Assembly (NCBI GenBank): GCA_021820965.1
Contig: JAKACZ010000008.1
Coordinates: forward strand, 47,880-111,879
Length of the DNA stretch: 64,000 bases
From: Bacillota bacterium
GTDB taxonomy: Bacteria; Bacillota; Sulfobacillia; Sulfobacillales; Sulfobacillaceae
Reading direction: 5' to 3'
The translations under genes were made by a program, and so were the position numbers. This document shows, one piece after another, positions 1 through 64,000 of this stretch; within the stretch, counting starts at the first letter, position 1, and the number at the start of each line of letters is the position of its first letter. The notes under the pieces are model-generated. The model worked only from the letters and a program-made list of their open reading frames with translations. It ran no database searches and was not told where the DNA came from.

Positions 1-436
1 AGTAGGTATTAAACGACCAGTCACAGATAGTGTAAGGTCCGGTTAGCATCCCTTTCACCGGCTTTGACGTCAGGGCGCTAGCTTCCTTCCAGGCCGCGGC
101 GGCGAGCCCGGCCGCTTTGCCCAGTCCCACTTGGGCCTCGACGATAGGTTTCATATAGTAGCGGTTCCCATATGACCGAACCGGCAGGCTCTGCGTAAAT
201 CCGTCCCAATTCTCGGCGAAGTAGGCGACCATGTCGCCACGTTCCATCTCTCCGTGGACCAGGATGTCGAGACCGAGATCTTCCTGCAGTTGGATCACCT
301 GGCGGGTCGCAGCCCGCTCCTCGGCACGGAGCTCCTCCAGGGAAATTTCCTTCTTGCGAAACCGGGTCCGTGCTGCCATCAGCGCTGGCGGCTTGGGGAA
401 ACTTCCCACACTGGTGGTCTTCAATGTTTGCGCCAT
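1..436 (-). CDS. MetE-like methionine synthase catalytic-domain protein (partial)
   Basis: An open minus-strand frame runs off the start of the window, so the C-terminus is missing. It begins MAQTLKTTSVGSFPKP, the usual start of cobalamin-independent methionine synthase catalytic-domain proteins, and continues with HGEMERGDMVAYFAENWDGF and GMLTGPYTI, both typical of the MetE C-terminal (UROD/MetE-like) TIM barrel. The family transfers a methyl group to homocysteine; the Zn ligands would lie outside the window. A GGAGGGA ribosome site lies about 9 bases before the ATG, and only two bases separate it from the stop of the upstream MetE-like gene, so the pair is probably translationally coupled. 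The methyl donor (folate or a corrinoid protein) cannot be told from this part. Confidence 0.85.
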   Translation of the reverse strand, partial: MAQTLKTTSVGSFPKPPALMAARTRFRKKEISLEELRAEERAATRQVIQLQEDLGLDILVHGEMERGDMVAYFAENWDGFTQSLPVRSYGNRYYMKPIVEAQVGLGKAAGLAAAAWKEASALTSKPVKGMLTGPYTICDWSFNTY

Positions 437-438
437 CT

Positions 439-1410
439 CTATTCTCCCTCCCCTTCCACGAAGTGCTTGACCGATTTTAACAGTCGCACCTTCTCAGCTG
501 CCCGATCGGGCGGCAGCAGCTCCAGCCCGGCACTAGGATGGAGCCATACCCGACCCGATCCGTATTGGGCCAGGAAGGGTTCAATGGTGATGGCAAGCTC
601 GGCAGGATCTTCCAAGCGAATATCGCGCGCATCCAAGAGTCCCAACCCTACTTCAAAGGGCCCGGGGTCCGCCGCCAGGGCCTGAAGCACGCCTGGATCC
701 GTAACAGCATCGACCGACACGCGGGCGGCCGATTCAAACGCCGAAAGCCAGGGGCCGGACGACCCCCAATAGAGCGCAGCGGATTGCCTCACCACATTCG
801 CACCGAAAAGATCACGGTACACATGCTGCACCTCCGTGACTGAAACCGGCGTAATGCCGGCCGCCAGCGCCGGTTCATCCCACTGCACCTCCCAAACGCC
901 GGTTCCGTTAAGCGATGCCACTTCCAACTGAAGCACCTCAACAATATCAGCCAGGAGTGCCGCCGTATTATGATAGCTGCGGTCTTCGGCCAGCGCATGA
1001 AGGGTGAATGGGCCAGGCAGGGCCACAGTAATCGGCACTGTACTCTCGGCGACCGCTTCCCGTGCCCAGGCCGCTAACGTACCCCCTTGGAACTGAAGTC
1101 GCCCATTCACGATGGGATGGCGGTAATAGAAGTTGTTATCAAACCAACGGAGAAGCCCGCCCGCCTGAAGGTTGTCGATGTCGCGGCAGAGCGGATCAAA
1201 GAAATCATACCAGCGAATTTGTCCGTCGGTTGTGGCGTCCAGCGATGCTTGTGCCGCTATCCCCAGGGTCCGCTGAAGGACGGCGTGGTAGGTGTCATAC
1301 AGGTCTCGGGGGCCGATGGTGCCGCGTTCAAACCGTTGAATGGCTGAACGCACGCTGGGACCCGGGCCTGCCGGGATTTTCGGGTAGGAGCCGATGGTAC
1401 AGATTTTCAC
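439..1410 (-). CDS. Second MetE-like (UROD/MetE superfamily) protein
   Basis: A 323-residue protein starting MKICTIGSYPKIP at a GTG codon behind GAGGGA. The GSYP motif, the WYDFFDPLCRDI segment, and LPGPFTLHALAEDRSYHN followed by WEVQWDEPAL mark a half-length MetE-like TIM barrel. True MetE is a single protein of about 750 residues with two barrels; here two separate half-size proteins lie in tandem. It may act with the downstream partner as a two-subunit methionine synthase or be a corrinoid-protein-dependent enzyme. Family membership is clear; the exact reaction is inferred from the SAM-riboswitch-controlled gene just upstream. Confidence 0.8.
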   Translation of the reverse strand: MKICTIGSYPKIPAGPGPSVRSAIQRFERGTIGPRDLYDTYHAVLQRTLGIAAQASLDATTDGQIRWYDFFDPLCRDIDNLQAGGLLRWFDNNFYYRHPIVNGRLQFQGGTLAAWAREAVAESTVPITVALPGPFTLHALAEDRSYHNTAALLADIVEVLQLEVASLNGTGVWEVQWDEPALAAGITPVSVTEVQHVYRDLFGANVVRQSAALYWGSSGPWLSAFESAARVSVDAVTDPGVLQALAADPGPFEVGLGLLDARDIRLEDPAELAITIEPFLAQYGSGRVWLHPSAGLELLPPDRAAEKVRLLKSVKHFVEGEGE

Positions 1411-1479
1411 GAAGTGTTCCCTCTTTTCTCGTTGGCTACAGCGGCCAAAAGACTTTGTAACGTTTCGGTGTCGGGCTTT

Positions 1480-2667
1480 TTAGTCTAGTGCCGTGAGAAT
1501 GTCATCAACGATATCGTCAACCGATTCCAAACCCACGGCAATTCTCAGCGTTTCGTCGGATATTCCCATGGCCTGCAACGCTTCGGCACTTTGGTTTCGA
1601 TGTGAGGCAATGCTCGGATATAGGCAGAGCGTGTAGACATCGCCCACCGTGGTGGCGGAGCCGACCAGGGTTAAACGAGACAGCAAGTGAAAAATCCGCG
1701 CGCGGCCTCCGGGCACGTCAACCGTCACCACAGCACCGTACCCGCGTCCGGAAAAGAGCGTATTGGCGGTCCAATGGCTGGGATGGTCAGGCAGTCCAGG
1801 ATAGTAGACACGATGAAAACGGCCGCTGGCCAAAAGCAAATCGGCCGCATGCGCCGCGTTTTGACATTGGCGCTCAAAGCGAACGCCCAATGTCTTGATA
1901 CCGCGTAAAAGAAGCCAGGCATCAAAGGGGCTCAGAACGCTGCCCCGGATTTTTACGTATTGATGCAGGCGAGATTCATATCCCTGGTGAGCGACAACCA
2001 CGCCGCCAATGGCATCTCCGTGGCCGCCCAGATACTTTGTCGCACTATGCACCACTAAGTCCGCCCCCAATGTAAGCGGCCGGACCAGAACCGGGGTGGC
2101 AAAGGTGTTGTCGACGATGACCTGGCATTCCACCTTATGAGCCAGCGCAATGAGCCGCGACAAATCCGGTACCTTCATCAGCGGGTTGGAGAGGGTTTCA
2201 ACCACCAAGCCTCTCGGACGAAGACGCAAAAGTGCCTCCTCGGTTCGCTCCAGATCGGTCACGTCGACAGTTTCTACGTGGATCCCCATCGTCCCCCATA
2301 CTTGCTCGCTGAGAGTCATCGTGGCGCCGTAGAGGTCACGGCTCAACAATAAGCGATCGCCGGGATTCAAACCCACGGCAAACAGTGCCGCATCCAGCGC
2401 CGCCATTCCCGAGCTGAATGCTTGGGCCACGGCACCGCCTTCCAGCACGCGAACCGCTTCGCTAAAGGCTTTTACCGTCGGGTTAGCATGGCGGGAATAG
2501 GTAAAGCCGGGAGCGTCCCCGCCCAATATGGCGTCCATGATTTCGGGGCTCTGAGTGCGGAAACTGGTACTGGGAATAATGGCTGGCGCGGTAGGGTATT
2601 GGCGCGGCCATTCATGACCCTGACCGGCGTGAATGAAGAGGGTCTCTAACGATGGTGCGTCCTTCAT
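1480..2667 (-). CDS. MetB-family PLP-dependent Cys/Met metabolism enzyme
   Basis: A 395-residue trans-sulfuration enzyme (cystathionine gamma-synthase, O-acetylhomoserine sulfhydrylase or methionine gamma-lyase family). Visible motifs are [20 protein letters not shown] (PLP phosphate site), [24 protein letters not shown] and the PLP-lysine motif [13 protein letters not shown]. The ATG at 2667 was chosen because AGGAAGGAGA lies 9-10 bases upstream; a longer in-frame ATG at 2742 falls inside the SAM riboswitch and is not a real start. As the first gene after the riboswitch and before the MetE-like pair, its likely role is making homocysteine or cystathionine for methionine synthesis. The members of this family cannot be separated by eye. 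Confidence 0.9.
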
Positions 2668-2734
2668 GAAAATAAAAATCTCCTTCCTGATGTCGGGAAG
2701 AAGAGAGGAGTCATGAACGAAAGTGTTCTGCATT

Positions 2735-2840
2735 CCTCTCATCTTGAAAGACCGAATTGCCTTTCAGGAATTGGCACCCGCCACAAACTACGGGTTGCCG
2801 GGCTTCATCGGGCCAGTCCCTCCGCCACTCTGGATAAGAG
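2735..2840 (-). promoter_or_regulatory. SAM-I (S-box) riboswitch
   Basis: The minus strand reads CTTATCCAGAG, then GGCGGAGGGACTGGCCC, then GATGAAGCCCGGCAACC, which are the hallmark core segments of the S-box leader, followed by GGTGCCAATTCC. The closing P1 helix is visible as CCTCTTATC near 2840 pairing with GATGAGAGG at 2735-2743. It lies directly upstream of the MetB-family gene. S-box RNAs bind S-adenosylmethionine and turn off methionine genes. No clear U-tract terminator follows, so control may be translational or the terminator may be unusual. Confidence 0.93.
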
Positions 2841-2856
2841 GACCGCCGGGGCGGTC
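2841..2856. repeat. Short inverted repeat upstream of the riboswitch
   Basis: GACCGCC-GG-GGCGGTC is a perfect 7-bp inverted repeat immediately 5' of the S-box aptamer. It sits about where the transcription start of the met genes should be, so it might be an operator or an extension of the leader stem. Function unknown. Confidence 0.4.
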
Positions 2857-2944
2857 AAATCATGCTGAAATCATATCATAAACCGCCCGACGTATCTATA
2901 GGCGAACTACAATAACAATAGCTCGACGCTCGCAAGATCCAGAC

Positions 2945-3619
2945 CTACTGACAGGCAGCGGACAATGTGTCGAGCGAGAGAGCCCCATGGTGAAGCGCGC
3001 GGCCAATTATTACCCCGGCCAGACCCAATTTCTGTAGAGCACGCACCGTCTCTGGGTGTTGCAATCCGCCTGCTGCCCACACCCGAAATCCGTTCCGCTG
3101 CAGACGGCGAATTGCCGCCACTTGATACGGGAGCACACATCGCGCATACCACGGCCCCGACAACAAGACTTGGGTGACACCGGCATCGCGCCCCCGGAAC
3201 AACGTGTCGAAGGTTGCCCGGTCATCAACTTCCTCAAGATCCACTCCCATGATTAAACGTTCTGAGTCAACCACCGCGGTAATACTCGAAAATACCGGGG
3301 GATCGGTGAGGCATTTCCGAAGCACAAGCGTCGATGCCCCGTATGAAAGATATAAATGGGCCGTCTTAGCATCGCGAATCCCGCCCCCGACTTGCAAGGC
3401 CGCCTTCCGTCCGCACCCTAGAAGCAACGCCGGTATAGTCGACAGTCCCGAGGCGATGCCCATTTCCTCGAAATGGATACGCCGGGCACCGTGAGCTATC
3501 CAATACCGCGCCGCCGCCAACGGATTGCTTGCCACAGGACTTCCCTGGGCTCGCGCTTCCGCGTCCACTACTCGGCCATAGGCAACGGCGATCGCCGGTA
3601 CAATTTCAAAATTTCCCAC
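2945..3619 (-). CDS. HisA-like TIM-barrel protein, atypical active site
   Basis: A 224-residue protein of the HisA/HisF barrel family: EIVPAIAVAYGRVVD at the start, ALQVGGGIRDAKTAHLYLSYGAS in the middle, and phosphate-binding WAAGGL and GVIIGRAL near the end. HisA isomerises the ProFAR intermediate in histidine synthesis using two aspartates. The first is normally in the motif PAID but is Ala here (PAIA); an Asp remains in IMGVDLEEVD. Classical HisA activity is therefore doubtful. The GTG at 3619 was chosen because AGGAGGAGG lies 8 bases upstream; the longer frame would contain that site. No other his gene is nearby. Confidence 0.75.
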   Translation of the reverse strand: MGNFEIVPAIAVAYGRVVDAEARAQGSPVASNPLAAARYWIAHGARRIHFEEMGIASGLSTIPALLLGCGRKAALQVGGGIRDAKTAHLYLSYGASTLVLRKCLTDPPVFSSITAVVDSERLIMGVDLEEVDDRATFDTLFRGRDAGVTQVLLSGPWYARCVLPYQVAAIRRLQRNGFRVWAAGGLQHPETVRALQKLGLAGVIIGRALHHGALSLDTLSAACQ

Positions 3620-4080
3620 GTTGAGGTCCTCCTCCTGAATTACCGATATGGGCAATTACGACCCACGGAACACGAATGACGTTTATGTGAATTATCATAT
3701 ACATCTCTTACATTGTATGCAAGATGTTGCATCTCCATATGTCATATATTCTTTCTGATATGGTTCCGCAAATTTAAAGCATTCATGGCTCCAATGGTAC
3801 TTTTCTCGATTTTCTCATTGTCTGCGATGACGACGATATCTGACATAAAGATATTGACTTCTAACTAAACTTTGTAAGATATTAAGTCTGTAACGTCCTA
3901 AAGCCGGCTTGGTCCAATCTCAAGGCTCGCCGTTCTCCGATCCGAACCGGATTGAAACTTGCCGGCAGGTTGGTACGGTTTCAATTCATTCAGCCACGGC
4001 GGTTAACATCCGTTCCATTTGCCGCCATGTACAAACGGGCTCTTCGGAGCGCGACAAATTCCATGGGGAGTGAGTGAGGT
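3620..4080. other. AT-rich intergenic region
   Basis: Divergent gap between the HisA-like gene and the HNH-repeat gene, markedly AT-rich from about 3675 to 3890. TTGACT near 3858 followed by TAAGAT is a possible plus-strand promoter, with non-ideal spacing. An ATTGAAAC / GTTTCAAT inverted repeat occurs around 3950-3985. No coding sequence was recognised. Confidence 0.5.
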
Positions 4081-4659
4081 ATGACGTCGTCATCAGCCAA
4101 CAATCGCCAGCGATGGTCACGGCAACGGGTGGTTGCTGCGATTGAACATCGCTACCGCACTGGCCTATCCGTCAATGCCCAGGCGGTCCAAAGTGATGAT
4201 AGTCGACTGTTTTCCGCCGGAAGGCGCCACTTTGGATCATGGGCGGCAGCGCTGGCCGCGGCTCAGGTGCCTGCTCCGTCACGCCGAGGCCAGGCTCGGT
4301 ACCCGCGTGGCCATTGGTCCAAGGAGCGCGTCATTCGGGCAATTAGAAACCATGCTCATCAGGGGGAGGCCCTGCACGCCCATGCCATGCACCAACGGAA
4401 TAACAGGCTCATCGCCGCCGCCACCTACCATTTTGGGTCCTGGTCAACCGCGTTGCGGGCTGCCGGCCTTGACCCGAATTCCGTTCGGGCGACTAAGCGT
4501 CGCTCTCCGTCCTCGATTGTGGAAGAGATCCGTCAATTGGCCGCAAAAGGTCACGACTTGAGTGCTGCAGCCGCCCGCCGGCATATGAGAGCACTACATG
4601 GAGCTGCTGAGCGATACTTTGGCAGCTGGCATGCGGCGGTAGAACAGTCGTTGGACTGA
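4081..4659 (+). CDS. Homing-endonuclease-associated repeat (HNH_repeat) protein
   Basis: A 192-residue basic protein made of about three copies of one module. Each copy has a WSRQRVVAAI- or WSKERVIRAI-type helix, a middle LHAHAM-like segment, and ends with FGSWAAALAAA, FGSWSTALRAAG or FGSWHAAVEQS. This FGSW..AL pattern is that of the repeat found beside HNH and other homing endonucleases and in stand-alone proteins, where it is thought to bind DNA. No nuclease domain is present here. GGGGAGTGAGTGAGGT precedes the ATG. It could be a small DNA-binding regulator or a leftover of a mobile endonuclease. Confidence 0.75.
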   Translation: MTSSSANNRQRWSRQRVVAAIEHRYRTGLSVNAQAVQSDDSRLFSAGRRHFGSWAAALAAAQVPAPSRRGQARYPRGHWSKERVIRAIRNHAHQGEALHAHAMHQRNNRLIAAATYHFGSWSTALRAAGLDPNSVRATKRRSPSSIVEEIRQLAAKGHDLSAAAARRHMRALHGAAERYFGSWHAAVEQSLD

Positions 4660-5598
4660 TGGCTGCGCCACGCGATCGGCGCGTCGGAGGTCGGTGGATA
4701 GCGAAACGTCTGATCCAACTTGCGTTTGAGGTTTAAGGCGGCGGCCACGTTGGCACCCCCCCCCCACACCGGATCCGTCTGGGATAGCCCGACGGGACTT
4801 CCTGCGGTGGCTGGAACCGCATGGCGAAACCTTTCCGGCAGGTGTTGGCAGCGCGGACAGACTTACTGATTGCGTTCGACCACGAGAATGCCGTATTGGA
4901 GCGCCAGATCGGCGCGGAATCCAATACGGCCGCCTGCGATTGGTGCAGTGGCTCCAGGACCGGCTTCGCATCGGGCAGGTACTCGCTTCAAATCTCACAT
5001 CGCGGGCACGGTTTCAGACCCGTGATCCCACCAAAGCGACTTCGAAACCTACGTGGCAACGCCGCACCGCGGCCCGAAATCGCACTCCCTGCCGGGGTGG
5101 ACAGGCGCGTAAACCGCGGCTTCTTCCGCCGTGAGAGTACGACCGCAGATAAAATTGGGAACGGGGGATGGCTAACCCCCCACAAAAAGTACACGATAAG
5201 CATCGTGAAGCAAGAAACGAATGGTACTCCCCGCACGCCTTAGCCGAGTGCCGATCAGTCGTTAGGCAAGAAACTCGATCACGGCCGGACGGTGCCGGTC
5301 CAGTGGACCAATCTCTGCAACATCGTTAAACCTCCCGGCTGCTGTAGTTCGCAGGAAGTGAAGGCCGGCGTCGTCACGGAACCATTGAGTCGGACATTAG
5401 CATGAAAATGGGTAAGCCTCGGCTGAGAAACACTGCCCAGAGGCTCCTCCGTGCAAGGTCCTGGACACGACGGGCCGCGGCCTTATCCCGTGCGCGTCGG
5501 CGCATCCTTCTGTTTGAGGGTACGTGACGTGGGGCGGTGTGCGGCAAAACGCGCCCACCGTTCATTAAGAGGCTGACCTCGCACGGGGGTCGACTCCA
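4660..5598. other. Region without a recognisable gene
   Basis: About 940 bases with only short overlapping frames and no conserved motif that I recognise. A run of 10 consecutive C occurs at 4756-4765. A short basic frame (MKMGKPRLRN...) starts at 5401 but has no identifiable family. The region probably holds decayed mobile or accessory DNA, as the adjacent hicBA relic does. Confidence 0.45.
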
Positions 5599-5786
5599 TC
5601 AAATAGAAGACCACGTACTCTCGTCGATGCCTGCCAGCCGGAGGATTCGCCGGAGCAGGGTAACATCAATGTCGGCACGGTGTGGATTGGAATCACGAGC
5701 TTCCGACTCCCTTGACCGCTTCGCCGTGGCCCGGCTCGTCCCACCCCAATGCAAACTAACTCCCGATGCGAAACCGGGGTCAACAT
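5599..5786 (-). pseudogene. hicA: hicA toxin relic (frameshifted)
   Basis: The minus strand starts MLTPVSHRELV like HicA toxins, continues with RKLVIP, then shifts by one base into NPHRADIDVTLLRRILRLAGI. Together these give the HicA C-terminal pattern IPNPHR.DI...LLRRIL..AGI. At least two frameshifts are needed (one after RELV, one after VIP). HicA is a double-stranded-RNA-binding-domain mRNA interferase. Its start overlaps the end of the hicB relic in a TAATG arrangement, the usual coupling in this pair. Non-functional as it stands unless there are sequencing errors. Confidence 0.65.
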
Positions 5787-6046
5787 TAGTTGGCATACAG
5801 ACTTATCCCGTCAATCGTAGGCAAGTCGTCATCACGATCCTGAAGTTTGAGCAAAATCCACCCTCCAAAGCAGACCGGAGTTCTTCGGCCGCTTCGCTGC
5901 GGGTCACGCCGTCTCCCCACACTCCCGGATAGACAGGAATTTCTGCGAACCACCGCCCGTTATCCATCTTGGCGTATTCTGCATAAGGCCATCGCCGCCT
6001 CGCAATAGCGGGTAATAATCCCGGTCGACAAGGTTGCCATGGTCAT
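5786..6046 (-). pseudogene. hicB: hicB antitoxin relic (frameshifted)
   Basis: The first frame begins MTMATLS; a second frame gives YAKMDNGRWFAEIPVYPGVW and DGVTRSEAAEELRSALE, which is the HicB partial RNase-H fold (AEIP..PGVW..G.T..EA...L...LE); a third frame continues WILLKLQDRDDDLPTIDG to a TAA stop. Two frameshifts therefore break the gene. HicB neutralises HicA and represses its own operon. The order hicB-hicA on the same strand supports the identification. Confidence 0.65.
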
Positions 6047-6094
6047 CGCCTCCACTAACGTTTGACCTTATTATACCGAACGTTTCACGATTGA

Positions 6095-6345
6095 CATCCT
6101 CACCACGCCTAAAGTCGCCTCAAGGCGCGGGATTCCCAATCCTCACGACGTCGGGTTCCCTCTTCAGCACACCATTACTTATTCTTAAGTCGTTTGTCGG
6201 TCGTCCCCCGACATCGGCAGCAGACTGGGGACTTCCTCCTACCGTCGGTCGTCCCCCGGCATCCGGGGCAGACTGGGGACTTCCTCCTACCGTCGGTCGT
6301 CCCCCGGCATCGGGCTAACACTGGGGACTTCCTCCTACCGTCGGT
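6095..6345 (+). mobile_element. IscB-type omega-RNA-like element end with internal triplication
   Basis: A left-end-like hairpin (CACGCCTAAAG...CAAGGCGCGGGATTC, 6107-6135) is followed by the tandem repeat at 6196-6339. The repeat carries GGGGACTTCCTCCTACCG and TCGGTC, which match the omega-RNA region upstream of iscB (26368-26391, opposite strand) at 23 of 24 bases. The order of parts, end hairpin then this core, is the same as in the iscB copy. No iscB or tnpB frame follows. I read it as a non-autonomous or decayed relative of that element. Confidence 0.5.
6196..6339 (+). repeat. 3 x 48-bp tandem repeat
   Basis: Units 6196-6243, 6244-6291 and 6292-6339 are each 48 bases, begin GTCGGTCGTCCCCC and end GGGGACTTCCTCCTACC, and differ at only a few positions; a partial fourth unit (GTCGGTCG) follows. 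Each unit can fold through its CCCC/GGGG arms. The conserved half is shared with the omega-RNA region at 26.37 kb. There are no spacers, so it is not a CRISPR array. Confidence 0.85.
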
Positions 6346-6931
6346 CGCCACATAGCGGGCGGGCGCTGACTAATACCCGATTCTTACCATTTGGATGGTA
6401 ATTTCCCAACATCTCCAACGTTTTTCGTCCCCGATCCGGGCTCCGTCATTACTGACAACGCCGTTTCGCGGGGGAGTATTTATTGGCTTTGGCGGCTTTC
6501 TCCCCCGGAAAGGACCAACCGGGGATCTTGGGGACGATGTTGTGGGATTAACTCGGCCATCAACGAGGCATCGGCCGCCGCTTATTTGTGGTGGGAGGTG
6601 TCTTCCAGAATGAGCGCAATCAAGCGATTTTTTCATTGTGCCCACCACGATGTGGTGTGGTATGGATTTAATACTCCGCGTATTGGGGGTGGAGTGTGTA
6701 GCGGTGCGCCAACCGGAGACTGCTTGAGGCATCATCACGCACACCTCTACCGTGATCCTGCCAGTGGTTTCCCGGCACTGTTAAGTGCCTCTAGCGCGCC
6801 TAATGGCACCGGTCTGGTTGATGCAGACATGGACTCGGCTGAGGGGGGGCCTCCCGGTCCCCCCTCGGGGGAGTCAATCAGTGCATGATACTTCGTGGAA
6901 GCACCTTCGGGGTCTTGTTTCGTCGCAAATT
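6346..6931. other. Intergenic region without a recognisable gene
   Basis: Several overlapping frames exist but none shows conserved motifs or a good start. A GC-rich palindromic stretch at about 6838-6872 (runs of G, then CCTCCCGGT, then runs of C) could act as a transcription barrier after the alpha/beta hydrolase gene, although no U tract follows it. Confidence 0.4.
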
Positions 6932-7696
6932 CTACGAATGAAAGTTCTCGATTTCTTGGATCAACCGTTTTGGATCCTCAACCGGCAGCGAGTGTCCAAC
7001 TTCCGGGATGAGGGTCATCGTTGCCCGATGCATTCGGGAAGCCATTTCCCCCACTCGCTGTGCCGGGACTAGCACATCATTGGAGCCGTGCAGAATGAGC
7101 GCCGGATTTCGGATCTCACTGAGCCGCTGCACGATGTTCCAGTGGGTGAGAGCGCGAACCATCGGAATCCACCCTGTCGCGTCCATGGCGTCGTCCACTA
7201 AACGGTCAAAGAAAGCCGTGGCATGGTCGAGGCGCGGCGAGATGGCTTCCAGCGCAACACGCGTTACTTCCCGGTCTTTCGACATGCGCTCCGTGTCTTC
7301 GAGCGCTTCCTCGGTGATTGGCATGCCGTCCGCAGGTGCCGGATCGATCAACACCATATCTCGGACAAGCTCGGGCCAGTCCAGGCATAATTGTAGTACC
7401 ACGGCCCCGCCCAGCGAATGGCCAACCCAACGGGCGGGGAATGTCCCCTGCTCCCTAGCCAAGCTCGCGAGATCACTGGCGATCTGCTCCACGGTGTATC
7501 CATCGCGCGGTTTGTCGGACCGTCCGAAGCCTCTCAGATCCATTCGCGTGACCGTATAGTTTCGCGTCAATGGCGCCCACACCAAGTCCCACCAACGGGA
7601 TGACGCCGCATTGCCATGCACTAACATAAGCGGAGGCCCACCGCCCTCGGTCTCATACCAAAGGCGAACCTCACCGGTATCGAACTCGGCCATCAT
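6932..7696 (-). CDS. Alpha/beta-fold hydrolase
   Basis: A 254-residue hydrolase. MLVHGNAASSRWWD carries the oxyanion-hole HG, DLRGFGRSDKP is the standard second motif, GHSLGG holds the nucleophile serine, LILHGSNDVLVP the acid-proximal strand, and EVGHSLPVEDPKR the catalytic histidine. It is the last gene of the livK-to-ligase operon, 12 bases after the ligase stop, with GAGAGGGGG before its ATG. Likely an esterase, lactonase or C-C hydrolase acting on the operon's substrate or a CoA thioester; specificity unknown. Confidence 0.88.
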   Translation of the reverse strand: MMAEFDTGEVRLWYETEGGGPPLMLVHGNAASSRWWDLVWAPLTRNYTVTRMDLRGFGRSDKPRDGYTVEQIASDLASLAREQGTFPARWVGHSLGGAVVLQLCLDWPELVRDMVLIDPAPADGMPITEEALEDTERMSKDREVTRVALEAISPRLDHATAFFDRLVDDAMDATGWIPMVRALTHWNIVQRLSEIRNPALILHGSNDVLVPAQRVGEMASRMHRATMTLIPEVGHSLPVEDPKRLIQEIENFHS

Positions 7697-7708
7697 GTCT
7701 TCCCCCTC

Positions 7709-9190
7709 TCATGGTCTCCACGACCTTAGGCCGTGTTTGTCGATTTTCCCAGCCCCGGTTAGGGGCAGTGCGTCCACGAAGTGGATATATCTCGGTATCT
7801 TGTACCGGGCCAACTGGCCCATCAGCGCCTGACGAACAGCATCCACGGTCAGGTCCTGCGCAGCAACTACAAAGGCGGCACCCACCTCTCCCCAACGCTC
7901 GTCGGGAACCCCGACAACTGCGCAAGCCCAGACTCCGGGAATGTTGTTGACCGCCGTTTCGACCTCGCCCGGATAAACGTTTTCGCCTCCGGAGATGAAG
8001 AGATCCTTCTGACGGCCGACGATGTGATACAACCCGGCTTCGTCTAGACGGGCTAAGTCGCCGGTATGAAAATACCCATCCTGATCAAAATACTGGGCCG
8101 ACTCTCCTGGGTTGGTGTCATAGCCGTCAGCGACTGTTGGCCCCTTGAGCCATAGTTCTCCCACTTCCCCTGGGCGGACATTTTGCCCCCCTGGGTCAAC
8201 GATTCTGGTTGTCAGGTGAAAGACGGGCACCCCGACCGCATCCGCGACGGCTTTGCCGTCAGTTCCCTCGGGGATGGCAAAACAATTGGGTCCGACCTCG
8301 GTGAGACCATAGCCCTGTCGGAATGGAATGCCCTCAGCCTCGAACATCCGGCGCACGGATTCGGGGCAGGGGGCGCCCCCCGCAATAGCAAACTTGAGCC
8401 CCGTCCAGTTGGTGGCTTTAAAGGCGGGATGCTCGCACAATGCATGAAACATGGTGGGCACCATAAACAGAACGGTGACACGCCAGCGGTCCCTGGCGTC
8501 CAGGACTTGGCCCGGGTTAAAGGTGGGAAACACCACGCTGGTTCCACCAGCCAGGAACAACGGAGTTGTTAGAACGTGGTAGCCTCCGGTATGGTAGAAC
8601 GGCGTGAGCACCAAAGCCCGGTCGTCAGCGCCAAGCTGCCAGGACATTAGGGTATTGACCGCGTTATAGAAAATTTGACGGTGGGGAATGCGAACTGCCT
8701 TCGGATGTCCGGTCGACCCCCCGGTAAAGAGCAGCATCGCCGGGTCTTTCGGATCGGCGGGGTCTGGGGCAATCCCGCTGAACCCGCTTAGAGCGGCCTC
8801 GTATTCTTCGAGTCCGAGAGCCGGTATTTCTAGCAGAGCTGTCATCTCTTCGGCCACCGGCTTGAACACACGTTCGTACAGGATTAGCCGGGGCCGTACG
8901 CCAGCCGCCTGGGCGATGAGTTCGGCCGTCGAAAGCCGCCAATTGGCCGGCCATATCGTGGTACCGGAGTATCCCGCTCCTAACCAGAGGTCCACATGAG
9001 CCAGGTGATTTCGTGAGACAATCGCCACCCGATCGCCCCGGCGCACCCCGAATTGATGGAGCAACTCTGCCAGCCGCCGCACCCGTTCGGCCACAGCCGC
9101 GTAAGTGTAGACCGTACCGGAAATCCCATCGATAATGGCAGGGCGATCGGGCGTCAACGCCGCTCGACGACTCGCCCAATCTGTTATCAT
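7709..9190 (-). CDS. Acyl-CoA synthetase (AMP-forming, class I adenylate-forming)
   Basis: A 493-residue ligase from MITDWASRRAAL. It has the P-loop motif LLFTGGSTGHPKAVRIPH, YGLTEVGPN (A5), YFHTGDLARLDEAGLYHIVGRQKDLFISGGENVYPGEVE (A7-A8), and the A10 lysine in LPLTGAGKIDK. It activates a carboxylic acid to acyl-AMP and then acyl-CoA. The start at 9190 overlaps the stop of the KAS III-like gene (TAATG) behind GGGGGAGG. Its place after a branched-chain-type ABC transporter suggests that it activates the imported acid. Medium/long-chain or aromatic preference cannot be read from the sequence. Confidence 0.92.
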   Translation of the reverse strand: MITDWASRRAALTPDRPAIIDGISGTVYTYAAVAERVRRLAELLHQFGVRRGDRVAIVSRNHLAHVDLWLGAGYSGTTIWPANWRLSTAELIAQAAGVRPRLILYERVFKPVAEEMTALLEIPALGLEEYEAALSGFSGIAPDPADPKDPAMLLFTGGSTGHPKAVRIPHRQIFYNAVNTLMSWQLGADDRALVLTPFYHTGGYHVLTTPLFLAGGTSVVFPTFNPGQVLDARDRWRVTVLFMVPTMFHALCEHPAFKATNWTGLKFAIAGGAPCPESVRRMFEAEGIPFRQGYGLTEVGPNCFAIPEGTDGKAVADAVGVPVFHLTTRIVDPGGQNVRPGEVGELWLKGPTVADGYDTNPGESAQYFDQDGYFHTGDLARLDEAGLYHIVGRQKDLFISGGENVYPGEVETAVNNIPGVWACAVVGVPDERWGEVGAAFVVAAQDLTVDAVRQALMGQLARYKIPRYIHFVDALPLTGAGKIDKHGLRSWRP

Positions 9191-10206
9191 TAAATTGATG
9201 CCTCCCCCCAGCGGATGACTACCGCGTCCCATGCGTACCCAATCCCGGCACTTACCCACACCACGTAGTCGCCGGCATGAATTCGCCCTTCACGCACGGC
9301 AAGTTCCGTAGAGAGAATCTGATCAATCTGGCCCAAATGTCCGTAGTTCTCAAGATATGTCGATTGGCTGCTCTCCAAGTGCAGCGCCCGCAAGATGGCG
9401 GCATGGGCACTCCGCTTCATGTGCAAGAGGCTCAGATATCCGATCTGCTTGTCTAGCGCCCCGCTCTCTTTGAGCGCCTCACGGACGACGTGCAAGAAGT
9501 TGGCCATCGAGCGCGCCTCCAGGCGCTTCTTCATTCCCGCGGGGTCTGGAACATCCAAAAACGGGCGGTCCCAGTCGCCCAGTTGCGCCTTGGTGCCCCC
9601 GCGCGGCGCGACGACATCGCGGCTGAACGAGCCGTCGGTAAGAACGCTACTACCCAGAATCCGGTGGCCCGGGCCATCGCGCGAAACCACCACTGCCCCG
9701 GCGCCCGCGCCGAGATTGTACAGGAAACGAACCCGGGGATTCTGGTAGTTGATGAGATCGGAGTTTTGGTAGCCACCGGCAATGAGGGCATGGCGCACAC
9801 GAGGATCCGACCGCATGATGTCCTTCGCCAGTTTGAGGGCCAGCACCCCTGTTCCGCAACGTTGAGCCACGTCGAACGCCCAGGCGTTTTTGAGGCCCAA
9901 ATCGCCCGCCAGCGCGATCCCGGTGGTGAGCAAGGGGTAGTCCTTGTACTCCTCGGTAATGGAAATCACCAAATCAATCTCGCCGGGATCGAGGGCCGCC
10001 CGCTTGAGCGCCGCGCGCCCCGCGTTCACCGCTATCTCGTGAGGATGATCGTCGGGCCCGGCCACAACCTTTTCATGAATGCCCAATTTGTCCCGGATGA
10101 CCCATTCGGGCAGGCCGGTCCGGTCCGCCAACTCAGCCGAGGTCATGCGCGCTGCGGGAAGGTGGGTGGCAAGACTCACAATGCCGGGCGAGACCTCAGT
10201 TGCCAT
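9190..10206 (-). CDS. KAS III / thiolase-fold 3-oxoacyl synthase-like protein
   Basis: A 338-residue thiolase-fold protein. FDVAQRCGTGVLALK carries the nucleophile cysteine, LLHMKRSAH the histidine and LENYGHLGQID the asparagine of the Cys-His-Asn triad of FabH-type enzymes; GAGAGAVVVSR is the nearby glycine loop. Such proteins condense an acyl-CoA with a malonyl unit or, in operons like this, handle other acyl-CoA chemistry. ATG 10206 was chosen for CGGAGGTG upstream; it overlaps the tetR end by 11 bases. Its role with the downstream ligase is inferred, not known. Confidence 0.82.
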   Translation of the reverse strand: MATEVSPGIVSLATHLPAARMTSAELADRTGLPEWVIRDKLGIHEKVVAGPDDHPHEIAVNAGRAALKRAALDPGEIDLVISITEEYKDYPLLTTGIALAGDLGLKNAWAFDVAQRCGTGVLALKLAKDIMRSDPRVRHALIAGGYQNSDLINYQNPRVRFLYNLGAGAGAVVVSRDGPGHRILGSSVLTDGSFSRDVVAPRGGTKAQLGDWDRPFLDVPDPAGMKKRLEARSMANFLHVVREALKESGALDKQIGYLSLLHMKRSAHAAILRALHLESSQSTYLENYGHLGQIDQILSTELAVREGRIHAGDYVVWVSAGIGYAWDAVVIRWGEASI

Positions 10207-10855
10207 CCGCACCTCCGTTCGGACCCTTGAGTCCGAAGAACACAAAGCGCATGACATCTCGAAATACATCTTCGGAAACCTCGCCACCCTCGGAAAACAA
10301 GACGTAACGCATGCCGATGAAGTCGCCCACGCCCATGAGCGCGTAACTTAAGGCCTCCGCATTGCTCGAGATGAATTCTCCCGCTTGCATCGCGGCTTCC
10401 AGTCCACGACGATATCCCTTGGCCAAGTTTTGGTAGTATCGACGAAAGACAACCGGATCGACGAACTCCGCCTGCCGCACGATGCGATATGACAGCGGAT
10501 GCTTGGCCACAAATTGCCAGAAGGCGCGAAATCCTTCCCTCTCCACCGCCTCGCGGCTGGTGACATCCCTGGTCGCTTGATGGATTTCCTGGCGGAGCTC
10601 GGTCGCCAAATAGTCGACCACCGCCACGAAAGCATCCTTCTTCGAGGAGAAGTAGAGGTAAAAGGTCCCCTGGGCTATCCCCGCCATTTGCACAATCCGC
10701 GTGATGGATGCCTCGTAGAATCCCATCTCGCCGAACACCTGTTCGGACGCCTGCAAAATTCGTTGCTTGGTGTCTCGACCCCGTTCGGTCACGGGTTCTG
10801 TACCGACAACCATGTCCTTATCGCCGCTCACCCGGCTTCTCCCCCTTGTTGCCAT
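10196..10855 (-). CDS. TetR/AcrR-family regulator
   Basis: About 219 residues. The N-terminal helix-turn-helix reads TKQRILQASEQVFGEMGFYEASITRIVQMAGIAQGTFYLYFSSKKDAF, a textbook TetR DNA-binding domain; the C-terminal part is the variable ligand domain. The start at ATG 10855 gives a 28-base overlap with livM; an ATG at 10813 is also possible. It sits in the middle of the transport/activation operon and is probably a repressor of it responding to an acyl-CoA, as FadR-like TetR proteins do. No operator was identified. Confidence 0.88.
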   Translation of the reverse strand: MATRGRSRVSGDKDMVVGTEPVTERGRDTKQRILQASEQVFGEMGFYEASITRIVQMAGIAQGTFYLYFSSKKDAFVAVVDYLATELRQEIHQATRDVTSREAVEREGFRAFWQFVAKHPLSYRIVRQAEFVDPVVFRRYYQNLAKGYRRGLEAAMQAGEFISSNAEALSYALMGVGDFIGMRYVLFSEGGEVSEDVFRDVMRFVFFGLKGPNGGADGN

Positions 10856-11790
10856 TGTCTGTTTTCCTGTTCGCTTGTCGCCAGCTTGGCCGTTCGCTGA
10901 AATCCCGCCAGCCCCTTGGGGAAAAATCTTACCACCACAATGTAAATAACCCCTAACACAAGCGCCCAATGACTTGTTGTCGCGTTAAGCCACGTCTCCA
11001 CGATGTACAAGCCGGCACCGGCCGCCAACGGTCCCCAACCCGAGTCGACCCCACCAATGATGACCATCAAGAGCACGGTGAAGCTGGTATCGCTGTTGAG
11101 GGTCTCGGTGAATGCCATGCCTTGGAACAGTACATACAGAGTGCCGGCGAGTCCTGCCAGTGCTCCCGCCGTGGCCAGCGTCACCCATTTGACGCGGCGC
11201 GAGGAGATGCCTAAGAGGTCGGCGCGAAGCGGATTGTCCCGAGCGGCGTGGGCCAATAATCCCAGCCGGTGGTGCCGCAGACGCACCACTCCGAAAGCCG
11301 CCGCAAGCGCCAAAAGCGCCGATACGTCGTAGAGAACGCCGGGAGAGGTCAGAGCAGGCGAAAACCGCATCCCGGCCAGACCGTTGGTGCCGCCCGTGAA
11401 CCCGGTGGCCGATTGCACAATGAGGTGGAAAAACTCCGCCAGTGCGAAGGTCACCATGGCGAAATACGGGCCGGTCGCGCGAAGACTCAAAAAGCTGAGT
11501 CCCATGGCGAAAAGCCCAGTGCCGAGCGTTGCCATCGGCAGCAGAATCCACGTCGACCAATGCGTATGAACCGCTAGCAGTCCGAGACCGTAGACTCCCA
11601 TTCCGAAGAAGAGGGCATGACCGAAGGAAATCTCTCCCGTCCACCCAATCACCAGATCGTAGCTAACCGCAAACAGGCCCCATATGGCAGCGCCGGTAGC
11701 TAGATTCAACATGTAGGGCGTACCCGTCACCCATGGCCAGATTAAGCCAGCCACCACCCCCGTTACCCCAATCCACCGTCTAAGCCGCAT
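10828..11790 (-). CDS. livM: Branched-chain-type ABC transporter permease LivM
   Basis: A 320-residue hydrophobic permease beginning MRLRRWIGVTGVVAGLIWPWV. It has the LivM signature GWTGEISFGHALFFGMGVYG, the stretch ATGPYFAMVTFALAEFFHL, and GGVDSGWGPLAAGAGLYIVE. ATG 11790 follows GGAAGGAT and overlaps the livH end by 11 bases. With LivH it would form the membrane channel of a HAAT-family importer. The ligand may be an amino acid, amide or organic acid. Confidence 0.92.
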   Translation of the reverse strand: MRLRRWIGVTGVVAGLIWPWVTGTPYMLNLATGAAIWGLFAVSYDLVIGWTGEISFGHALFFGMGVYGLGLLAVHTHWSTWILLPMATLGTGLFAMGLSFLSLRATGPYFAMVTFALAEFFHLIVQSATGFTGGTNGLAGMRFSPALTSPGVLYDVSALLALAAAFGVVRLRHHRLGLLAHAARDNPLRADLLGISSRRVKWVTLATAGALAGLAGTLYVLFQGMAFTETLNSDTSFTVLLMVIIGGVDSGWGPLAAGAGLYIVETWLNATTSHWALVLGVIYIVVVRFFPKGLAGFQRTAKLATSEQENRQWQQGGEAG

Positions 11791-12655
11791 GGGTATCCTT
11801 CCTTCCCGTCCCTTTGCCAAGGATGCCGTAGGGCCGGACCAACAACACCACCAGCATCGCCAGCACATTGACAGTCAATGCGAGATTCGGCACAAAGAAC
11901 CCGATGATGGACTCCGAAAGACCGATCACCAAGCTGCCCAACAGGGTGCCGGTAACGCTTGCCATGCCGCCAATGACAACCACGATGAAGCTCAGAACCA
12001 GCATATCAAGGCCAGCTGTCGGATACACTCCGCCAAACGGTCCGTAGAGGACGCCCGCCAAACCCGCCAACGCGCCGCCAAGACCGTATGCGGCCGTAAA
12101 CAGGGGGCGGATATCGATTCCGGCCAATTCGACCAACACCCGGTTTTCAACGCCCGCGCGGAGGTACAGTCCCAGGCGGGTATAGCGCAAGATCCCCAAT
12201 AGGCCAACCCATATCACCAGACCAGACCCGATCAAAATCAGCCGGAACACTGGAAACGGCATGTGACCCACGGAAATCGTCTGAGCCAACCACCCGTTGA
12301 GATTATCCTGTTGGATTTGGGGCCCGAAGACCCAGTTGACCAGGTCGTTCAGCACCAACATCACCCCCAGCGTGGTCAAGAGCTGGGCGAAAGGGTTTCT
12401 GTACAATGGTGCCAGCAGAAGACGCTCGACCATCACCGCCACAATCGCCCCGGCGACAAATCCGGCTGCCAGCGCCACACCAAAGGGGAGGTGCATCCGC
12501 ATCACGTCCCACCCTACATAAAGACCCGCCAAAAAAATCCCGGCGTTGGCGAAGTTCAGGATGTCCATGACCCCGAAGACCAAGGAGAGCCCGGCAGATA
12601 ACACGAAGTAGAAACTGGCCAACGACAAGGCGCTAAGAACTAGATTGAGTGTCAT
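11780..12655 (-). CDS. livH: Branched-chain-type ABC transporter permease LivH
   Basis: A 291-residue integral membrane protein with about eight hydrophobic segments. LSLVFGVMDILNFANAGIFLAGLYVGW is the LivH signature and ALAGLAGVLYGPFGGVYPTAG the usual glycine-rich loop. It overlaps livF by 23 bases and livM by 11, with GGGAGGC before the ATG. It forms half of the channel of the importer encoded here. Confidence 0.93.
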   Translation of the reverse strand: MTLNLVLSALSLASFYFVLSAGLSLVFGVMDILNFANAGIFLAGLYVGWDVMRMHLPFGVALAAGFVAGAIVAVMVERLLLAPLYRNPFAQLLTTLGVMLVLNDLVNWVFGPQIQQDNLNGWLAQTISVGHMPFPVFRLILIGSGLVIWVGLLGILRYTRLGLYLRAGVENRVLVELAGIDIRPLFTAAYGLGGALAGLAGVLYGPFGGVYPTAGLDMLVLSFIVVVIGGMASVTGTLLGSLVIGLSESIIGFFVPNLALTVNVLAMLVVLLVRPYGILGKGTGRKDTHAA

Positions 12656-13346
12656 ATATGCCTCCCGCCAGGTTGACTAAACCTTCCGCGTAGGCGGCAC
12701 TTTGCCTGAGATCCGACATAGCGCCTGACGCCGCGACGCGGCCCAACACTATCAACACGTACCGATCCGAGACCGCCTCCGCCAACCGTACATTTTGTTC
12801 CACCAATAGCACGCTGCCCTTGTCTTTCAGGGTTTTGATGGCCTCGGTTAGTCGCTTAATCACGGCGGGAGCTAGGCCCAGCGAAGGCTCGTCGATGAGA
12901 AACCACCGCGCATCCGAAAGCCATGCGCGGCCAAACGCCAAGATCTTGCGTTCACCGCCCGAGAGTAGCGCCGCGGTCCGGTGCCATAACGGTTCGAGTT
13001 CAGGAAACGGGCCGAGTACGCCCTTGACCGGCCGTGCCGCCCCAACCCGAAGGTTTTCCTCAACCGTCAAGGTTTGAAAGACGCCGCCGTCCTCGGGAAC
13101 GTACATCAGTCCGGCCCGTCGCCGCTGATGGGTGGTCATGCGATTTAATCGACGACCTTCAAGGACTATCTCGCCGCGAGTCATCGCCACCACGCCCATC
13201 ACGGTTTTGAGGGTGGTGGTTTTACCCATGCCGTTTCGGCCGAGCAATGCCACGACTTCGCCAGAGTTCACAGCGAAATCGATATCATGCAAGATGGGCC
13301 GCTCCCCAAGATTTGCCCCCATGTGGCTGATTACCAGTGAACTCAA
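12633..13346 (-). CDS. livF: ABC transporter ATPase LivF
   Basis: A 237-residue ABC ATPase: Walker A LLGRNGMGKTTTLKT, LSGGERKILAFGRAW signature, and Walker B RWFLIDEPSLGLAP with the catalytic Glu. RAGLMYVPEDGGVFQTLTVEENL is typical of LivF. The ATG overlaps the livG end by four bases (ATGA). It powers the LivH/LivM channel together with LivG. Confidence 0.93.
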   Translation of the reverse strand: MSSLVISHMGANLGERPILHDIDFAVNSGEVVALLGRNGMGKTTTLKTVMGVVAMTRGEIVLEGRRLNRMTTHQRRRAGLMYVPEDGGVFQTLTVEENLRVGAARPVKGVLGPFPELEPLWHRTAALLSGGERKILAFGRAWLSDARWFLIDEPSLGLAPAVIKRLTEAIKTLKDKGSVLLVEQNVRLAEAVSDRYVLIVLGRVAASGAMSDLRQSAAYAEGLVNLAGGIYDTQSSS

Positions 13347-14059
13347 CGGCTTTCCTCCCTGAGACCCTTAAGGCCGTCCGGTTCCTCCCCGAGATATGCG
13401 GCCCTCACCGCCGGATCGCCGGCAACAGCGAGGGGACGTCCATCGGCAATCACCCGGCCCCGGTCCAACACGGTCATACGGTCGACCAACTTCAACGTCC
13501 AATCCAGGTCGTGTTCGACCAGTATGATGGTGGTCCCTGAGTCCCTGACCGTGCGTAAGAGCGACGCCATCCGCTGGCGTTCCTCTCCTGTCAACCCCGC
13601 GGCCGGCTCATCCAAGAGCAACAAGTCGCACGGCCGGGAGAGCACCAAGGCCAATTCGACCTGCCGGGCAATCCCGAAGGACAGTTCAGGCGGCCGAAGG
13701 CCCAGCCAAGGGTTGAGTTCCAAACGTTGCGACCACCCCCGGTCGTGCCCCCCCACGAGCTGAAAGTGCTGGTCGACGGTCAGTGTGGCAAAGAGCTGGG
13801 TGGTTTGAAAGAGCCGCTGAATCCCCAGCCGGGCGCGCGCCACGGACGAGAGGCCGCCCACCGGTCGCCCCTTAAAGAGGACTTCTCCGGCGTCAGCCCT
13901 CACAATCCCGGTAATAACATTGAAAATGGTGGTCTTGCCGGCCCCATTGGGACCGATGAGACCATGTACCGAACCGGGCTCGATAGCTAGATCGACGCCG
14001 CCGAGTGCACGCACGCCGGAGAAATGATGCGAGATACGGCAAAGTTCCAAGAGGGCCAT
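13343..14059 (-). CDS. livG: ABC transporter ATPase LivG
   Basis: A 238-residue ATPase: Walker A LIGPNGAGKTTIFNVITG, IQRLFQTTQLFATLTV, Walker B DLLLLDEPAAGL followed by TIILVEHDLDWTLKLVDRM. The usual LSGGQ signature is changed: the corresponding stretch is LSFGIARQVELALVLSRP, with LSFG in place of LSGG. The gene follows the stop of the binding-protein gene by one base. Confidence 0.92.
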   Translation of the reverse strand: MALLELCRISHHFSGVRALGGVDLAIEPGSVHGLIGPNGAGKTTIFNVITGIVRADAGEVLFKGRPVGGLSSVARARLGIQRLFQTTQLFATLTVDQHFQLVGGHDRGWSQRLELNPWLGLRPPELSFGIARQVELALVLSRPCDLLLLDEPAAGLTGEERQRMASLLRTVRDSGTTIILVEHDLDWTLKLVDRMTVLDRGRVIADGRPLAVAGDPAVRAAYLGEEPDGLKGLREESR

Positions 14060-14060
14060 G

Positions 14061-15287
14061 TTACTGTCCTGGCTGTCCCGCGAGATTCGGCACGGTCATA
14101 ATGTCTTGCGGCACCGCGTATCCCGCCGAGCTATTCCAGACCAGCTTGACCACGTACATCGGCTGAGTTGCCTGATGCGAGGATTGGCCAATCGTTTCCG
14201 TTCCCTTGGGAGCCTCGATGGTCATCCCGCTTAATGCCCGGATCAGTGCTGAGGCTTTGGTCGAACCCGCTTTGGATAGGGCCTGCACCATGGCCTGGCC
14301 CGCCGCAAACGACGTACCGGAAAACAGATCGGGCGGCTCGCCGTACTTGGCTTGGTAATGTTTGACTAAATAGCTGTTTGCTGTGCCATTGGCCAGGCTG
14401 TAGTAATAGTCTGTCACCCCAATGAAGCCGTTGGCCGCATGGCCCAGCGCCTTGAGCCCGTTATAACCGCCGATCGCACCAATGACCTTCATTTTCTGAT
14501 ACAATCCGGCTTGCTCCATCTGCTTAAACAAGTCCACCGCACCAACCCCCGCCCAGGTCACCACCAGTTCTTTGGGCAGTGGATTTAAGGCCAGGATTTT
14601 GTCAATATAGCTTGAGAAATCGGTCGTCGTCTCAGGGGCATACAGAACGCCGAGATTCTTGGCCCCCGCGTCGGTCAACGCTGTCGCCCAGTCCTTCACG
14701 CTAGAGGTGCCGAAGGAGTAGTTAGGGGCGAACTGATAAAAGGTCTGGCCGCTTGCGCCTCCGTGGCTTTTCAGGTAATCGGCATAGGCCGCCGCATACA
14801 TGTAGGTATCGGCGGCGGTGCGAAATACATAGGGATTGAGATAGGTTGTCGTGAGGTCGTCATCGGCCGCCGGATCAATCAGCAGCGGAACCTTGTACTG
14901 CCCGGCCACTTGCTCCATAGGAATGGCGACAGCGCTATACGCTGGCCCCTGCACCATGACCACGTGGTCATTTAATATCAAATCTTTCATCATCGTCGAA
15001 CCCTGCGAAGGACTTCCCCCGTCATCCCGGATCAATAGCTGGATGGACCGTCCATCCACTTTGTCCGTTCCCTTGGTAGCGTACAGAATTCCCAACTTGA
15101 GTCCACGGATTTCCTGCTGGCCGTAGTCCGACAACGGCCCGCTCTCCGACGTCACTACGCCAATCTTAATAGGTCCGGAAGCCGTGTTGGGTGGGCTTGA
15201 CCCGGTGCTGGCGGTGGCCGCTCCGCACCCGGCCAAGAAGAATGTGCTGGCCAACATCAACGACGCTGCGGGGGCTTTTATCCCCAT
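14061..15287 (-). CDS. livK: ABC transporter substrate-binding lipoprotein (LivK-like)
   Basis: A 408-residue lipoprotein. The N-terminus MGIKAPAASLMLASTFFLAGC is a lipoprotein signal with lipobox LAGC, so it is anchored outside the membrane. The body is a periplasmic-binding-protein type I fold: IKIGVVTSESGPLSDYGQQ, GPAYSAVAIPMEQVAGQYKVPLL, VFRTAADTYMYAAAYADYL. AAGGAGG precedes ATG 15287. First gene of the operon; its ligand determines what is imported and is not known. The enzymes downstream suggest a carboxylic acid rather than an amino acid. Confidence 0.9.
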   Translation of the reverse strand: MGIKAPAASLMLASTFFLAGCGAATASTGSSPPNTASGPIKIGVVTSESGPLSDYGQQEIRGLKLGILYATKGTDKVDGRSIQLLIRDDGGSPSQGSTMMKDLILNDHVVMVQGPAYSAVAIPMEQVAGQYKVPLLIDPAADDDLTTTYLNPYVFRTAADTYMYAAAYADYLKSHGGASGQTFYQFAPNYSFGTSSVKDWATALTDAGAKNLGVLYAPETTTDFSSYIDKILALNPLPKELVVTWAGVGAVDLFKQMEQAGLYQKMKVIGAIGGYNGLKALGHAANGFIGVTDYYYSLANGTANSYLVKHYQAKYGEPPDLFSGTSFAAGQAMVQALSKAGSTKASALIRALSGMTIEAPKGTETIGQSSHQATQPMYVVKLVWNSSAGYAVPQDIMTVPNLAGQPGQ

Positions 15288-15686
15288 CGTCTTTTCCTCC
15301 TTCATATGACACATGAGTCAGTTCTCAGATTGAAAATAGCGCAGTCTTAGAATTCTGTCAATATCAATTCTTTAAATTTTTGCAGAGGTGATAGGACTTT
15401 CAAGGACAAGCTTCGAATACCAATTCCATGATCACTGAATCACTTGTCATATTTGTGCGGAGTTGATAGCATGTGCCCATGGTTGGGGATCCTGCCCATC
15501 GCGCTCCAGCCATCGTGCTAGACGAGTCGATCGACTCCGATAATGGTAATAAAGGAGACTGCAGAACTCGCCCCTGTATCAAGACAGACTTCAGGCCATC
15601 GCTTCCCGGAGCCAGGTGCCAACCCTTTGGCCGGGCGGAAGCTCCCAGACTATCCCGTCAGTATACGTGTTGAGGAGGACTTCTCC
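15288..15686. promoter_or_regulatory. Divergent promoter region between livK and the MaoC gene
   Basis: About 400 bases separate the minus-strand liv operon and the plus-strand hydratase gene. The part at 15330-15400 is AT-rich (TCAATATCAATTCTTTAAATTTTTG) and is the probable promoter zone of the liv operon. Any TetR operator would be expected here; no clear palindrome could be defined by eye. Confidence 0.4.
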
Positions 15687-16085
15687 ATGAAGATAGGCGA
15701 TTCTCAGGTGGCCACTTACGTGGTCGACGAGGAAAAGGTTCGAGCGTTTGCCGCTGTGTCAACCGATTGGAACCCCATCCACGTCGATTCGGCCTACGCG
15801 AAAAAGACCCGCTTTGGCCGCCCGATTGTGCACGGAGGACTAATCATGAGTTTTGTCTCGGCGCTACTAGGCCAGGAGCTACCCGGGCCAGGCAGCATCT
15901 ATCTCACTCAGAACGCCACATTCCGAGCACCGGTGTTTGTCGGCGACAAGGTTACGGTCTCAGTCACGGTAAAGGAGATACGGCCCAATGGCGTCGTAAC
16001 ACTGGAACATCTAGCCCATGTGAATGATCGTGTGGTGTTAGAGGGGAAGTCCGTTATTCTGTTTGAACCGGTAGTCGATGGCTAA
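15687..16085 (+). CDS. MaoC-like (R)-specific enoyl-CoA hydratase
   Basis: A 132-residue single hot-dog protein. FAAVSTDWNPIHVDSAYA followed by GRPIVHGGLIMSF is the MaoC/PhaJ hydratase motif with the catalytic Asp-His pair (D..NPIH.D). It hydrates trans-2-enoyl-CoA to (R)-3-hydroxyacyl-CoA. TGAGGAGG lies just before ATG 15687; the upstream in-frame ATG at 15543 is less likely. Its divergent position next to an acyl-CoA ligase operon suggests joint work on CoA thioesters. Confidence 0.9.
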   Translation: MKIGDSQVATYVVDEEKVRAFAAVSTDWNPIHVDSAYAKKTRFGRPIVHGGLIMSFVSALLGQELPGPGSIYLTQNATFRAPVFVGDKVTVSVTVKEIRPNGVVTLEHLAHVNDRVVLEGKSVILFEPVVDG

Positions 16086-16399
16086 GATACTCTATTCCGG
16101 CACGACATACGCGCTTGGCGGCTATCCTCACCTGGGGGATGGATGGACTGCACCAGTCTTCTTTGCCCAGGACGCTTGATTCGGAATAGATTCCGAGGCT
16201 TGGCTGGCATATACGCCGAGCGCGGCGACCGCCACAGATCGACTGATGTAGAATGATCGATTCAATGGTTCCAGACCGGAAGATCGCGGGACCGGCGGCG
16301 CGCGCCATAGCGTCTGCCACCGGGCATGACATGCGCCGAAATTCGTACTGACAGTCGAAAATCCGAGTTATTGCACGACTGTCTCCTTCGTTCCGGAGG

Positions 16400-16740
16400 C
16401 CCCTCGCCCTGAGAAATCCCTTGCCTTAACAATCCAGCGATTTTGGCGTTTATGGCCGGCGCCTCTGCCATTTCTAGCCTCTCAATCTGGCGTTCGCAGG
16501 TGAAATCACGGAGCGTCTCGTAGCCACCCTGCACGAGTCGGCATCGGAATCTTCGTCATCTAATACTTGCTCCACCGCGGCGGCCAAGCCAGCAATATCG
16601 CCGACATCCGCCATGATGCAGTTGTACCCGTTCCGGGCGTACTCAAGTGCTCTAACTTTCATCCAAGTTGGCTTGGGCTGTTCGGAAAGGATGTAGACCT
16701 CATGGCCTCTCGCAACCCATTGATTGGCCTGCTCAAGGGT
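16400..16740 (-). pseudogene. GT4 glycosyltransferase relic
   Basis: The minus strand translates to EQANQWVARGHEVYILSEQP, which looks like the N-terminal Rossmann part of a GT4 enzyme. It is joined directly to KVRALEYARNGYNCIMADVG and AGLAAAVEQVLDD, which belong to the C-terminal part of such an enzyme, then after a frameshift near 16535 to QGGYETLRDFTCERQIERLE. Roughly 200 residues between the two parts are missing. A deleted, frameshifted glycosyltransferase gene beside an intact one. Confidence 0.6.
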
Positions 16741-16773
16741 AACTTTTGCTCCCCCGGGACAGCTATGTATTTT

Positions 16774-17916
16774 TCATGAAGTGGGTGATTCGCAGCTTTC
16801 CTGTACCCGCGCGGGGCTGAAATTCGCATCCACCTCGGCCGTATGGTTTTGGACCAGAGGTGTGAGAAACCTCCTATTGTGCAGCACACTGGGGTGATCA
16901 GGGACAAACTGTGCGGCCAACTCGTTATGGGTATAGGCCAAGCGGTATTCGCCCAACTGCGAGTAACACACACAAAGCTGCAAGTGTGGAAGCCAAGTCC
17001 AGCACGCATGGTTCAACATCCCCATGAAACTCTTCGGCATTTCGAGTTGTGCAGCGATTTTGTACCAGGCAAGCGCCTTTTGGGGATCTCCTTGGTGCAA
17101 GTAGATGTAGCCCATTCGGCAGCACAGGTCCGCCCGCGGAGCATCATACCGAAATGACTTCACAATATACCGGCGCGCCTGTTCCACGTCCCCAAGCTCG
17201 CAGAAGCAATCAGCCAATCTTGCACACGCAGAAATGTTGTCTTCCACCCAGCCGCGATTGGTTGCGAGAAATTTCACATAATACTGGATGGCACGACGGT
17301 ATTTCCCATGATCACAAAGTTCGTTGGCGTAATAGAACAAATCCCTGGGTGAAAACTCTTCGCCCCGTGCATTGCGCTTTTCATAGATCTTGATGTTGCG
17401 GTCGGGGTCATGACGCAGGTTGGCGTGAGTAACGGCGATATCACTATGAAAGATGTTCCCCACCACCTCCAAATACTCGTGGACAACCCCGTGCCACCGA
17501 AAGTGGTTTTGCCGCCTCACCAGCCGATTGCGGCGGAGACTGGTAGTCACATTGCCAGTTTCATCGAAAGCCAGGTTGTAGTGCATGGTCACGGAATCAA
17601 CAGATGGCGCGAGGGTTTCTTTCAACAGACGCAGCTTGGCCCGGTCCTGGTCAAGCAGAATATCATCAGCATCCAACCAAAGGATGTAGTCCTTGGCTGC
17701 ATGGCTAAAGGCAAAATTGCGGGCAGCCGCAAAGTCGTCGATCCAGTCAAAATCCACGATTTTATCCGTGTAGTGCCGAATTGTCTGTTTGGTGTTGTCC
17801 GTCGAGCCAGTGTCGACGATAACCATCTCTTCAACTAGGTCCCTGACTGAGTCGAGGCATCGGGCAATGGTGTCCGGTGCGTTTTTCACAATCATGCAGA
17901 GACTAATCTCGATCAT
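16774..17916 (-). CDS. GT2-family glycosyltransferase with TPR-like C-terminus
   Basis: A 380-residue protein. Residues 1-110 are a GT-A fold: ISLCMIVKNAPDTIARCLDS, EMVIVDTGSTDNTKQ, and the metal-binding DXD as LWLDADDI. HFRWHGVVHEYLEV at about 140-155 is typical of this SunS-like group. From about 195 onward there are TPR-like helical repeats (DLFYYANELCDHGKYRRAIQYY, ADLCCRMGYIYLHQGDPQKALAWY). No signal or membrane segment. It lies opposite the collagen-like gene and may glycosylate that protein, as glycosyltransferases beside bclA genes do; this is inference. Confidence 0.88.
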   Translation of the reverse strand: MIEISLCMIVKNAPDTIARCLDSVRDLVEEMVIVDTGSTDNTKQTIRHYTDKIVDFDWIDDFAAARNFAFSHAAKDYILWLDADDILLDQDRAKLRLLKETLAPSVDSVTMHYNLAFDETGNVTTSLRRNRLVRRQNHFRWHGVVHEYLEVVGNIFHSDIAVTHANLRHDPDRNIKIYEKRNARGEEFSPRDLFYYANELCDHGKYRRAIQYYVKFLATNRGWVEDNISACARLADCFCELGDVEQARRYIVKSFRYDAPRADLCCRMGYIYLHQGDPQKALAWYKIAAQLEMPKSFMGMLNHACWTWLPHLQLCVCYSQLGEYRLAYTHNELAAQFVPDHPSVLHNRRFLTPLVQNHTAEVDANFSPARVQESCESPTS

Positions 17917-18116
17917 CCCGGCCCCACTCCAATCCCTATGGATCTTTCTTACAGATATTCGATATTTCTGCCAGATGTCACTCTGTCTTTAGAGGACCTG
18001 TTGGCAGTCATATTTCCTCTTGCCAGTTCATACCGCAATTGGCAATTCATGCACCATACGAGAACACCCGCGTATTGTAAACCAGCGACTTTTTTTGGCG
18101 TTGGGGAGGCGTAAGA

Positions 18117-18794
18117 ATGTACTTGAAGGACTACGGACATCACGGCCGTCATAAGACGCACGGTCAGGATTACGGCCACGATCATGATCGTGATCATGAT
18201 CATGATCATGATCACCATGGCCGCGATCATAACCACGACGATGACGACAAGTGCCGATACAAGCACCATCGCAAGTGCTGCAAGCATAAGGAATGTTGCT
18301 GCTGCGTGAAGGTTCATGTCGAAACCAAGGGCGTCACTGGACCTACCGGTGCCACGGGGGCTACAGGGGCCACCGGCGCGACAGGGCCAGGCGGATCGAC
18401 AATCTATCTCGCATCGGACCAGGCTATTTCCAGTGGCGATTTTATGGGTCTCGGTACCTCGCAAGGCGGAGCCAAGGGATACGTGCGAGACACGGTGGTA
18501 ATAGCACACCGTGCCACCATCACAGGCTTCGTGTTTAACATCCGCGACAATAAACTCACAGCAACACAGTCAGTCATAGGCACGATATACAGAAGCATAG
18601 ATGGGGGGGCGACGTTTTTCAGTACCGGAATCGTGGCCACGGTGTCTGGTCCAAATCCTCCGAATTTCTGTGCACACACTTCAGCCAGTTACTCCGTGGA
18701 TCCGTGCGACCTATTGGCGGTTCAGGTGACAACCAGCACCGGCGTCGGCGCCCTGACGGACGGCGCGGCCGCAACTATCATACTGAGTTTCTGA
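18117..18794 (+). CDS. His/Asp- and Cys-rich collagen-like (BclA-type) surface protein
   Basis: A 225-residue protein in four parts: residues 1-47 dominated by His and Asp (GHDHDRDHDHDHDHHGRDHN), a lysine/cysteine cluster at about 48-66 (HRKCCKHKECCCC), a short collagen-like GPTGATGATG tract at about 73-92, and a beta-rich C-terminal domain of about 130 residues ending TDGAAATIILSF. The last two parts match BclA-like exosporium proteins, whose C-terminal domain trimerises. No signal peptide, as expected for spore-surface proteins. GGGGAGGC precedes the ATG. The N-terminal part could bind Zn, Ni or Cu. Role in the spore coat is inferred. Confidence 0.82.
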   Translation: MYLKDYGHHGRHKTHGQDYGHDHDRDHDHDHDHHGRDHNHDDDDKCRYKHHRKCCKHKECCCCVKVHVETKGVTGPTGATGATGATGATGPGGSTIYLASDQAISSGDFMGLGTSQGGAKGYVRDTVVIAHRATITGFVFNIRDNKLTATQSVIGTIYRSIDGGATFFSTGIVATVSGPNPPNFCAHTSASYSVDPCDLLAVQVTTSTGVGALTDGAAATIILSF

Positions 18795-19144
18795 CAAGAT
18801 ACTTCTAGAATATGGAGACATAGTCGTGCTCGGTGACGCGACTATGTTCTCGTCGTACCGCTGATTCGTGGAAAAGTGGCTGTCGACTTTGGGCACCACG
18901 GATTGGCCATCAGGTCGCTGACCAAGTCGGTGATGTCCCATTTGTTAGGTGATCCATTCCCAAATGCAGGTGTCAGGCTATCCAAAAAGATCCACTCCCC
19001 TCGTGGACATGGAAATGGCTGACGAAACGGCATCCTCAATGCTACCCTACTCCTATTCCGCAAGTCTGAGAAGGAATTCCCGTCTTTTTCCGCGAAATGA
19101 TGACAACCAGTGAAGAGTGTCGATCGAGGCAGGGGGAATCTCGG
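18795..19144. other. Intergenic region
   Basis: About 350 bases between the collagen-like gene and yhaO with no recognisable gene. A short imperfect palindrome at about 18825-18855 (TCGTGCTCGGTGACGCGACTATGTTCTCGT) is too loose to call a terminator. Confidence 0.4.
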
Positions 19145-20404
19145 GTGTTCAAGTTTATTCATTGCGCTGACTTACATATTGATAGCCCGCTGTGGGGGCT
19201 CTCGGAAAAGACGGACGCTCCGGTCGAAGAGCTTCGCTTAGCCACCCGCCGCGCATTTGACAATCTGGTCGAAACTGCTCTCTCCGAAAAGGTTGACTTT
19301 GTGGTCATCGCTGGCGACGTCTTTGACGGAGACTGGCCCGATTACTCGACCGGCCTTTTTTTGAACGCCCGTCTGGCAGCCCTGGGCCAAGCTGGAATCC
19401 GGGTAGCCATGGTCAGCGGCAACCATGACGCCGAAAGCCAGATTTCCCGCCGCCTGACGCTTCCTCCCAATGCCAAGCTCTTGTCGACGGCGCGTCCCGA
19501 GACCATGGTCTGGGATGATCTGGGGGTCGCCATCCACGGACAGGGGTTTCCCGAGCGCGACGTCCGAGACAACCTCGTGCCCGCATATCCGCATCCCCGG
19601 CCCGGCTATTTCAATATCGGACTGCTTCATTGTTCGGTAGACGGTCTGAGCGGCCATGAGACCTACGCGCCGTGTAAACTGGACGACTTAATCAACAAGG
19701 GATATGACTACTGGGCGCTGGGCCACATTCACAAGCATCAGGTTCTTCATACCCGTCCCTATGTGGTCTATTCCGGGAATCTTCAGGGGCGCCATATCCG
19801 CGAGACGGGCGCTAAAGGCGCGGTGCTGGTAACCGTCGACGACCATAACGCGGCCGTTCAATTCCGCGAGCTTGATGTCATCCGTTGGGAATTGGCAATG
19901 GTCGATTTGTCGGAGGTGGACAAGCCCAGGGATTTTGCCGATCGGGTGGCCGCGGCCATTGAATCGGTTGCTGTCAAGCACCCGCACATGCCCATGATGG
20001 TGCGTATAGAGCTTGTGGGAGCCACAGCCCTCCATGGGGAACTCATGGCCGATCCTGAGAGCTGGCGCAGCGAGGCGGAGAATATCGCGGGAACACGCGC
20101 GCCGGGGCGGCTATGGGTAGAAGACGTGAAGTTCCGGACGACTTCTCCTCCCCGGCCCCGGACCCCGCTCCAAGAAGATGCGCTAACCGAGTTGTTTGGG
20201 ACGATTGAGCGGGTGTCGGCCGATCAGGAATTCCTCGACACATTCCTGGCCGACGTCAAACGATATCAGGGGCAGATCGGATCCGACGCCGTACACCAAC
20301 GCGAGGCAGTTCGCCTGAATAACGTCGGCGATGTGAAAGCCTTGCTGCCCGACGCCCAGGCCCTGCTCTACCACATCATCCACCAAGGGGGCAGCCCCCG
20401 ATGA
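19145..20404 (+). CDS. yhaO: DNA repair exonuclease YhaO (SbcD-like metallophosphoesterase)
   Basis: A 419-residue nuclease. It carries the five calcineurin-like motifs: IHCADLHIDSP (D.H), VIAGDVFDGDW (GD..D), MVSGNHDAES (GNHD), IGLLHCSVDG, and ALGHIHKHQV (GH.H), which hold two Mn ions. The C-terminal half is the capping/partner-binding part. The GTG at 19145 behind AGGGGGAA is preferred to an upstream ATG because the conserved fold begins FKFIHCADLH. It overlaps yhaN by four bases, so the two form a nuclease-ATPase pair like B. subtilis YhaO-YhaN, probably acting on DNA ends. Confidence 0.92.
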   Translation: MFKFIHCADLHIDSPLWGLSEKTDAPVEELRLATRRAFDNLVETALSEKVDFVVIAGDVFDGDWPDYSTGLFLNARLAALGQAGIRVAMVSGNHDAESQISRRLTLPPNAKLLSTARPETMVWDDLGVAIHGQGFPERDVRDNLVPAYPHPRPGYFNIGLLHCSVDGLSGHETYAPCKLDDLINKGYDYWALGHIHKHQVLHTRPYVVYSGNLQGRHIRETGAKGAVLVTVDDHNAAVQFRELDVIRWELAMVDLSEVDKPRDFADRVAAAIESVAVKHPHMPMMVRIELVGATALHGELMADPESWRSEAENIAGTRAPGRLWVEDVKFRTTSPPRPRTPLQEDALTELFGTIERVSADQEFLDTFLADVKRYQGQIGSDAVHQREAVRLNNVGDVKALLPDAQALLYHIIHQGGSPR

Positions 20405-23400
20405 GAATTAACCGCCTGAAAATGGCCGGTGTGAGGCACGATCTGACGATAGATCTCGACTTGACCGGTGACGGCGGAGGCATTTACATCATTCGCGGGC
20501 CGAACGAGGCAGGGAAGAGCACTCTCCTGAACGTGCTGGTGGATGTTCTGTACGGTGGCGTCATTCATGATGGGATGGCCGGAGCCTATGACACCCAGAC
20601 CGTGTTGGAGGCTTGGCTCAGCCATCGCCAGGAACCCGCTTTACATATCACCCGCAAGAGACGACGCAAAAGTATGATACTGTACGACACGCGGCTCGAT
20701 GACGACGCTATCGTGGGGCGCTATCTGGGCGGCTACGACCGGGAGCGATTTACGCTGCTCTTCGGATTCGACCACGATCGGCTCAGAACCGGAGGACAAG
20801 GTCTCATGCAATCCGGTGGGCACGCCGGCGTATCCTTGTTTGAAGCCGGGGGTGGTATTCAGCATCTTCACACCCTGCTGAAAGGTCTGGATGAGCGGTC
20901 GTCCAAAATTCTCGAGCCATCGTTTCGGAAAAACGCGTCGGCAACTCTGAATAAGTCCTTGAAACAATATCACGAGGCCCGAAAAGCGCTTCGTGAAGCC
21001 AGTCTTAAACCGGAGACCTGGCATTCCGGGCGGCTGAAGATTGAACAGATGGAACAACATCGAAGAAAATTGGAATCCGCGCTTGAGCAAAAGCAAACAG
21101 AACGGGCCAGCATCGCCCGGGCAGCGCGGGTCCGGGGCCATTTGAACGCGTTACATGCAACCCAGCGCGCCTTGAAGGACATGGAATCGGTTTACCGGTT
21201 GTCCCCGGAGAGCATTGAGCACATTGCCGCATTGGTCAAGCGCAAGATCGAACTCGCCAAAGCCATTCAAGAGGAGGAACAACGCGTCGACCGCATTCGA
21301 CGACAGAAAGAGGCGGTGCCTCAGGACCCTCTGGTGCTTCCTCTCGTCGACGACATTATGGCGTTAAGCGAACGCGTCAGTCAGTACGAAGAGGAGAAAA
21401 AGCGGCGTCCCCAGGTGACGGGAGAGATCGGCGGGCTGCGCCAGCACGCGCAGAATTTAGCGCACGAGATTCATCCCGGGCTAACCCTGCAGGAAGTCCA
21501 AACGCTCTCCCTGCCGATGGCCGTTAAGAGCCATGTCAAAGAGTTGGCGAACAATCTTCGGAGCGCGCAGGATGAACACACGCGTGCGCACACCCGGCAC
21601 GAGGAGGCGCTGAACGATCGCGCCACACATCTTCAAGAACTGAAAGGGCTGGGAGAACGGCCTGACGTTTCCGGTCTCAAGCGGCTAATTGACGATATTC
21701 ATCAAGAGGGCCGTCTCGAGGCAACGCTGTCTGACCTTCAGTCCCAGGCAGTGGAACGGCGACGGGAACTTGAAGCGTCTTTGCGCCGTCAGCCATACTG
21801 GACCGGCGACCTCGACGCCTTCGCCACCCTGCCTGTTCCTTCACTTGACGATGTCGCGCGGTTTTCTGATGAAATCTCCGCCATTCATGAGAGGCTCCGC
21901 GAGATTGACCGGGACGCGGCGGCAACCGCCGACGCACGGGAAAAAGCTAACCAACAATTGGAGCGAGTATCCCTGAACGATCCGGCGCCGTTAGAATCCG
22001 AGCTAGAGGCGGCGCGAACACGGCGGGACTGGGGATGGGTTTTAGTCAAACGCGTTTGGCTTGAGGGTGAAACTGACTCCGACGAGGTGACGGCGTATGT
22101 TAACGGCCTCACGCTCCCCGAAACCTATGAAGAGGCAGCGCGAACGGCGGATCAGATGGTTGACCGTATGCGCCGAGAAGCGGACAAGACAGCGGAACGA
22201 GCCCAGATCACGGCGGAAAACGCAAGGCTTGACCGCCGGATGGTGACGCTCGAGCGCGAACAGGAAATCTGGCAAAGAAAGCTTGACGAATACCACGCTC
22301 GCTGGAACACCACGTGGGATGTGGCCGGCATCGCGCCTGGGGACCCAAAGGATATGGAGCGTTTTCTCACCACGGTGCGCCAGCCCATCCTCGACGGGTT
22401 AAAGCAGCTCAATCACCTGCAGCACGAGTGCTCCCGCTTGGCCGAAAAGCGCGACGGATATCAGCGATCACTGGCGGACATGGGGCGCATGCTGAACGCC
22501 GGGTGGCCCCAAGACGCGGAGTTTTCCACCCTGAAGACATTGGCAGAGACCTGCCTGGCCGAGGCGGCGGAGGCTGCTGAACGCCAGCAGACCATTCTAG
22601 CCGGCGTCAAGGAGATTGACCGAAGGATACAGGCCGAAAAGTCCGCACTGGATCGGTCCGCCGCCGAAATCGGCCGCATCGAAGCCGAGTGGCAAAGCCT
22701 TAAGGCGGATTATCCCTCGCTCCCCGTTCGCCTTCAGGACACGGCACCATATCTAGACGCGGCAGACCAGCTTATCGAGCGCATGAACGAGGTGAGTCGG
22801 CGAGAAGCCGCTCTGGCACAGTCTGAGAGGGTGATTGAGGAATTTGAGGACAAAGTGCGAACTCTGGCATCGCGGCTGGCATATACCGCGGTCGATATAA
22901 CCGATGTCGCGCCTTCTTGGGTTCGCGGTGTTAGAGAGCGGCTACGCCAGGCCATGCAGGCCGACCAACAGATTCGGCAGCTGTCACAGTGGGCCGATGA
23001 GTCTCGGGTAAAGCTCGACAGTATGCGTGCCGACCTCGATGCCCTTAAGTCCGACACTTTCGAGCTATACCGCAAATATGAGTGCCCCGATGATGATGCG
23101 TTGCTTGACCTCGCGGAAAAGTCCCGCACACGGCGGGCATTAGAGCAGCAGTACGCGGAGCAGGAAGCTCTGGTGAAAGATGTGGGAGACGGCCTGTCCC
23201 TCGAAGAACTTCAGGGCGAAATGGACCAGTGGCGCCGCGACATCGGTCTTGATGCGCTGGATCGACGACGGCAGATACTGGACGAGGAAATCAATGCCCT
23301 GGAAGAAGAGCATCAGAAAGCCATTGAAGAACTGGCCGGCGAGCGGGCGCAGTTTCGCCGGTGGGACGGGAGTGACACCACGGCCGCAATAGATGCCGGG

Positions 23401-23955
23401 GAGGCGGAGGCGCACTGGACCGACGTGGAGCGGGCATGGAACGAATATCTTCGAGTCGAGCTGGCGCGGCGGATTTTAGCTCGCGCGATTGAGGAATTCC
23501 GTGATAAAAATCAATCGACCGTGCTCGACCGGGCAACTGCGATATTTCGCCGGTTGACCTTAGATCGGTATCGGCGGATTGACGTGGGGTACGAGGGAAC
23601 TGAGGCTTATCTGGAACTGGTCATGAACGATCGGGAGCGGCGCCGGGTCGATCAATTGAGCGACGGAACCTTAGACCAGCTGTTTTTGTCACTGCGTCTA
23701 GCATTTATCGCGCTACAGCATGAGAAGTCAGACCCCCTGCCCCTTATCATGGATGACATCATGGTCCACTTTGATGATCAGCGAACCGAGGCGACGTTCG
23801 AGGTATTGGCTGACATGGCCCGTCACACGCAAATTCTCTATTTCACGCATCATGATGCGGTAGCCGACATCGCCTCGCGAGCTGCGCACCAAATGGTGTC
23901 ACTGCACGACATGGGCGACGTGGTGAGGGCTGTGGATGGCGGGTTCAATTTCTGA
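20401..23955 (+). CDS. yhaN: YhaN/SbcC-like AAA ATPase with long coiled coil
   Basis: An 1184-residue SMC/Rad50-type protein. Walker A IIRGPNEAGKSTLLN is at residues 31-44; residues about 180-1000 are rich in Glu, Arg, Gln and Leu with heptad character (coiled coil); the C-terminal lobe has the signature LSDGTLDQLFLSLRLAF and Walker B LPLIMDDIMVHFDDQR. EAGKST in place of the standard loop is typical of YhaN. The ATGA overlap with yhaO shows translational coupling. Expected to tether DNA ends and drive the YhaO nuclease. Next to an IscB element, a toxin-antitoxin pair and Wadjet, it is part of a defence/repair cluster. Confidence 0.9.
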   Translation: MRINRLKMAGVRHDLTIDLDLTGDGGGIYIIRGPNEAGKSTLLNVLVDVLYGGVIHDGMAGAYDTQTVLEAWLSHRQEPALHITRKRRRKSMILYDTRLDDDAIVGRYLGGYDRERFTLLFGFDHDRLRTGGQGLMQSGGHAGVSLFEAGGGIQHLHTLLKGLDERSSKILEPSFRKNASATLNKSLKQYHEARKALREASLKPETWHSGRLKIEQMEQHRRKLESALEQKQTERASIARAARVRGHLNALHATQRALKDMESVYRLSPESIEHIAALVKRKIELAKAIQEEEQRVDRIRRQKEAVPQDPLVLPLVDDIMALSERVSQYEEEKKRRPQVTGEIGGLRQHAQNLAHEIHPGLTLQEVQTLSLPMAVKSHVKELANNLRSAQDEHTRAHTRHEEALNDRATHLQELKGLGERPDVSGLKRLIDDIHQEGRLEATLSDLQSQAVERRRELEASLRRQPYWTGDLDAFATLPVPSLDDVARFSDEISAIHERLREIDRDAAATADAREKANQQLERVSLNDPAPLESELEAARTRRDWGWVLVKRVWLEGETDSDEVTAYVNGLTLPETYEEAARTADQMVDRMRREADKTAERAQITAENARLDRRMVTLEREQEIWQRKLDEYHARWNTTWDVAGIAPGDPKDMERFLTTVRQPILDGLKQLNHLQHECSRLAEKRDGYQRSLADMGRMLNAGWPQDAEFSTLKTLAETCLAEAAEAAERQQTILAGVKEIDRRIQAEKSALDRSAAEIGRIEAEWQSLKADYPSLPVRLQDTAPYLDAADQLIERMNEVSRREAALAQSERVIEEFEDKVRTLASRLAYTAVDITDVAPSWVRGVRERLRQAMQADQQIRQLSQWADESRVKLDSMRADLDALKSDTFELYRKYECPDDDALLDLAEKSRTRRALEQQYAEQEALVKDVGDGLSLEELQGEMDQWRRDIGLDALDRRRQILDEEINALEEEHQKAIEELAGERAQFRRWDGSDTTAAIDAGEAEAHWTDVERAWNEYLRVELARRILARAIEEFRDKNQSTVLDRATAIFRRLTLDRYRRIDVGYEGTEAYLELVMNDRERRRVDQLSDGTLDQLFLSLRLAFIALQHEKSDPLPLIMDDIMVHFDDQRTEATFEVLADMARHTQILYFTHHDAVADIASRAAHQMVSLHDMGDVVRAVDGGFNF

Positions 23956-24176
23956 GGCCGCAGAACAAGCACGAGAACAGTAATCTGCTCTCTCGAAATA
24001 GAGACTCGTTACCATCACGCCGCGCACCCTCCAATGCGGGGTCGCCCCCATTGCAAGACATCTTCCACAGTGCTGACGCACGAGCCGTAAAGCAGGCATA
24101 TAGTACGCGGGAGGTCCCAATAACTGGTAGATTGCATAATTTTTCAAATGGTCGATGGCGTGGCAATGCCGTATTG

Positions 24177-24206
24177 CGGAGGGGTCGTAAAAACGGCCTC
24201 CTCCAT
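24177..24206. terminator. Possible hairpin between yhaN and the IS1634 transposase
   Basis: GGAGGGGTCG-TAAAA-ACGGCCTCCTCC forms an imperfect stem between two convergent genes. It may stop transcription from one or both sides or be part of the insertion-sequence end. No strong T run follows on either strand. Confidence 0.35.
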
Positions 24207-24215
24207 TCCAAGAGC

Positions 24216-25526
24216 TTACATGACGGCTGTCAAGGTGGCATGCAATGGAGGTTCGAGGGCAATATGCCGTGACCCATCGGGATCCCTGACAATTTGGAGC
24301 GATTCGAGGTGACGCACGATCTCATGGCCGGTGGGATGCGTGAGCATGCCACGGGAAGGTGACGGAATGGGAAGTCCCGAACGTCGCAAGCGACGTTCCA
24401 CCAGACTATAGAGCAGGCACGCCAGCAGAATGACATACCCTAAAGCTTCAAGGCGTTCCACTTTTTTGAGAAACCAGCCATCCCCCACCAACAAGGGACC
24501 CTTCACGAAGTGAAAGTGGCGTTCGACACTCGTTTGGGATTTATATTCACGCAGTAATGCTAGGGAGGACAAGCGCTCCTCGGCAATGGTCGTAATTAGG
24601 ACGAACGTTCTTCGTCGTTCGAGTTCCTTTTGTCTTCGGTCTTGGCGGACTGCGCCCACCACGATGTCTACTACCCAGACCACGGTCGTATCCCCTGGCT
24701 GCGGGACTTTCCGGGGACGCCCCCGTCGAGTATGTTGGATTTCCGATCGAACCGTAGCCGTTGCGAAACACCAAGCGCTCTGCCATCCCCTTTGCCACCG
24801 CGACCACGCTGTAGTCGCATCCTTTTCACAGGAAAATCGTTCCTGTCCCAAGGCTTTAGCGGATTCTTCCATTGCCGTCCGAGACTGACTGATCTCCCGA
24901 TCGAGCGTGTGGGTGCGACGTCGATCTAAGGCGTTGGATCGATAGACTACCAACCGGTATTGTTGTTCCTCGATCGTTGCTTGGTGTTCGGAGGCCCAAT
25001 ACTGCGCCGCGTCGCGGCGCTGACCAAAGGTCGGCAATTTGGTCCAGGTGTCCTCCGCCCACGCCTGTTCCTTGACCCGGGTGACCACGCCGAAGTTTTC
25101 GGGACACCGGGAAACAAACGCGATCTTTTGCGCGGCCAACCAGGCCAGGTTCGGACCTGTCACCAGCGCCGCGTCCGCCACATAGATCAATTGAGCCAAC
25201 TGGTCAGGAGCCATCGCCTCGACCAAGCGGTCGAGCCTCTCCCCGTTCAGCGTCTTGTCGGAACGCTGTCCCGACTCCACGGATCCAAACAACGGAACCC
25301 CTTCCCGATTGACAAACAAGGTGAGCCGCAGTGGCTTTAAGTCAGGGCGATGATCTTTCGAGTGGCCATGGGCTGGGTGCACAGAGGCCTTCTCACCCCC
25401 AGGGTACTCCCCGGCGAGAGAACAGGACGTGCTATGCCAATGGCTACTGTCCAACGTGATGCCCTCGCGAACATCTGCCTGAGCGGCAATGGCACTAAAG
25501 ACGCGCGCGGGTTGCGCCCGCTCCAA
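24216..25526 (-). mobile_element. IS1634-type transposase, N-terminally truncated and fused to iscB
   Basis: 436 residues of a DDE transposase whose family usually has about 550. GITLDSSHWHSTSCSLAG (first Asp), HGHSKDHRPDLKPLRLTLFVN, LIYVADAALVTGPNLAW (second Asp), SFLSRCPENF-like FVSRCPENFG, and SQTSVERHFHFVKGPLLV (Glu) are typical IS1634 motifs. The first residues run in another frame across the end of iscB, so the true junction is near 25510. The N-terminal portion of the transposase is absent; the copy is probably inactive. A second, differently broken copy of this family is at 41.3-42.8 kb. Confidence 0.8.
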
Positions 25527-26161
25527 TGTTCAATTTCCAGCGGCACGCCGGTGGCTCCGCAGTAGACACAGGCACGGCCCCACTGTTCCAAGAGGTACTC
25601 CCGCACTTCGTAACCCAGCAATGTCCCCTGCTGGTACTCGACGCCCGTAATCTCCGGGTTCTGCAGCTTTTGCGTGTCGAACTTGACGTGTTCGACACTC
25701 AGATCGGTCATGGGCGCGAGTTTCCGGATTTTCGCTAAGGCATGCAGGGTCTGATCGACCCGGGCTTCCAAGCTCGGCGGCAGCCACCCTCCTTTCCGCT
25801 TCCGGTTCTGAAAGCGGGGTTTGCGATAGCCGGTCTTGCGAGACCGGCGCCCTCGCCGCAACGCCCGGCGGGCATCGAGCCGGGTTTTAATCCCCACTTT
25901 ATGCGTAATCTCCCCCAAGAAAATGGCCTTGGGGCCATGAGCTCCATCGAGTACGATGGCAATCCCGGTTGTCTTGCTCCCGGGATCGAACTTGGCTCGT
26001 AGCGGCTGGAATCGCGATGCGTCGACCGTCCGATCCTTTAAGCGAATCGTGGACGGCGCCATCTTGTGTATGACGGCCCGGCCCCGTTCGAGCAATTGCC
26101 GCGCCCGCTTTTCAGAACACGGCATCAAGGGTTTCTTGTATTGGTCTAAGACGAACACCAT
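25337..26161 (-). pseudogene. iscB: iscB RNA-guided nuclease gene, truncated inside HNH
   Basis: The frame opens with the PLMP domain (KKPLMPCSEKRARQLLERGRA, residues 9-29), then RuvC-I KFDPGSKTTGIAIV (Asp59), an Arg-rich bridge helix at 92-122 (LDARRALRRGRRSRKTGYRK), RuvC-II LSVEHVKFD (Glu157), and the start of HNH CVYCGATGVPLEIEHW (Cys198, Cys201, His212). After about residue 217 (near 25510) the sequence becomes that of the IS1634 transposase, so the rest of HNH, RuvC-III and the target-adjacent-motif domain are gone. IscB is the ancestor-like relative of Cas9 and works with an upstream-encoded omega-RNA. This copy cannot be a complete nuclease. AAGAAGGA precedes the ATG. Confidence 0.85.
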
Positions 26162-26577
26162 AGTCGATGATCCTTCTTTCTGTCCCCTTACGGTCGTTCA
26201 CTCCCGAAAGGGAGGGCTGGTGACGTCCCGCTTGCGCGGGATCTCTCCTCGCCAATGTTCCAACGGGTTGCATCGTCCCTCCGCACGGCTCGCGCTACCC
26301 CGAGCTGGCGTTTAGCGGAGGACCAGAGTCCCGGGACTTCGTGTGAAGCCCGGGAGAGAGCCTGGGTGACCGACGGTAGGAGGAAATCCCCGGATCATCC
26401 CAAAAGCAGGGGGCTGGAGAAGCACCCCAGGGTCTGCACCAAAGGAACGGAGTCCCGGCATAGGGACTAAGGCTGGTCAACCGATGGAGCTCCCGGTTCC
26501 CTCCCTTTCGGGAGTGAACGACCGCAAGCTCCGGCCTCCGTTCGTCCCCGCAAGGGGATCAGGCCGGGGTGGTTGAC
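26162..26577 (-). ncRNA. Omega-RNA region and left end of the IscB element
   Basis: About 415 non-coding bases lie between the iscB start and the element boundary in relE, as expected for the omega-RNA that precedes iscB. The minus strand is densely folded: CCCGGGCTTC-ACAC-GAAGTCCCGGG at 26330-26354, AGTCCC-TATGCC-GGGACT near 26452-26469, ACCCTGGGGTG...CCAGCCCC near 26409-26436, and a CCCGCTTGCGCGGG hairpin near 26226-26241. A perfect 26-bp inverted repeat (26191-26216 and 26499-26524) brackets it. The element end reads GTCAACCACCCCGGCC on the minus strand; the guide would be read from the sequence just beyond, which here is the 3' part of relE. Confidence 0.7.
26191..26524. repeat. 26-bp perfect inverted repeat bracketing the omega-RNA
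   Basis: The arms are 26191-26216 and 26499-26524. The first begins CGGTCGTTCACTCCCGAAAG; the second is its exact reverse complement. One mismatch further, four more bases match. Each arm also contains a small self-complementary CTCCC/GGGAG hairpin, but the CGGTCGTTCA part does not, so the repeat is more than two similar hairpins. In RNA it could close a long-range helix spanning about 280 bases. Confidence 0.85.
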
Positions 26578-26844
26578 CCGGTTGAGCAGTCTGTAAACCT
26601 CATCATCATTGCGCTTGCCAACGAGCAAAACCTGCAATGCGTCCCCTTCCCCTTCCACCTCATACACAGCCCGATATTCCCCGCCGATATCTACACGGTG
26701 GTAAGGGTATCCTTTCAGTTGCTTGGAGTCGTGCGGATACGGCTCGGATAGGAGTCGGAAAATGGTTGTGACAACCTGGCGGAATTGCTTGGGCCGCAGC
26801 GTCTCCAAAAAATCGCGCGCCGCCTTACTCAGTAGGAGTTTCAT
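26467..26844 (-). CDS. relE: RelE-family toxin with element-derived tail
   Basis: A RelE/ParE-fold mRNA interferase: residues 1-90 (KAARDFLETLRPKQFRQVV, YRVDIGGEYRAVYEVEGEGDALQVLLVGKRNDDEVYRLL) match the usual 85-95 residue length. Residues 91-125 (VNHPGLIPLRGRTEAG...) are encoded by the IscB element end, so the insertion sits at the very 3' end of the gene and supplies a new stop codon. In this family C-terminal basic or aromatic residues take part in catalysis, so activity may be changed. It overlaps the antitoxin gene by 20 bases. Confidence 0.83.
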   Translation of the reverse strand: MKLLLSKAARDFLETLRPKQFRQVVTTIFRLLSEPYPHDSKQLKGYPYHRVDIGGEYRAVYEVEGEGDALQVLLVGKRNDDEVYRLLNRVNHPGLIPLRGRTEAGACGRSLPKGREPGAPSVDQP

Positions 26845-27082
26845 TCATACGCTCCGCAATCCAGGATGCCGTTTCTTCCACACTCAAAAGCCCTTCAGAT
26901 GCCGCCTTACGGGCCTGTTCGCCCCACCAAGCGTCCTCCAGCTCCTCGAACCGCTGAAAGTCCTCATAGGACAAGATAACCGCCACAGGACGCCCGCTTT
27001 TCTCCACCAATACCGGCTCTGATTTAATTCCCTCCACTTCGCCAAACTTGTGCCGAATCTCTGTCGCCGTTAATGTCTTCAC
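26825..27082 (-). CDS. Phd/YefM-family antitoxin
   Basis: About 85 residues: VKTLTATEIRHKFGEVEGIKSEPVLVEKSGRPVAVILSYEDFQRFEEL is the Phd/YefM DNA-binding N-terminal domain; the C-terminal helix would wrap the RelE toxin. The GTG at 27082 sits behind AAGGAGG, which is in the longer frame that starts at 27124, so the shorter start is preferred. It would neutralise the overlapping toxin and repress the pair's promoter. Confidence 0.85.
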   Translation of the reverse strand: MKTLTATEIRHKFGEVEGIKSEPVLVEKSGRPVAVILSYEDFQRFEELEDAWWGEQARKAASEGLLSVEETASWIAERMNETPTE

Positions 27083-27372
27083 GCTAAAACCTCCTTCATT
27101 ATTCATTTTACTCACTTTGTTCAAAATGAATACTGTAGAATGTGTTTGCGCCCGAAACTATTTTGGGGACGGGTCGACCTGTCTTGTCTTACAGAAAGCC
27201 TGCGAGAATCCCGATCACCCTTTTAGGCGTCTTCTTTTGTCTTCTTCAGCTTCCTCGCCCACCGCCTCCATGGCACTATTCCCGCCCACACATCGGTCCC
27301 GACCGGCGCACCCCATTTCGTAAAACCCCTCGCTGCTGCCGCTTTGTTCTTATGGCACCGTCTCCCTCGGGG
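27083..27372. other. Spacer between the toxin-antitoxin pair and jetD
   Basis: About 290 bases, of which 27083-27145 is AT-rich and probably holds the phd-relE promoter. The remainder (pyrimidine-rich CTTCTTTTGTCTTCTTCAGC near 27229) lies just beyond the end of the Wadjet operon; no hairpin terminator could be drawn. Confidence 0.35.
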
Positions 27373-28587
27373 TCAAGAATCCGACCATCCGGTGTAATCC
27401 AGCTCTCTAAGGACTTGCGCGACCCGCGACATGGGAATCTGTTCCTGCTCCAGCCGGATGTTATACCCCAGCCGATTTTGCCGCAAATCTTCGTACAGCT
27501 GAGACTCCGCGTCCGTCAAACGAGTGGCCTCCCGACGGGCAGGTCGCTCTTCCACGCCCCAAAATTCCCGATATCTCAACAGGGTATCCCCGTCCATCAA
27601 GATTGATCGGGCGTGGGGCAGATACTGACGGAGCTCATCCAAAATAGCGAACCCGTGGGTATCGATGTCCCCCCAGTAAAAGATTGCTTTTCGCTTCAAC
27701 CAGTCAGCCCCATCAAGCCTTTGAAGCCCATACCCGGCCCCGAATATGGCGATTGCCTCAGGAACCTTGGGGAAGGCTAAAAATTCGATTTCGTTTTCAA
27801 CAATAAAGACGCGACTGATCGGAACATCCAGTCCTGCAAATTCTTCGGATCGCACCGTTAAATCGTGCAGGCCTTGAATATCCAGCAGTGGATTGAGAAA
27901 TCGAAAGCGCACCATGACCGGCTTGGTTCTAAACCCATAGCGCCGTTCAAATCCGCCCGCACCCGCATATTGCGCGTCAACCGCCGCAAGCGGCAACACC
28001 ATGTCCAAAAGGGTACTCAAAAGTCCACGACGGCGCTCGATGAATTTGGTGTCGACCCCGGGAACGTCCACTTGACGCAGGTAGAGATTGGAGCGGGGAT
28101 GTTCCACGGCCCACGCCAACACCGCCAGTATTCTCGACCAATCCGAAGCCGCTTCGAGAACGATGAGTGGATGAGTCCGTGCCCACTCGCCCAAATAGGG
28201 AAAGGCGCCGGCGATTGCGCCGACCAACTCCTGCGCCCGGTTAACCTCGCTGGCCATGCCGAGGATGTCGACCGCGTCAGCCGGGATATCGAAGACCGCC
28301 GCCGTGGGCACGCGGTTTCGGCCCAGCGTGCGGTGCGTGAATTCACGCCATTCCAGACGGTAGCCTCGTCCGCTGCTATTTTTAGCCTCTCCTTGCAGAG
28401 CTGCAATCCAATCCCGAGCATCGGAAAAGTGGTCGAGCCATTCCCGGGACGTCGGCCCCTTAAGGGGAATGCGCATGGGGAAAAGAGCCGGGTCGTTGTC
28501 GGTCAAGACGGCCGTGAGAATGCGACCGCGATCCCATTCACGCCGAACCCGGTCCAACACCATTTGCGCTGAAGTCCATCGGTTCAT
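27373..28587 (-). CDS. jetD: Wadjet JetD (DUF3322/DUF2220, Toprim nuclease subunit)
   Basis: 404 residues. The N-terminal half is the DUF3322-like region (WTSAQMVLDRVRREWDRGRIL). The C-terminal DUF2220/Toprim part shows VFIVENEIEFLAFPKV (catalytic Glu) and KAIFYWGDIDTHGFAILDELRQYLP (DxD). In Wadjet, JetD cuts plasmid DNA once the SMC complex has sensed a small closed circle by loop extrusion. Its ATG overlaps the jetC stop by four bases (ATGA), and it is the last gene of the jetABCD order. Confidence 0.93.
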   Translation of the reverse strand: MNRWTSAQMVLDRVRREWDRGRILTAVLTDNDPALFPMRIPLKGPTSREWLDHFSDARDWIAALQGEAKNSSGRGYRLEWREFTHRTLGRNRVPTAAVFDIPADAVDILGMASEVNRAQELVGAIAGAFPYLGEWARTHPLIVLEAASDWSRILAVLAWAVEHPRSNLYLRQVDVPGVDTKFIERRRGLLSTLLDMVLPLAAVDAQYAGAGGFERRYGFRTKPVMVRFRFLNPLLDIQGLHDLTVRSEEFAGLDVPISRVFIVENEIEFLAFPKVPEAIAIFGAGYGLQRLDGADWLKRKAIFYWGDIDTHGFAILDELRQYLPHARSILMDGDTLLRYREFWGVEERPARREATRLTDAESQLYEDLRQNRLGYNIRLEQEQIPMSRVAQVLRELDYTGWSDS

Positions 28588-31500
28588 GAGCGCCGTGCCT
28601 CAATCTCGGCGCGGTATTCCTCGATAGTGATGTTGCGCAGCTGAGAGTTTTGGCCGTTCTCGTTGTACACAAAGCCCACATTGGCCACATAGGGTTCGAT
28701 GATGTGAATTTTTTGTAGCGGGGTCACGATGAGAAGCTGAAGTCCCAAGTGCTGGAACAATTCCAGCCCAAACTGGGCAGATTCGTCCGAACCGCGGCCA
28801 AAGGCCTCATCAATGACCACAAACCGAAAACTTCGTGCGCTGCCCGAGTCCAGTCCGAACTGGTAGGCGAGACTGGCCGCCAAAATAGTATAGGCCAGTT
28901 TCTCCTTTTGGCCGCCTGACTTCCCTCCTGAGTCCGTATAGTGCTCATGTTCCGCATCATCCTCGCGCCACCGCTCCGACGCCGAAAACACAAATTCGTT
29001 ACGCACGTCCGTCACCTTGTCCGTCCACCGGCGGTCTACCTCGGAATATCCGGGGCGGCCTCGAAATCGCTCGACGATAGCCTTTACCTGTAAAAACTTA
29101 GCCTCCGAATACTGGTCGCCGCTCGACCCGGTCAGCGTACCCTCCACACACGCGCGAAGTTGGAGTTGAAACTCCTTAATCTCCCGATCCGGGCTGGGGT
29201 CCGCATGGAGTCGAATATAGCGGCCGGGATTGTAGTCCAAGCCTTTCAGTGACCGGTTGATTTGTTCCAGGCGCTCCCGCATTAAATCCCGCTGTCTCAC
29301 AATCTGCGCCTGAAGCTGCACAATGCCGCGGATGGTATTTTCATTCAGGAGCTTTTTGAACCGGGCTTCAAACCGAGGCAGGTCGTCTCCGTCGATACGC
29401 TGCATCAGCGCGCGATACTCGCTCAACGCTTGAACCGAGGCGTCCATGTCCTGAGTGTCACGGGGAAACTCACTAGCAAACTGGCTCATCGCCTTGACGA
29501 TGTCACCCGAAAGCTTGGTTTCCCGCCGCCCGTCCCGTTCCAGTTGGTCACGGAGCCACTTTTGCATGACCTGCTCCAATTCGAGGCACTCCTCGACCGT
29601 CTCCGCCTCTGGAAACTTCGCCTGATGCATCGCCCGTATCTTTTGAAACTGCTCCTCCCGCACCGTCGAGACCATGGCCTGGACAACTTCCATGGCGCGT
29701 TTGAGTTCTGCCTGGTCCCTGCCCTGCCGATCGCGATTGGCCCCCTTTTGAAGAACAAGCTGCGTTCGGTCTTTGTCAAGCCGTTCGATATCTTGGTGAA
29801 CAAAATCAAGCCGCGCCTTCAGCGTACGAAGAATATCCGACCCACTCTCCAACATTTCGCGCTCCCGTGTTAGGGCTTCCAGATCCCGCGCCGTGGACCC
29901 CCAGTCGATCTCGCTGAAGTCCGAAAAACGCTCCAGATCGCGGATGGCCGACTGCCTTTCCGAGGCATGACGCACTTCCAACCGACATTGGCGAATCTTC
30001 TCGGCAATGACTCGAGCCTGTGCCTCCACTTGATCTCGCTCACGCTCGAGCGCCTTGAGTTTTCCGGCGTTGTCCCATCCAAGCACATATCGCTGCCGAT
30101 CGTTCAGCCGATACCGATCATCCTTCTCGTGGCGGTCGCGCGCTCCTTTCACCTGCCCCGCCCGGGTCAGCGCAAATGGCTCCCGGCGGAAGTCCTCAAG
30201 CGTTTCGCAGCACACATAGTTGAAGCGGTGAGCCAATTCGTTCGCCAGCCAGGTCGTGTAAGGGGCATCCGGCTTGACGGTAAGTTTGGTTGGCACCGTC
30301 CTGGCTTTGCTTACCTGCGTCGTGAGCACCGCGCTCTCACGGACGCGGAAGTACACCAGCCGACCGGCGAGATGGGTTTGGTCCACCCAGGCGGCAACGC
30401 GGGGATAGAGATGGTCAGCGACCAGCAGCGAGAGTCCAAAACCGTGAAGCAGGCGCTCAATCGCTCCTTCCCATTCCCGTGCATCCTCACGGATTTGCAG
30501 AAGTTCGCCCACAAATGGAACCTCATTTTCACGGATGGAAAGTGTCGCGCATAGGCGCTCGCGGATGTCAATCTGCGCACCGGGTATGTTGTTGCGACGC
30601 TTTCGAAGCGACGCGATTTCCTTGGCAAGAGGATCAAGTTTCAGTCTTTCCACACGCTCGTCCCCATTAAGATTGGCGAGCTCGCGCTCAAGCTCGACCT
30701 GCTTCTCCGCCCAGATCTGGTTTTGCTCGCGAAATGTTCTTCGGTTAGCGAGAAACTCTTCGGCATCCAAGGGCGTCGCTAAGTCAAGCACCCGAGCCAG
30801 TCGGGAGTATTCCTCGAGCTTTTGCCGACGGCGCTTCTTTTCTGCGTCCTTGCGGGACAGTTCGACCTCAATCTCCTTGAGCCGAGCACCTCCATTGGCA
30901 TCAATGTCCCGAGTTATCGCCTCCGCCTGAGACCGTTTGTCGCGAAGATGCTCGTCCACAGCCGAGAGGCGCTTTTCCAGATCATCCGCCTCCAGCGCCA
31001 GGTCTTCCAACCGTTTTTGCAATAGTTCCGCGCGGCGTTGAGCGATATAGGGGTGCAGTGCTTCTTGACTCGTACGCCACTCCCGGATCCGAGAGCGCAC
31101 GGCGTCCAACCGGTCGCCGTCGGCCGTGATCGGCTTCAAAAGCTCGAGCTGTCGTTTGGCCTTTAATACGGCAGCGTGAGCCTGAGTTAAGTTCTCAAAA
31201 TGCTCCACCAAGGCATCGATTCGGGTTTTCATGTCAAAGGGCTCAAGCATATGGGTGCGGACGAAGTCGGTCAAGTTGTCGACCGACTTCAACGAGACCG
31301 CTTGATTGAACAACTCCAGCGGCTGCCGGTGCTTGAGCCCGAAGTGTCGGAGAAAGACCACTTCGTATTCTTTAAAGCTATCCTTCACCACACAATCTGG
31401 CGAGGAAGCCAGGCGGCGCTTCAGATCGCTCAAGTTGCTGCCGAATCCTGAAAAATCACGCCCTATAGTGAGATCGCGCGTAGCCACCACATAAAAGCGA

Positions 31501-31958
31501 TCCGGCTGCTCTTGGCCACTTTTCATCCAGAACACTTGAGCCAACGTAACTGACGATGCCATCATGTCGTGATAGAAATGGCCTAGAATTACGGTGTAGT
31601 GATTGGGACCACGGAGTGCCACGGGTTTTGCCGTGTAGCTGGACTCGCTGCGTTCAGATTTGTAATATCCCAGTATGTAGGACCGGAGCGAACGCTCCCT
31701 GGCGTGGGCCCCGGCTGCCTGATTGTACGCCAACTGCTTGGGTGCGACCAAGAGCGTGGTGATGGCGTCAACCAGGCTAGATTTCCCCGATCCGATATCG
31801 CCGGTCAAGAGCGCGTTGTCGCCACCAACCGGAAGTGTCCAAACCCGGCCGTCAAAAGTGCCCCAATTAAATACTTCCAGCCTGTCAAAACGGAATCCGG
31901 GTTTCCTCTCCACGTTGCCGAACGTTAGCTGCACCTCATCCATCGGTTTAGTTGCCAT
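28584..31958 (-). CDS. jetC: Wadjet JetC (MukB/MksB-like SMC ATPase)
   Basis: 1124 residues from ATG 31958, which follows GGGGAGG and overlaps jetB by 11 bases. The head opens FRFDRLEVFNWGTFDGRVW, with Walker A LLTGDIGSGKSSLVDA at residues 51-66. A long coiled coil rich in Glu/Arg/Leu follows (about 260-900) with an intervening hinge-like middle. The C-terminal head has the signature GGKSGGQKEKLAYTILAASLAYQFG and Walker B FRFVVIDEAFGRGSDESAQFG. These MksF/MukB-type features are those of Wadjet JetC, the loop-extruding motor. Confidence 0.94.
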   Translation of the reverse strand: MATKPMDEVQLTFGNVERKPGFRFDRLEVFNWGTFDGRVWTLPVGGDNALLTGDIGSGKSSLVDAITTLLVAPKQLAYNQAAGAHARERSLRSYILGYYKSERSESSYTAKPVALRGPNHYTVILGHFYHDMMASSVTLAQVFWMKSGQEQPDRFYVVATRDLTIGRDFSGFGSNLSDLKRRLASSPDCVVKDSFKEYEVVFLRHFGLKHRQPLELFNQAVSLKSVDNLTDFVRTHMLEPFDMKTRIDALVEHFENLTQAHAAVLKAKRQLELLKPITADGDRLDAVRSRIREWRTSQEALHPYIAQRRAELLQKRLEDLALEADDLEKRLSAVDEHLRDKRSQAEAITRDIDANGGARLKEIEVELSRKDAEKKRRRQKLEEYSRLARVLDLATPLDAEEFLANRRTFREQNQIWAEKQVELERELANLNGDERVERLKLDPLAKEIASLRKRRNNIPGAQIDIRERLCATLSIRENEVPFVGELLQIREDAREWEGAIERLLHGFGLSLLVADHLYPRVAAWVDQTHLAGRLVYFRVRESAVLTTQVSKARTVPTKLTVKPDAPYTTWLANELAHRFNYVCCETLEDFRREPFALTRAGQVKGARDRHEKDDRYRLNDRQRYVLGWDNAGKLKALERERDQVEAQARVIAEKIRQCRLEVRHASERQSAIRDLERFSDFSEIDWGSTARDLEALTREREMLESGSDILRTLKARLDFVHQDIERLDKDRTQLVLQKGANRDRQGRDQAELKRAMEVVQAMVSTVREEQFQKIRAMHQAKFPEAETVEECLELEQVMQKWLRDQLERDGRRETKLSGDIVKAMSQFASEFPRDTQDMDASVQALSEYRALMQRIDGDDLPRFEARFKKLLNENTIRGIVQLQAQIVRQRDLMRERLEQINRSLKGLDYNPGRYIRLHADPSPDREIKEFQLQLRACVEGTLTGSSGDQYSEAKFLQVKAIVERFRGRPGYSEVDRRWTDKVTDVRNEFVFSASERWREDDAEHEHYTDSGGKSGGQKEKLAYTILAASLAYQFGLDSGSARSFRFVVIDEAFGRGSDESAQFGLELFQHLGLQLLIVTPLQKIHIIEPYVANVGFVYNENGQNSQLRNITIEEYRAEIEARRS

Positions 31959-32595
31959 CGGCGTCCTCCCCAGCTTCTTCCACCATTCCACGCGCAGCCA
32001 AATACGAGGAAAGCTTGGCATCGAAGTCATGGAGCCACTCAGCGTCGACAAACGCTTTGATGGTGCGCCGCACCTCATAAAAGGGAGCATCGCCCGCCAT
32101 GCGCCGGACAAATCCCATCTGCGCGATTTGAGCGAGAGCATGATCAAGCTGCTTGACCGTCAACACCTCGTTGAATCGGCGCGGCAAGAACACGCGCGTC
32201 ATCTCGAAAATCTGATCGCGCGACAACACTAGCCGGGAGGCGCTATCCGCCGCGTCTGATTCCACCAGCCGTTTTCTCAAAAGAGCCAATATTAAACTCA
32301 CCAGAAACGACAGAGGCCTGCGCGCCACTAGGCGCGGCAAAGCCTCATCCGGGTCGAGGGGTTCCACTGAAGTTAGCCAGGCATATCCTTCCGCCTCATC
32401 GAGCATCAATTGCAACCCAAGCACGTTAACATAGTCGTTGACGGCACTCTGAAGCTGGAGCAGCCGATGCCACAGCGATTCATTGGCGTCACGATAGACC
32501 ACCCCTTTAAGCAAGGTGACAACCGCACGCGACAGGTCATTTAACTGCTCGGCGCCATCATCAGCGGCTGAAAATAATGTGGGGAACTGTGGCAC
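31948..32595 (-). CDS. jetB: Wadjet JetB (DUF4194, MukE-like kite subunit)
   Basis: 215 residues from GTG 32595, chosen because AAAGGAGCG precedes it and the conserved part begins shortly after; the longer frame to 32712 lies within jetA. It contains LSRAVVTLLKGVVYRDANESLWHRLLQLQ, YVNVLGLQLMLDEAEGYAWL, ARRPLSFLVSLILALLRKRLVE and FLPRRFNEVLTVKQLDHALAQIAQMGFVRRM, a winged-helix pattern typical of JetB. It would bind JetA and the JetC heads. Overlaps jetA by 35 bases. Confidence 0.9.
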   Translation of the reverse strand: MPQFPTLFSAADDGAEQLNDLSRAVVTLLKGVVYRDANESLWHRLLQLQSAVNDYVNVLGLQLMLDEAEGYAWLTSVEPLDPDEALPRLVARRPLSFLVSLILALLRKRLVESDAADSASRLVLSRDQIFEMTRVFLPRRFNEVLTVKQLDHALAQIAQMGFVRRMAGDAPFYEVRRTIKAFVDAEWLHDFDAKLSSYLAARGMVEEAGEDADGN

Positions 32596-34015
32596 GGCGC
32601 GGCGCTCCTTTCCCGTCAATCCATTCGACCGTGTCCCGGGCCTTCTCGTCGAAGGCGGCGGCAAACCGCTCGCTGTCCATCTGCCTATCACTGGCAATGG
32701 CAATATAGGCAACCAATTCGGCCAACCCCTGTTCGAGCGGATACTGATGCAAAAGTTCTGGCAGAGTCACTTGACTACGCAATATTAACGCCCTTTCGAC
32801 CCGGGCTGTCAGAACTCCTTTGTCGACCACGACCTGATTAAATAGCGATTCGACGTCTAGCGTTGCCTCGCCGTCAATCACAGCTTCGCTGTTCACTACC
32901 GGCCGTAGCGCAGGCGAATACAAGGTGCGCTCCATAGGAAGATCGATATCTAAGAAGGGCAGATCGATCGCGGTGAATTCGCCCGCCGGAAAGTCTCCGT
33001 CGAGCACCACCGCATGTGCTTCGATATTCTTCAAAATTTCCACAATGCGACGATTTTCAAGCCACACTTCATCATCCAAAAACCGGCGCAGCTGCTCTGA
33101 TAGCAAAGCCACGGTGCGCTGAGCGTGCTCACCGGCTTCCAGCCAGTCATGGTGGATCCGTTTGAGGCGAGGATCGGGGTTAAGCAAGCGGATTTCCTCC
33201 ATTTGAAAAACCTTGGCCAACAACTGCGAAAGCTCCTCCTGCCGGTCGGACGTCATCAGAAACTCCCAGAACGCACGGAAAGTCTGCCCCTGGTCCGAGG
33301 ACTCGATGGCGTCGCTCTCGCCAAACACCCGCTCCAATAGTTCGGCCTTGGTTCCCTCCCAGAGCGCAATCTGGCGCCGTGTCTCACGGTCTAGTTGGTG
33401 AAAGTTTTGCTCAACCTCGCGAAAATCAGCCAGGAGCTGACGTGCCGTATCACTCATCTGCTGAAATCGGTCCTGAAGCCGCGGGCCTTCCAACAACGAC
33501 CAGTCCCCCGCTTGCGCCCGCGTGATTTCTTCCTCGATTTCCCGTTTACGTCGCTCGAGGTCCTGAATTCGCTCTTCAGGGTTATCGGCGCTGTCCCGGA
33601 CCATTTGGCGAAGTAGTTCAAAGACCGTCATCAAACGGGATTCCGTGCCCACAAAGGTGCGGTGTTCCAAACTCTCAAGCCATCGAATGGCTTTTTCCGC
33701 GGCAGCGGTCAAATCGTAATGCGGCTCGTCATCGCCGGCAGAGTAGAATTTACGAAGCCAGCCGTGATTATCGTCCGCCCAGTCGTCAAGATATGACGCG
33801 GCAGGTTGAGGGAAAGCCTCGGATCCCAAAGACTCGCGAACTTCAAACAAGAGGTCCTCCAACTGTGAAATAAGTTCAGTCCGCGCCACTTCCCGCACGT
33901 TAGGAGCGACAAACACCCCGTAAAAGAAGCTTGCAGCGAGTGGAGCGTTGGCGGCCGTCAGAAGCTTCCAGCCGGGATGGTTGCTCCGAAGTCCCTCAAG
34001 TGTGAAATAGTCCAT
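32561..34015 (-). CDS. jetA: Wadjet JetA (DUF3375, MukF-like kleisin)
   Basis: 484 residues beginning MDYFTLEGLRSNHPGWKLLTAANAPLAASFFYGVF, typical of DUF3375. A coiled-coil region (EERIQDLERRKREIEEEITRAQ) sits in the middle, and the C-terminal part includes TLPELLHQYPLEQGLAELVAYIAIA. JetA is the kleisin that bridges the JetC dimer and recruits JetB. First gene of the operon; GGACGTGAGGAC precedes the ATG. With jetB, jetC and jetD uninterrupted downstream, the system is a complete type I (DUF3375-containing) Wadjet. Confidence 0.93.
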   Translation of the reverse strand: MDYFTLEGLRSNHPGWKLLTAANAPLAASFFYGVFVAPNVREVARTELISQLEDLLFEVRESLGSEAFPQPAASYLDDWADDNHGWLRKFYSAGDDEPHYDLTAAAEKAIRWLESLEHRTFVGTESRLMTVFELLRQMVRDSADNPEERIQDLERRKREIEEEITRAQAGDWSLLEGPRLQDRFQQMSDTARQLLADFREVEQNFHQLDRETRRQIALWEGTKAELLERVFGESDAIESSDQGQTFRAFWEFLMTSDRQEELSQLLAKVFQMEEIRLLNPDPRLKRIHHDWLEAGEHAQRTVALLSEQLRRFLDDEVWLENRRIVEILKNIEAHAVVLDGDFPAGEFTAIDLPFLDIDLPMERTLYSPALRPVVNSEAVIDGEATLDVESLFNQVVVDKGVLTARVERALILRSQVTLPELLHQYPLEQGLAELVAYIAIASDRQMDSERFAAAFDEKARDTVEWIDGKGAPRRATVPHIIFSR

Positions 34016-34037
34016 GTCCTCACGTCCTGCCGTCCAT

Positions 34038-34057
34038 CTAGCTAGCTAGCTAGCTAG
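34038..34057. repeat. (CTAG)5 microsatellite upstream of jetA
   Basis: Five perfect CTAG units, self-complementary as a whole, lie 23-42 bases before the jetA start codon. CTAG is generally rare in bacterial DNA, so a run of five stands out. It is close enough to lie in the 5' leader of the Wadjet mRNA, where it could form a 10-bp hairpin. Confidence 0.9.
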
Positions 34058-34445
34058 GGAGAATCCTACACAGTGACCAGGCGTACCGGTCACGGGCCCA
34101 GAAAACACGCATCCACAGTCTAGGGCGCATACTGTACACGTGTCGTTGTCCACATTATAGGGCCACGCCGCTTCCCTAGGTCAAGATTTCCGGGCAAACC
34201 CAGGCACTTAGTGAGAGCGAGTAGTTCTAAGTCATTGCTGAAACACTAATCGATTGTTGGCCACTCGATCCAGTTCTCGGCATCGGTCGGCACCGCCGAA
34301 GATGCAACCGCCACGACTGGCAGAGATTTCTTGGCGGGGTTTGAGCCTCGAGAGGCATTCTTCGAGCGGCCGTATGCTCATAGAGTGAGGTTGGAGCAAC
34401 GTATCCGGTTAAAGACAAGACGTCAAACCAACAACAACTGCGGGG
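34058..34445. other. Intergenic region between jetA and the FAD oxidase
   Basis: About 390 bases that should contain the Wadjet promoter. A short minus-strand frame (34227-34418) shows no known family. No clear promoter or terminator could be assigned. Confidence 0.4.
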
Positions 34446-35894
34446 CTAAGGGTTTTTTGGCAAATCCTTTTCGCGTAAGGCTTCCTTGAAGAATCCTCCT
34501 CCTTCGAGCAGCGGATCGTTCAATGCATCGGCAGCCACCACTTTTCCCGGATTAAGAATGTTGTTCGTATCCCACAGCCGTTTGATGCCAATGAGAAGAG
34601 AGTAAGCCGCTCCCCGTTCCTGCCGCAGCGCAGAGATTTTCCCCATTCCGATGCCGTGTTCCCCCGAACATGTTCCCCCATGCGCGAGGGCATATTGCAC
34701 AATCGCATCTTGGCACCGGCGGGCGCGTTCTAGATCGGATGGAAAATCGCCCAGGGGCAGCATGACATGAAAGTTGCCGTCGCCGGCATGGCCGACCATG
34801 GCGCCGCGAATCCCCCATTGGTTCAGCGTCGTCTGGGCATGGTCTAAGGCGCCCACAAGTTCAGTTAAAGGCACGGCCACATCCGTGCTCACGTGGCGGG
34901 ACGTCCGGGCGTCGGCCATGATCGCCAACGCGGCGCGATGGCGAATGGACCAAAGTCTGTCGCGACCGCTCGCGTCCCACACGACCGCCCGGACGGTTCC
35001 GCCTATGGCCGCGATAATCTCTTGAGCCGTGTCTAAGTCCCCTTGAATTGCGGCTTGCTGCTGACCTGACAACTCCAGTAATAGCGTGGGCGAAGATGGG
35101 TATTGGGTATGCTCAATCCGATTAACCGCCTCAATTGCGTGCGAATCCATCAGTTCGATGCGAGTCGCCGTAGGTAACAAGGCGGTGAGTTCACCCGCCA
35201 CCTCGCCAACTGCCGCAAGGTTAGGAAGCGTCGCATGAACGGCCACCACCTGGTCGGGCAATCCGTAAATCCGTAGCGTTAGCTCAGTAATCACTGCTAG
35301 TGTGCCTTCCGAACCGACCAATAGGCCGGTGAGGTCATACCCGGCCGAGGATTTAAGGGCCCGTCCGCCGGTGTGAATGATCGTGCCATTTGCCACTACG
35401 GCCTCCAAGCCAAGAACATGGCGCCGCATTGCGCCATAGCGCAAGGCTTCCGACCCGGCTGCATTCGTAGCCGCCATGCCCCCGAGGGACGCGTCCGCGC
35501 CCGGATCGACCGGAAAGAATAATCCATGTGGACCGAGGTTGCGATTCAATTCACCACGGGTCATGCCGACTTGCGCCCGAACGGTGAGGTCGTGAGGCTG
35601 TAAATCGATTAAGCGATTCATCCGTCCGAAATCGAGCGAAATTCCCCCGTGGATGGGAATGATGTGACCTTCCAGACTACTGCCCTGGCCAAACGGAACG
35701 ACCGGGATTCGCTCAGCCGATGCCAAAGCCAGTATTCGGCTGACTTCTTCGGTGGTTTCGGGAAAGACGACCACGTCCGGCAGACATGGACGATGGTAAG
35801 AATAGTCGCGACTATGCTGAGCGCGGATGGAGGTGCCGGTGGAAACCCGGTCAGAGTCCATGATCTCTTTCAACGCTGCAACTAAATTCGTCAT
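34446..35894 (-). CDS. FAD-binding GlcD/D-lactate dehydrogenase-type oxidase
   Basis: 482 residues. VVVFPETTEEVSRILALASAERIPVVPFGQGSSLEGH is the PP-loop of the FAD_binding_4 (VAO) fold; GADASLGGMAATNAAGSEALRYGAMRRHVLGLEAV and GTLAVITELTLRIYGLP continue it. The C-terminal cap has MVGHAGDGNFHVMLP and GTCSGEHGIGMGK, the hallmark of GlcD and D-LDH. It oxidises a 2-hydroxyacid such as D-lactate or glycolate and passes electrons on. ATG 35894 follows GCGAGGTAA. A single-gene unit; no glcE or glcF nearby. Confidence 0.93.
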   Translation of the reverse strand: MTNLVAALKEIMDSDRVSTGTSIRAQHSRDYSYHRPCLPDVVVFPETTEEVSRILALASAERIPVVPFGQGSSLEGHIIPIHGGISLDFGRMNRLIDLQPHDLTVRAQVGMTRGELNRNLGPHGLFFPVDPGADASLGGMAATNAAGSEALRYGAMRRHVLGLEAVVANGTIIHTGGRALKSSAGYDLTGLLVGSEGTLAVITELTLRIYGLPDQVVAVHATLPNLAAVGEVAGELTALLPTATRIELMDSHAIEAVNRIEHTQYPSSPTLLLELSGQQQAAIQGDLDTAQEIIAAIGGTVRAVVWDASGRDRLWSIRHRAALAIMADARTSRHVSTDVAVPLTELVGALDHAQTTLNQWGIRGAMVGHAGDGNFHVMLPLGDFPSDLERARRCQDAIVQYALAHGGTCSGEHGIGMGKISALRQERGAAYSLLIGIKRLWDTNNILNPGKVVAADALNDPLLEGGGFFKEALREKDLPKNP

Positions 35895-36572
35895 AGAGTT
35901 ACCTCGCTTAAATGAGCGCAACCAACGTCTCGGGCGGACTCTGTTACCATCCCACCGGACAAGGCTCGACTACCACAAAGTTGCTGCGCTCAAAAGAACC
36001 AGCTGACGCTGGACCATTTGCCACATAACAGCTCAACAATCTGAAGATTTCTCGATAGTATACACTATATATAGCACGAGTTCCCGATGGACGGTGATAT
36101 TGGTCACAATACATAAGCCAATGCCACAATGTGACTCTACATAAGGCGTTAAGCCCGCCCCGCCTACGTCATCAGACCATTGCCGCGCTGCTTGTTTTAG
36201 GCCAGCCAGACCGTGCCCTCGTGACCAGTGCCTACTGAGGTGCGGTGCCCGAAGATGCACCTTAAGGCGGCGCGGTAGAATATACCTTTCACGGGGAGTG
36301 GAACTCCGTGGTCCGCCCGCAACCCAAATCATAAAGGTTGTTTTCGCGTGCCGGCTAAGGGAGGGTAGCGAACCAGTTACATCCACATTTGGTAAGACAT
36401 CCCGTTTAGCAAAACAGAGCCCGATTGACAAACCCGAGTTATGCACCAGTTCCCTCTAGTAACCGTGCATCGCGCACAATGCATTCCCCGCCATTGACCC
36501 GCAAGTATCTAGCATCAGGCAGTACAGGAATTACTGCTAATTTGGTTCCAATGATAGAGAGGACCCAACTTC
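35895..36572. other. Region without a recognisable gene
   Basis: About 680 bases. An AT-rich stretch near 36055-36075 (ATACACTATATATAGC) may be a promoter. Minus-strand frames here show no conserved family. Probably promoter DNA plus decayed sequence. Confidence 0.4.
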
Positions 36573-36968
36573 TTAAAACCGATAGGGGCCAGCTAAGGCG
36601 AACGTCTGGAGGACCCATGCGAGCTCATCGTCACTTAGGGATACGGATTCTGTGCCTCCATCTTTCACAGGGCGGCTGCCAGTGACAATCACTGGGCCAC
36701 ATAGTATCTCCCAATCAGGACTAGGGTTGGTCCATGGATGATTGCCTAACGGGTATCGAACATTAGCCGGGCGTTCCGCGGTCGGTCCCCCATCGACAAA
36801 TGTGACCTCTACGCCATACACATACCCCTTGATGCCACTCAATTCACCGAAGGCCAACCTTTCAGCCTTCCATCGTAGGATTCGCTCCCACTCAATTGGC
36901 TGTTTCAGAAAAACAACGCGCCGCTCTTGGCCCGGTTCAATGGCCACCGCCCGCACCGAATCGGTCAC
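36573..36968 (-). CDS. Hypothetical protein, weakly DUF3846-like
   Basis: 131 residues from a GTG at 36968, chosen because GGAGGAGG lies six bases upstream; a longer frame would start at 37040. VRAVAIEPGQERRVVFLKQP at the start, GYVYGVEVTFVDGG in the middle and WEILCGPVIVTGSRP followed by VSLSDDELAWVLQTF at the end resemble the layout of DUF3846 proteins (an EPG-type start and a GxxxVxG strand before a C-terminal helix). The likeness is faint. No function proposed. Confidence 0.5.
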   Translation of the reverse strand: MTDSVRAVAIEPGQERRVVFLKQPIEWERILRWKAERLAFGELSGIKGYVYGVEVTFVDGGPTAERPANVRYPLGNHPWTNPSPDWEILCGPVIVTGSRPVKDGGTESVSLSDDELAWVLQTFALAGPYRF

Positions 36969-37357
36969 ACACAACACCTCCTCCGTTTTTGTATCCATCC
37001 CAACGTCATCCGCCTTGCGACCTCTCGTGGGCACGCTCATCCAGTACAGTTTGGACCGCTCCTCCTCGGCGGGTGCGCGTATGGCAAGGCATTAGACCAC
37101 TGGGTCAAACGTGTCTAGAGGCCGCCCGCGCTATGTGATACTATCTCTTCGATATCGCCGGTATCCGCCTGCCCATGCCTCCCAACAGATTCGTTGGGAA
37201 AACATTTCACACGTGCCAGGTCTAATTCCTGTGCCAATCCCTCTGCATGCGGAAAAGTTATTTTACCGCGCCGACTAAGCCTGAAACGGACCATGACCTG
37301 TGAGTGGCGCAGACCGGAGAAGTAATACGCATATATCCCAACATCTGTAATTGGAAC

Positions 37358-37395
37358 AAGAAGGAACCACCCCATCATGGGGGCAGTTCCTTCTT
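37358..37395 (-). terminator. Terminator-like hairpin after the 3D-domain gene
   Basis: AAGAAGGAAC (37358-37367) and GTTCCTTCTT (37386-37395) form a perfect 10-bp stem, with an inner CCCC-ATCAT-GGGG extension. It begins 12 bases after the 3D-domain gene stop in the direction of transcription. The following tract on that strand is U-rich only in part. Confidence 0.7.
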
Positions 37396-37407
37396 CGTTC
37401 TCGGTGG

Positions 37408-38574
37408 TTAGCTCCCCAGCTGATATACCGTGACTTGCTGAACCCCGAAGTCGCTTACCACCTGCTCGCTGGCGTTGATGAAGATGTCGACGCGGTCTCC
37501 TTTGATAGCGCCGCCGGTGTCCATGGCTTTCCCGAGAAATCCTTTGGCCGGGAGATAGTTGTCATGGTATCCGGTTACGTACACTACCGACCCCAGCGGA
37601 ATGACTCGAGGATCCACGGCAACCATACCGTTCTCAAGCGGTTTGCCAAAAGCGTCCACCGGGCCATACGGATAGTTGTCCACCAAGGTCGGTGCGTACG
37701 ATGTCGCCACCATATGAAACGCTTTAAGCACCGGCCGCCCGTCAATAGTTTTCACCGATGGCGTGAATTGACCCTTGATCCCAGCCGACGCGTTGGGGAG
37801 GCTAGGCTCCGGGGTGGGCGGCCCACCAGTTGGGAAGGTTGCCGGAAGGACGGGACCGGACTGTATGCTGCCGGATCCCGTCGTCGGCGTGGTGGATTGG
37901 GTGGTTGTCGGCATGGTGGTCTTGCGATGATTCACACGCATCGGTGCCACGAGCCCGAACGCTGCCAGGATGTCCTGCCACACGGCTGGTGACGTTATGC
38001 CGGTTGGGGCGAAGCCGTTTTTTACCTCAAACCGCTTTAAGGCAGCCACGGTTCCCCCACCAAAGTAGCCGGTCATCGGGCCAGGCTTGTACCCCAAAAG
38101 AGCAAGATCCGCCTGTAAGGTCATGACCCAATGCCCGGTAGACCCCGCATGCAGCACTTGCCGCATGGCCGGATGGATAGCCTCTAAGGCTTTGGGGTTT
38201 GCGGACGTGTGCTTTAACGCCGGCATCAAGCCAAACCCCGCCAGGATATCCTGCCATACGGCTGGCGAGGTGATGCCGGTGGGCGGAAACCCGTGCTTGA
38301 TTTGAAAAGCTTTTAAGCCGGCCTGGGTTTTCGGCCCAAAGATTCCATCCACCGGACCTACCTCTTGTGAGTAGCCCAACAGCGCGAGGTCCGCTTGCAG
38401 GGTCATGACCCAGTGTCCGGTCGACCCCGGCCCCAACACTTGGCGCATCGCGGGATGATGGGTTTCTAGAGTCAGGGTGCTAGGGACGCTGGCGGCCAAG
38501 GCGTTGGTTCCGACCAAAAGTAACACCCCAGAGAGCCCGGCGGATAAGGCCAGCCCCTTGGCTAATATGTGCAT
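37408..38574 (-). CDS. Cell-wall protein: two peptidoglycan-binding repeats plus 3D domain
   Basis: 388 residues. Residues 1-28 are a signal peptide ending TNALAAS. Two near-identical modules follow, each with HPAMRQVL..GSTGHWVMTLQADLALLGY and PTGITSPAVWQDILAGFGL, which are PG_binding_1 domains. A Thr/Pro/Ser linker (TTTQSTTPTTGSGS) leads to a C-terminal 3D (MltA-like double-psi barrel) domain with VAVDPRVIPLGSVVYV, KAMDTGGAIKGDRVDIFI. Such proteins are cell-wall lytic transglycosylase-like enzymes of Firmicutes, often linked to germination or resuscitation. GAGAGGGG precedes ATG 38574. The duplicated modules make this gene prone to recombination. Confidence 0.9.
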   Translation of the reverse strand: MHILAKGLALSAGLSGVLLLVGTNALAASVPSTLTLETHHPAMRQVLGPGSTGHWVMTLQADLALLGYSQEVGPVDGIFGPKTQAGLKAFQIKHGFPPTGITSPAVWQDILAGFGLMPALKHTSANPKALEAIHPAMRQVLHAGSTGHWVMTLQADLALLGYKPGPMTGYFGGGTVAALKRFEVKNGFAPTGITSPAVWQDILAAFGLVAPMRVNHRKTTMPTTTQSTTPTTGSGSIQSGPVLPATFPTGGPPTPEPSLPNASAGIKGQFTPSVKTIDGRPVLKAFHMVATSYAPTLVDNYPYGPVDAFGKPLENGMVAVDPRVIPLGSVVYVTGYHDNYLPAKGFLGKAMDTGGAIKGDRVDIFINASEQVVSDFGVQQVTVYQLGS

Positions 38575-39395
38575 TCGATAACCCCTCTCACAAAATAGTG
38601 CCTCCGGGGTTAGCTGACGGGTTCGGGCGAGAGGAGCCCTACAGTGACGATTCACCCCTCCAATGGTTCCCCCGGTTGTCAACGCATGACAATTCGGCCT
38701 GGTTATGGTAGAGGAGGTCGAACACATTGTCAGATCCCGCTTTCTGTCCTCATCGGCCGCGTCAGGAACCTGGACAGGACCATTGAGCGGGTTAAGCTCA
38801 ACGGGCCAAATTCCTACCCAATCCCACATATCGCCAAAACGACGATTTTCGCACTACGCTTCTTGCCTCACGTTGGCCTATCCACATGCGGCTAATCTTA
38901 CCCCTATTGAATGACAGCCGCCAAATTATGTCATCGTCATCACGCACTGCCTGGAGACTATCGCCCGAAGAAAAATTTCGACCGGTGCAATTCAGTGCGA
39001 GAAAGCACGCTACGGTGCGAGCCCGTCGTGCGATGGAAACAGAGGTGCGTCGACTGCTGTCCCCGGCTTCCCAGGTGCTTTTTCGCACCTCCTCGAGCAA
39101 GAGGTTAAGACACAAGAAGTGCATGATGCAGGAGCGCAGCTTACGCCCGCCACTCCAACAATAATCATCGTGAACATTCATGACACAGAATTCTCCGTGG
39201 CAACCAAACTTTGTCTTCATACTCCAAATAATCCGACGGCTATAGTGGCAACTGGCGTCTTCTATTGCGGATTAGTGGCACTCCCAAGCCATCCCCATAT
39301 GGTGTCTGCATTCGTTGTAGCTTGAAAAGATATGCCTATCCTCGTATATTGGTTCTATTAGTTGTGTGAATTGAATGAATGAGAGGTCTTTCATC
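38575..39395. other. Divergent intergenic region
   Basis: About 820 bases between the 3D-domain gene and the S53 protease gene. No frame shows a known family. The AT-rich stretch at 39325-39375 (AAAAGATATGCCTATCCTCG then TATATTGG) is a likely promoter area for the protease. Confidence 0.4.
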
Positions 39396-41237
39396 ATGCG
39401 AATATATTCGGCCACCATGGTTACCGCTCTGCTGGTAGCTGGCATTGGGTCCGTACCGGTCTTCGCGAGTACGTCCTCGGCGCTCCAGTTCGTGCAGCTA
39501 GGGAACTCCCATCGGTTGTACCTGCAATGGCATGGAGCGTTACATTGGATTCCATCCGGAGACCTATTTTTAGCGTTGGGTGGCCGTGCCTATCGGGTGC
39601 ATCACGACCAGCGGCCTCTCGTGCCCATTACCTGGCCAGTGGACATTATCCGTCAGCGAAGACACAATCAAATCTATCGCGTCACAAGCAACATGTTACA
39701 GCCAATTTCGTCCCTGATACAGCTGCGCCGTCTCGGATTTCGGCCGGATCAAATCGTTCCGGTGAATCGACTGCCCTTTCCTGTAGCCTCCGCCCCAGGC
39801 GGCAACATTCCATCTCCGCCGATGACGAGCCAGACCATGAAGATTGCCATTCCATCGGCAACACCCACAATGAGATCCGTGGTCGTCGCAGGCAGTATCC
39901 ATATGGCCACGACCTCGCTTACGGCGGGACAATCGCACATGGCCACACTGCCTGACGTTCCATCGTCTCAGTTCACGTTTTGGTTCTTGTCTTCAGGTTC
40001 TCAAGTCTATCCGCTACTCTCGGGCGACACCGCTTCTACGACGCTCACTATTCCAACCACAGTCTCATCCGGGGCCTACACCCTGGTGGCCTCGGTGGGG
40101 ACCACGACTGGCTACCGTTACTATGGGCTGCCGGTTCACGTGTCGGGTAACGCAACGGCCATCACCGGTGTCGCCGGGATGGTTCGGCCGGCGACCGTCT
40201 ATCAACACTATGACATGCTGCGCGCCTTTCAGGCCGGTGACCAAGGGCAGGGTCAGACGATTGCCCTGTGGGAGAACTCGGACGTAAAGTGGGCTGATAT
40301 CGCGGCATTCGATCAGATGTTTGGGCTACCAGCCCCCCACGTGCTGCAATTTACGATGGCGAAGAACCCTGGAATTACGAGCGATCAAGCCGAGGCTACC
40401 CTGGATATTGAATGGGCCCATGCGATGGCCCCGCGAGCGACTATCGATGTGTTGATAGGTTCCGGTACGCCGGATAGCTTTAATCATGCGATGCAAGACG
40501 CGGAGCGCCTGGGAGCTACGGCTTTTTCGTTATCTTATGGAGGGAGCACCGCGTGGAATGGTCTCGGTTACCTGGGAGCTCCGACGGACAATCTGGAAAT
40601 CGAAACGGCCGCCAAAGCGGGGCTTGGTATCTTTGTCGCCGCCGGAGACCATGGAAAGATTGTGCCATCATCCATGAGCGAGCAAGAGGGCACGTGGCCC
40701 GCCAGTAATGAATATACCGTCGCGGTGGGCGGCACGATGCTCGTCAATGGCCATGACGTGTACTGGAATTCTGGCACAGAATTAGGTCAACTTTGGGCAG
40801 GTGCCTATGGGTACACGCATTTTCCGATGGCGAAATGGCAGGCGGACGAATGGGTGCGGCTGGGCTTATTAAAATCTGAAGCCGACGCCCTCATTCCGGG
40901 TTTGGTTCACCGATGGGTGCCCGATGTGAGTTTCTTGGCGAATAACGTGCCCATTATGATGAACGGCGTCATATTTGATATAGGGGGAACTAGTCTCGCC
41001 GCTCCCTGTTGGGCGTCGGTCTGGGCCCTGACGCAGCAACATTACCAGGCCCTTTACGGCGTTCGTCTGACAAACCCGCCGGCTCCATCGGTCCTGTATG
41101 CGGTGGCTAACGACCCCGGCCTGCCCCCAGCCTACTTGGATCAAAGCGTGGGCGCGGTGGCGCCGTTTTATGCTCGGATGGGATTTGGGCCGCCTGATGT
41201 GTACAACTTCATCACTGATGTCTCAGCACTGTACTAG
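39396..41237 (+). CDS. S53 (sedolisin/kumamolisin-like) secreted protease
   Basis: 613 residues with signal peptide MRIYSATMVTALLVAGIGSVPVFA. The catalytic domain occupies about residues 270-613: TSDQAEATLDIEWAHAMAPRATIDVLIG carries the Glu and Asp of the triad (E...D), and IGGTSLAAPCWASVWAL the nucleophile Ser. The C-terminal end GPPDVYNFITDVSAL matches the Ca-binding loop region. S53 proteases work at acid pH, fitting an acidophile. The N-terminal 250 residues do not look like the usual pro-kumamolisin domain but contain a repeated-sounding beta-rich part. GAGAGGT precedes ATG 39396. Confidence 0.88.
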   Translation: MRIYSATMVTALLVAGIGSVPVFASTSSALQFVQLGNSHRLYLQWHGALHWIPSGDLFLALGGRAYRVHHDQRPLVPITWPVDIIRQRRHNQIYRVTSNMLQPISSLIQLRRLGFRPDQIVPVNRLPFPVASAPGGNIPSPPMTSQTMKIAIPSATPTMRSVVVAGSIHMATTSLTAGQSHMATLPDVPSSQFTFWFLSSGSQVYPLLSGDTASTTLTIPTTVSSGAYTLVASVGTTTGYRYYGLPVHVSGNATAITGVAGMVRPATVYQHYDMLRAFQAGDQGQGQTIALWENSDVKWADIAAFDQMFGLPAPHVLQFTMAKNPGITSDQAEATLDIEWAHAMAPRATIDVLIGSGTPDSFNHAMQDAERLGATAFSLSYGGSTAWNGLGYLGAPTDNLEIETAAKAGLGIFVAAGDHGKIVPSSMSEQEGTWPASNEYTVAVGGTMLVNGHDVYWNSGTELGQLWAGAYGYTHFPMAKWQADEWVRLGLLKSEADALIPGLVHRWVPDVSFLANNVPIMMNGVIFDIGGTSLAAPCWASVWALTQQHYQALYGVRLTNPPAPSVLYAVANDPGLPPAYLDQSVGAVAPFYARMGFGPPDVYNFITDVSALY

Positions 41238-41282
41238 CTAGTACACAATGGCGTACAAGGGTTTCCGGGTGCGGTTCCGGCA

Positions 41283-42819
41283 GATTAGTGACTACAACCA
41301 GGATTGCATCGCCTGCACGACGGATTGCACCGCGGCATCGGCCAAGACGGCCTCACAGTCGAGCGCGGCGACGTAGCTCCGTTGCAGAGGCGATGGTTCG
41401 GTGAGCGTGAGGCGGGTTTGGCCTGTGGACTGAATGCGTAGGCGATTGATCTGGCTAGAGGCTAGCTCCCGCAATACCGTGGTCGGGGATTCGGATCGGT
41501 GATGCTGCCGGAGTCGCTCTTCCAGGGCATTGTACAGCCGTAGGCGAGCACGCACGTCATGACGTGCGCCCGAATGCGTTCACTCCGACTGACAAATAGG
41601 GGGCGTAAGGCGAGCGGGGATTTGATCTCGTGAAAGGCTTCTTCCACGCGATTTTTGCGCCGATACCAGCCAATAATCGCCGCAGACGACAGGAGGGTGT
41701 CGGGCGCATTAGTCTGAAGACAGGTGACCCCAAACACGCGCTGGGCCGCCCGTCGGGCGGCGTCATCGAGGGTCAGTGTAATCTGCCACGACTTGACGGC
41801 GGTGCGGCCCTGGGTTGCCTCTGAGGGTATGGCGAACGGTGTCAGGGTGTAGTGAATAATGCCCGTTAAATGTTTACGATGGAGCAGATCGTCGAGCGCC
41901 CGGCGCAATGGTCCGTCCTGACGGTGGCGGCGCGCCGTAGCCAGGTCCGCATTTTTCTGTGCGACCCACGCTTCAACTGCGGCAATTGCCTGTGCCTGCA
42001 CTGCCACTTCGAGCCGCCACCGAGCATAGTCAAACGCGAAGAACCAGCGATAGCCGGATTCGGCTGCTTCGCGATACCACAGCGTGGCCCCCGCATCGTA
42101 GGGCACCCATCTCCGCGCCATGAGCACCGCCTGCCAGTCATCGGCGGGAATGGTCTCTGACCAGCGGTCCCAAAGGGGGACGGACGCCAGGGCATCCGGA
42201 TCGACCGCCGAGAGGTAGACATGCCCGGCGACCTCAATGGCCGCCAAATTGGCGGCCGACACCATGCCCCGATCAAAGACGAGGATGCAGGCACCCAACT
42301 GAGGCGCGCTTGCAGACGTGCGACCACTGTTTGCACCGTCGTCACGTCGGGGGTATTCCCAGGCCAGACCTGCCAATACACAGGATCCGCTGCCGCGGTG
42401 ATGACCAACCCAATCACAATTGGGGTGCGATCGGGCCGATGATCACGGGACGTGCTGGAGGTTCCGTCCACGTACGTGGACGTCAAATCGTAGAAAAATA
42501 GGGGGGCGCGTTCCGATGGAGCAGCAGGCAAGTGGGCCACGAGCCACTGTTGGACCGCCTCTTCCCGGGCGGCCATGCGATCCAGTACCCGGTACACGGC
42601 ATAAGGATCCATCGTGTGGGGATTCACGCCGTGATAGGCCGGGAGCGCCGTGCTGGCCACCCACGGGTGCAAATGGATTTTGGCTTGCGGGTCGACTAAG
42701 CGATTGAGCACGAGCGCCTCCACCCAGAACGCATCCGCGCCCCAAAATTGGGACCAATCGCTGACTCCGCCGAAATCGCCGTGGGGCAATGCTTTGGTGC
42801 GATATGATTAGTGACTACA
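41283..42819 (-). mobile_element. IS1634-family transposase copy, frameshifted
   Basis: Three minus-strand frames together make one transposase: about 42820-42290 (DFGGVSDWSQFWGADAFWVEALVLNRL, FFYDLTSTYVDGTS), about 42290-41530 (ACILVFDRGMVSAANLAAIE, YRRKNRVEEAFHEIKSPLALRPLF), and 41555-41292 (ALEERLRQHH...). Frameshifts near 42290 and 41530 break it. The three DDE acids lie in TSTYVDG, VFDRGM and NRVEEAFHE. A 14-bp direct repeat GATTAGTGACTACA flanks it at 41283-41296 and 42806-42819; the left copy contains the stop codon. Confidence 0.8.
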
Positions 42820-42849
42820 TTCTGATGACCGAGCCCCGAAAATCGCACC

Positions 42850-42892
42850 ATCACTGCGTTTGGCGATAAATGGTGCCAAATGTGGGTTATAG
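42850..42892. repeat. 43-bp dispersed hairpin repeat, copy 1
   Basis: ATCACTGCGTTTGGCGATAA and the following bases to GGGTTATAG recur at 45975-46017 in the same orientation with 41 of 43 identical. TTTGGC and GCCAAA form a hairpin. Copy 1 lies just beyond the broken IS1634 copy. Confidence 0.8.
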
Positions 42893-42899
42893 GCGAAGA

Positions 42900-43682
42900 C
42901 TAACGAATGTGTGGTGACAAGGCTTTCCACGTCCGACCGCTATTGGTCGTCCGATAAATGCCGGCATTTCCGACAATCCACCCGTCTACATTCGGCAGGA
43001 ACGAAAGTGATGTGACTTTTTCGAGAGGCAGGTGGGTCACCCGCCGACATGTCTCATCGCGGAAACTCCACAGCCAAATCTCTGTACCTTGCGAATCCGC
43101 GACAAACATGAGTACTCCCTGTGATTGAGGCCATAGGAACACCCCGCCCAACGTGCTCGATTGGGGAATGTCCTGATTCCATGGGATCCGAGTCCATTGA
43201 GCCCCGCCATCGGTCGTATGTTCCAGGAACCATTGCTGTTTATTAGTATGGTTATTATAGAGGGCCAGCCATAACCATTCGTTCCCCAATCCTTGAGTGG
43301 CCTGAGCTCCTTCGTCAACGGAATCATACGCCGAGCCATGCGGCAGCGGCAACGTACGTGATGTCCACGAAAGGCCGCTATTGGTCGTGGTCAACACCCA
43401 CGCCCGCCCCCCAATCACGGTATTGATAGTCGCCAGGCCCCATCCACTCGGGCTCAAGGACAGGCTGCAGATATCGCCCACCGCCGTGGTCGGAGATGGC
43501 CCAAGGTAAGTGGCCGAATTTTTCTTCGTGTTCTGGAGAAGATGCCAATGGAGTCCGCCGTCGGTGGTGGCCAATACCGCATCCAAGCTCGACCCTGCAT
43601 TACCGGAGCCGCTTAAAATCAGTAAGCCATTCTCCGCGCTCCTCAACCGTAACATCAAACTCCCGGGCCCTTGTGGGAGCAT
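42900..43682 (-). CDS. BNR/Ycf48-like beta-propeller protein
   Basis: 260 residues with repeated Asp-box/BNR-type motifs: TTDGGLHWHLL, TTNSGLSWTSRTLPL, TTDGGAQWTRIPW, and TTNSGRTWKALSPH, each S/T-x-D/N-x-G-x-x-W. Such repeats form a seven-bladed propeller as in Ycf48/Hcf136 and sialidase-like proteins. There is no signal peptide and a stop codon lies close upstream in the same frame, so the protein is probably N-terminally truncated. Function unknown. Confidence 0.7.
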   Translation of the reverse strand: MLPQGPGSLMLRLRSAENGLLILSGSGNAGSSLDAVLATTDGGLHWHLLQNTKKNSATYLGPSPTTAVGDICSLSLSPSGWGLATINTVIGGRAWVLTTTNSGLSWTSRTLPLPHGSAYDSVDEGAQATQGLGNEWLWLALYNNHTNKQQWFLEHTTDGGAQWTRIPWNQDIPQSSTLGGVFLWPQSQGVLMFVADSQGTEIWLWSFRDETCRRVTHLPLEKVTSLSFLPNVDGWIVGNAGIYRTTNSGRTWKALSPHIR

Positions 43683-44215
43683 CCTCTCGCACCCCTCAGT
43701 GCGTACCCATCGGTCCCTTCAGAATCCTAGCTTTGCTTGCGAGTAAACTCAACAGGAAAACGGAGAACCTTCCACCACTAACCGGCTTAACAGCGCGGGA
43801 TTGCTTGCTGCGCATTCGCCCCCAGAGTTCATCGGGAATGTCGCAAATTAACAGCCCCGGAACTGAAGTTTGGCAACTACCGCTTCCGAACGACCCCATC
43901 ATCGATGGGGTGCCAAGCACCCAGACGAACCTTCCGCGGTACCTCAGCCAAGAACCGGGGTAATCGATTCATCCGACCACGACTCGATCTGTAGCAAGTT
44001 CTCGTGCGGACCGCCGCTGCGACATCGCAGAAAGCCACGGGTTCACAATTCGAGGTAGGGGAGCGATTTCCCTCGCAGCAGATACGCCCCGTACTAAAGA
44101 GCCAAAGCAATCCTGGGAGTGTACCGTAAGCCGTTTGCCCGTGCCGGTCGGAAATGCACGGGAAGCGTCATGACCCCGAGAAAGTCTACTCGACCGTTGT
44201 TCGTGGAGAGACTGG
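43683..44215. other. Intergenic region without a recognisable gene
   Basis: About 530 bases with short frames only on both strands. No motif, promoter or terminator was recognised. Confidence 0.4.
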
Positions 44216-45151
44216 TCATTCCAGCTTCTCGATCATAGTGCGAAAGGTCGCCTCATTATCCGCCGCGTGATCCAAGGCGTCGGCAAAAGTCGCGTCGTTG
44301 GCAACTAATAGCGTTTGGCACAATCCCATCAGGCTCGCTTTAGTCGTCAAAGTTTTGGCTAACTCGGGGTGGTACGGGTTTAGAAAAAGAGCATGATCCA
44401 GGGCTCGACGAGCGGCCAAGGGTAGCGAGAATCCGATGAGGAATTCGCGCCCTGCCGCTGACATCTGATCCTCACGATATCGCTGGGCCACGCGATGCAA
44501 GGCCTCGGCCCCAATGGCTACGCCAGCCTGCTGTACTAGGGTTTCCGCGTCGCTATAGACCACGCGAAACACTCTGATCGCCCGATCAACGAGGTCATGC
44601 GGAGAGGGGTGTTCCATTTGTTTGGGTTGCCGCCATGAACGATAGTATCCCCGCTTATACTCAATATCGGGCGCCTCCCACGCTCGTCGAAGATCCTCGA
44701 CACCCATGCGGATGCAGGGAAATCCCCACGGATCATGGAGGACAATCTGATCGACTTCCGCCGCGTACGCCAGAGTATAGTGATCCGCGCCCTGCTCGCC
44801 GCGGGTGTACGGATTATACGGCAAGAGTCCCAACGACAGGGGCCCCAGGATGACCGGACCCTCGCTCAACGCGGCGACCAGTCCCGGTATCGGATCGGGG
44901 TCAGGTGTCAATTGGGCGGTTTCTTGTATGGCGTAACCCAACGCCTCGAACGCCCGAGTGATACCCACATCGGGGGTGGATAAGCTAAAGAGAAGGGCAT
45001 CGCTCGCCTCAAGCCACGCGGCTCCGACGCCCATCCCGCTTAACACCTCGATGGTGCCTGGGAGTACCGTGTGGCCTGCGGAGGCCAACAACATAGCAGC
45101 CGAGTTAGCGTAGCAATATTCGGATTTCCCTATGTAGACGGGAAGATTCAT
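44216..45151 (-). CDS. BtrH-N-like (C39-peptidase-like) protein
   Basis: 311 residues. The N-terminal half has YCYANSAAMLLASAGHTVLPGTIEVLSGMGVGAAWLE, ILGPLSLGLLPYNP and ADHYTLAYAAEVDQIVLHDPWGFP, the Cys...His...Asp arrangement of the butirosin BtrH/papain-like C39 group. The C-terminal 130 residues are helical (DLVDRAIRVFRVVYSDAETLVQQAG). BtrH transfers an acyl chain from a carrier protein; related proteins are peptidases. No biosynthetic cluster is nearby, so the substrate is unknown. AAAGGAGA precedes the ATG. Confidence 0.72.
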   Translation of the reverse strand: MNLPVYIGKSEYCYANSAAMLLASAGHTVLPGTIEVLSGMGVGAAWLEASDALLFSLSTPDVGITRAFEALGYAIQETAQLTPDPDPIPGLVAALSEGPVILGPLSLGLLPYNPYTRGEQGADHYTLAYAAEVDQIVLHDPWGFPCIRMGVEDLRRAWEAPDIEYKRGYYRSWRQPKQMEHPSPHDLVDRAIRVFRVVYSDAETLVQQAGVAIGAEALHRVAQRYREDQMSAAGREFLIGFSLPLAARRALDHALFLNPYHPELAKTLTTKASLMGLCQTLLVANDATFADALDHAADNEATFRTMIEKLE

Positions 45152-45535
45152 TCAGACTTCTCCTTTCGTATAACGCGGTCGGGAGACCCCAACGTATACG
45201 AACATCGTACCCTTTTAAGACAACATGGACCTGTCGTTCCGTGCTTTCATTGGCTCGACTCGCCACTGAGCCCAAACGTGTGCCGCGCTAACGCCGCCCA
45301 TCCGATGTCGGCATGCCATATCGGCCTCGGTCTCCGCTTATCCCCTGCTGCCCGATTAGTCCCGGCATGGCCAGAGACCGAATTATGCTAAATAGCTGTC
45401 CGGCCGCAATGCGGCAGATTCCTTGCTGCGCATACGCCTCCGAGTGCAGCTCATTCGTACACCATATTGTTGCCACGCACAAGGTTGGGCCCAGTCCCGC
45501 CATGGCTCCATTGAGGCAACCGGATCCGGCGCGTT
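45152..45535. other. Intergenic region
   Basis: About 380 bases upstream of the BtrH-like gene, which should include its promoter. Short frames show nothing recognisable. Confidence 0.35.
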
Positions 45536-45720
45536 AGAACGCGTCCGACCTCATGTCAGAGAGGATTTTCTTGGGCTCACGGAGGATCGGGGGGACATCC
45601 TCTTGCACCGTGTCCCAGACAATGTCGGGGTCGACATGGCCATAGTCGTGAGCCACGCGGTGCAGCCAGTAACCATGATGTGCTAGCCGGTGTAAGTCCG
45701 GCCGCACGGACTGCCCGTCC
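45536..45720 (-). pseudogene. HepT (DUF86 HEPN toxin) C-terminal relic
   Basis: The minus strand translates to RPDLHRLAHHGYWLHRVAHDYGHVDPDIVW then DTVQEDVPPIL, ending at a TAA. VAHDYG.VD..IVW..VQ.D.P.L is the C-terminal pattern of HepT/DUF86 HEPN RNases (normally an R....HxY motif). The usual Arg before the His is replaced in this stretch, the N-terminal 80 residues are absent, and no MntA-like nucleotidyltransferase antitoxin is adjacent. A broken toxin gene. Confidence 0.6.
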
Positions 45721-46690
45721 GAGCGCGTAGTGAATCGGACGTTCAGCGTGGGTGCCCCGCTGGGCGCAAGCTCCGAGGATCATGCCTCCGCCGCCTGCGG
45801 GTGGGACCCATCAGGGGAGGCTAACGAGTGACCGGGCCGTAGCATCAAGCGAATGCTGCCGTGTCGAAATTCCGTCCCCGGCAGAAATGGGTGCCGGGAT
45901 GTACAGGAGGCCGAGCCTGGGCGACCTGGGCGAAGGCTGGTAGCTTTGGGGAAGAGACGGGCACACGCACCACTATCACTGCGTTTGGCAATAAATGGTG
46001 CCAAATGCGGGTTATAGTCAATGAATTGGCGAATGCGCCCTTCGAGCGCTGCGACCGAGGCAGAACTGGCCCCTTTTATTGAGAGTCCAGCGGACGAGGA
46101 TACTAAACCAGCACTCGATCGGGTTTAACCAGGAACAGTTCTTGGGGGTATAGAGAAAACAGATGGAATGGCTTTCCATCTCTCAGAACTTTTTCGACCT
46201 ATACACGTTAACTTATGAAAGTGTGAAGGCCGCTGGCGGGGTGGCGCCGTAATCGCCGGGTGTCCTAAGCATTCGATTGCGGTTGCGATGACTGTCAATG
46301 ATGGTTGCCAGCCCGATGCTGCTGTCACAGGACCCACTCATCTCCTGATGCTTTTGGCGCTGGGCCACGAGGATTTCGTTGGCCTTTTGTGCAAGGTTGC
46401 TGGAATCGCGTCAACCTAACGCGTCGCGCAGGGCGTAACAGGGAATATGGGTGCGATTGCGAGCGAAATAGCCGATCAGTTGCACGAGCCTGTCTTCCGA
46501 TTAGTCCGTTGACAAAAAACTCGAGGGCCGTCGTAGAAAGAAAAAGGTTTAAAGGGGCCTTCCGATGGATAACCATCCGGCCGTGTTCCCATAGCATCCC
46601 CGCGCTTCTCGCTATGAGGCATCGGGGGTTTTTGATGTCGACCCGAAACGAATACCTGACGATGTTTCTCCGCACCACGCTCGCTATGCC
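45721..46690. other. Accessory region without a recognisable gene
   Basis: About 970 bases with overlapping short frames on both strands, none of known family. It contains copy 2 of the 43-bp hairpin repeat. It resembles the other decayed accessory stretches of this window. Confidence 0.35.
45975..46017. repeat. 43-bp dispersed hairpin repeat, copy 2
   Basis: Same orientation as 42850-42892, two mismatches in 43 bases. It carries the TTTGGC/GCCAAA hairpin and ends GGGTTATAG. Here no transposase is next to it, so it may be a stand-alone small repeat. Confidence 0.8.
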
Positions 46691-46876
46691 AAATGAGCTT
46701 TTAACGGAGAATCTGAGGGCCGGGATGATGAACGGGGGAGTATTGACGGGTCTGAACCGGCCGAAGGCAGCCGCTCGACTTCCCAAGCCTCCCTTGCAAA
46801 GCTGTTGTTCGCGCCGGCGGCTAAGGCTACCCATGGAACGGAGGCTTCCCTCAAGCCCCGCCCTTCAGAGCGGCGT
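46690..46876 (-). mobile_element. IscB-type omega-RNA-like element end at the XRE gene
   Basis: The minus strand begins GTCAACCACGCCGCTCTGAAGG, close to the element end at 26.58 kb (GTCAACCACCCCGGCC). It is followed by GGGAAGCCTCC and TAGCCTTAG, which align with GGGAGCTCC and AGCCTTAG of the omega-RNA upstream of iscB. The first 26 bases also encode the last residues of the XRE regulator. No iscB frame follows downstream. The element family assignment rests on these short matches only. Confidence 0.5.
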
Positions 46877-47681
46877 GGTTGACTGTGAGTTTTAAAGTAT
46901 CCGCTTGAGCACCCGGATGACCCGCCAACGAGGGGTTTTTGGCAGCGAGTTCTTGGTTTAAAGGCACAAACACGTTAACCCAAAGGTCCGGTGGCCCAGG
47001 AAACTGCATACGAACAATGGTGAGTTTAATGGCACCCGTCTCATCACGAAAAGTTAATGGTAATAATGGTGCAGCATCTGAAACCGGATCACAGGCTTCC
47101 CACATGCGGCGAAAATCCGGCAACCGGCGCAACCGTGTCATGACCTCCCGACTGGAGGGCAACTGCCAAACCGCTTTGCAATCATGGCGAAACTGCCGTA
47201 GTGCCGTCTCTGCCCATGGTGCCCAGGGAACAATGTGGCTGCGATAGTCGGGATCAAACACGAATTCCATTAATGAGGTCGAATAGAGCACGATCTGGTT
47301 CGGCGACACGCCGAAAAGTTGTTCAGCCGCTTGATTCCAACCGTGCAACCGCCATAGATTGTCATGAATATAAGCGGGATAGCTAATCGAGTATATGGCA
47401 CTCAACGCGGCTTGCCTTAGCTCTTCGCGGTCTGTGGCGGACTCCTCCTTTTCGCTATAGTCGCCCGCCAATTCAAGAAATTCGCGACGATTTGTCCCCC
47501 GCAGCCCTAACGCATTAGCAAGCCCCAGCGCAATACGGTAAGACGGTTTAGAACGTAATCCACCCTCCAACTGGGCAATGTACTGCCGAGTACACCCAGC
47601 CAGTTCCGCCAGCGCCTGTTGTGAAAGACGTCTTTCCTGGCGGGATCGAGACAAATAATTTGACAATAATCTTGGTTCCAT
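46851..47681 (-). CDS. XRE/MmyB-type helix-turn-helix regulator
   Basis: 276 residues from MEPRLLSNYLSRSRQERRLSQ. The Xre HTH is LSQQALAELAGCTRQYIAQLEGGLRSKPSYRIALGLANALGL (residues about 17-60). The rest is a MmyB-like PAS-type ligand domain: YPAYIHDNLWRLHGWNQAAEQLFG and LLPLTFRDETGAIKLTIVRMQFPGP. It ends VNHAALKGGA, which is encoded by the element end. It is divergent from the 2-hydroxyacid dehydrogenase operon and the most likely regulator of it. ATG 47681 lies about 9 bases after GAGAG. Confidence 0.88.
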   Translation of the reverse strand: MEPRLLSNYLSRSRQERRLSQQALAELAGCTRQYIAQLEGGLRSKPSYRIALGLANALGLRGTNRREFLELAGDYSEKEESATDREELRQAALSAIYSISYPAYIHDNLWRLHGWNQAAEQLFGVSPNQIVLYSTSLMEFVFDPDYRSHIVPWAPWAETALRQFRHDCKAVWQLPSSREVMTRLRRLPDFRRMWEACDPVSDAAPLLPLTFRDETGAIKLTIVRMQFPGPPDLWVNVFVPLNQELAAKNPSLAGHPGAQADTLKLTVNHAALKGGA

Positions 47682-47857
47682 AGCGATTGATACTCTCATA
47701 AGAGCCAAAGCTACGACATTTAACGTCCAGACCAACCATTACGCCCGTCAACTCCATAGTATACATTTCTTTCATTGTTTTCAATCCAATGGCAACTAGT
47801 TGCGTTCTAATTATTGCACTGATTCCAGTACATTTATCTCATGGGGAGGGGGCGCCG

Positions 47858-48823
47858 ATGAATATAACCATTGTCTTGCCGCCTTCAGCACGCTTAGCCG
47901 AACAGTCCGGCCTTATTCGACAGGTGTTTGCGGGGCACACGATACAAGTTGTCACAACCTCGGCCGAACAGGCCAAGGCCTTGGAGTCCACCGACATTTT
48001 GGTCTCGACGGCGTTTGTCCCTGTAACGCGTTCGGACATTTTATCGGCACCTCGACTGAAATTTATTCAGGTGGCCGGAGTCGGAGTCGACCATGTGGAT
48101 CTGGATGCCGCTCAGGATCAAGGCGTTTTGGTGGCCGCAGTCGCAGGTGCTAACGCGGAAAGTGTGGCCGAACACGTAGTGATGTCGGCACTCGCCTTGC
48201 TTCGGCCATTAGTATCGTCTCATGTGAGCCTCACGGAGGGAAAGTGGGAACTGCCCGCCTGGATGGCTAGGGCCGAGGATATGGCAGGGAAGACCTTTGG
48301 TATTTACGGCATGGGCCGCATCGGCCAGGAACTGGCTAAACGCCTTTTAGCTTTTCACGTCACCCTCTTGTATCATGACCAACACCCGCTTAGCCAGGAC
48401 AAGGAACGTCTGTGGGGCCTCACTCTCGTGTCCAAAGAGACTCTTCTAAAAGCCAGCGATATCGTGTCGCTCCATCTTCCTCTTACGCGGGATCTTTACC
48501 ACACCATCGGTAGCCAGGAATTTTCCGCAATGAAGGACGGCAGCATTCTAATCAATACAGCCCGTTCTGAACTGATCGACCGCGATGCCTTACTTGTTGC
48601 ACTGCGCACCAAACTTCGCGGGGCGGCATTGGATGTCCTCGATCCCGAACCTCCCCTGCCCGATGATCCGCTGCTAAAGCTTCCTAACGTGCTCTTAACG
48701 CCTCATGGTGCCGGGGTCACCATTCAAGCCCAGAACCGTATTGCCGAAAGCGCCATCCAAAATGTCCTCCGTTTTCTTGATAACCGACCCGTCGACCACC
48801 TGTTCCTGGGGGAATCGTCATGA
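47858..48823 (+). CDS. D-2-hydroxyacid dehydrogenase (NAD-dependent)
   Basis: 321 residues. The NAD-binding loop is KTFGIYGMGRIGQELAKRLLAF; the catalytic acids and base appear in LINTARSELIDRDAL (Arg) and LTPHGAG (His), with the Glu in ALDVLDPEPPLPDDP. It reduces 2-oxoacids or oxidises (R)-2-hydroxyacids. Followed with a 4-base overlap (ATGA) by benzoylformate decarboxylase, it is plausibly an (R)-mandelate/phenylglyoxylate dehydrogenase. GGGGAGGGGGCG precedes ATG 47858. Confidence 0.9.
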   Translation: MNITIVLPPSARLAEQSGLIRQVFAGHTIQVVTTSAEQAKALESTDILVSTAFVPVTRSDILSAPRLKFIQVAGVGVDHVDLDAAQDQGVLVAAVAGANAESVAEHVVMSALALLRPLVSSHVSLTEGKWELPAWMARAEDMAGKTFGIYGMGRIGQELAKRLLAFHVTLLYHDQHPLSQDKERLWGLTLVSKETLLKASDIVSLHLPLTRDLYHTIGSQEFSAMKDGSILINTARSELIDRDALLVALRTKLRGAALDVLDPEPPLPDDPLLKLPNVLLTPHGAGVTIQAQNRIAESAIQNVLRFLDNRPVDHLFLGESS

Positions 48824-50412
48824 ACGTTCGGGAAGCCATCAAGGAATGGTTCGACTATCACCGCATACAGGTCGTTTTTGGAAATCCCGGGTCGACAGAA
48901 ATTCCTTTCTTGGTGGACTGGCCCAAAAATGTATCTTATGTGCTCGGCTTGCAGGAAAGCCAAGTGGTGGCGATGGCCGACGGCTACGCTCAAGCGTCAG
49001 GCCTTCCGGCTGTAGTGAACCTTCATTCGCAGGCAGGATTAGGGCATGCCATGGGAGCATTGATGACGGCCAAGAGAAACCGCACGCCGCTGGTGGTCAC
49101 CGTGGGCCAGGAAGACACCCGTCATCATATCTTAGACCCTTTATTGTATGGAAACTTAACCGATTGGGCGTCTTCCGTAGCGCAGTGGAGCTATCAGCCG
49201 ACGTCATCGGAGGACGTCGTGCCCGCCTTGGAACGGGCTTATCATGAGGCCAGGCGCCCTCCCGGCGGACCTGCCGCGGTGGTTTTGCCCATGAACTATC
49301 TCAATGGTTCGGCCTCTTGGAGCCCCAGACGGGAGGTGCAGTACCAGTCCGTGCCCGCTGGATTGGAGTCGTTGACTGCCGTACTCAAGGCGGCCAAATC
49401 TCCCGCTTTAGTGATCGGCGACGAAGTTGATCGGGAAGGAGCTTGGCAAGAGGCGACGCGGATGGCAGAAGCGTTAGGCTGCCCAGTATATGGGGCGCCC
49501 TTGTCCATGCGTATCGGCTTTCCCAATCGCCATCCGCTGTTTCACGGTTTTCTCTCCCCTGCCATGAGTGCGATTATTCAAAGCTTGTCCGCTTACGATG
49601 TCGTGCTGGTTATGGGGGCACCCGCATTCCTTATCTACCCTCACATCGCCGGCTCGCGCGAGTGGGGACAAACCCAGGTCTATCACGTCTCTTCGAATCC
49701 CGAATACCTGGCCCGTTCAATAGCACATCACGGTTATTACGGTTCGGTCCGCCTGGCCATGCAGGAGTTGCTCAGAGATTTTGCTGTCAAAGCACCGAAG
49801 ACAGAGATAACCGACATTTCGGAAGCCGAGCAAAAGTCCTCCGCGGCTCGTGAGCGCTCCCACCTGGGCCCGGAGTTTGTGCTGTATGCCTTAGAACACA
49901 GTATGCCAAACGACACCATCGTGGTGGACGAATCGGTCTCTCACAGCCTCATGCTACGAAAATTCTTAAACTTCACCCGCCCGGAAAGCTATTTTACCGC
50001 GTCCAATGGCGCTTTAGGTTGGGGATTGGCCGCCGCTGCCGGGATCCAGTTAGCTCGGCCCGACAGGCACGTGCTTGCGGTCGTAGGCGACGGCGCCTCA
50101 CTTTACGGTATTCAGTCGCTATGGACAATGGTGGAATACAACTTGCCCGTGGTCATCGTTATTCTCAACAATCACGGCTATAACATCCTTAAAAGTCTTA
50201 CCCAAGGTTTATACCCCGGGCACTTAGATACAACCCCGGGACTTAATGTGCATCACGTGGACTTTACACGCGTTGCCGAGGGCTTTGGTCTCGCGGCGCA
50301 CCAGGTCGATAAGCCCGGCGACTTGGAGGCCGCACTGGCTACCGCCTGGTCTTCGGCCAAGCCGTATTTGCTGGATGTTCATGTCGATCCTCAGATTCCC
50401 ACGTTGCTATAG
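48820..50412 (+). CDS. mdlC: Benzoylformate decarboxylase-type ThDP enzyme
   Basis: 530 residues. Residues S25 (in GNPGSTEIPF), E46 (in LQESQVVAMADGYAQ) and H69 (in VNLHSQAGLGHAMGAL) fall where benzoylformate decarboxylase has S26, E47 and H70. The ThDP motif is VVGDGASLYGIQSLWTMVEYNLPVVIVILNNHGYNIL. It turns phenylglyoxylate into benzaldehyde plus CO2. Translationally coupled to the dehydrogenase gene. The following alcohol and aldehyde dehydrogenases fit its product. Other 2-oxoacid decarboxylases are possible but less likely given these three residues. Confidence 0.88.
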   Translation: MNVREAIKEWFDYHRIQVVFGNPGSTEIPFLVDWPKNVSYVLGLQESQVVAMADGYAQASGLPAVVNLHSQAGLGHAMGALMTAKRNRTPLVVTVGQEDTRHHILDPLLYGNLTDWASSVAQWSYQPTSSEDVVPALERAYHEARRPPGGPAAVVLPMNYLNGSASWSPRREVQYQSVPAGLESLTAVLKAAKSPALVIGDEVDREGAWQEATRMAEALGCPVYGAPLSMRIGFPNRHPLFHGFLSPAMSAIIQSLSAYDVVLVMGAPAFLIYPHIAGSREWGQTQVYHVSSNPEYLARSIAHHGYYGSVRLAMQELLRDFAVKAPKTEITDISEAEQKSSAARERSHLGPEFVLYALEHSMPNDTIVVDESVSHSLMLRKFLNFTRPESYFTASNGALGWGLAAAAGIQLARPDRHVLAVVGDGASLYGIQSLWTMVEYNLPVVIVILNNHGYNILKSLTQGLYPGHLDTTPGLNVHHVDFTRVAEGFGLAAHQVDKPGDLEAALATAWSSAKPYLLDVHVDPQIPTLL

Positions 50413-50496
50413 TTCTTAACTATTGGTGTCACAGAAGGCCTGTATGGAACGACTCAAGTTTTGCCGAAAAACAGTCAAACGAAGGGAAGACGGACC

Positions 50497-50907
50497 ATGC
50501 CAACATATCAGAGTGCTGAAGAGTTCATCGATGTTCTCACCGAAGTTTCGGAGCGGGTGAAGCGTTCCGATGTCGCAAAAAGTCTACGAGACGCTAACCT
50601 CGTGGTGACGTTTGTTTACCATCATCCCGATTTTGTTGTGCTGATGGATGGCCGCACGCCGACCGAGGACGATAGTTATATGTCCATGACGTTTCATCAA
50701 GATACTCCTGCGGCCGATGTCAGTTTCGAATCATCCGCCGACGTCGGCCACCAGTTTTGGTCCGGCCATTTAGACGTGCCCAACGCCTTGGCCAGAGGAC
50801 AGGTGAAAGCCAAGGGAGCCATCACCAAGGCCTTAAAATTGATCCCCTTGCTTCCGCCGTTGTATGAGACATACAACCAAGTCCGCCACAGTAAAGGTCT
50901 AGACTGA
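50497..50907 (+). CDS. SCP2 sterol-carrier-like protein
   Basis: 136 residues: SAEEFIDVLTEVSERVKRSDVAKSLRDANLVVTFVYHHPD, then YMSMTFHQDTPAADVSFESSADVGHQFWSGHLDVPNALARGQVKAKGAITKALKLIPLLPPLYETY. The last part is the SCP2 signature of small lipid-binding proteins. GAAGGGAAGACGG precedes ATG 50497. It lies between the decarboxylase and the alcohol dehydrogenase in the same operon. It could carry or sequester a hydrophobic aldehyde or acid; that is speculative. Confidence 0.75.
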   Translation: MPTYQSAEEFIDVLTEVSERVKRSDVAKSLRDANLVVTFVYHHPDFVVLMDGRTPTEDDSYMSMTFHQDTPAADVSFESSADVGHQFWSGHLDVPNALARGQVKAKGAITKALKLIPLLPPLYETYNQVRHSKGLD

Positions 50908-51009
50908 GCCCAAAACAGAAAGCCGTCCTAACCGATCGAGATCGGACACCTTCTGCACGAAAGCTTCTGTATCGTCGATGCGGTTATTTGGCTTAAGAAG
51001 GGATGGAAA

Positions 51010-52119
51010 ATGATGCGTGCTGCTGTTCTCGTGGATGCCAATGAAGATCTTCAGGTAGTCGAGGTCACATTGGACCCTCCGGGCCCCCGCGAAGTGCTGG
51101 TTCAAATGGCTGCGGCCGGTGTGTGCCATAGCGACTGGCATGTGATGCAAGGGGATTTGCCGGTACCACTGCCGGCGATTTTAGGCCATGAAGGAGCGGG
51201 CGTTGTTCAAGCTGTTGGCGAGGAGGTTAGCCGAGTAAAGCCGGGCGATCATGTGGTGCTGTCGTGGATCCCAAGTTGCGGACAATGTTTTTATTGCTTG
51301 AAGGGACGCCCCGACATGTGCGAACAGGCCTTTACCGTTCAACTGTCGGGGACCTTGCCGGGTAATGCCGTCCGCTTGCATTGGGACCATGGGGCTCTTC
51401 ATCATTATTTGGGAACGTCGTGTTTCGCCGAGCTAACCGTCGTCCCCGAAACTGGCGTGGTTGTTATCGACCCGACCATCCCGTTAAGGCAGGCGGCACT
51501 GGTCGGATGTGCTGTCACGACTGGATTCGGCGCCGTGACTCATACCGCCCGGGTTTCCCCTGGCGATTCGGTAGCCGTGATTGGCTGTGGAGGAGTAGGT
51601 CTTAACGTTATTCAAACCGCCCGCCTAGCGGGGGCCGACCCCATTATCGCGATAGACGCCAACAGCCAAAAGGAGACTCTGGCTAAGAAATTTGGGGCAA
51701 CTCACTTTATCGACGCAAGCCAATCCGACGATCTCATTACTCCGGTCATTGATCTTACTCGAGGAATTGGCGCGGATTTCTCTTTTGAAGTGATTGGGCG
51801 CAAGGAAACTATCGAAGCCGCGTACGGAATGGTGCGCAAAGCGGGGACCGCCGTTGTCATCGGCGTCGCGCCGCCTCATTTGGACGTATCGTTCAACGCG
51901 TTTTCCTTCCCTTCTCAAAGCAAGATCCTGACGGGGTCCTGGTATGGCCAATCGGTTCCCGCCATCGATATTCCCCGAATCCTCAGTCTATATCAGCAGG
52001 GGCGGCTTAATCTGGATGAACTGGTAACGCAAAGCTACCGTCTGAACGAGGTTAACCAAGCCTTCCGTGAGCTCATTGAAGGAACCGTTGGAAGAGGGGT
52101 TATCGAGTTTTCGTCATAA
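51010..52119 (+). CDS. Zinc-dependent alcohol dehydrogenase (group III, aryl-alcohol type)
   Basis: 369 residues. Catalytic zinc ligands lie in GVCHSDWHVMQ and GHEGAGVV, with the structural zinc site in CGQCFYCLKGRPDMC (four Cys). NAD is bound by VIGCGGVGLNVIQTARLAG. This matches the benzyl-alcohol/S-(hydroxymethyl)-thiol dehydrogenase group. With the decarboxylase before and aldehyde dehydrogenase after, it probably interconverts benzyl alcohol and benzaldehyde. ATG 51010 or the next codon ATG 51013 may be used. Confidence 0.9.
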   Translation: MMRAAVLVDANEDLQVVEVTLDPPGPREVLVQMAAAGVCHSDWHVMQGDLPVPLPAILGHEGAGVVQAVGEEVSRVKPGDHVVLSWIPSCGQCFYCLKGRPDMCEQAFTVQLSGTLPGNAVRLHWDHGALHHYLGTSCFAELTVVPETGVVVIDPTIPLRQAALVGCAVTTGFGAVTHTARVSPGDSVAVIGCGGVGLNVIQTARLAGADPIIAIDANSQKETLAKKFGATHFIDASQSDDLITPVIDLTRGIGADFSFEVIGRKETIEAAYGMVRKAGTAVVIGVAPPHLDVSFNAFSFPSQSKILTGSWYGQSVPAIDIPRILSLYQQGRLNLDELVTQSYRLNEVNQAFRELIEGTVGRGVIEFSS

Positions 52120-52196
52120 CCGGCGGCGCATCGGGGGTCACAGGCACGAACCCCGGTGAAATCAGAGGACCGTCAACCTGGATAGGAGGGTGGCAC

Positions 52197-53675
52197 ATGG
52201 AGTTGGTACATCAGCATGTGTGTTTCATTGGAGGGGAATGGGTCAAATCCCTAGGAAACGAACTCCTCCAAGACGTTAACCCGGCAACGGGAGAAGTGTT
52301 TGCCGAGGCGGCCAATGGCAACCGACAGGATATCGACAAGGCGGTAACGGCAGCACAACAGAGCTTTGACGAAAGATCCTGGTTGGGCATGGATCCACTC
52401 GAACGGAGCAGAACCTTGGGACGTCTGGCCCACCTTTTGCGTGAACACCGCGACCAGCTGGCCAACGTGATGGTCGAAGAGAATGGCATGCCAATAAATT
52501 TTGCCCAGTGGCTGGAAATTCCCATGGCGGCGGACGTATTTGACTATTTCGCCTCACTGATTCCGATCACCGGAGGACGCACCTTGCCCTTCTCGTTGCC
52601 GGGGCCACAAGGGGAATACCTCTTAATGACACTCAAAGAGCCGACAGGGGTTGCCGGAGTCATTACGCCGTGGAATTTCCCCTTATTGATGCCAGCCTGG
52701 AAGGTTGCCCCCGCTTTGGCGGCAGGATGTTCCGTCGTGTTGAAACCGGCTCCGGAAACTCCATTGACGGCATTGGCCTTAGCCGACTTGGCACAACAAG
52801 CCGGAATTCCCGACGGGGTTTTCAATGTCGTTCCGGGAGGGGACGAGGCAGGCCGGGCACTGGTTCTCCATCCTCAAGTTCCCAAAATTGCCTTTACCGG
52901 GCAAACCCAAACCGGCGTCGAAGTAATGAGAGCGGCCGCCCCCTTCCTCAAGCGGGTCACGCTGGAGCTGGGAGGGAAGTCGCCGCAAGTCGTCTTTGAT
53001 GACGTCGACTTGAATGAAGTCGTGGCAGGGGCCTTATTCGGCGTTTATCTCTATTCGGGGCAGGTGTGCCAGGCCGGAAGCCGAATCCTGGTTCAAGACA
53101 CGCTGTACCGCCAATTTGTCGACAAACTCACAGCCGACGCCCAAAACTTGGTGTTAGGTGACGGTCTCGATGTGGGAACGGATTTAGGCCCCATTATCTC
53201 GGCCAGTCAAAGAGACCGAGTGCTCTCCTATGTTGCGCAAGGGCGGCAGGACGGCGCCGTTTTGACAACGGGCGGGAAAGCGATGGACCGTCCGGGATTT
53301 TTTATTCAGCCGACAGTTTTCAGTGAGGTCAAGCCGTCCATGACAATTTTCCAGGAAGAAATCTTTGGTCCTGTCTTGAGCGTTATCCCGTTCCACGACG
53401 AAGAAGAAGCCATTCAGTTGGCAAACGGCACCCGGTACGGACTGGCCGCCGGTGTTTGGACCAGGGATATTAAACGGGCAATGCGGGTCACTCGTCAGAT
53501 TAAGTCCGGCACGGTTTGGCTCAATACGTATCAAATTTTGTCTCCCACCGCTCCATTTGGCGGATATAAACAGAGTGGCATCGGACGCGAATTAGGTCCC
53601 GACGCCTTGGAGGCCTATTTGGAGACCAAAACGGTTATTGTCGACGGCAACGAGCAGGCCCTGGCGTTCTTTTAG
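52197..53675 (+). CDS. Aldehyde dehydrogenase (benzaldehyde-type)
   Basis: 492 residues. GVITPWNFPLLMPAWKVAPALAAGCSVVLKPAPETPLTA is the NAD-binding part; VTLELGGKSPQVVFDD carries the general base Glu, YSGQVCQAGSRILV the catalytic Cys, and EEIFGPVLSVIPF the conserved C-terminal motif. It oxidises an aldehyde to a carboxylic acid with NAD(P). GGATAGGAGGG precedes the ATG. As the last gene of the operon it would finish the route to benzoate. Confidence 0.94.
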   Translation: MELVHQHVCFIGGEWVKSLGNELLQDVNPATGEVFAEAANGNRQDIDKAVTAAQQSFDERSWLGMDPLERSRTLGRLAHLLREHRDQLANVMVEENGMPINFAQWLEIPMAADVFDYFASLIPITGGRTLPFSLPGPQGEYLLMTLKEPTGVAGVITPWNFPLLMPAWKVAPALAAGCSVVLKPAPETPLTALALADLAQQAGIPDGVFNVVPGGDEAGRALVLHPQVPKIAFTGQTQTGVEVMRAAAPFLKRVTLELGGKSPQVVFDDVDLNEVVAGALFGVYLYSGQVCQAGSRILVQDTLYRQFVDKLTADAQNLVLGDGLDVGTDLGPIISASQRDRVLSYVAQGRQDGAVLTTGGKAMDRPGFFIQPTVFSEVKPSMTIFQEEIFGPVLSVIPFHDEEEAIQLANGTRYGLAAGVWTRDIKRAMRVTRQIKSGTVWLNTYQILSPTAPFGGYKQSGIGRELGPDALEAYLETKTVIVDGNEQALAFF

Positions 53676-53830
53676 CCCGAGCCGCCCATTACGCTTAGCG
53701 ATTACAGAGCCGGAACCTTCGCGTTGATCGAAGCCATGCTTCGGGATAGGGATCATCGGTTAGAATCAGTTGTTCGGGGGCTGCGCACCAATGCATTAGA
53801 CCCTCGAATATCCTTTTCGGGGCCTACCGG

Positions 53831-54271
53831 TTATGGACTCGGAAAGGCCTCCAAGATCTTCCCGGTCCTCGCGTTTATTACCTCGTTCATGTGGTGGTAA
53901 GGGCTGGAACTCACATTCTGGCCCGAACCATTGCGGTTCCGGCCCCCAACCGGATAGCTTGTCGCATCCCACGTGATTAACCAGGCCAGCTGCGGGGTTC
54001 TCAAGGCCATCACGTGCCGGTTACTAAACTCGACTAACTCCGTGGCCATGGGAGTACTTTGGGACAAAGGCCAGCCGTGTTTCACGATCGCGTCGGCCCG
54101 CGTTCTGGAAATGGACGGCCTGGCATGCACGGCGAGTTGCACGTGCATGCCGTACTTGGCCAACAACTTGGCCGAGGGCTGGGATATATGGTGTATGAGG
54201 AAAATGACTGCCAGGAGGCCTAAGGCACCTGCCGCACTGCTACCCCACACGATGACTTTCCTTGATAGCAT
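53831..54271 (-). CDS. Membrane-anchored PepSY-like protein
   Basis: 146 residues. MLSRKVIVWGSSAAGALGLLAVIFLIHHI is an uncleaved membrane anchor; the external part has PSISRTRADAIVKHGWPLS, TPQLAWLITWDATSYPVGG and ends YHHMNEVINARTGKILEAFPSP. The DARTGK(I/V)LE-like end is common in PepSY-domain proteins, which often inhibit proteases. The start at 54271 uses a ribosome site that is a run of 11 G. Function unknown. Confidence 0.65.
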   Translation of the reverse strand: MLSRKVIVWGSSAAGALGLLAVIFLIHHISQPSAKLLAKYGMHVQLAVHARPSISRTRADAIVKHGWPLSQSTPMATELVEFSNRHVMALRTPQLAWLITWDATSYPVGGRNRNGSGQNVSSSPYHHMNEVINARTGKILEAFPSP

Positions 54272-54274
54272 CGG

Positions 54275-54285
54275 CCCCCCCCCCC
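54275..54285 (-). promoter_or_regulatory. G11 homopolymer at the ribosome binding site
   Basis: Eleven consecutive C on the plus strand read as G11 in the mRNA, three bases before the ATG at 54271. It is the only Shine-Dalgarno-like sequence for the PepSY-like gene. Such tracts slip easily in replication, so the spacing to the start codon could vary between cells. A similar C10 run is at 4756-4765. Confidence 0.6.
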
Positions 54286-55023
54286 AAACTCGTTCACTGA
54301 GACTCCGGCAAGTAGCCGCAACCATGACCTGGATTACCATTAATAACGCCAGCCGAGCGCGCTTGGTTTCGTTATTCTACATATGTGCGGTCCATTAAAC
54401 TAATCGAAGAGCGGAGTACAGCGTAAGCATTGATTCCCCCGATCGTGCCACATAATGGAGAATTCCTGCGCACGAGTACAAATAACTTATTCCATGGTCG
54501 GTGAGATTCATCTCTTGAAAGAAGATTTCTTTGGCCTTTGTGATTATACAAGCCGTGCCGAGGCACGAACCTGTTCTCAACCTGGGAGCACTCACTCAAC
54601 GCGCACCACCGCACAGTGTTCACCGAATTACGTACGGCGTGGGAGAACTGGCAGAATGTGATCCTGGCGTACTTCGATCATCCGACACGAATGTGTATAC
54701 GGAGAGCCTCAAAATTCACGTCATGCGCGTCTCGGTCGAGGGTATAGCGCGCAAGGATGCTCTAGCCAACACTGCGGCCAAGGTGCGGGTGGTCTCCATG
54801 AGCCCGCCAAAGCGTGAGGGAGCAACTCCCGCCCAGAGATAATGCGAGATTGACCACGCTATGGATCCGCGAAGCGGGCCACTGGGTGGGATTCATGTTG
54901 GCATCGACATGAACGCCCGCAGCAGGCTCATGGACAACTGTAATCCAGTTGGAGCGCCGAAGTGGTTATTACATCAGAACGTTGCTTTGAGAACGCTTTG
55001 TTTTTTCTGACGGACCAGGTAGG
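54286..55023. other. Region without a recognisable gene
   Basis: About 740 bases. One minus-strand reading around 54750-54920 gives hydrophobic residues (LWAGVAPSRFGGLMETTRTL) that might be a decayed membrane-transporter gene, but no start or full frame is present. Confidence 0.35.
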
Positions 55024-55656
55024 TTAACGTAGTTCCAGTACTCGAGAGACCAGACTAATTAGATCTCTGCCATGGGAGGCTAAGAGGTACGTGGTATCTC
55101 GGGGGAGCGCTTGGGCGAACGCCGTCAGGGACGCTTGCAGTTTAGCGGGGTCCACTACGCAATTGAACCCCTCGGGACATACCCATAGCCGCCCATCAGG
55201 GGATCCCATGGCGATATCTCCTACGGCCACTGCACCATTGGGCAGGACTAGCATCATTTCGTCGAGATAGGGACTGGTCTCGGATTCCCACATGGGCTCA
55301 GGAATATGGCACCGGACGGCATGGATGCCCCCGGGGAGTGCCGTACTCTCGTCGTACGCCATCGCGCAGGGTCCGAGCATCTCACTTGCGGCCGAAAAAC
55401 TCTGTGCCGGTACATAGACGGCACACCCAAATTCATCCGCCACATATCTCGCCCCCCGCGTATGATCAGCGGTTGTCAATAGAACGGCCTGTACACCGCC
55501 GAGAATCTCGAGCGCATAAGGCAACTGCGGTTGCATCGGGGGATCGATGAGGACGGTGCGATCGCCATAAAGCCACAGGTGTCCGACCATCATCCAGTGA
55601 TCTTCCGGATCGGGTGTCTCCCAGCGCCAAATTTCGTTCGTTGTCGGGAAAAACAT
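55024..55656 (-). CDS. Metallo-beta-lactamase-fold protein, metal site degraded
   Basis: 210 residues with the general order of an MBL fold: WMMVGHLWLYGDRTVLIDPPM, VQAVLLTTADHTRGARYVADEF, MLVLPNGAVAVGDIAMG, and TYLLASHGRDLI. The normal HxHxDH is reduced to TTADHTRG, so two histidines are missing, but the DH and late SHG remain. Probably one-metal or non-catalytic. AAAGGGGATACC precedes the ATG. Substrate unknown. Confidence 0.72.
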   Translation of the reverse strand: MFFPTTNEIWRWETPDPEDHWMMVGHLWLYGDRTVLIDPPMQPQLPYALEILGGVQAVLLTTADHTRGARYVADEFGCAVYVPAQSFSAASEMLGPCAMAYDESTALPGGIHAVRCHIPEPMWESETSPYLDEMMLVLPNGAVAVGDIAMGSPDGRLWVCPEGFNCVVDPAKLQASLTAFAQALPRDTTYLLASHGRDLISLVSRVLELR

Positions 55657-56329
55657 GGCAGGTATCCCCTTTCGTCACCACCACTACGGTCGGCCCACCC
55701 GCGTGAACCACCTCTGAAGATAGAAAGCGAACCATTGCGCCACCAGTCCGTTCCGATCATCCGCCACTGAAAGCGGCGTCATACCGTTCTTCTGGGACCT
55801 TGGCATTATAGATGAGCCATTGGCAGCCAATCCAACGCAATAAAATTTGTTGTTGTTCTTTGTCAGGGTAATCGATAGCCGTCGCATCGGGCACCCCTCC
55901 TACGCCGATTCTCTTTTCCATTATCTCATGAGGCTACGATGAACACCACGAAATGATGTCGGCGTCGCATGCCGTATGTGCGCTTCGGTTGCAGATTGTT
56001 TTTGTGACTAAATGCCGGCGGTAAGTCTTAACACCCCAGATCCTTGACGCCTTGCGGGAGCCTTCGGGGAGATTCTCGCGGATTGGCGTTGCACCCTCAT
56101 TGAATGCGGCGGGGAAGCCGATTAGGTCCATCTCCTCGTGGGCATCCACCCAGTGCTCAATATTTCCACCTTGATCAACAACTGAAATCCGCCAGTTTGC
56201 GTCGCATACGGAATCGTGTCGCGGCTCACTGGCGAAAGTTCTACGGAGAACCTTACTTTTGGTACGGTGCCTATTATGTCGGAAGTGTTGGAGGAGCATC
56301 CTTGGAGACCGTAACGCTACGTTTTAGCC
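55657..56329. other. Region without a recognisable gene
   Basis: About 670 bases. The minus strand near 55700-55890 has short frames (VADDRNGLVAQWFAFYLQRW) without a known family. No promoter or terminator identified. Confidence 0.35.
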
Positions 56330-56486
56330 CAGGGGGCGAAAGAAAAAACCGGAAGGAGGCCCGAAGGCCGCCACTCGTGACCGAGGGAAATCCCCGTGCG
56401 ACTTGACCCCCTCCCGGCTTCGCCTGGGAAGCAGAATGCGCGAGCATTATGTTCAAGTTCCGCCTTTAGGCCGGGGTAGTTGACTA
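56330..56486 (-). mobile_element. IscB-type omega-RNA-like element end
   Basis: The minus strand begins GTCAACTACCCCGGCCTAAAG, matching the iscB element end, and contains CACGGGGATTTCCCTCGGTCAC, which aligns with the omega-RNA core at 26.37 kb with a short gap, then hairpin GGCCTTCGGGCC. It is shorter than the iscB copy and no nuclease frame follows. Likely a remnant or a stand-alone omega-RNA. Confidence 0.5.
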
Positions 56487-56537
56487 TACCCGTGCTTACT
56501 AAACGGTGACCTTGACCGTCATCAGAGATCGTACCGG

Positions 56538-57851
56538 TTAATTCTGCAAGGCATCCTGCACCGCCAGAACCTCAAGGATAGAAGGGCTCGCGGGGCGAAT
56601 GCGTCGCAAATCCCAGAGAGTGAGCCTCCCCGCTATCGCTACCGTCAGCGACGACACGACCTCTGCCGCCTCTTCGCCAATGATTTCTGCACCGACCACG
56701 GCGCCCCTGTTATCAGTGTACACGCGGCCAAATAGCAGGTCATCATCAGCTAAAACGGGATAATACAACCACGACTCATCCAAGGTGATCGGATGGACAT
56801 AGTCTGTCACTTGACCAACCCGCGCCACCTCGGGATCGGTATAAATGACCTCCACGAGCGGACCTTGGGGAAGATCCAACGGAAGATCCAAGGCGTGGCG
56901 CACCGCATTGCGCCCGTCATGCCACGCTTTATTGGCCAGCATGGGACCGCCCGCGGCATCTCCGACAGCATACACGCCGGCAACGCTGGTCTGTCCGACC
57001 TCGCTCACATGAAAGAACCCGTCATCCGTGAGCTCAAAACCCGCCGCTTCCAGAGAGTCCCGATCCCACATCGGCTCTCGCCCAGCCGCAATAAGGACGT
57101 GCGGTGCTAAATCGCGGCCACTGTCCGAGGACGACTCCCAGTTTATCGCCACCCCACCGGACTTGAGCGCTTCTAGTGTGCGGGCGCGCCGATCCCAATG
57201 AATAGTTACCCCCATTGCTTGCAGGCTTGACGTCAATCGGTCACCAATCTCCGGTGCATAGCTCGGCAGCAGCGTCTTATGCGGAGTGTAGACGTGGACT
57301 TTCACTCCGAACTGCGCGAACAATGACGCTGCCTCAAGGCCGGTCGCTCCCGCGCCCATAATGGCGAGCTCCTCCGGCAGAGCCTTCAACGTATGAAAAA
57401 CACGGGGAATCCACACGCGAAATCCATCGGGTTTGACCCCGGGAATGAGCCGTTGGCGCGAACCCGCCGCGATAATAAGGACATCCGCTCTCAGCACCGT
57501 TGCGGATTTGTCCGTGACTACTTCCCGAGGTCCCGAAATCCGCCCCGCCTCTAAAATCAAGCGGGCGTTTCGTAACTGCTGCTGAGCTCTCTTCTCGCCA
57601 CGATCCAGTATGCCCCGCTGCACCGCCATCACCCGAGACCAGTCAGCGGCATTCCATCGGCCGCCCATCCGCGAGGCGATTTGTAGTGCGCGTGCAGTCC
57701 GAATTAACACCTTGCTGGGCACTAAGCTATGCCGAAGCGCATTTCCCCCAAGCCCTTCAGGATCGACAATCGTTACCGCATGGCCATGATGAATCCCTTC
57801 ATAGGCAGCGGACAGCCCTCCCGGGCCCGCTCCCAGCACGACAATATGCAA
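56538..57851 (-). CDS. Pyridine nucleotide-disulfide oxidoreductase-family flavoprotein without the redox cysteines
   Basis: 437 residues. FAD loop IVVLGAGPGGLSAAYEGIHHGH, NAD loop LAIMGAGATGLEAASLFAQFGVKVHVY, second FAD motif VAGVYAVGDAAGG, and the dimerisation domain LVEVIYTDPEVARVGQVT mark the dihydrolipoamide dehydrogenase/mercuric reductase family. The CxxxxC motif after GG is absent: the sequence reads GGNALRHSLVPSKV, so no disulfide exchange is possible there. It resembles soluble transhydrogenase-type or unassigned members. A TTG start behind GGGAGGCG is likely. Confidence 0.87.
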   Translation of the reverse strand: MHIVVLGAGPGGLSAAYEGIHHGHAVTIVDPEGLGGNALRHSLVPSKVLIRTARALQIASRMGGRWNAADWSRVMAVQRGILDRGEKRAQQQLRNARLILEAGRISGPREVVTDKSATVLRADVLIIAAGSRQRLIPGVKPDGFRVWIPRVFHTLKALPEELAIMGAGATGLEAASLFAQFGVKVHVYTPHKTLLPSYAPEIGDRLTSSLQAMGVTIHWDRRARTLEALKSGGVAINWESSSDSGRDLAPHVLIAAGREPMWDRDSLEAAGFELTDDGFFHVSEVGQTSVAGVYAVGDAAGGPMLANKAWHDGRNAVRHALDLPLDLPQGPLVEVIYTDPEVARVGQVTDYVHPITLDESWLYYPVLADDDLLFGRVYTDNRGAVVGAEIIGEEAAEVVSSLTVAIAGRLTLWDLRRIRPASPSILEVLAVQDALQN

Positions 57852-57900
57852 AGGGGCGCCTCCCTTGTCACGGACTGGTTACCTTAAATCTGACAGATAA

Positions 57901-57934
57901 ACGGGACCAGCGCCATGAACTGACCTGGCCCCGT
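57901..57934 (-). terminator. Hairpin between the two-domain rhodanese and the flavoprotein gene
   Basis: On the minus strand ACGGGGCCAG pairs with CTGGTCCCGT (one G-U) and TTTATCTG follows. It may end or weaken transcription of the sulfur operon before the flavoprotein gene. Confidence 0.55.
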
Positions 57935-57966
57935 CCCCGTCTTATCAGCCTTTGACAGTGGGACAA

Positions 57967-58584
57967 TTACGGGCGATCGACCGGGTGCCCGCCTCCCATC
58001 CAAACCGACATGCCCCCGACCACGTTCGCCACTTCAAATCCTTGTTCCGCTAAATACGCAGCCGCCGATTGGCTGCGATTGCCGCTGGCGCAAATAATTG
58101 CATACTGGTCGTCTTTGGGAAGGTTGGCCGCCTCCCGCTCCAAGTTCCCCAAGGGGATCAATTGCGCCCCGGGGATAATACCGCTTCGATGCTCATACGG
58201 TTCCCGTACGTCGATCACGGTCCACTGGTCCAAGCTGGACGCCAATTCATCGGCGGTTACGGATTTAACCGCCACGACCGGGTAGCCGGCGGACCGCCAC
58301 GCGGCGATGCCTTGGTCGAATGCGGCTTGAACGGTGACACCCTCGGCCTTGAGAGACTCTAAAGCCGCATTGACGATCACCGTGTTGTCGCCAAAGATGG
58401 CAACGTCAAGTCCCTGCCCCTGCTGCTTCAACCAGGTGGCCACCATTTTGGCCCATCCCTGCTGGCGATAGGGTGCCAAAAGTGCGCCCGGGATGTGTCC
58501 TTCGGTGTAGGCTCGCTCCAATCGTATGTCGAGTACCACATGGTCGTCCGAGTTGGACCAGTTTCGAAGTTCTTCTGCCGTCAT
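57967..58584 (-). CDS. Two-domain rhodanese-like sulfurtransferase
   Basis: 205 residues: an N-terminal rhodanese domain without a catalytic cysteine (VVLDIRLERAYTEGHIPGALL) and a C-terminal domain with the active loop CASGNRS (VIDVREPYEHRSGIIPGAQLIP, AIICASGNRSQSAAAYLAEQGF, VVGGMSVWMGGGHPV). It transfers sulfane sulfur. AAAGGA precedes the ATG at 58584. It follows the persulfide dioxygenase gene by 14 bases, so the two are co-transcribed. Confidence 0.9.
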   Translation of the reverse strand: MTAEELRNWSNSDDHVVLDIRLERAYTEGHIPGALLAPYRQQGWAKMVATWLKQQGQGLDVAIFGDNTVIVNAALESLKAEGVTVQAAFDQGIAAWRSAGYPVVAVKSVTADELASSLDQWTVIDVREPYEHRSGIIPGAQLIPLGNLEREAANLPKDDQYAIICASGNRSQSAAAYLAEQGFEVANVVGGMSVWMGGGHPVDRP

Positions 58585-58598
58585 GCCATCGCGTCCTT

Positions 58599-59348
58599 TC
58601 AATACGTACCCGCTAGATTTTTTTCCCTTGTTTGTTGTGCGTTCTCCGGTGGGGGCTTCAACAGACGCAAGGTTTGATCGACAAACGTATCTTCATCCAT
58701 GGCCAAAAACGGGTTAGCCTCCCGCTCATAGCCAATCGTGGAATGGGGACTCTTATTCATGAAGATGCCCCCGCAGGGTGACGATCCATAGTGTGCCGGC
58801 CATACTTCCGTGCCGTCATTTAGTTCCATGAGCCGGTGGATGCTTTGGTACTGGGTCCGTGCGGCACTCTGTATGGCCCCCTCGTCGGCGTCAGCCAGAT
58901 CGGGGCGGCCCACGTCGCCAACAAACAAGCTGTCTCCCGTAAGTACCACCCAGGGCGTGGTGCCACGCCGTAGGTCACGGATGATGAGGGAGATGCTGTC
59001 GGGCGTGTGACCGGGTGTCTCCCACACCTCCGCCGTCAACATGCCGAACTCAAGTAAGTCCTTGTCGGACAAATCCCGATGGGCAAAGACGGCCGGGGCA
59101 TGCACACTAATCGCGTGGGGCACATCTAGTGCTGCCGACAGCTCGCTGGCACAAGACTCATGGTCGGCATGCACGTGGGTTTCGACAACCATGGTCACAT
59201 CCACACCAGCGTCCTGAGCCGCCAACACATAGGCCTCGGTGCCTACGGCAGCCAACGGGTCCACTATCAGCCCCTGACCGGTAACCTCATCGGCAATCAC
59301 GTAGGAACTGCATCCCAATTCAGGATTGTGCATCGTCAGCCAGATCAC
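58599..59348 (-). CDS. Persulfide dioxygenase-type MBL hydrolase
   Basis: 249 residues, GTG start behind ACGGAGG. THVHADHESCASELS is the HxHxDH motif; ETPGHTPDSISL, TGDSLFVGDVGRPDL and WPAHYGSSPCG give the remaining metal ligands and the GRxDL-type motif typical of ETHE1-like persulfide dioxygenases. The family oxidises glutathione or low-molecular-weight persulfide to sulfite. With rhodaneses on both sides and a sulfite exporter divergent, this fits sulfide/persulfide detoxification. Confidence 0.9.
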   Translation of the reverse strand: MIWLTMHNPELGCSSYVIADEVTGQGLIVDPLAAVGTEAYVLAAQDAGVDVTMVVETHVHADHESCASELSAALDVPHAISVHAPAVFAHRDLSDKDLLEFGMLTAEVWETPGHTPDSISLIIRDLRRGTTPWVVLTGDSLFVGDVGRPDLADADEGAIQSAARTQYQSIHRLMELNDGTEVWPAHYGSSPCGGIFMNKSPHSTIGYEREANPFLAMDEDTFVDQTLRLLKPPPENAQQTREKNLAGTY

Positions 59349-59364
59349 AGTCCCACCTCCGTTT

Positions 59365-59685
59365 CTAGCGTACCGTGCGCCCTCTCCACTTCATCATGCC
59401 GCCAACCATGTTGTACACGTTGTAGCCTAATTTCACCAGTTGCCGGGCGGCCATCTGGCTGCGCGACCCCGAACGACAGACCGTTACTATCGTTTGGTTC
59501 TTCGGAAGTTCCGCGGTTCGCCGCCCCAGCTCCGCCAGGGGAATCAACCGAGCACCGGGGATGTGTCCCGATCGGAATTCGGCTATGGTACGCACGTCTA
59601 AGACATACGGCGCGTTAGGTCCCTGCATTTGCTTCTCGACGTCTTGCGGCAAAATCGCGGGCACCTTTGTTCCCCATCCAAACAT
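59365..59685 (-). CDS. Single-domain rhodanese
   Basis: 106 residues: VLDVRTIAEFRSGHIPGARLIPLAELGRRT, active loop TVCRSGSRSQMAARQLVKLGY, and MVGGMMKWRGRTV at the end. ATG 59685 follows GAAAGGGGGAAGGA. It is the first gene of the minus-strand sulfur operon and lies next to the palindromic operator at 59728-59743. Confidence 0.92.
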   Translation of the reverse strand: MFGWGTKVPAILPQDVEKQMQGPNAPYVLDVRTIAEFRSGHIPGARLIPLAELGRRTAELPKNQTIVTVCRSGSRSQMAARQLVKLGYNVYNMVGGMMKWRGRTVR

Positions 59686-59727
59686 ATTCCTTCCCCCTTT
59701 CGGATAAGTTATGTTATACCTTAATTG

Positions 59728-59743
59728 ATACCCTATAGGGTAT
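59728..59743. promoter_or_regulatory. Perfect palindrome ATACCCTATAGGGTAT, CsoR/CstR-type operator
   Basis: A 16-bp exact inverted repeat in the divergent gap between the rhodanese and TauE genes. Operators of CsoR-family repressors, including the persulfide sensor CstR, have the form ATACC...GGTAT with C/G-rich arms. It is placed to control both directions. No csoR or cstR gene lies in this window, so the repressor would be encoded elsewhere. Confidence 0.65.
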
Positions 59744-59822
59744 TCGCCGTCAAGTCCCTTCAATTGTGATATAGAGTCGGGACAGACGCAGAGCCCAAGT
59801 GAAGGCTCAAGGAGGCCGGCCC

Positions 59823-60653
59823 ATGACGTTTATGCAATCCATTCTGTCCGTCATTTCTGGAGGTATTGTGGGATTAAGTCTCGGACTACTCGGCGGAGGC
59901 GGCTCGATTCTAGCCATTCCGTTGCTGCTTTACCTAGTCGGTCTAAAGAACCCCCACATCGTCATTGGCACCACTGCGTTGGCTGTCTCAGTCAACTCCT
60001 ATTTCAACCTCATTCCACACTGGCGAGCCAACCACGTGCGTTGGAAACCCGCGATTGGATTTGCCATTCCTGGGATCGTCGGGGCGGCCGTCGGAGCAGA
60101 GCTTGGCCGACGTCTGCACGGTAGCACCCTTCTCTTTCTATTTGCCATTCTAATGCTGGTCATTGCAGCGTCCATGGTGCGACGGGCGATGCGCCCCGCT
60201 CCTGCCAAGGCGATGCCCAAGGAGAAGCCAGACCATTCTGCCGCTGCCGTCGAACCGCATCAAACGTCCACTTTTCCCTGGCTAAACGTCGGCATTTCGG
60301 GATTTTTGGTGGGTGCTCTGTCTGGATTCTTTGGCATTGGCGGGGGCTTTCTCATTGTGCCGGCGCTAATTTTTGCCACCGACATGCCCTTTATCGAGGC
60401 CATCGGCACGTCGTTGTTCGCCGTCGGTACCTTCGGTCTGACCACGGCCGTTAGTTACTCACTTGCAGGGCTGATTAACTGGGTGGCCTTCGCGGAATAC
60501 GTTGCGGGTGGCGCGGCAGGGGGAATACTGGGCGCCCGCATTGCCACGCATCTTAGTCGGCAGCGGGCTACCCTGAATTACCTGTTTTCTGCCGTTGTTC
60601 TAGTGGTCGCCGTGTACATGCTGTATAAGAACGCCGTGGCGTTGCACCTCTAA
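59823..60653 (+). CDS. TauE/SafE-family sulfite/sulfonate exporter
   Basis: 276 residues with about eight membrane segments in two homologous halves; GGIVGLSLGLLGGGGSILAIPLLLYLVG and SGFLVGALSGFFGIGGGFLIVPALIFATDMP are the paired signature loops. The family exports sulfite, sulfoacetate or related anions. AAGGAGG precedes ATG 59823. It is divergent from the persulfide dioxygenase operon and shares the operator, so export of sulfite made by that enzyme is likely. Confidence 0.92.
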   Translation: MTFMQSILSVISGGIVGLSLGLLGGGGSILAIPLLLYLVGLKNPHIVIGTTALAVSVNSYFNLIPHWRANHVRWKPAIGFAIPGIVGAAVGAELGRRLHGSTLLFLFAILMLVIAASMVRRAMRPAPAKAMPKEKPDHSAAAVEPHQTSTFPWLNVGISGFLVGALSGFFGIGGGFLIVPALIFATDMPFIEAIGTSLFAVGTFGLTTAVSYSLAGLINWVAFAEYVAGGAAGGILGARIATHLSRQRATLNYLFSAVVLVVAVYMLYKNAVALHL

Positions 60654-60747
60654 TCGTCAGCATATACCTTGGGCGGTAATTCGATTCAGCCTCGTTAACG
60701 GCGTGACGGCGCGAACTTTGATAACCGCGACAGCACATCTGAGAGGT

Positions 60748-60774
60748 ACCCGCCAGAGAGCGCGGGTCCTTTTT
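60748..60774 (+). terminator. Rho-independent terminator after tauE
   Basis: ACCCGC-CAGAGAGC-GCGGGT followed by CCTTTTTG, 95 bases after the exporter stop. A 6-bp GC-rich stem with a T run. Confidence 0.8.
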
Positions 60775-61227
60775 GTCGCTTGATTATTCTGCGTTCTGGT
60801 ATTGTTATACCGGCGTCCTGCTTTTGGCAGGGTTAATAAGGAGAGGGTAGTCCATAATCCCGGATTATCCTTGAGTCACGCACGGCCTAATAAGGCAGCG
60901 GTTGTGGCCAATAGGGGATTTCGGATAAGAAAGATTTGGTGTTCACTGCCTGCACTATTCTGTCTTGGCCACCGAAGTGGGCGGATAGGCAGCTGAGAGA
61001 ATGGCGCCGCGAGCTGAAGTACTCCCCAGTTAACCGGGATGAGTCATGACGGCCTGCACTTCGGCCGCGAAGTGCAGCACAGATGTCGGCTTTTTGGCGC
61101 GGCAGGGTGACGCGCGCTAGGCTTCGGGGACGGTCTCGGCCAGCCAAATTCAGATGCCTCGCGATGGCGCGACCTTGTTGAAGAGGCTCGCGGTACCGCA
61201 CAATACCCACAAGAGGAGGCGACCCGT
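60775..61227. other. Intergenic region
   Basis: About 450 bases between the exporter terminator and the kinase gene, presumably containing the kinase promoter. No gene or defined site seen; GTGCAG and CGAAGTGCAG-like near-palindromic stretch CTGCACTTCGGCCGCGAAGTGCAG at 61053-61076 is a strong 10-bp inverted repeat and may be an operator. Confidence 0.45.
61053..61076. repeat. Inverted repeat upstream of the kinase gene
   Basis: CTGCACTTCG-GCCG-CGAAGTGCAG is a perfect 10-bp inverted repeat with a 4-base centre, about 150 bases before the kinase start. There is no T run, so an operator is more likely than a terminator. Confidence 0.6.
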
Positions 61228-62604
61228 TTGGACGCAGTGATGGCTTTTGACCTGGGAACGACGCATCTCAAGTGGGTTTTGATGGAGGAAGCATCAGGTC
61301 TTCGCATCTCCGGGGGACAAGCCAACATCAGCCCGACCGGCACTGGCGGGGTGTCGGAACAAGATCCGGAACAGGTCCTAAACATCATTCAAGACGCCCT
61401 ATCGGAGGCGATGTCCCATTGCCGGATTGGCCGCGTGGCATTTTCCGCCGCCATGCATACGTTTATGGCCGTGGATAGCGGTGGCCGTGCCTACACCCGC
61501 AGCTGGACCTGGATGGACAAACGGGCGCAACAAGCGGCCCGCCTGCTTAGACAATCGGAACAAGCCGGTCTTCTCAAACAATACACCGGCGTCCCCGTGC
61601 ACCCTATGTCTCCACTTGTGAAATGGCTGTCAATCAAGGATCGGCTCCCTGCGGGAACCCGTCCCACATCCTTGAAGGACTACGTCATCTACCACCTAAC
61701 CGGACAGTGGGTCACCGATTATTCCACGGCGGCCGCTACCGGGTTTCTCGGCCTCAATAACTGCTGGTTTCCGCAAGCGCTCGCAATGGCTGGCGTGGAT
61801 GCCAACGACCTACCGGTGCTTGCCGCTATGGACCATCGTATTTCCGTGCCCGGTCAGGCATGGACGGTGGTGGTAGGCGGCAGCGACGGAGCTTGTGCCC
61901 ACCGCCATCTTCAGATCCCTGCCGACGGAACTATGGCGGTGCTGGCCATGGGAACCAGTGGAGCGCTCCGTACCACCGTGCCTCAGCCGATAGAGAACAC
62001 TGAACTCTTTTGCTACACCATGGGTCCCGGCCAAGGATACTTGACCGGATCAGCCTTTTCCAACGTCGGCAACGTTCTTGAATGGTTGGCCCGCGTATTC
62101 AACGTCGATATCAACACCATCATTGCGGAGGGCCTAGACGCCGCCCGTTCCTCACGCTCACTGCCGCTGAACCTGGCCTACTGGTTCGGTGAGCGATCGC
62201 CCTGGTGGCGCAACGACCTTCGGGGAGCGTGGCTGAATATCGGCCCTGAGCACGGCCGATCCGAACTGGCGGGCTCGTCCCTGCTCTCTATCGCCGCTGC
62301 CTATTGGCACGGACTTGAAACGCTTATTAAAGCCGGCGCACCGATTCGGGAAATCCGGGGCGGCTCAGGCTTGTTGGAGAACCCCATCGTGGCGCAATGG
62401 ATGGCCGACGCTCTAGGACACGATATTGTGCTACAGGACGAGGGTGATGCATCGTTATTTGGCGCTATGGATCTGGCGGGCACGCCGGGTGTGTCCAGGC
62501 CGCACCCCGATGCTACCCGGTATCGCCCCGGTGATGCCAACGTTCATGACCGCGTCAAAGACACTTGGCAGTTGATCCAAGCGTGGGTCAAATCCCAGCT
62601 TTAA
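61228..62604 (+). CDS. FGGY-family carbohydrate kinase (gluconokinase-like)
   Basis: 458 residues. The TTG start at 61228 is preferred because AGAGGAGG lies 9 bases upstream. MAFDLGTTHLKWVLM is the first ATP-site motif; AMHTFMAVD and TWMDKRAQQAARLL continue the N-lobe; LAMGTSGALRTTVPQP and IREIRGGSGLLENPIVAQWMADALG belong to the C-lobe. Gluconokinases of the GntK/XylB type look like this. It phosphorylates a sugar or sugar acid; the real substrate is uncertain. It stands alone. Confidence 0.9.
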   Translation: MDAVMAFDLGTTHLKWVLMEEASGLRISGGQANISPTGTGGVSEQDPEQVLNIIQDALSEAMSHCRIGRVAFSAAMHTFMAVDSGGRAYTRSWTWMDKRAQQAARLLRQSEQAGLLKQYTGVPVHPMSPLVKWLSIKDRLPAGTRPTSLKDYVIYHLTGQWVTDYSTAAATGFLGLNNCWFPQALAMAGVDANDLPVLAAMDHRISVPGQAWTVVVGGSDGACAHRHLQIPADGTMAVLAMGTSGALRTTVPQPIENTELFCYTMGPGQGYLTGSAFSNVGNVLEWLARVFNVDINTIIAEGLDAARSSRSLPLNLAYWFGERSPWWRNDLRGAWLNIGPEHGRSELAGSSLLSIAAAYWHGLETLIKAGAPIREIRGGSGLLENPIVAQWMADALGHDIVLQDEGDASLFGAMDLAGTPGVSRPHPDATRYRPGDANVHDRVKDTWQLIQAWVKSQL

Positions 62605-63086
62605 TAGCGGCCACCGATAGCCCCACGCGATGTACCATGAGCTTCCCCAATCGGGGCGTCTCCGGGGCTTCGGGGGCTCCTCTACCGACTAGCTGTGATC
62701 ATGGTGCGCATGTGATTCCCGCGCTGCCTTTCAGAACATGCGCGCTCTCACTAGAGGCCTTCTACAAAGTTATCTTGACTACAGGAGGTGGAGCCCTTGG
62801 TAATATAGGGCTCTACTGTCTAGATTCACGAACCGAGATCGTTCTGCACAGGCCAATCCGCATTTCGTGATCGATAACTACTTCTGCCGGAACATACTGC
62901 TTTGCCCATAGAGCCCAACGGGTCAGAGTAGCGTACACTCTCAATGCATTAACCGGACGGTTAACGACTTCGCCTAATATTCGGACAGCAAACGTGGCGG
63001 AGGTTAACCCTCCGGGCCCGATGGACGTCGGGTCAATGGCCCTCTCTTTCGTTCTCCTTCGGGGATCATTACGTTAAGATTGAGTC
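62605..63086. other. Intergenic region
   Basis: About 480 bases after the kinase gene. GGAGGTTAACCCTCC (62997-63011) and CGATGGACGTCG just after it form two small hairpins, followed by CCTCTCTTTCG; this may be the kinase terminator. No gene recognised. Confidence 0.4.
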
Positions 63087-63182
63087 ATGAGCGAGAGCCA
63101 TGGCAGAAACTATCAGTCCGAGGTGTTTTATCCCAAGGAACTACTACGACGAAACACTAAAGGAATGACGGCCGGTGAATAG
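63087..63182 (+). CDS. Possible small protein before lepB
   Basis: A 31-residue frame (MSESHGRNYQSEVFYPKELL then RRNTKGMTAGE) ends exactly at the lepB ribosome binding site (GAATAGGAGG). It has only a weak ribosome site of its own. It could be a leader peptide coupled to lepB or chance. Confidence 0.25.
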   Translation: MSESHGRNYQSEVFYPKELLRRNTKGMTAGE

Positions 63183-63191
63183 GAGGATCTT

Positions 63192-63749
63192 ATGATAAAA
63201 AATGCATGGAGCATGTTGCTCCGCCAGGTGATTCCCGTCATCATTCCCGTGCTTGCGGTGGTTTTTGTCCGAGGCTATGTGGCGCATGCAGATGTAGTGC
63301 CATCCGGGTCAATGTACCCCACTATTCCTGCCACCAGCAGCAGGCATTTTTCGCTGATTCTAGTGAATCGGTTGGCCACCGAACTTGGCCACATCCATCG
63401 CGGGGAGGTGGTGGTTTTTTGGGCGCCGGACCATCCCAAGATGTTGTATGTAAAGCGCGTAATCGGCATGCCCGGCGATAAGGTGACGGTGACATCGGAT
63501 GCGGTGTATATCAATGGCAGCAAGCTGAATGAGTCGAATCCTGATATTGCCCGCTGGAACGGTACTGCTCTCGGTACTTATCACGTTCCACCGGGGCACT
63601 ATTTCATGCTAGGGGACAATCGTCCAATTTCCGACGACAGTCGGCTATGGGTTCACAAATATGTCGCTCGCTCGGCCATCGTTGGGGAAGCCGATTTCAT
63701 CCTCTACCCTCTAAACAAGATCGGCCCCATCGCCCAATCAATACGCTAA
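63192..63749 (+). CDS. lepB: Signal peptidase I
   Basis: 185 residues with one N-terminal membrane anchor (VIPVIIPVLAVVFVRGYV). The catalytic Ser is in DVVPSGSMYPTI, the Lys in MLYVKRVIGMPGDKV, and MLGDNRPISDDSRLWV is the conserved C-terminal box. It cleaves signal peptides of exported proteins such as the S53 protease. AATAGGAGGATC precedes the ATG. Confidence 0.94.
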   Translation: MIKNAWSMLLRQVIPVIIPVLAVVFVRGYVAHADVVPSGSMYPTIPATSSRHFSLILVNRLATELGHIHRGEVVVFWAPDHPKMLYVKRVIGMPGDKVTVTSDAVYINGSKLNESNPDIARWNGTALGTYHVPPGHYFMLGDNRPISDDSRLWVHKYVARSAIVGEADFILYPLNKIGPIAQSIR

Positions 63750-63871
63750 TCTGCTGTACCAAGGAACACTCTCGTTAGAAGGGACACCAGGCCGTAAGCA
63801 CTGGTCCAGCTAGTGCTGGCACCGCACATTCGGGGGCAAATCTGTCTTGTGTGAGCGGACCGGCAACGACC

Positions 63872-64000
63872 TGGCTTGAACCTCCCCGGCCTAAAGGCCG
63901 GAGATTCTGAGGGAACCACCATGGCTGCGTCGACGGGTTGTGAAACCCTGGGAGTGCTCCTCCGGACTCGCCACGGCTTATCCCACCAGCAACATGGGCG
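63872..64000 (+). mobile_element. Start of another IscB-type omega-RNA/element, cut by the window end
   Basis: TTGAACCTCCCCGGCCTAAAGG is the element-end hairpin; GAGGGAACCACCATGGCTG and ACCCTGGGAGTGCTCCTCC follow, aligning with GGGAGCTCC and ACCCTGGGGTGCTTCTCC of the omega-RNA before iscB at 26 kb. Orientation is plus, so a following iscB, if present, would start after the window. The guide would be taken from the sequence just before 63872. Confidence 0.6.

Follow-up and report, generated by a model that had tools for sequence, protein, structure and literature searches.

Gene content of the locus

We examined the genes and structured RNAs of the window, that is, the whole stretch of 64,000 nucleotides that was analysed, and found five features following one another on the minus strand: a Phd/YefM-type antitoxin gene (27124-26825), a RelE/ParE-type toxin gene (26844-26467), a guide RNA of the IscB type (omega-RNA, HEARO in Rfam; 26577-26238), the 5' part of an iscB gene (26161-25526) and an IS1634-family transposase gene (25526-24216). 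The window also contained a SAM riboswitch (2736-2840), a c-di-AMP riboswitch (38584-38709) and a piece of a group II intron (45684-45847).

The truncated iscB gene and the transposase

The iscB part (25526..26161, minus strand) comprised 212 codons and ended at the Glu-His of the HNH domain. It matched the Pfam RRXRR domain (PF14239, E 8.5e-66), which covers the RRXRR/RuvC N-terminal region, and its residues 2-209 corresponded to positions 1-206 of the 314 positions of the NCBIfam guided_IscB profile (NF040563, 283 bits), so that the complete HNH domain, RuvC-III and the C-terminal domain were absent. Both profiles agree with the sequence-only reading of this DNA, which had recognised the start of IscB from the PLMP motif to the first HNH cysteines and the Glu-His. 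When we compared the window with a panel of 68 IscB proteins, 54 of the matches stopped at base 25526, at the Glu-His, and the other 14 extended past it, the furthest to 25343, within the out-of-frame tail described below. Four IscB proteins encoded in the same genome could also be aligned to the fragment as far as the first HNH cysteines. In the alignment to OgeuIscB, residue 201 of the window protein already corresponded to residue 237 of chain 7utn_D and residue 238 of 7xht_A, and by extrapolation the break lies at about residue 248 in OgeuIscB numbering, not near residue 217 as had been predicted.

Downstream of the break the reading frame stayed open through an out-of-frame tail (25337..25525, minus strand), giving an ORF of 274 aa whose last 62 residues were transposase DNA read out of frame, in the region covered by the IS1634 profile. 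We found no C-terminal part of IscB beyond the transposase or elsewhere: across the whole 64 kb, none of the 68 panel proteins gave a match starting past residue 200 that was better than E 0.019. Searching the window with the right ends of sister elements returned only palindrome-related sequence (26183-26558), a match to the end of the guide RNA at 26242-26261, and some short chance stretches. The truncation is settled by the sequence profiles, and by these the window iscB is a fragment of an IscB gene and not an IscB nuclease. Such a protein would not work, since it has lost the HNH domain, RuvC-III and the C-terminal target-motif domain. Separately, a stretch at 46581-46655 (minus strand) weakly resembled the N-terminal ~25 residues of many of the 68 panel proteins (best E 1.5e-4), and no ORF with a clear IscB match was present at that site.

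The transposase gene (24216..25526, minus strand) was assigned to the IS1634 family by NF033559 (191.6 bits). Residues 5-425 of its product corresponded to profile positions 111-466 of 483; the DDE transposase is incomplete and lacks the N-terminal ~110 profile positions. The earlier reading had placed an abrupt switch to an IS1634 transposase at about 25510; the transposase is confirmed and the switch point moves to 25526, the base at which both iscB and the transposase gene are truncated. A clean insertion of an IS into iscB was ruled out, with the transposase also truncated and no IscB C-terminus found. Because the transposase itself lacks its first ~110 profile positions, we favour a rearrangement between two elements, and the second half of the nuclease gene was probably lost in such a rearrangement with an IS1634-family element.

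The guide RNA

The guide RNA (26238..26577, minus strand) lay directly upstream of the iscB start at 26161, on the same strand. The RNA begins at 26577, at the conserved GUCA of HEARO, and this 5' end also marks the left end of the element. In cmscan with E-value mode, the HEARO model (RF02033) matched 26577-26238 over positions 1-211 of 211 (66.4 bits, E 3.3e-13), a further search returned the same ends, and in a whole-genome search with the same model the window RNA scored 61.2 bits with its 5' end placed at 26522. At the Rfam gathering threshold no guide RNA was found at the locus, as 66.4 bits is below the HEARO cut-off of 83, probably because of the insertions that the window RNA carries. 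Two guide RNAs of the same genome that lie beside a full or nearly full iscB (C41, 75.9 bits; C79, 67.2 bits) also scored below this cut-off. The covariance-model check proposed earlier thus recovered the RNA at full length, though it was missed at the cut-off; with no IscB C-terminus seen past the transposase either, neither of the two outcomes that would have refuted the earlier reading was obtained. Passages of PMC9755519 tie HEARO RNAs to IscB omega-RNAs and describe reprogramming of their 5' spacer part. The region upstream of iscB, earlier described as rich in hairpins, was indeed strongly structured, with a fold z-score of -5.6 and none of 100 shuffles as good.

We then used a covariance model (R1) built from an alignment of 15 guide RNAs from relatives, with the window excluded from training. 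Compensatory changes were present in 20 of the 42 pairs predicted by R1. The window RNA matched the model with 150 bits (E 3.8e-44) and forms 40 of the 42 base pairs, compared with 42, 39, 42, 40, 41, 40, 40 and 32 pairs at the eight scored loci with a full or nearly full iscB, five of which belonged to the training set (the three outside it had 40, 40 and 32). Damaged loci kept from 19 (C98) to 40 of the 42 pairs, that is, from decayed to fresh. The R1 search was given 32 loci, of which 28 matched and four did not (L079, L080, L084 and L250 (damaged C71 locus)); eight genus loci were left out of it. At four of these the iscB-like frame is open, two of them having another type of RNA, and at the other four iscB is broken or absent. 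By its match to both models, the guide RNA is complete in sequence and predicted fold, which upholds the earlier view of an apparently complete omega-RNA next to an iscB cut in its HNH domain. We also observed a second, weak R1 match (24.9 bits) just upstream of the C4a guide RNA (L075 3985-4224, G000:C4).

Repeats in and near the guide RNA

Two kinds of repeat were inserted in the window RNA. A dispersed 30-nt palindromic repeat occupied a hairpin loop of the RNA (26499..26528, minus strand), with a second copy in opposite orientation between the RNA and the iscB start (26187..26216, minus strand), and one copy of a 47-49-nt unit, present in single and tandem copies at other places in the genome, was located in a conserved hairpin (26364..26412, minus strand). 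The two palindrome copies form an inverted repeat with arms of 30 nt that are 97% complementary. An inverted repeat of 26 bp had been said to bracket the upstream region; the arms are longer than that, with the upper one inside the RNA and the lower one between RNA and iscB, so they do not bracket the RNA. Nor is the region untouched, as had been supposed: both the palindrome and the 47-49-nt unit were absent from the C39, C4a and C99 guide RNAs. The C79 guide RNA, with a nearly full iscB beside it, carried the 47-nt unit at the same place as the window RNA, so the unit need not disable the RNA. The two natural insertions show where the guide RNA may tolerate extra sequence.

Elsewhere in the genome the 47-bp unit was present in at least 15 places, single or in tandem with up to 6 copies (L085 2556-2839 and 10740-10880; L086 2517-2703; L264, L265, L266 and L268). 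It looks like a REP-like hairpin repeat, and at 4 of 7 loci it was located within ~110 bases of Y1/tnpA-type genes, the one on C89 being an IS200/IS605 transposase. The 30-nt palindrome was likewise dispersed over the genome (L076 1993-2027, L077 1709-1743, L079 2328-2362, L087-L092), and followed three iscB copies at a distance of 23-45 bases from their end. Finally, the window contained at ~56036-56313 (G000:C95:103915-104192) a broken Y1 transposase remnant in two pieces, one of them with internal stops.

The probable insertion site

The toxin and antitoxin families are adjacent on the same strand. The antitoxin ORF (26825..27124, minus strand; PF02604, TIGR01552; start codon uncertain) is upstream of the toxin ORF (26467..26844, minus strand; PF05016), which encodes 125 aa: 89 codons of native toxin sequence (26578-26844) and 36 codons in the guide RNA, so that read-through replaces the C-terminal end of the toxin. 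Ten other toxin relatives that we inspected were 86-89 aa long, and 6 of the 10 end in RMKG, RMKR, RMLD or RTKG. An uninterrupted toxin paralogue was present in the same genome (G000:C99, L134; 424 of 567 DNA identities). Its alignment stopped at window base 26578, adjoining the first base of the RNA, and beyond this breakpoint the paralogue reads ATGAAAGGTTAG, its last codons and stop, with ATGA at the breakpoint.

According to PMC9755519, the RNA carries the guide as its 5' part. For the window we accordingly predict a guide that is the 3' part of the toxin gene (26578..26597, minus strand), up to the base at which the L134 alignment ends. In characterised IscBs the guide is ~16-20 nt long, and we take about 16-20 nt here. 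The target motif of the window element itself is unreadable, because its right end is gone. Of 21 right ends of sister elements, which we positioned visually on a shared end sequence, 18 adjoin ATGA or GTGA and the remaining 3 ATGG or GTGG. From the paralogue breakpoint at ATGA together with these sister ends, it is most likely that the element entered the RelE/ParE-type toxin gene at an ATGA motif close to its 3' end, with the end of that gene as guide; this rests on the sister elements and on a single paralogue that is frameshifted and shares only 75% identity across the aligned DNA. Besides the inferred target motif, the locus thus offers a paralogue of the target gene that has no insertion. 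By manual count, 5 of the last 16 nt of the guide are mismatched at the paralogue site, which may therefore be targeted poorly.

We searched eight genomes of the genus for the guide followed by ATGA with up to 3 mismatches and obtained 7 places, namely the locus itself and 6 others with exactly 3 mismatches each; a reversed control pattern gave 1 place. None of the 7 was a second toxin-gene site. Four of the 6 other places fell in a conserved stretch that presumably belongs to a transposase, which it resembles, and the remaining 2 had no toxin similarity; we judged all six to be chance matches and not targets, none being a toxin gene. Viral contigs, searched for the guide pattern only, gave an exact 17-base match, which was also not in a toxin gene and was rejected as chance. 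The toxin-antitoxin DNA had no matching plasmid record. A scan of 25000-27400 for sigma-70 promoters gave none, with 0.7 expected, and is uninformative for this organism.

In 8 of the 21 IscB elements (e.g. L076, L140, L147, L148, L156, L198, L226, L153), the ATG or GTG adjoining the right end starts an ORF of at least 184 aa. The target motif RTGA may thus often double as a start codon, in which case the guide would be a gene's 5' leader.

Other guide-RNA loci in the genome and genus

We counted HEARO matches at E <= 0.001 and found 12 in the genome of the window. As the earlier reading had suggested looking for, complete iscB genes were present elsewhere in it: three loci had a full iscB frame (C4a, C39, C41) and one a nearly full frame with an altered C-terminal end (C79). 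The gene was broken at C99, C14, C71, C61 and in the window, and absent within 2.6 kb at C31, C4b and a second C31 locus. The C79 guide RNA was 97% identical to the window RNA over 291 nt. At C61 we observed a deletion derivative in which a complete guide RNA (L081 2703-2997, G000:C61) is followed, in the next 320 bases, by only the last 91 IscB residues.

Across the eight genus genomes there were 36 HEARO matches, in 6 genomes. Apart from the window and excluding a weaker match (C98), the 35 loci comprised 13 with an open iscB-like frame (including C79, as well as G006:C155 of 452 aa and G002:C10 of 372 aa, which are only ~32% similar), 14 with a broken iscB (among them, with uncertainty, G006:C72, whose 471-aa frame has matched pieces that change frame), 6 with none (among them, also uncertain, G006:C244 with only 1,022 bases behind it) and 2 at a contig end. 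Hence 20 of the 33 other scorable guide-RNA loci had no intact iscB, a fraction such as ordinary decay would give. Pieces of iscB that have no guide RNA were also found (e.g. C6:17246, C4:112833); as loci that keep the RNA and iscB-only pieces both occur, loss runs both ways. The nearest IscB loci were from Sulfobacillus or Bacillota.

Origin of the locus and possible use of the guide RNA in trans

We consider it probable, at roughly 0.84, that an IscB element inserted at ATGA towards the 3' end of the toxin gene and that the 3' half of iscB disappeared afterwards, probably through rearrangement with an IS1634-family element, while the predicted guide RNA stayed complete; the order of these two events is one that we infer. 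Since the RNA follows the toxin on the same strand, any transcript of it would form the downstream portion of the toxin-antitoxin mRNA. Such an RNA, were it produced, could associate with an IscB encoded elsewhere in the genome, and its targets would then be un-inserted copies of the toxin gene. This transcription from the toxin-antitoxin operon and use by other IscBs we likewise infer.

The window has the arrangement of a trans-encoded system, with a complete predicted guide RNA that has no nuclease of its own and intact IscB elsewhere in the genome, and the four other loci with a full or nearly full iscB make use in trans possible. We nevertheless regard it as unlikely that the orphan RNA functions as a transcript downstream of the toxin-antitoxin genes, with which other IscBs cut un-inserted toxin copies. 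The completeness of the RNA, the related RNAs at those four loci (among them that of C79), its position behind the toxin on the same strand and a guide that adjoins the inferred ATGA would all fit a working RNA; against this, no toxin gene was among the six off-locus guide places in the eight genomes, and the range from 40 down to 19 of 42 pairs at other damaged loci looks like neutral decay. The guide RNA is most likely a young relic without selection, and its use in trans is a real but minority possibility. More doubtful again is a bolder form, in which a guide RNA captured by the regulation of the toxin-antitoxin operon would arm other IscBs against every un-inserted toxin copy; if true, a broken element would still protect its insertion site and police incoming toxin copies, giving orphan omega-RNAs a CRISPR-like role. 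The main relevance of a guide RNA of this kind would be to un-inserted alleles that come in from outside. Whether guide RNAs persist after the loss of their nucleases and are used in trans decides how long these elements can hold a site, and whether they were a stage on the way to CRISPR, with its separate guides and nuclease. With 12 guide-RNA loci and 4 with a full or nearly full iscB, this genome is a compact test of trans use.

The join at 25526 could also be an assembly error that glued half an iscB to half a transposase gene, as both genes are truncated at the same base, repeats are abundant in the genome and the assembly has 101 contigs with 5.58% estimated contamination. We hold this to be quite improbable. 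The exact fused 274-aa protein was found from 3 contigs, which argues against a single assembly error, with the reservation that these may include the contig of the window itself or stem from one sample (the longest is 111,907 bases and the window's own 111,879 bases). Moreover, the transposase had no close second copy in the genome able to collapse the assembly (the best-scoring other match was 56% identical, with one short piece at 75%), and broken iscB copies are common anyway.

As for the surviving iscB piece, its dN/dS was 0.10 against C39, 0.14 against C41 and 0.12 against C4a, and the intact C39 and C41 genes gave 0.12 between them. In this crude test (dS 1.1-1.8, so that a short period without selection would stay invisible) the piece bears no sign of relaxed selection or of a long time without it, and for this reason the break is probably recent. 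A truncated IscB that still works, for example as a guide-RNA-binding repressor comparable to nuclease-dead TnpB-like proteins, would suit the frame open to 274 aa and the low dN/dS, yet it is hardly credible for a protein missing most of HNH, RuvC-III and the C-terminal domain and ending in 62 residues of out-of-frame transposase DNA, while history before the break explains the low dN/dS. A recent, undirected loss explains what is seen.

Comparison with known systems

The window RNA resembles HEARO (RF02033) in its full-length match, its 5' end at GUCA and its position directly upstream of iscB on the same strand, and differs from it in the palindrome in one hairpin, the 47-49-nt unit in another and a score below the family cut-off. 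The window protein shares with IscB (NF040563; OgeuIscB, 7utn and 7xht) the PLMP motif, the RRXRR bridge, the first HNH cysteines and the Glu-His, but has no remainder of HNH, no RuvC-III and no C-terminal target-motif domain. Like IsrB, the relatives of IscB without HNH, it has no complete HNH domain; IsrB keeps the whole RuvC fold, whereas the window protein stops inside HNH and so lacks RuvC-III too.

Altae-Tran, in 2021, reportedly described stand-alone or trans-encoded omega-RNAs for IscB elements in Ktedonobacter racemifer, and we therefore do not call orphan guide RNAs new; our literature searches on IscB with standalone omega RNA, IscB in Sulfobacillus and IscB in Ktedonobacter racemifer found nothing. 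The window shares with the K. racemifer case a guide RNA that has no adjacent intact iscB, in a genome with several IscB genes, but it keeps a piece of iscB, the cause of the loss is visible, and it is known from sequence alone. What is new here is the site of the element, which is most likely an ATGA shortly before a RelE/ParE-type toxin gene ends.
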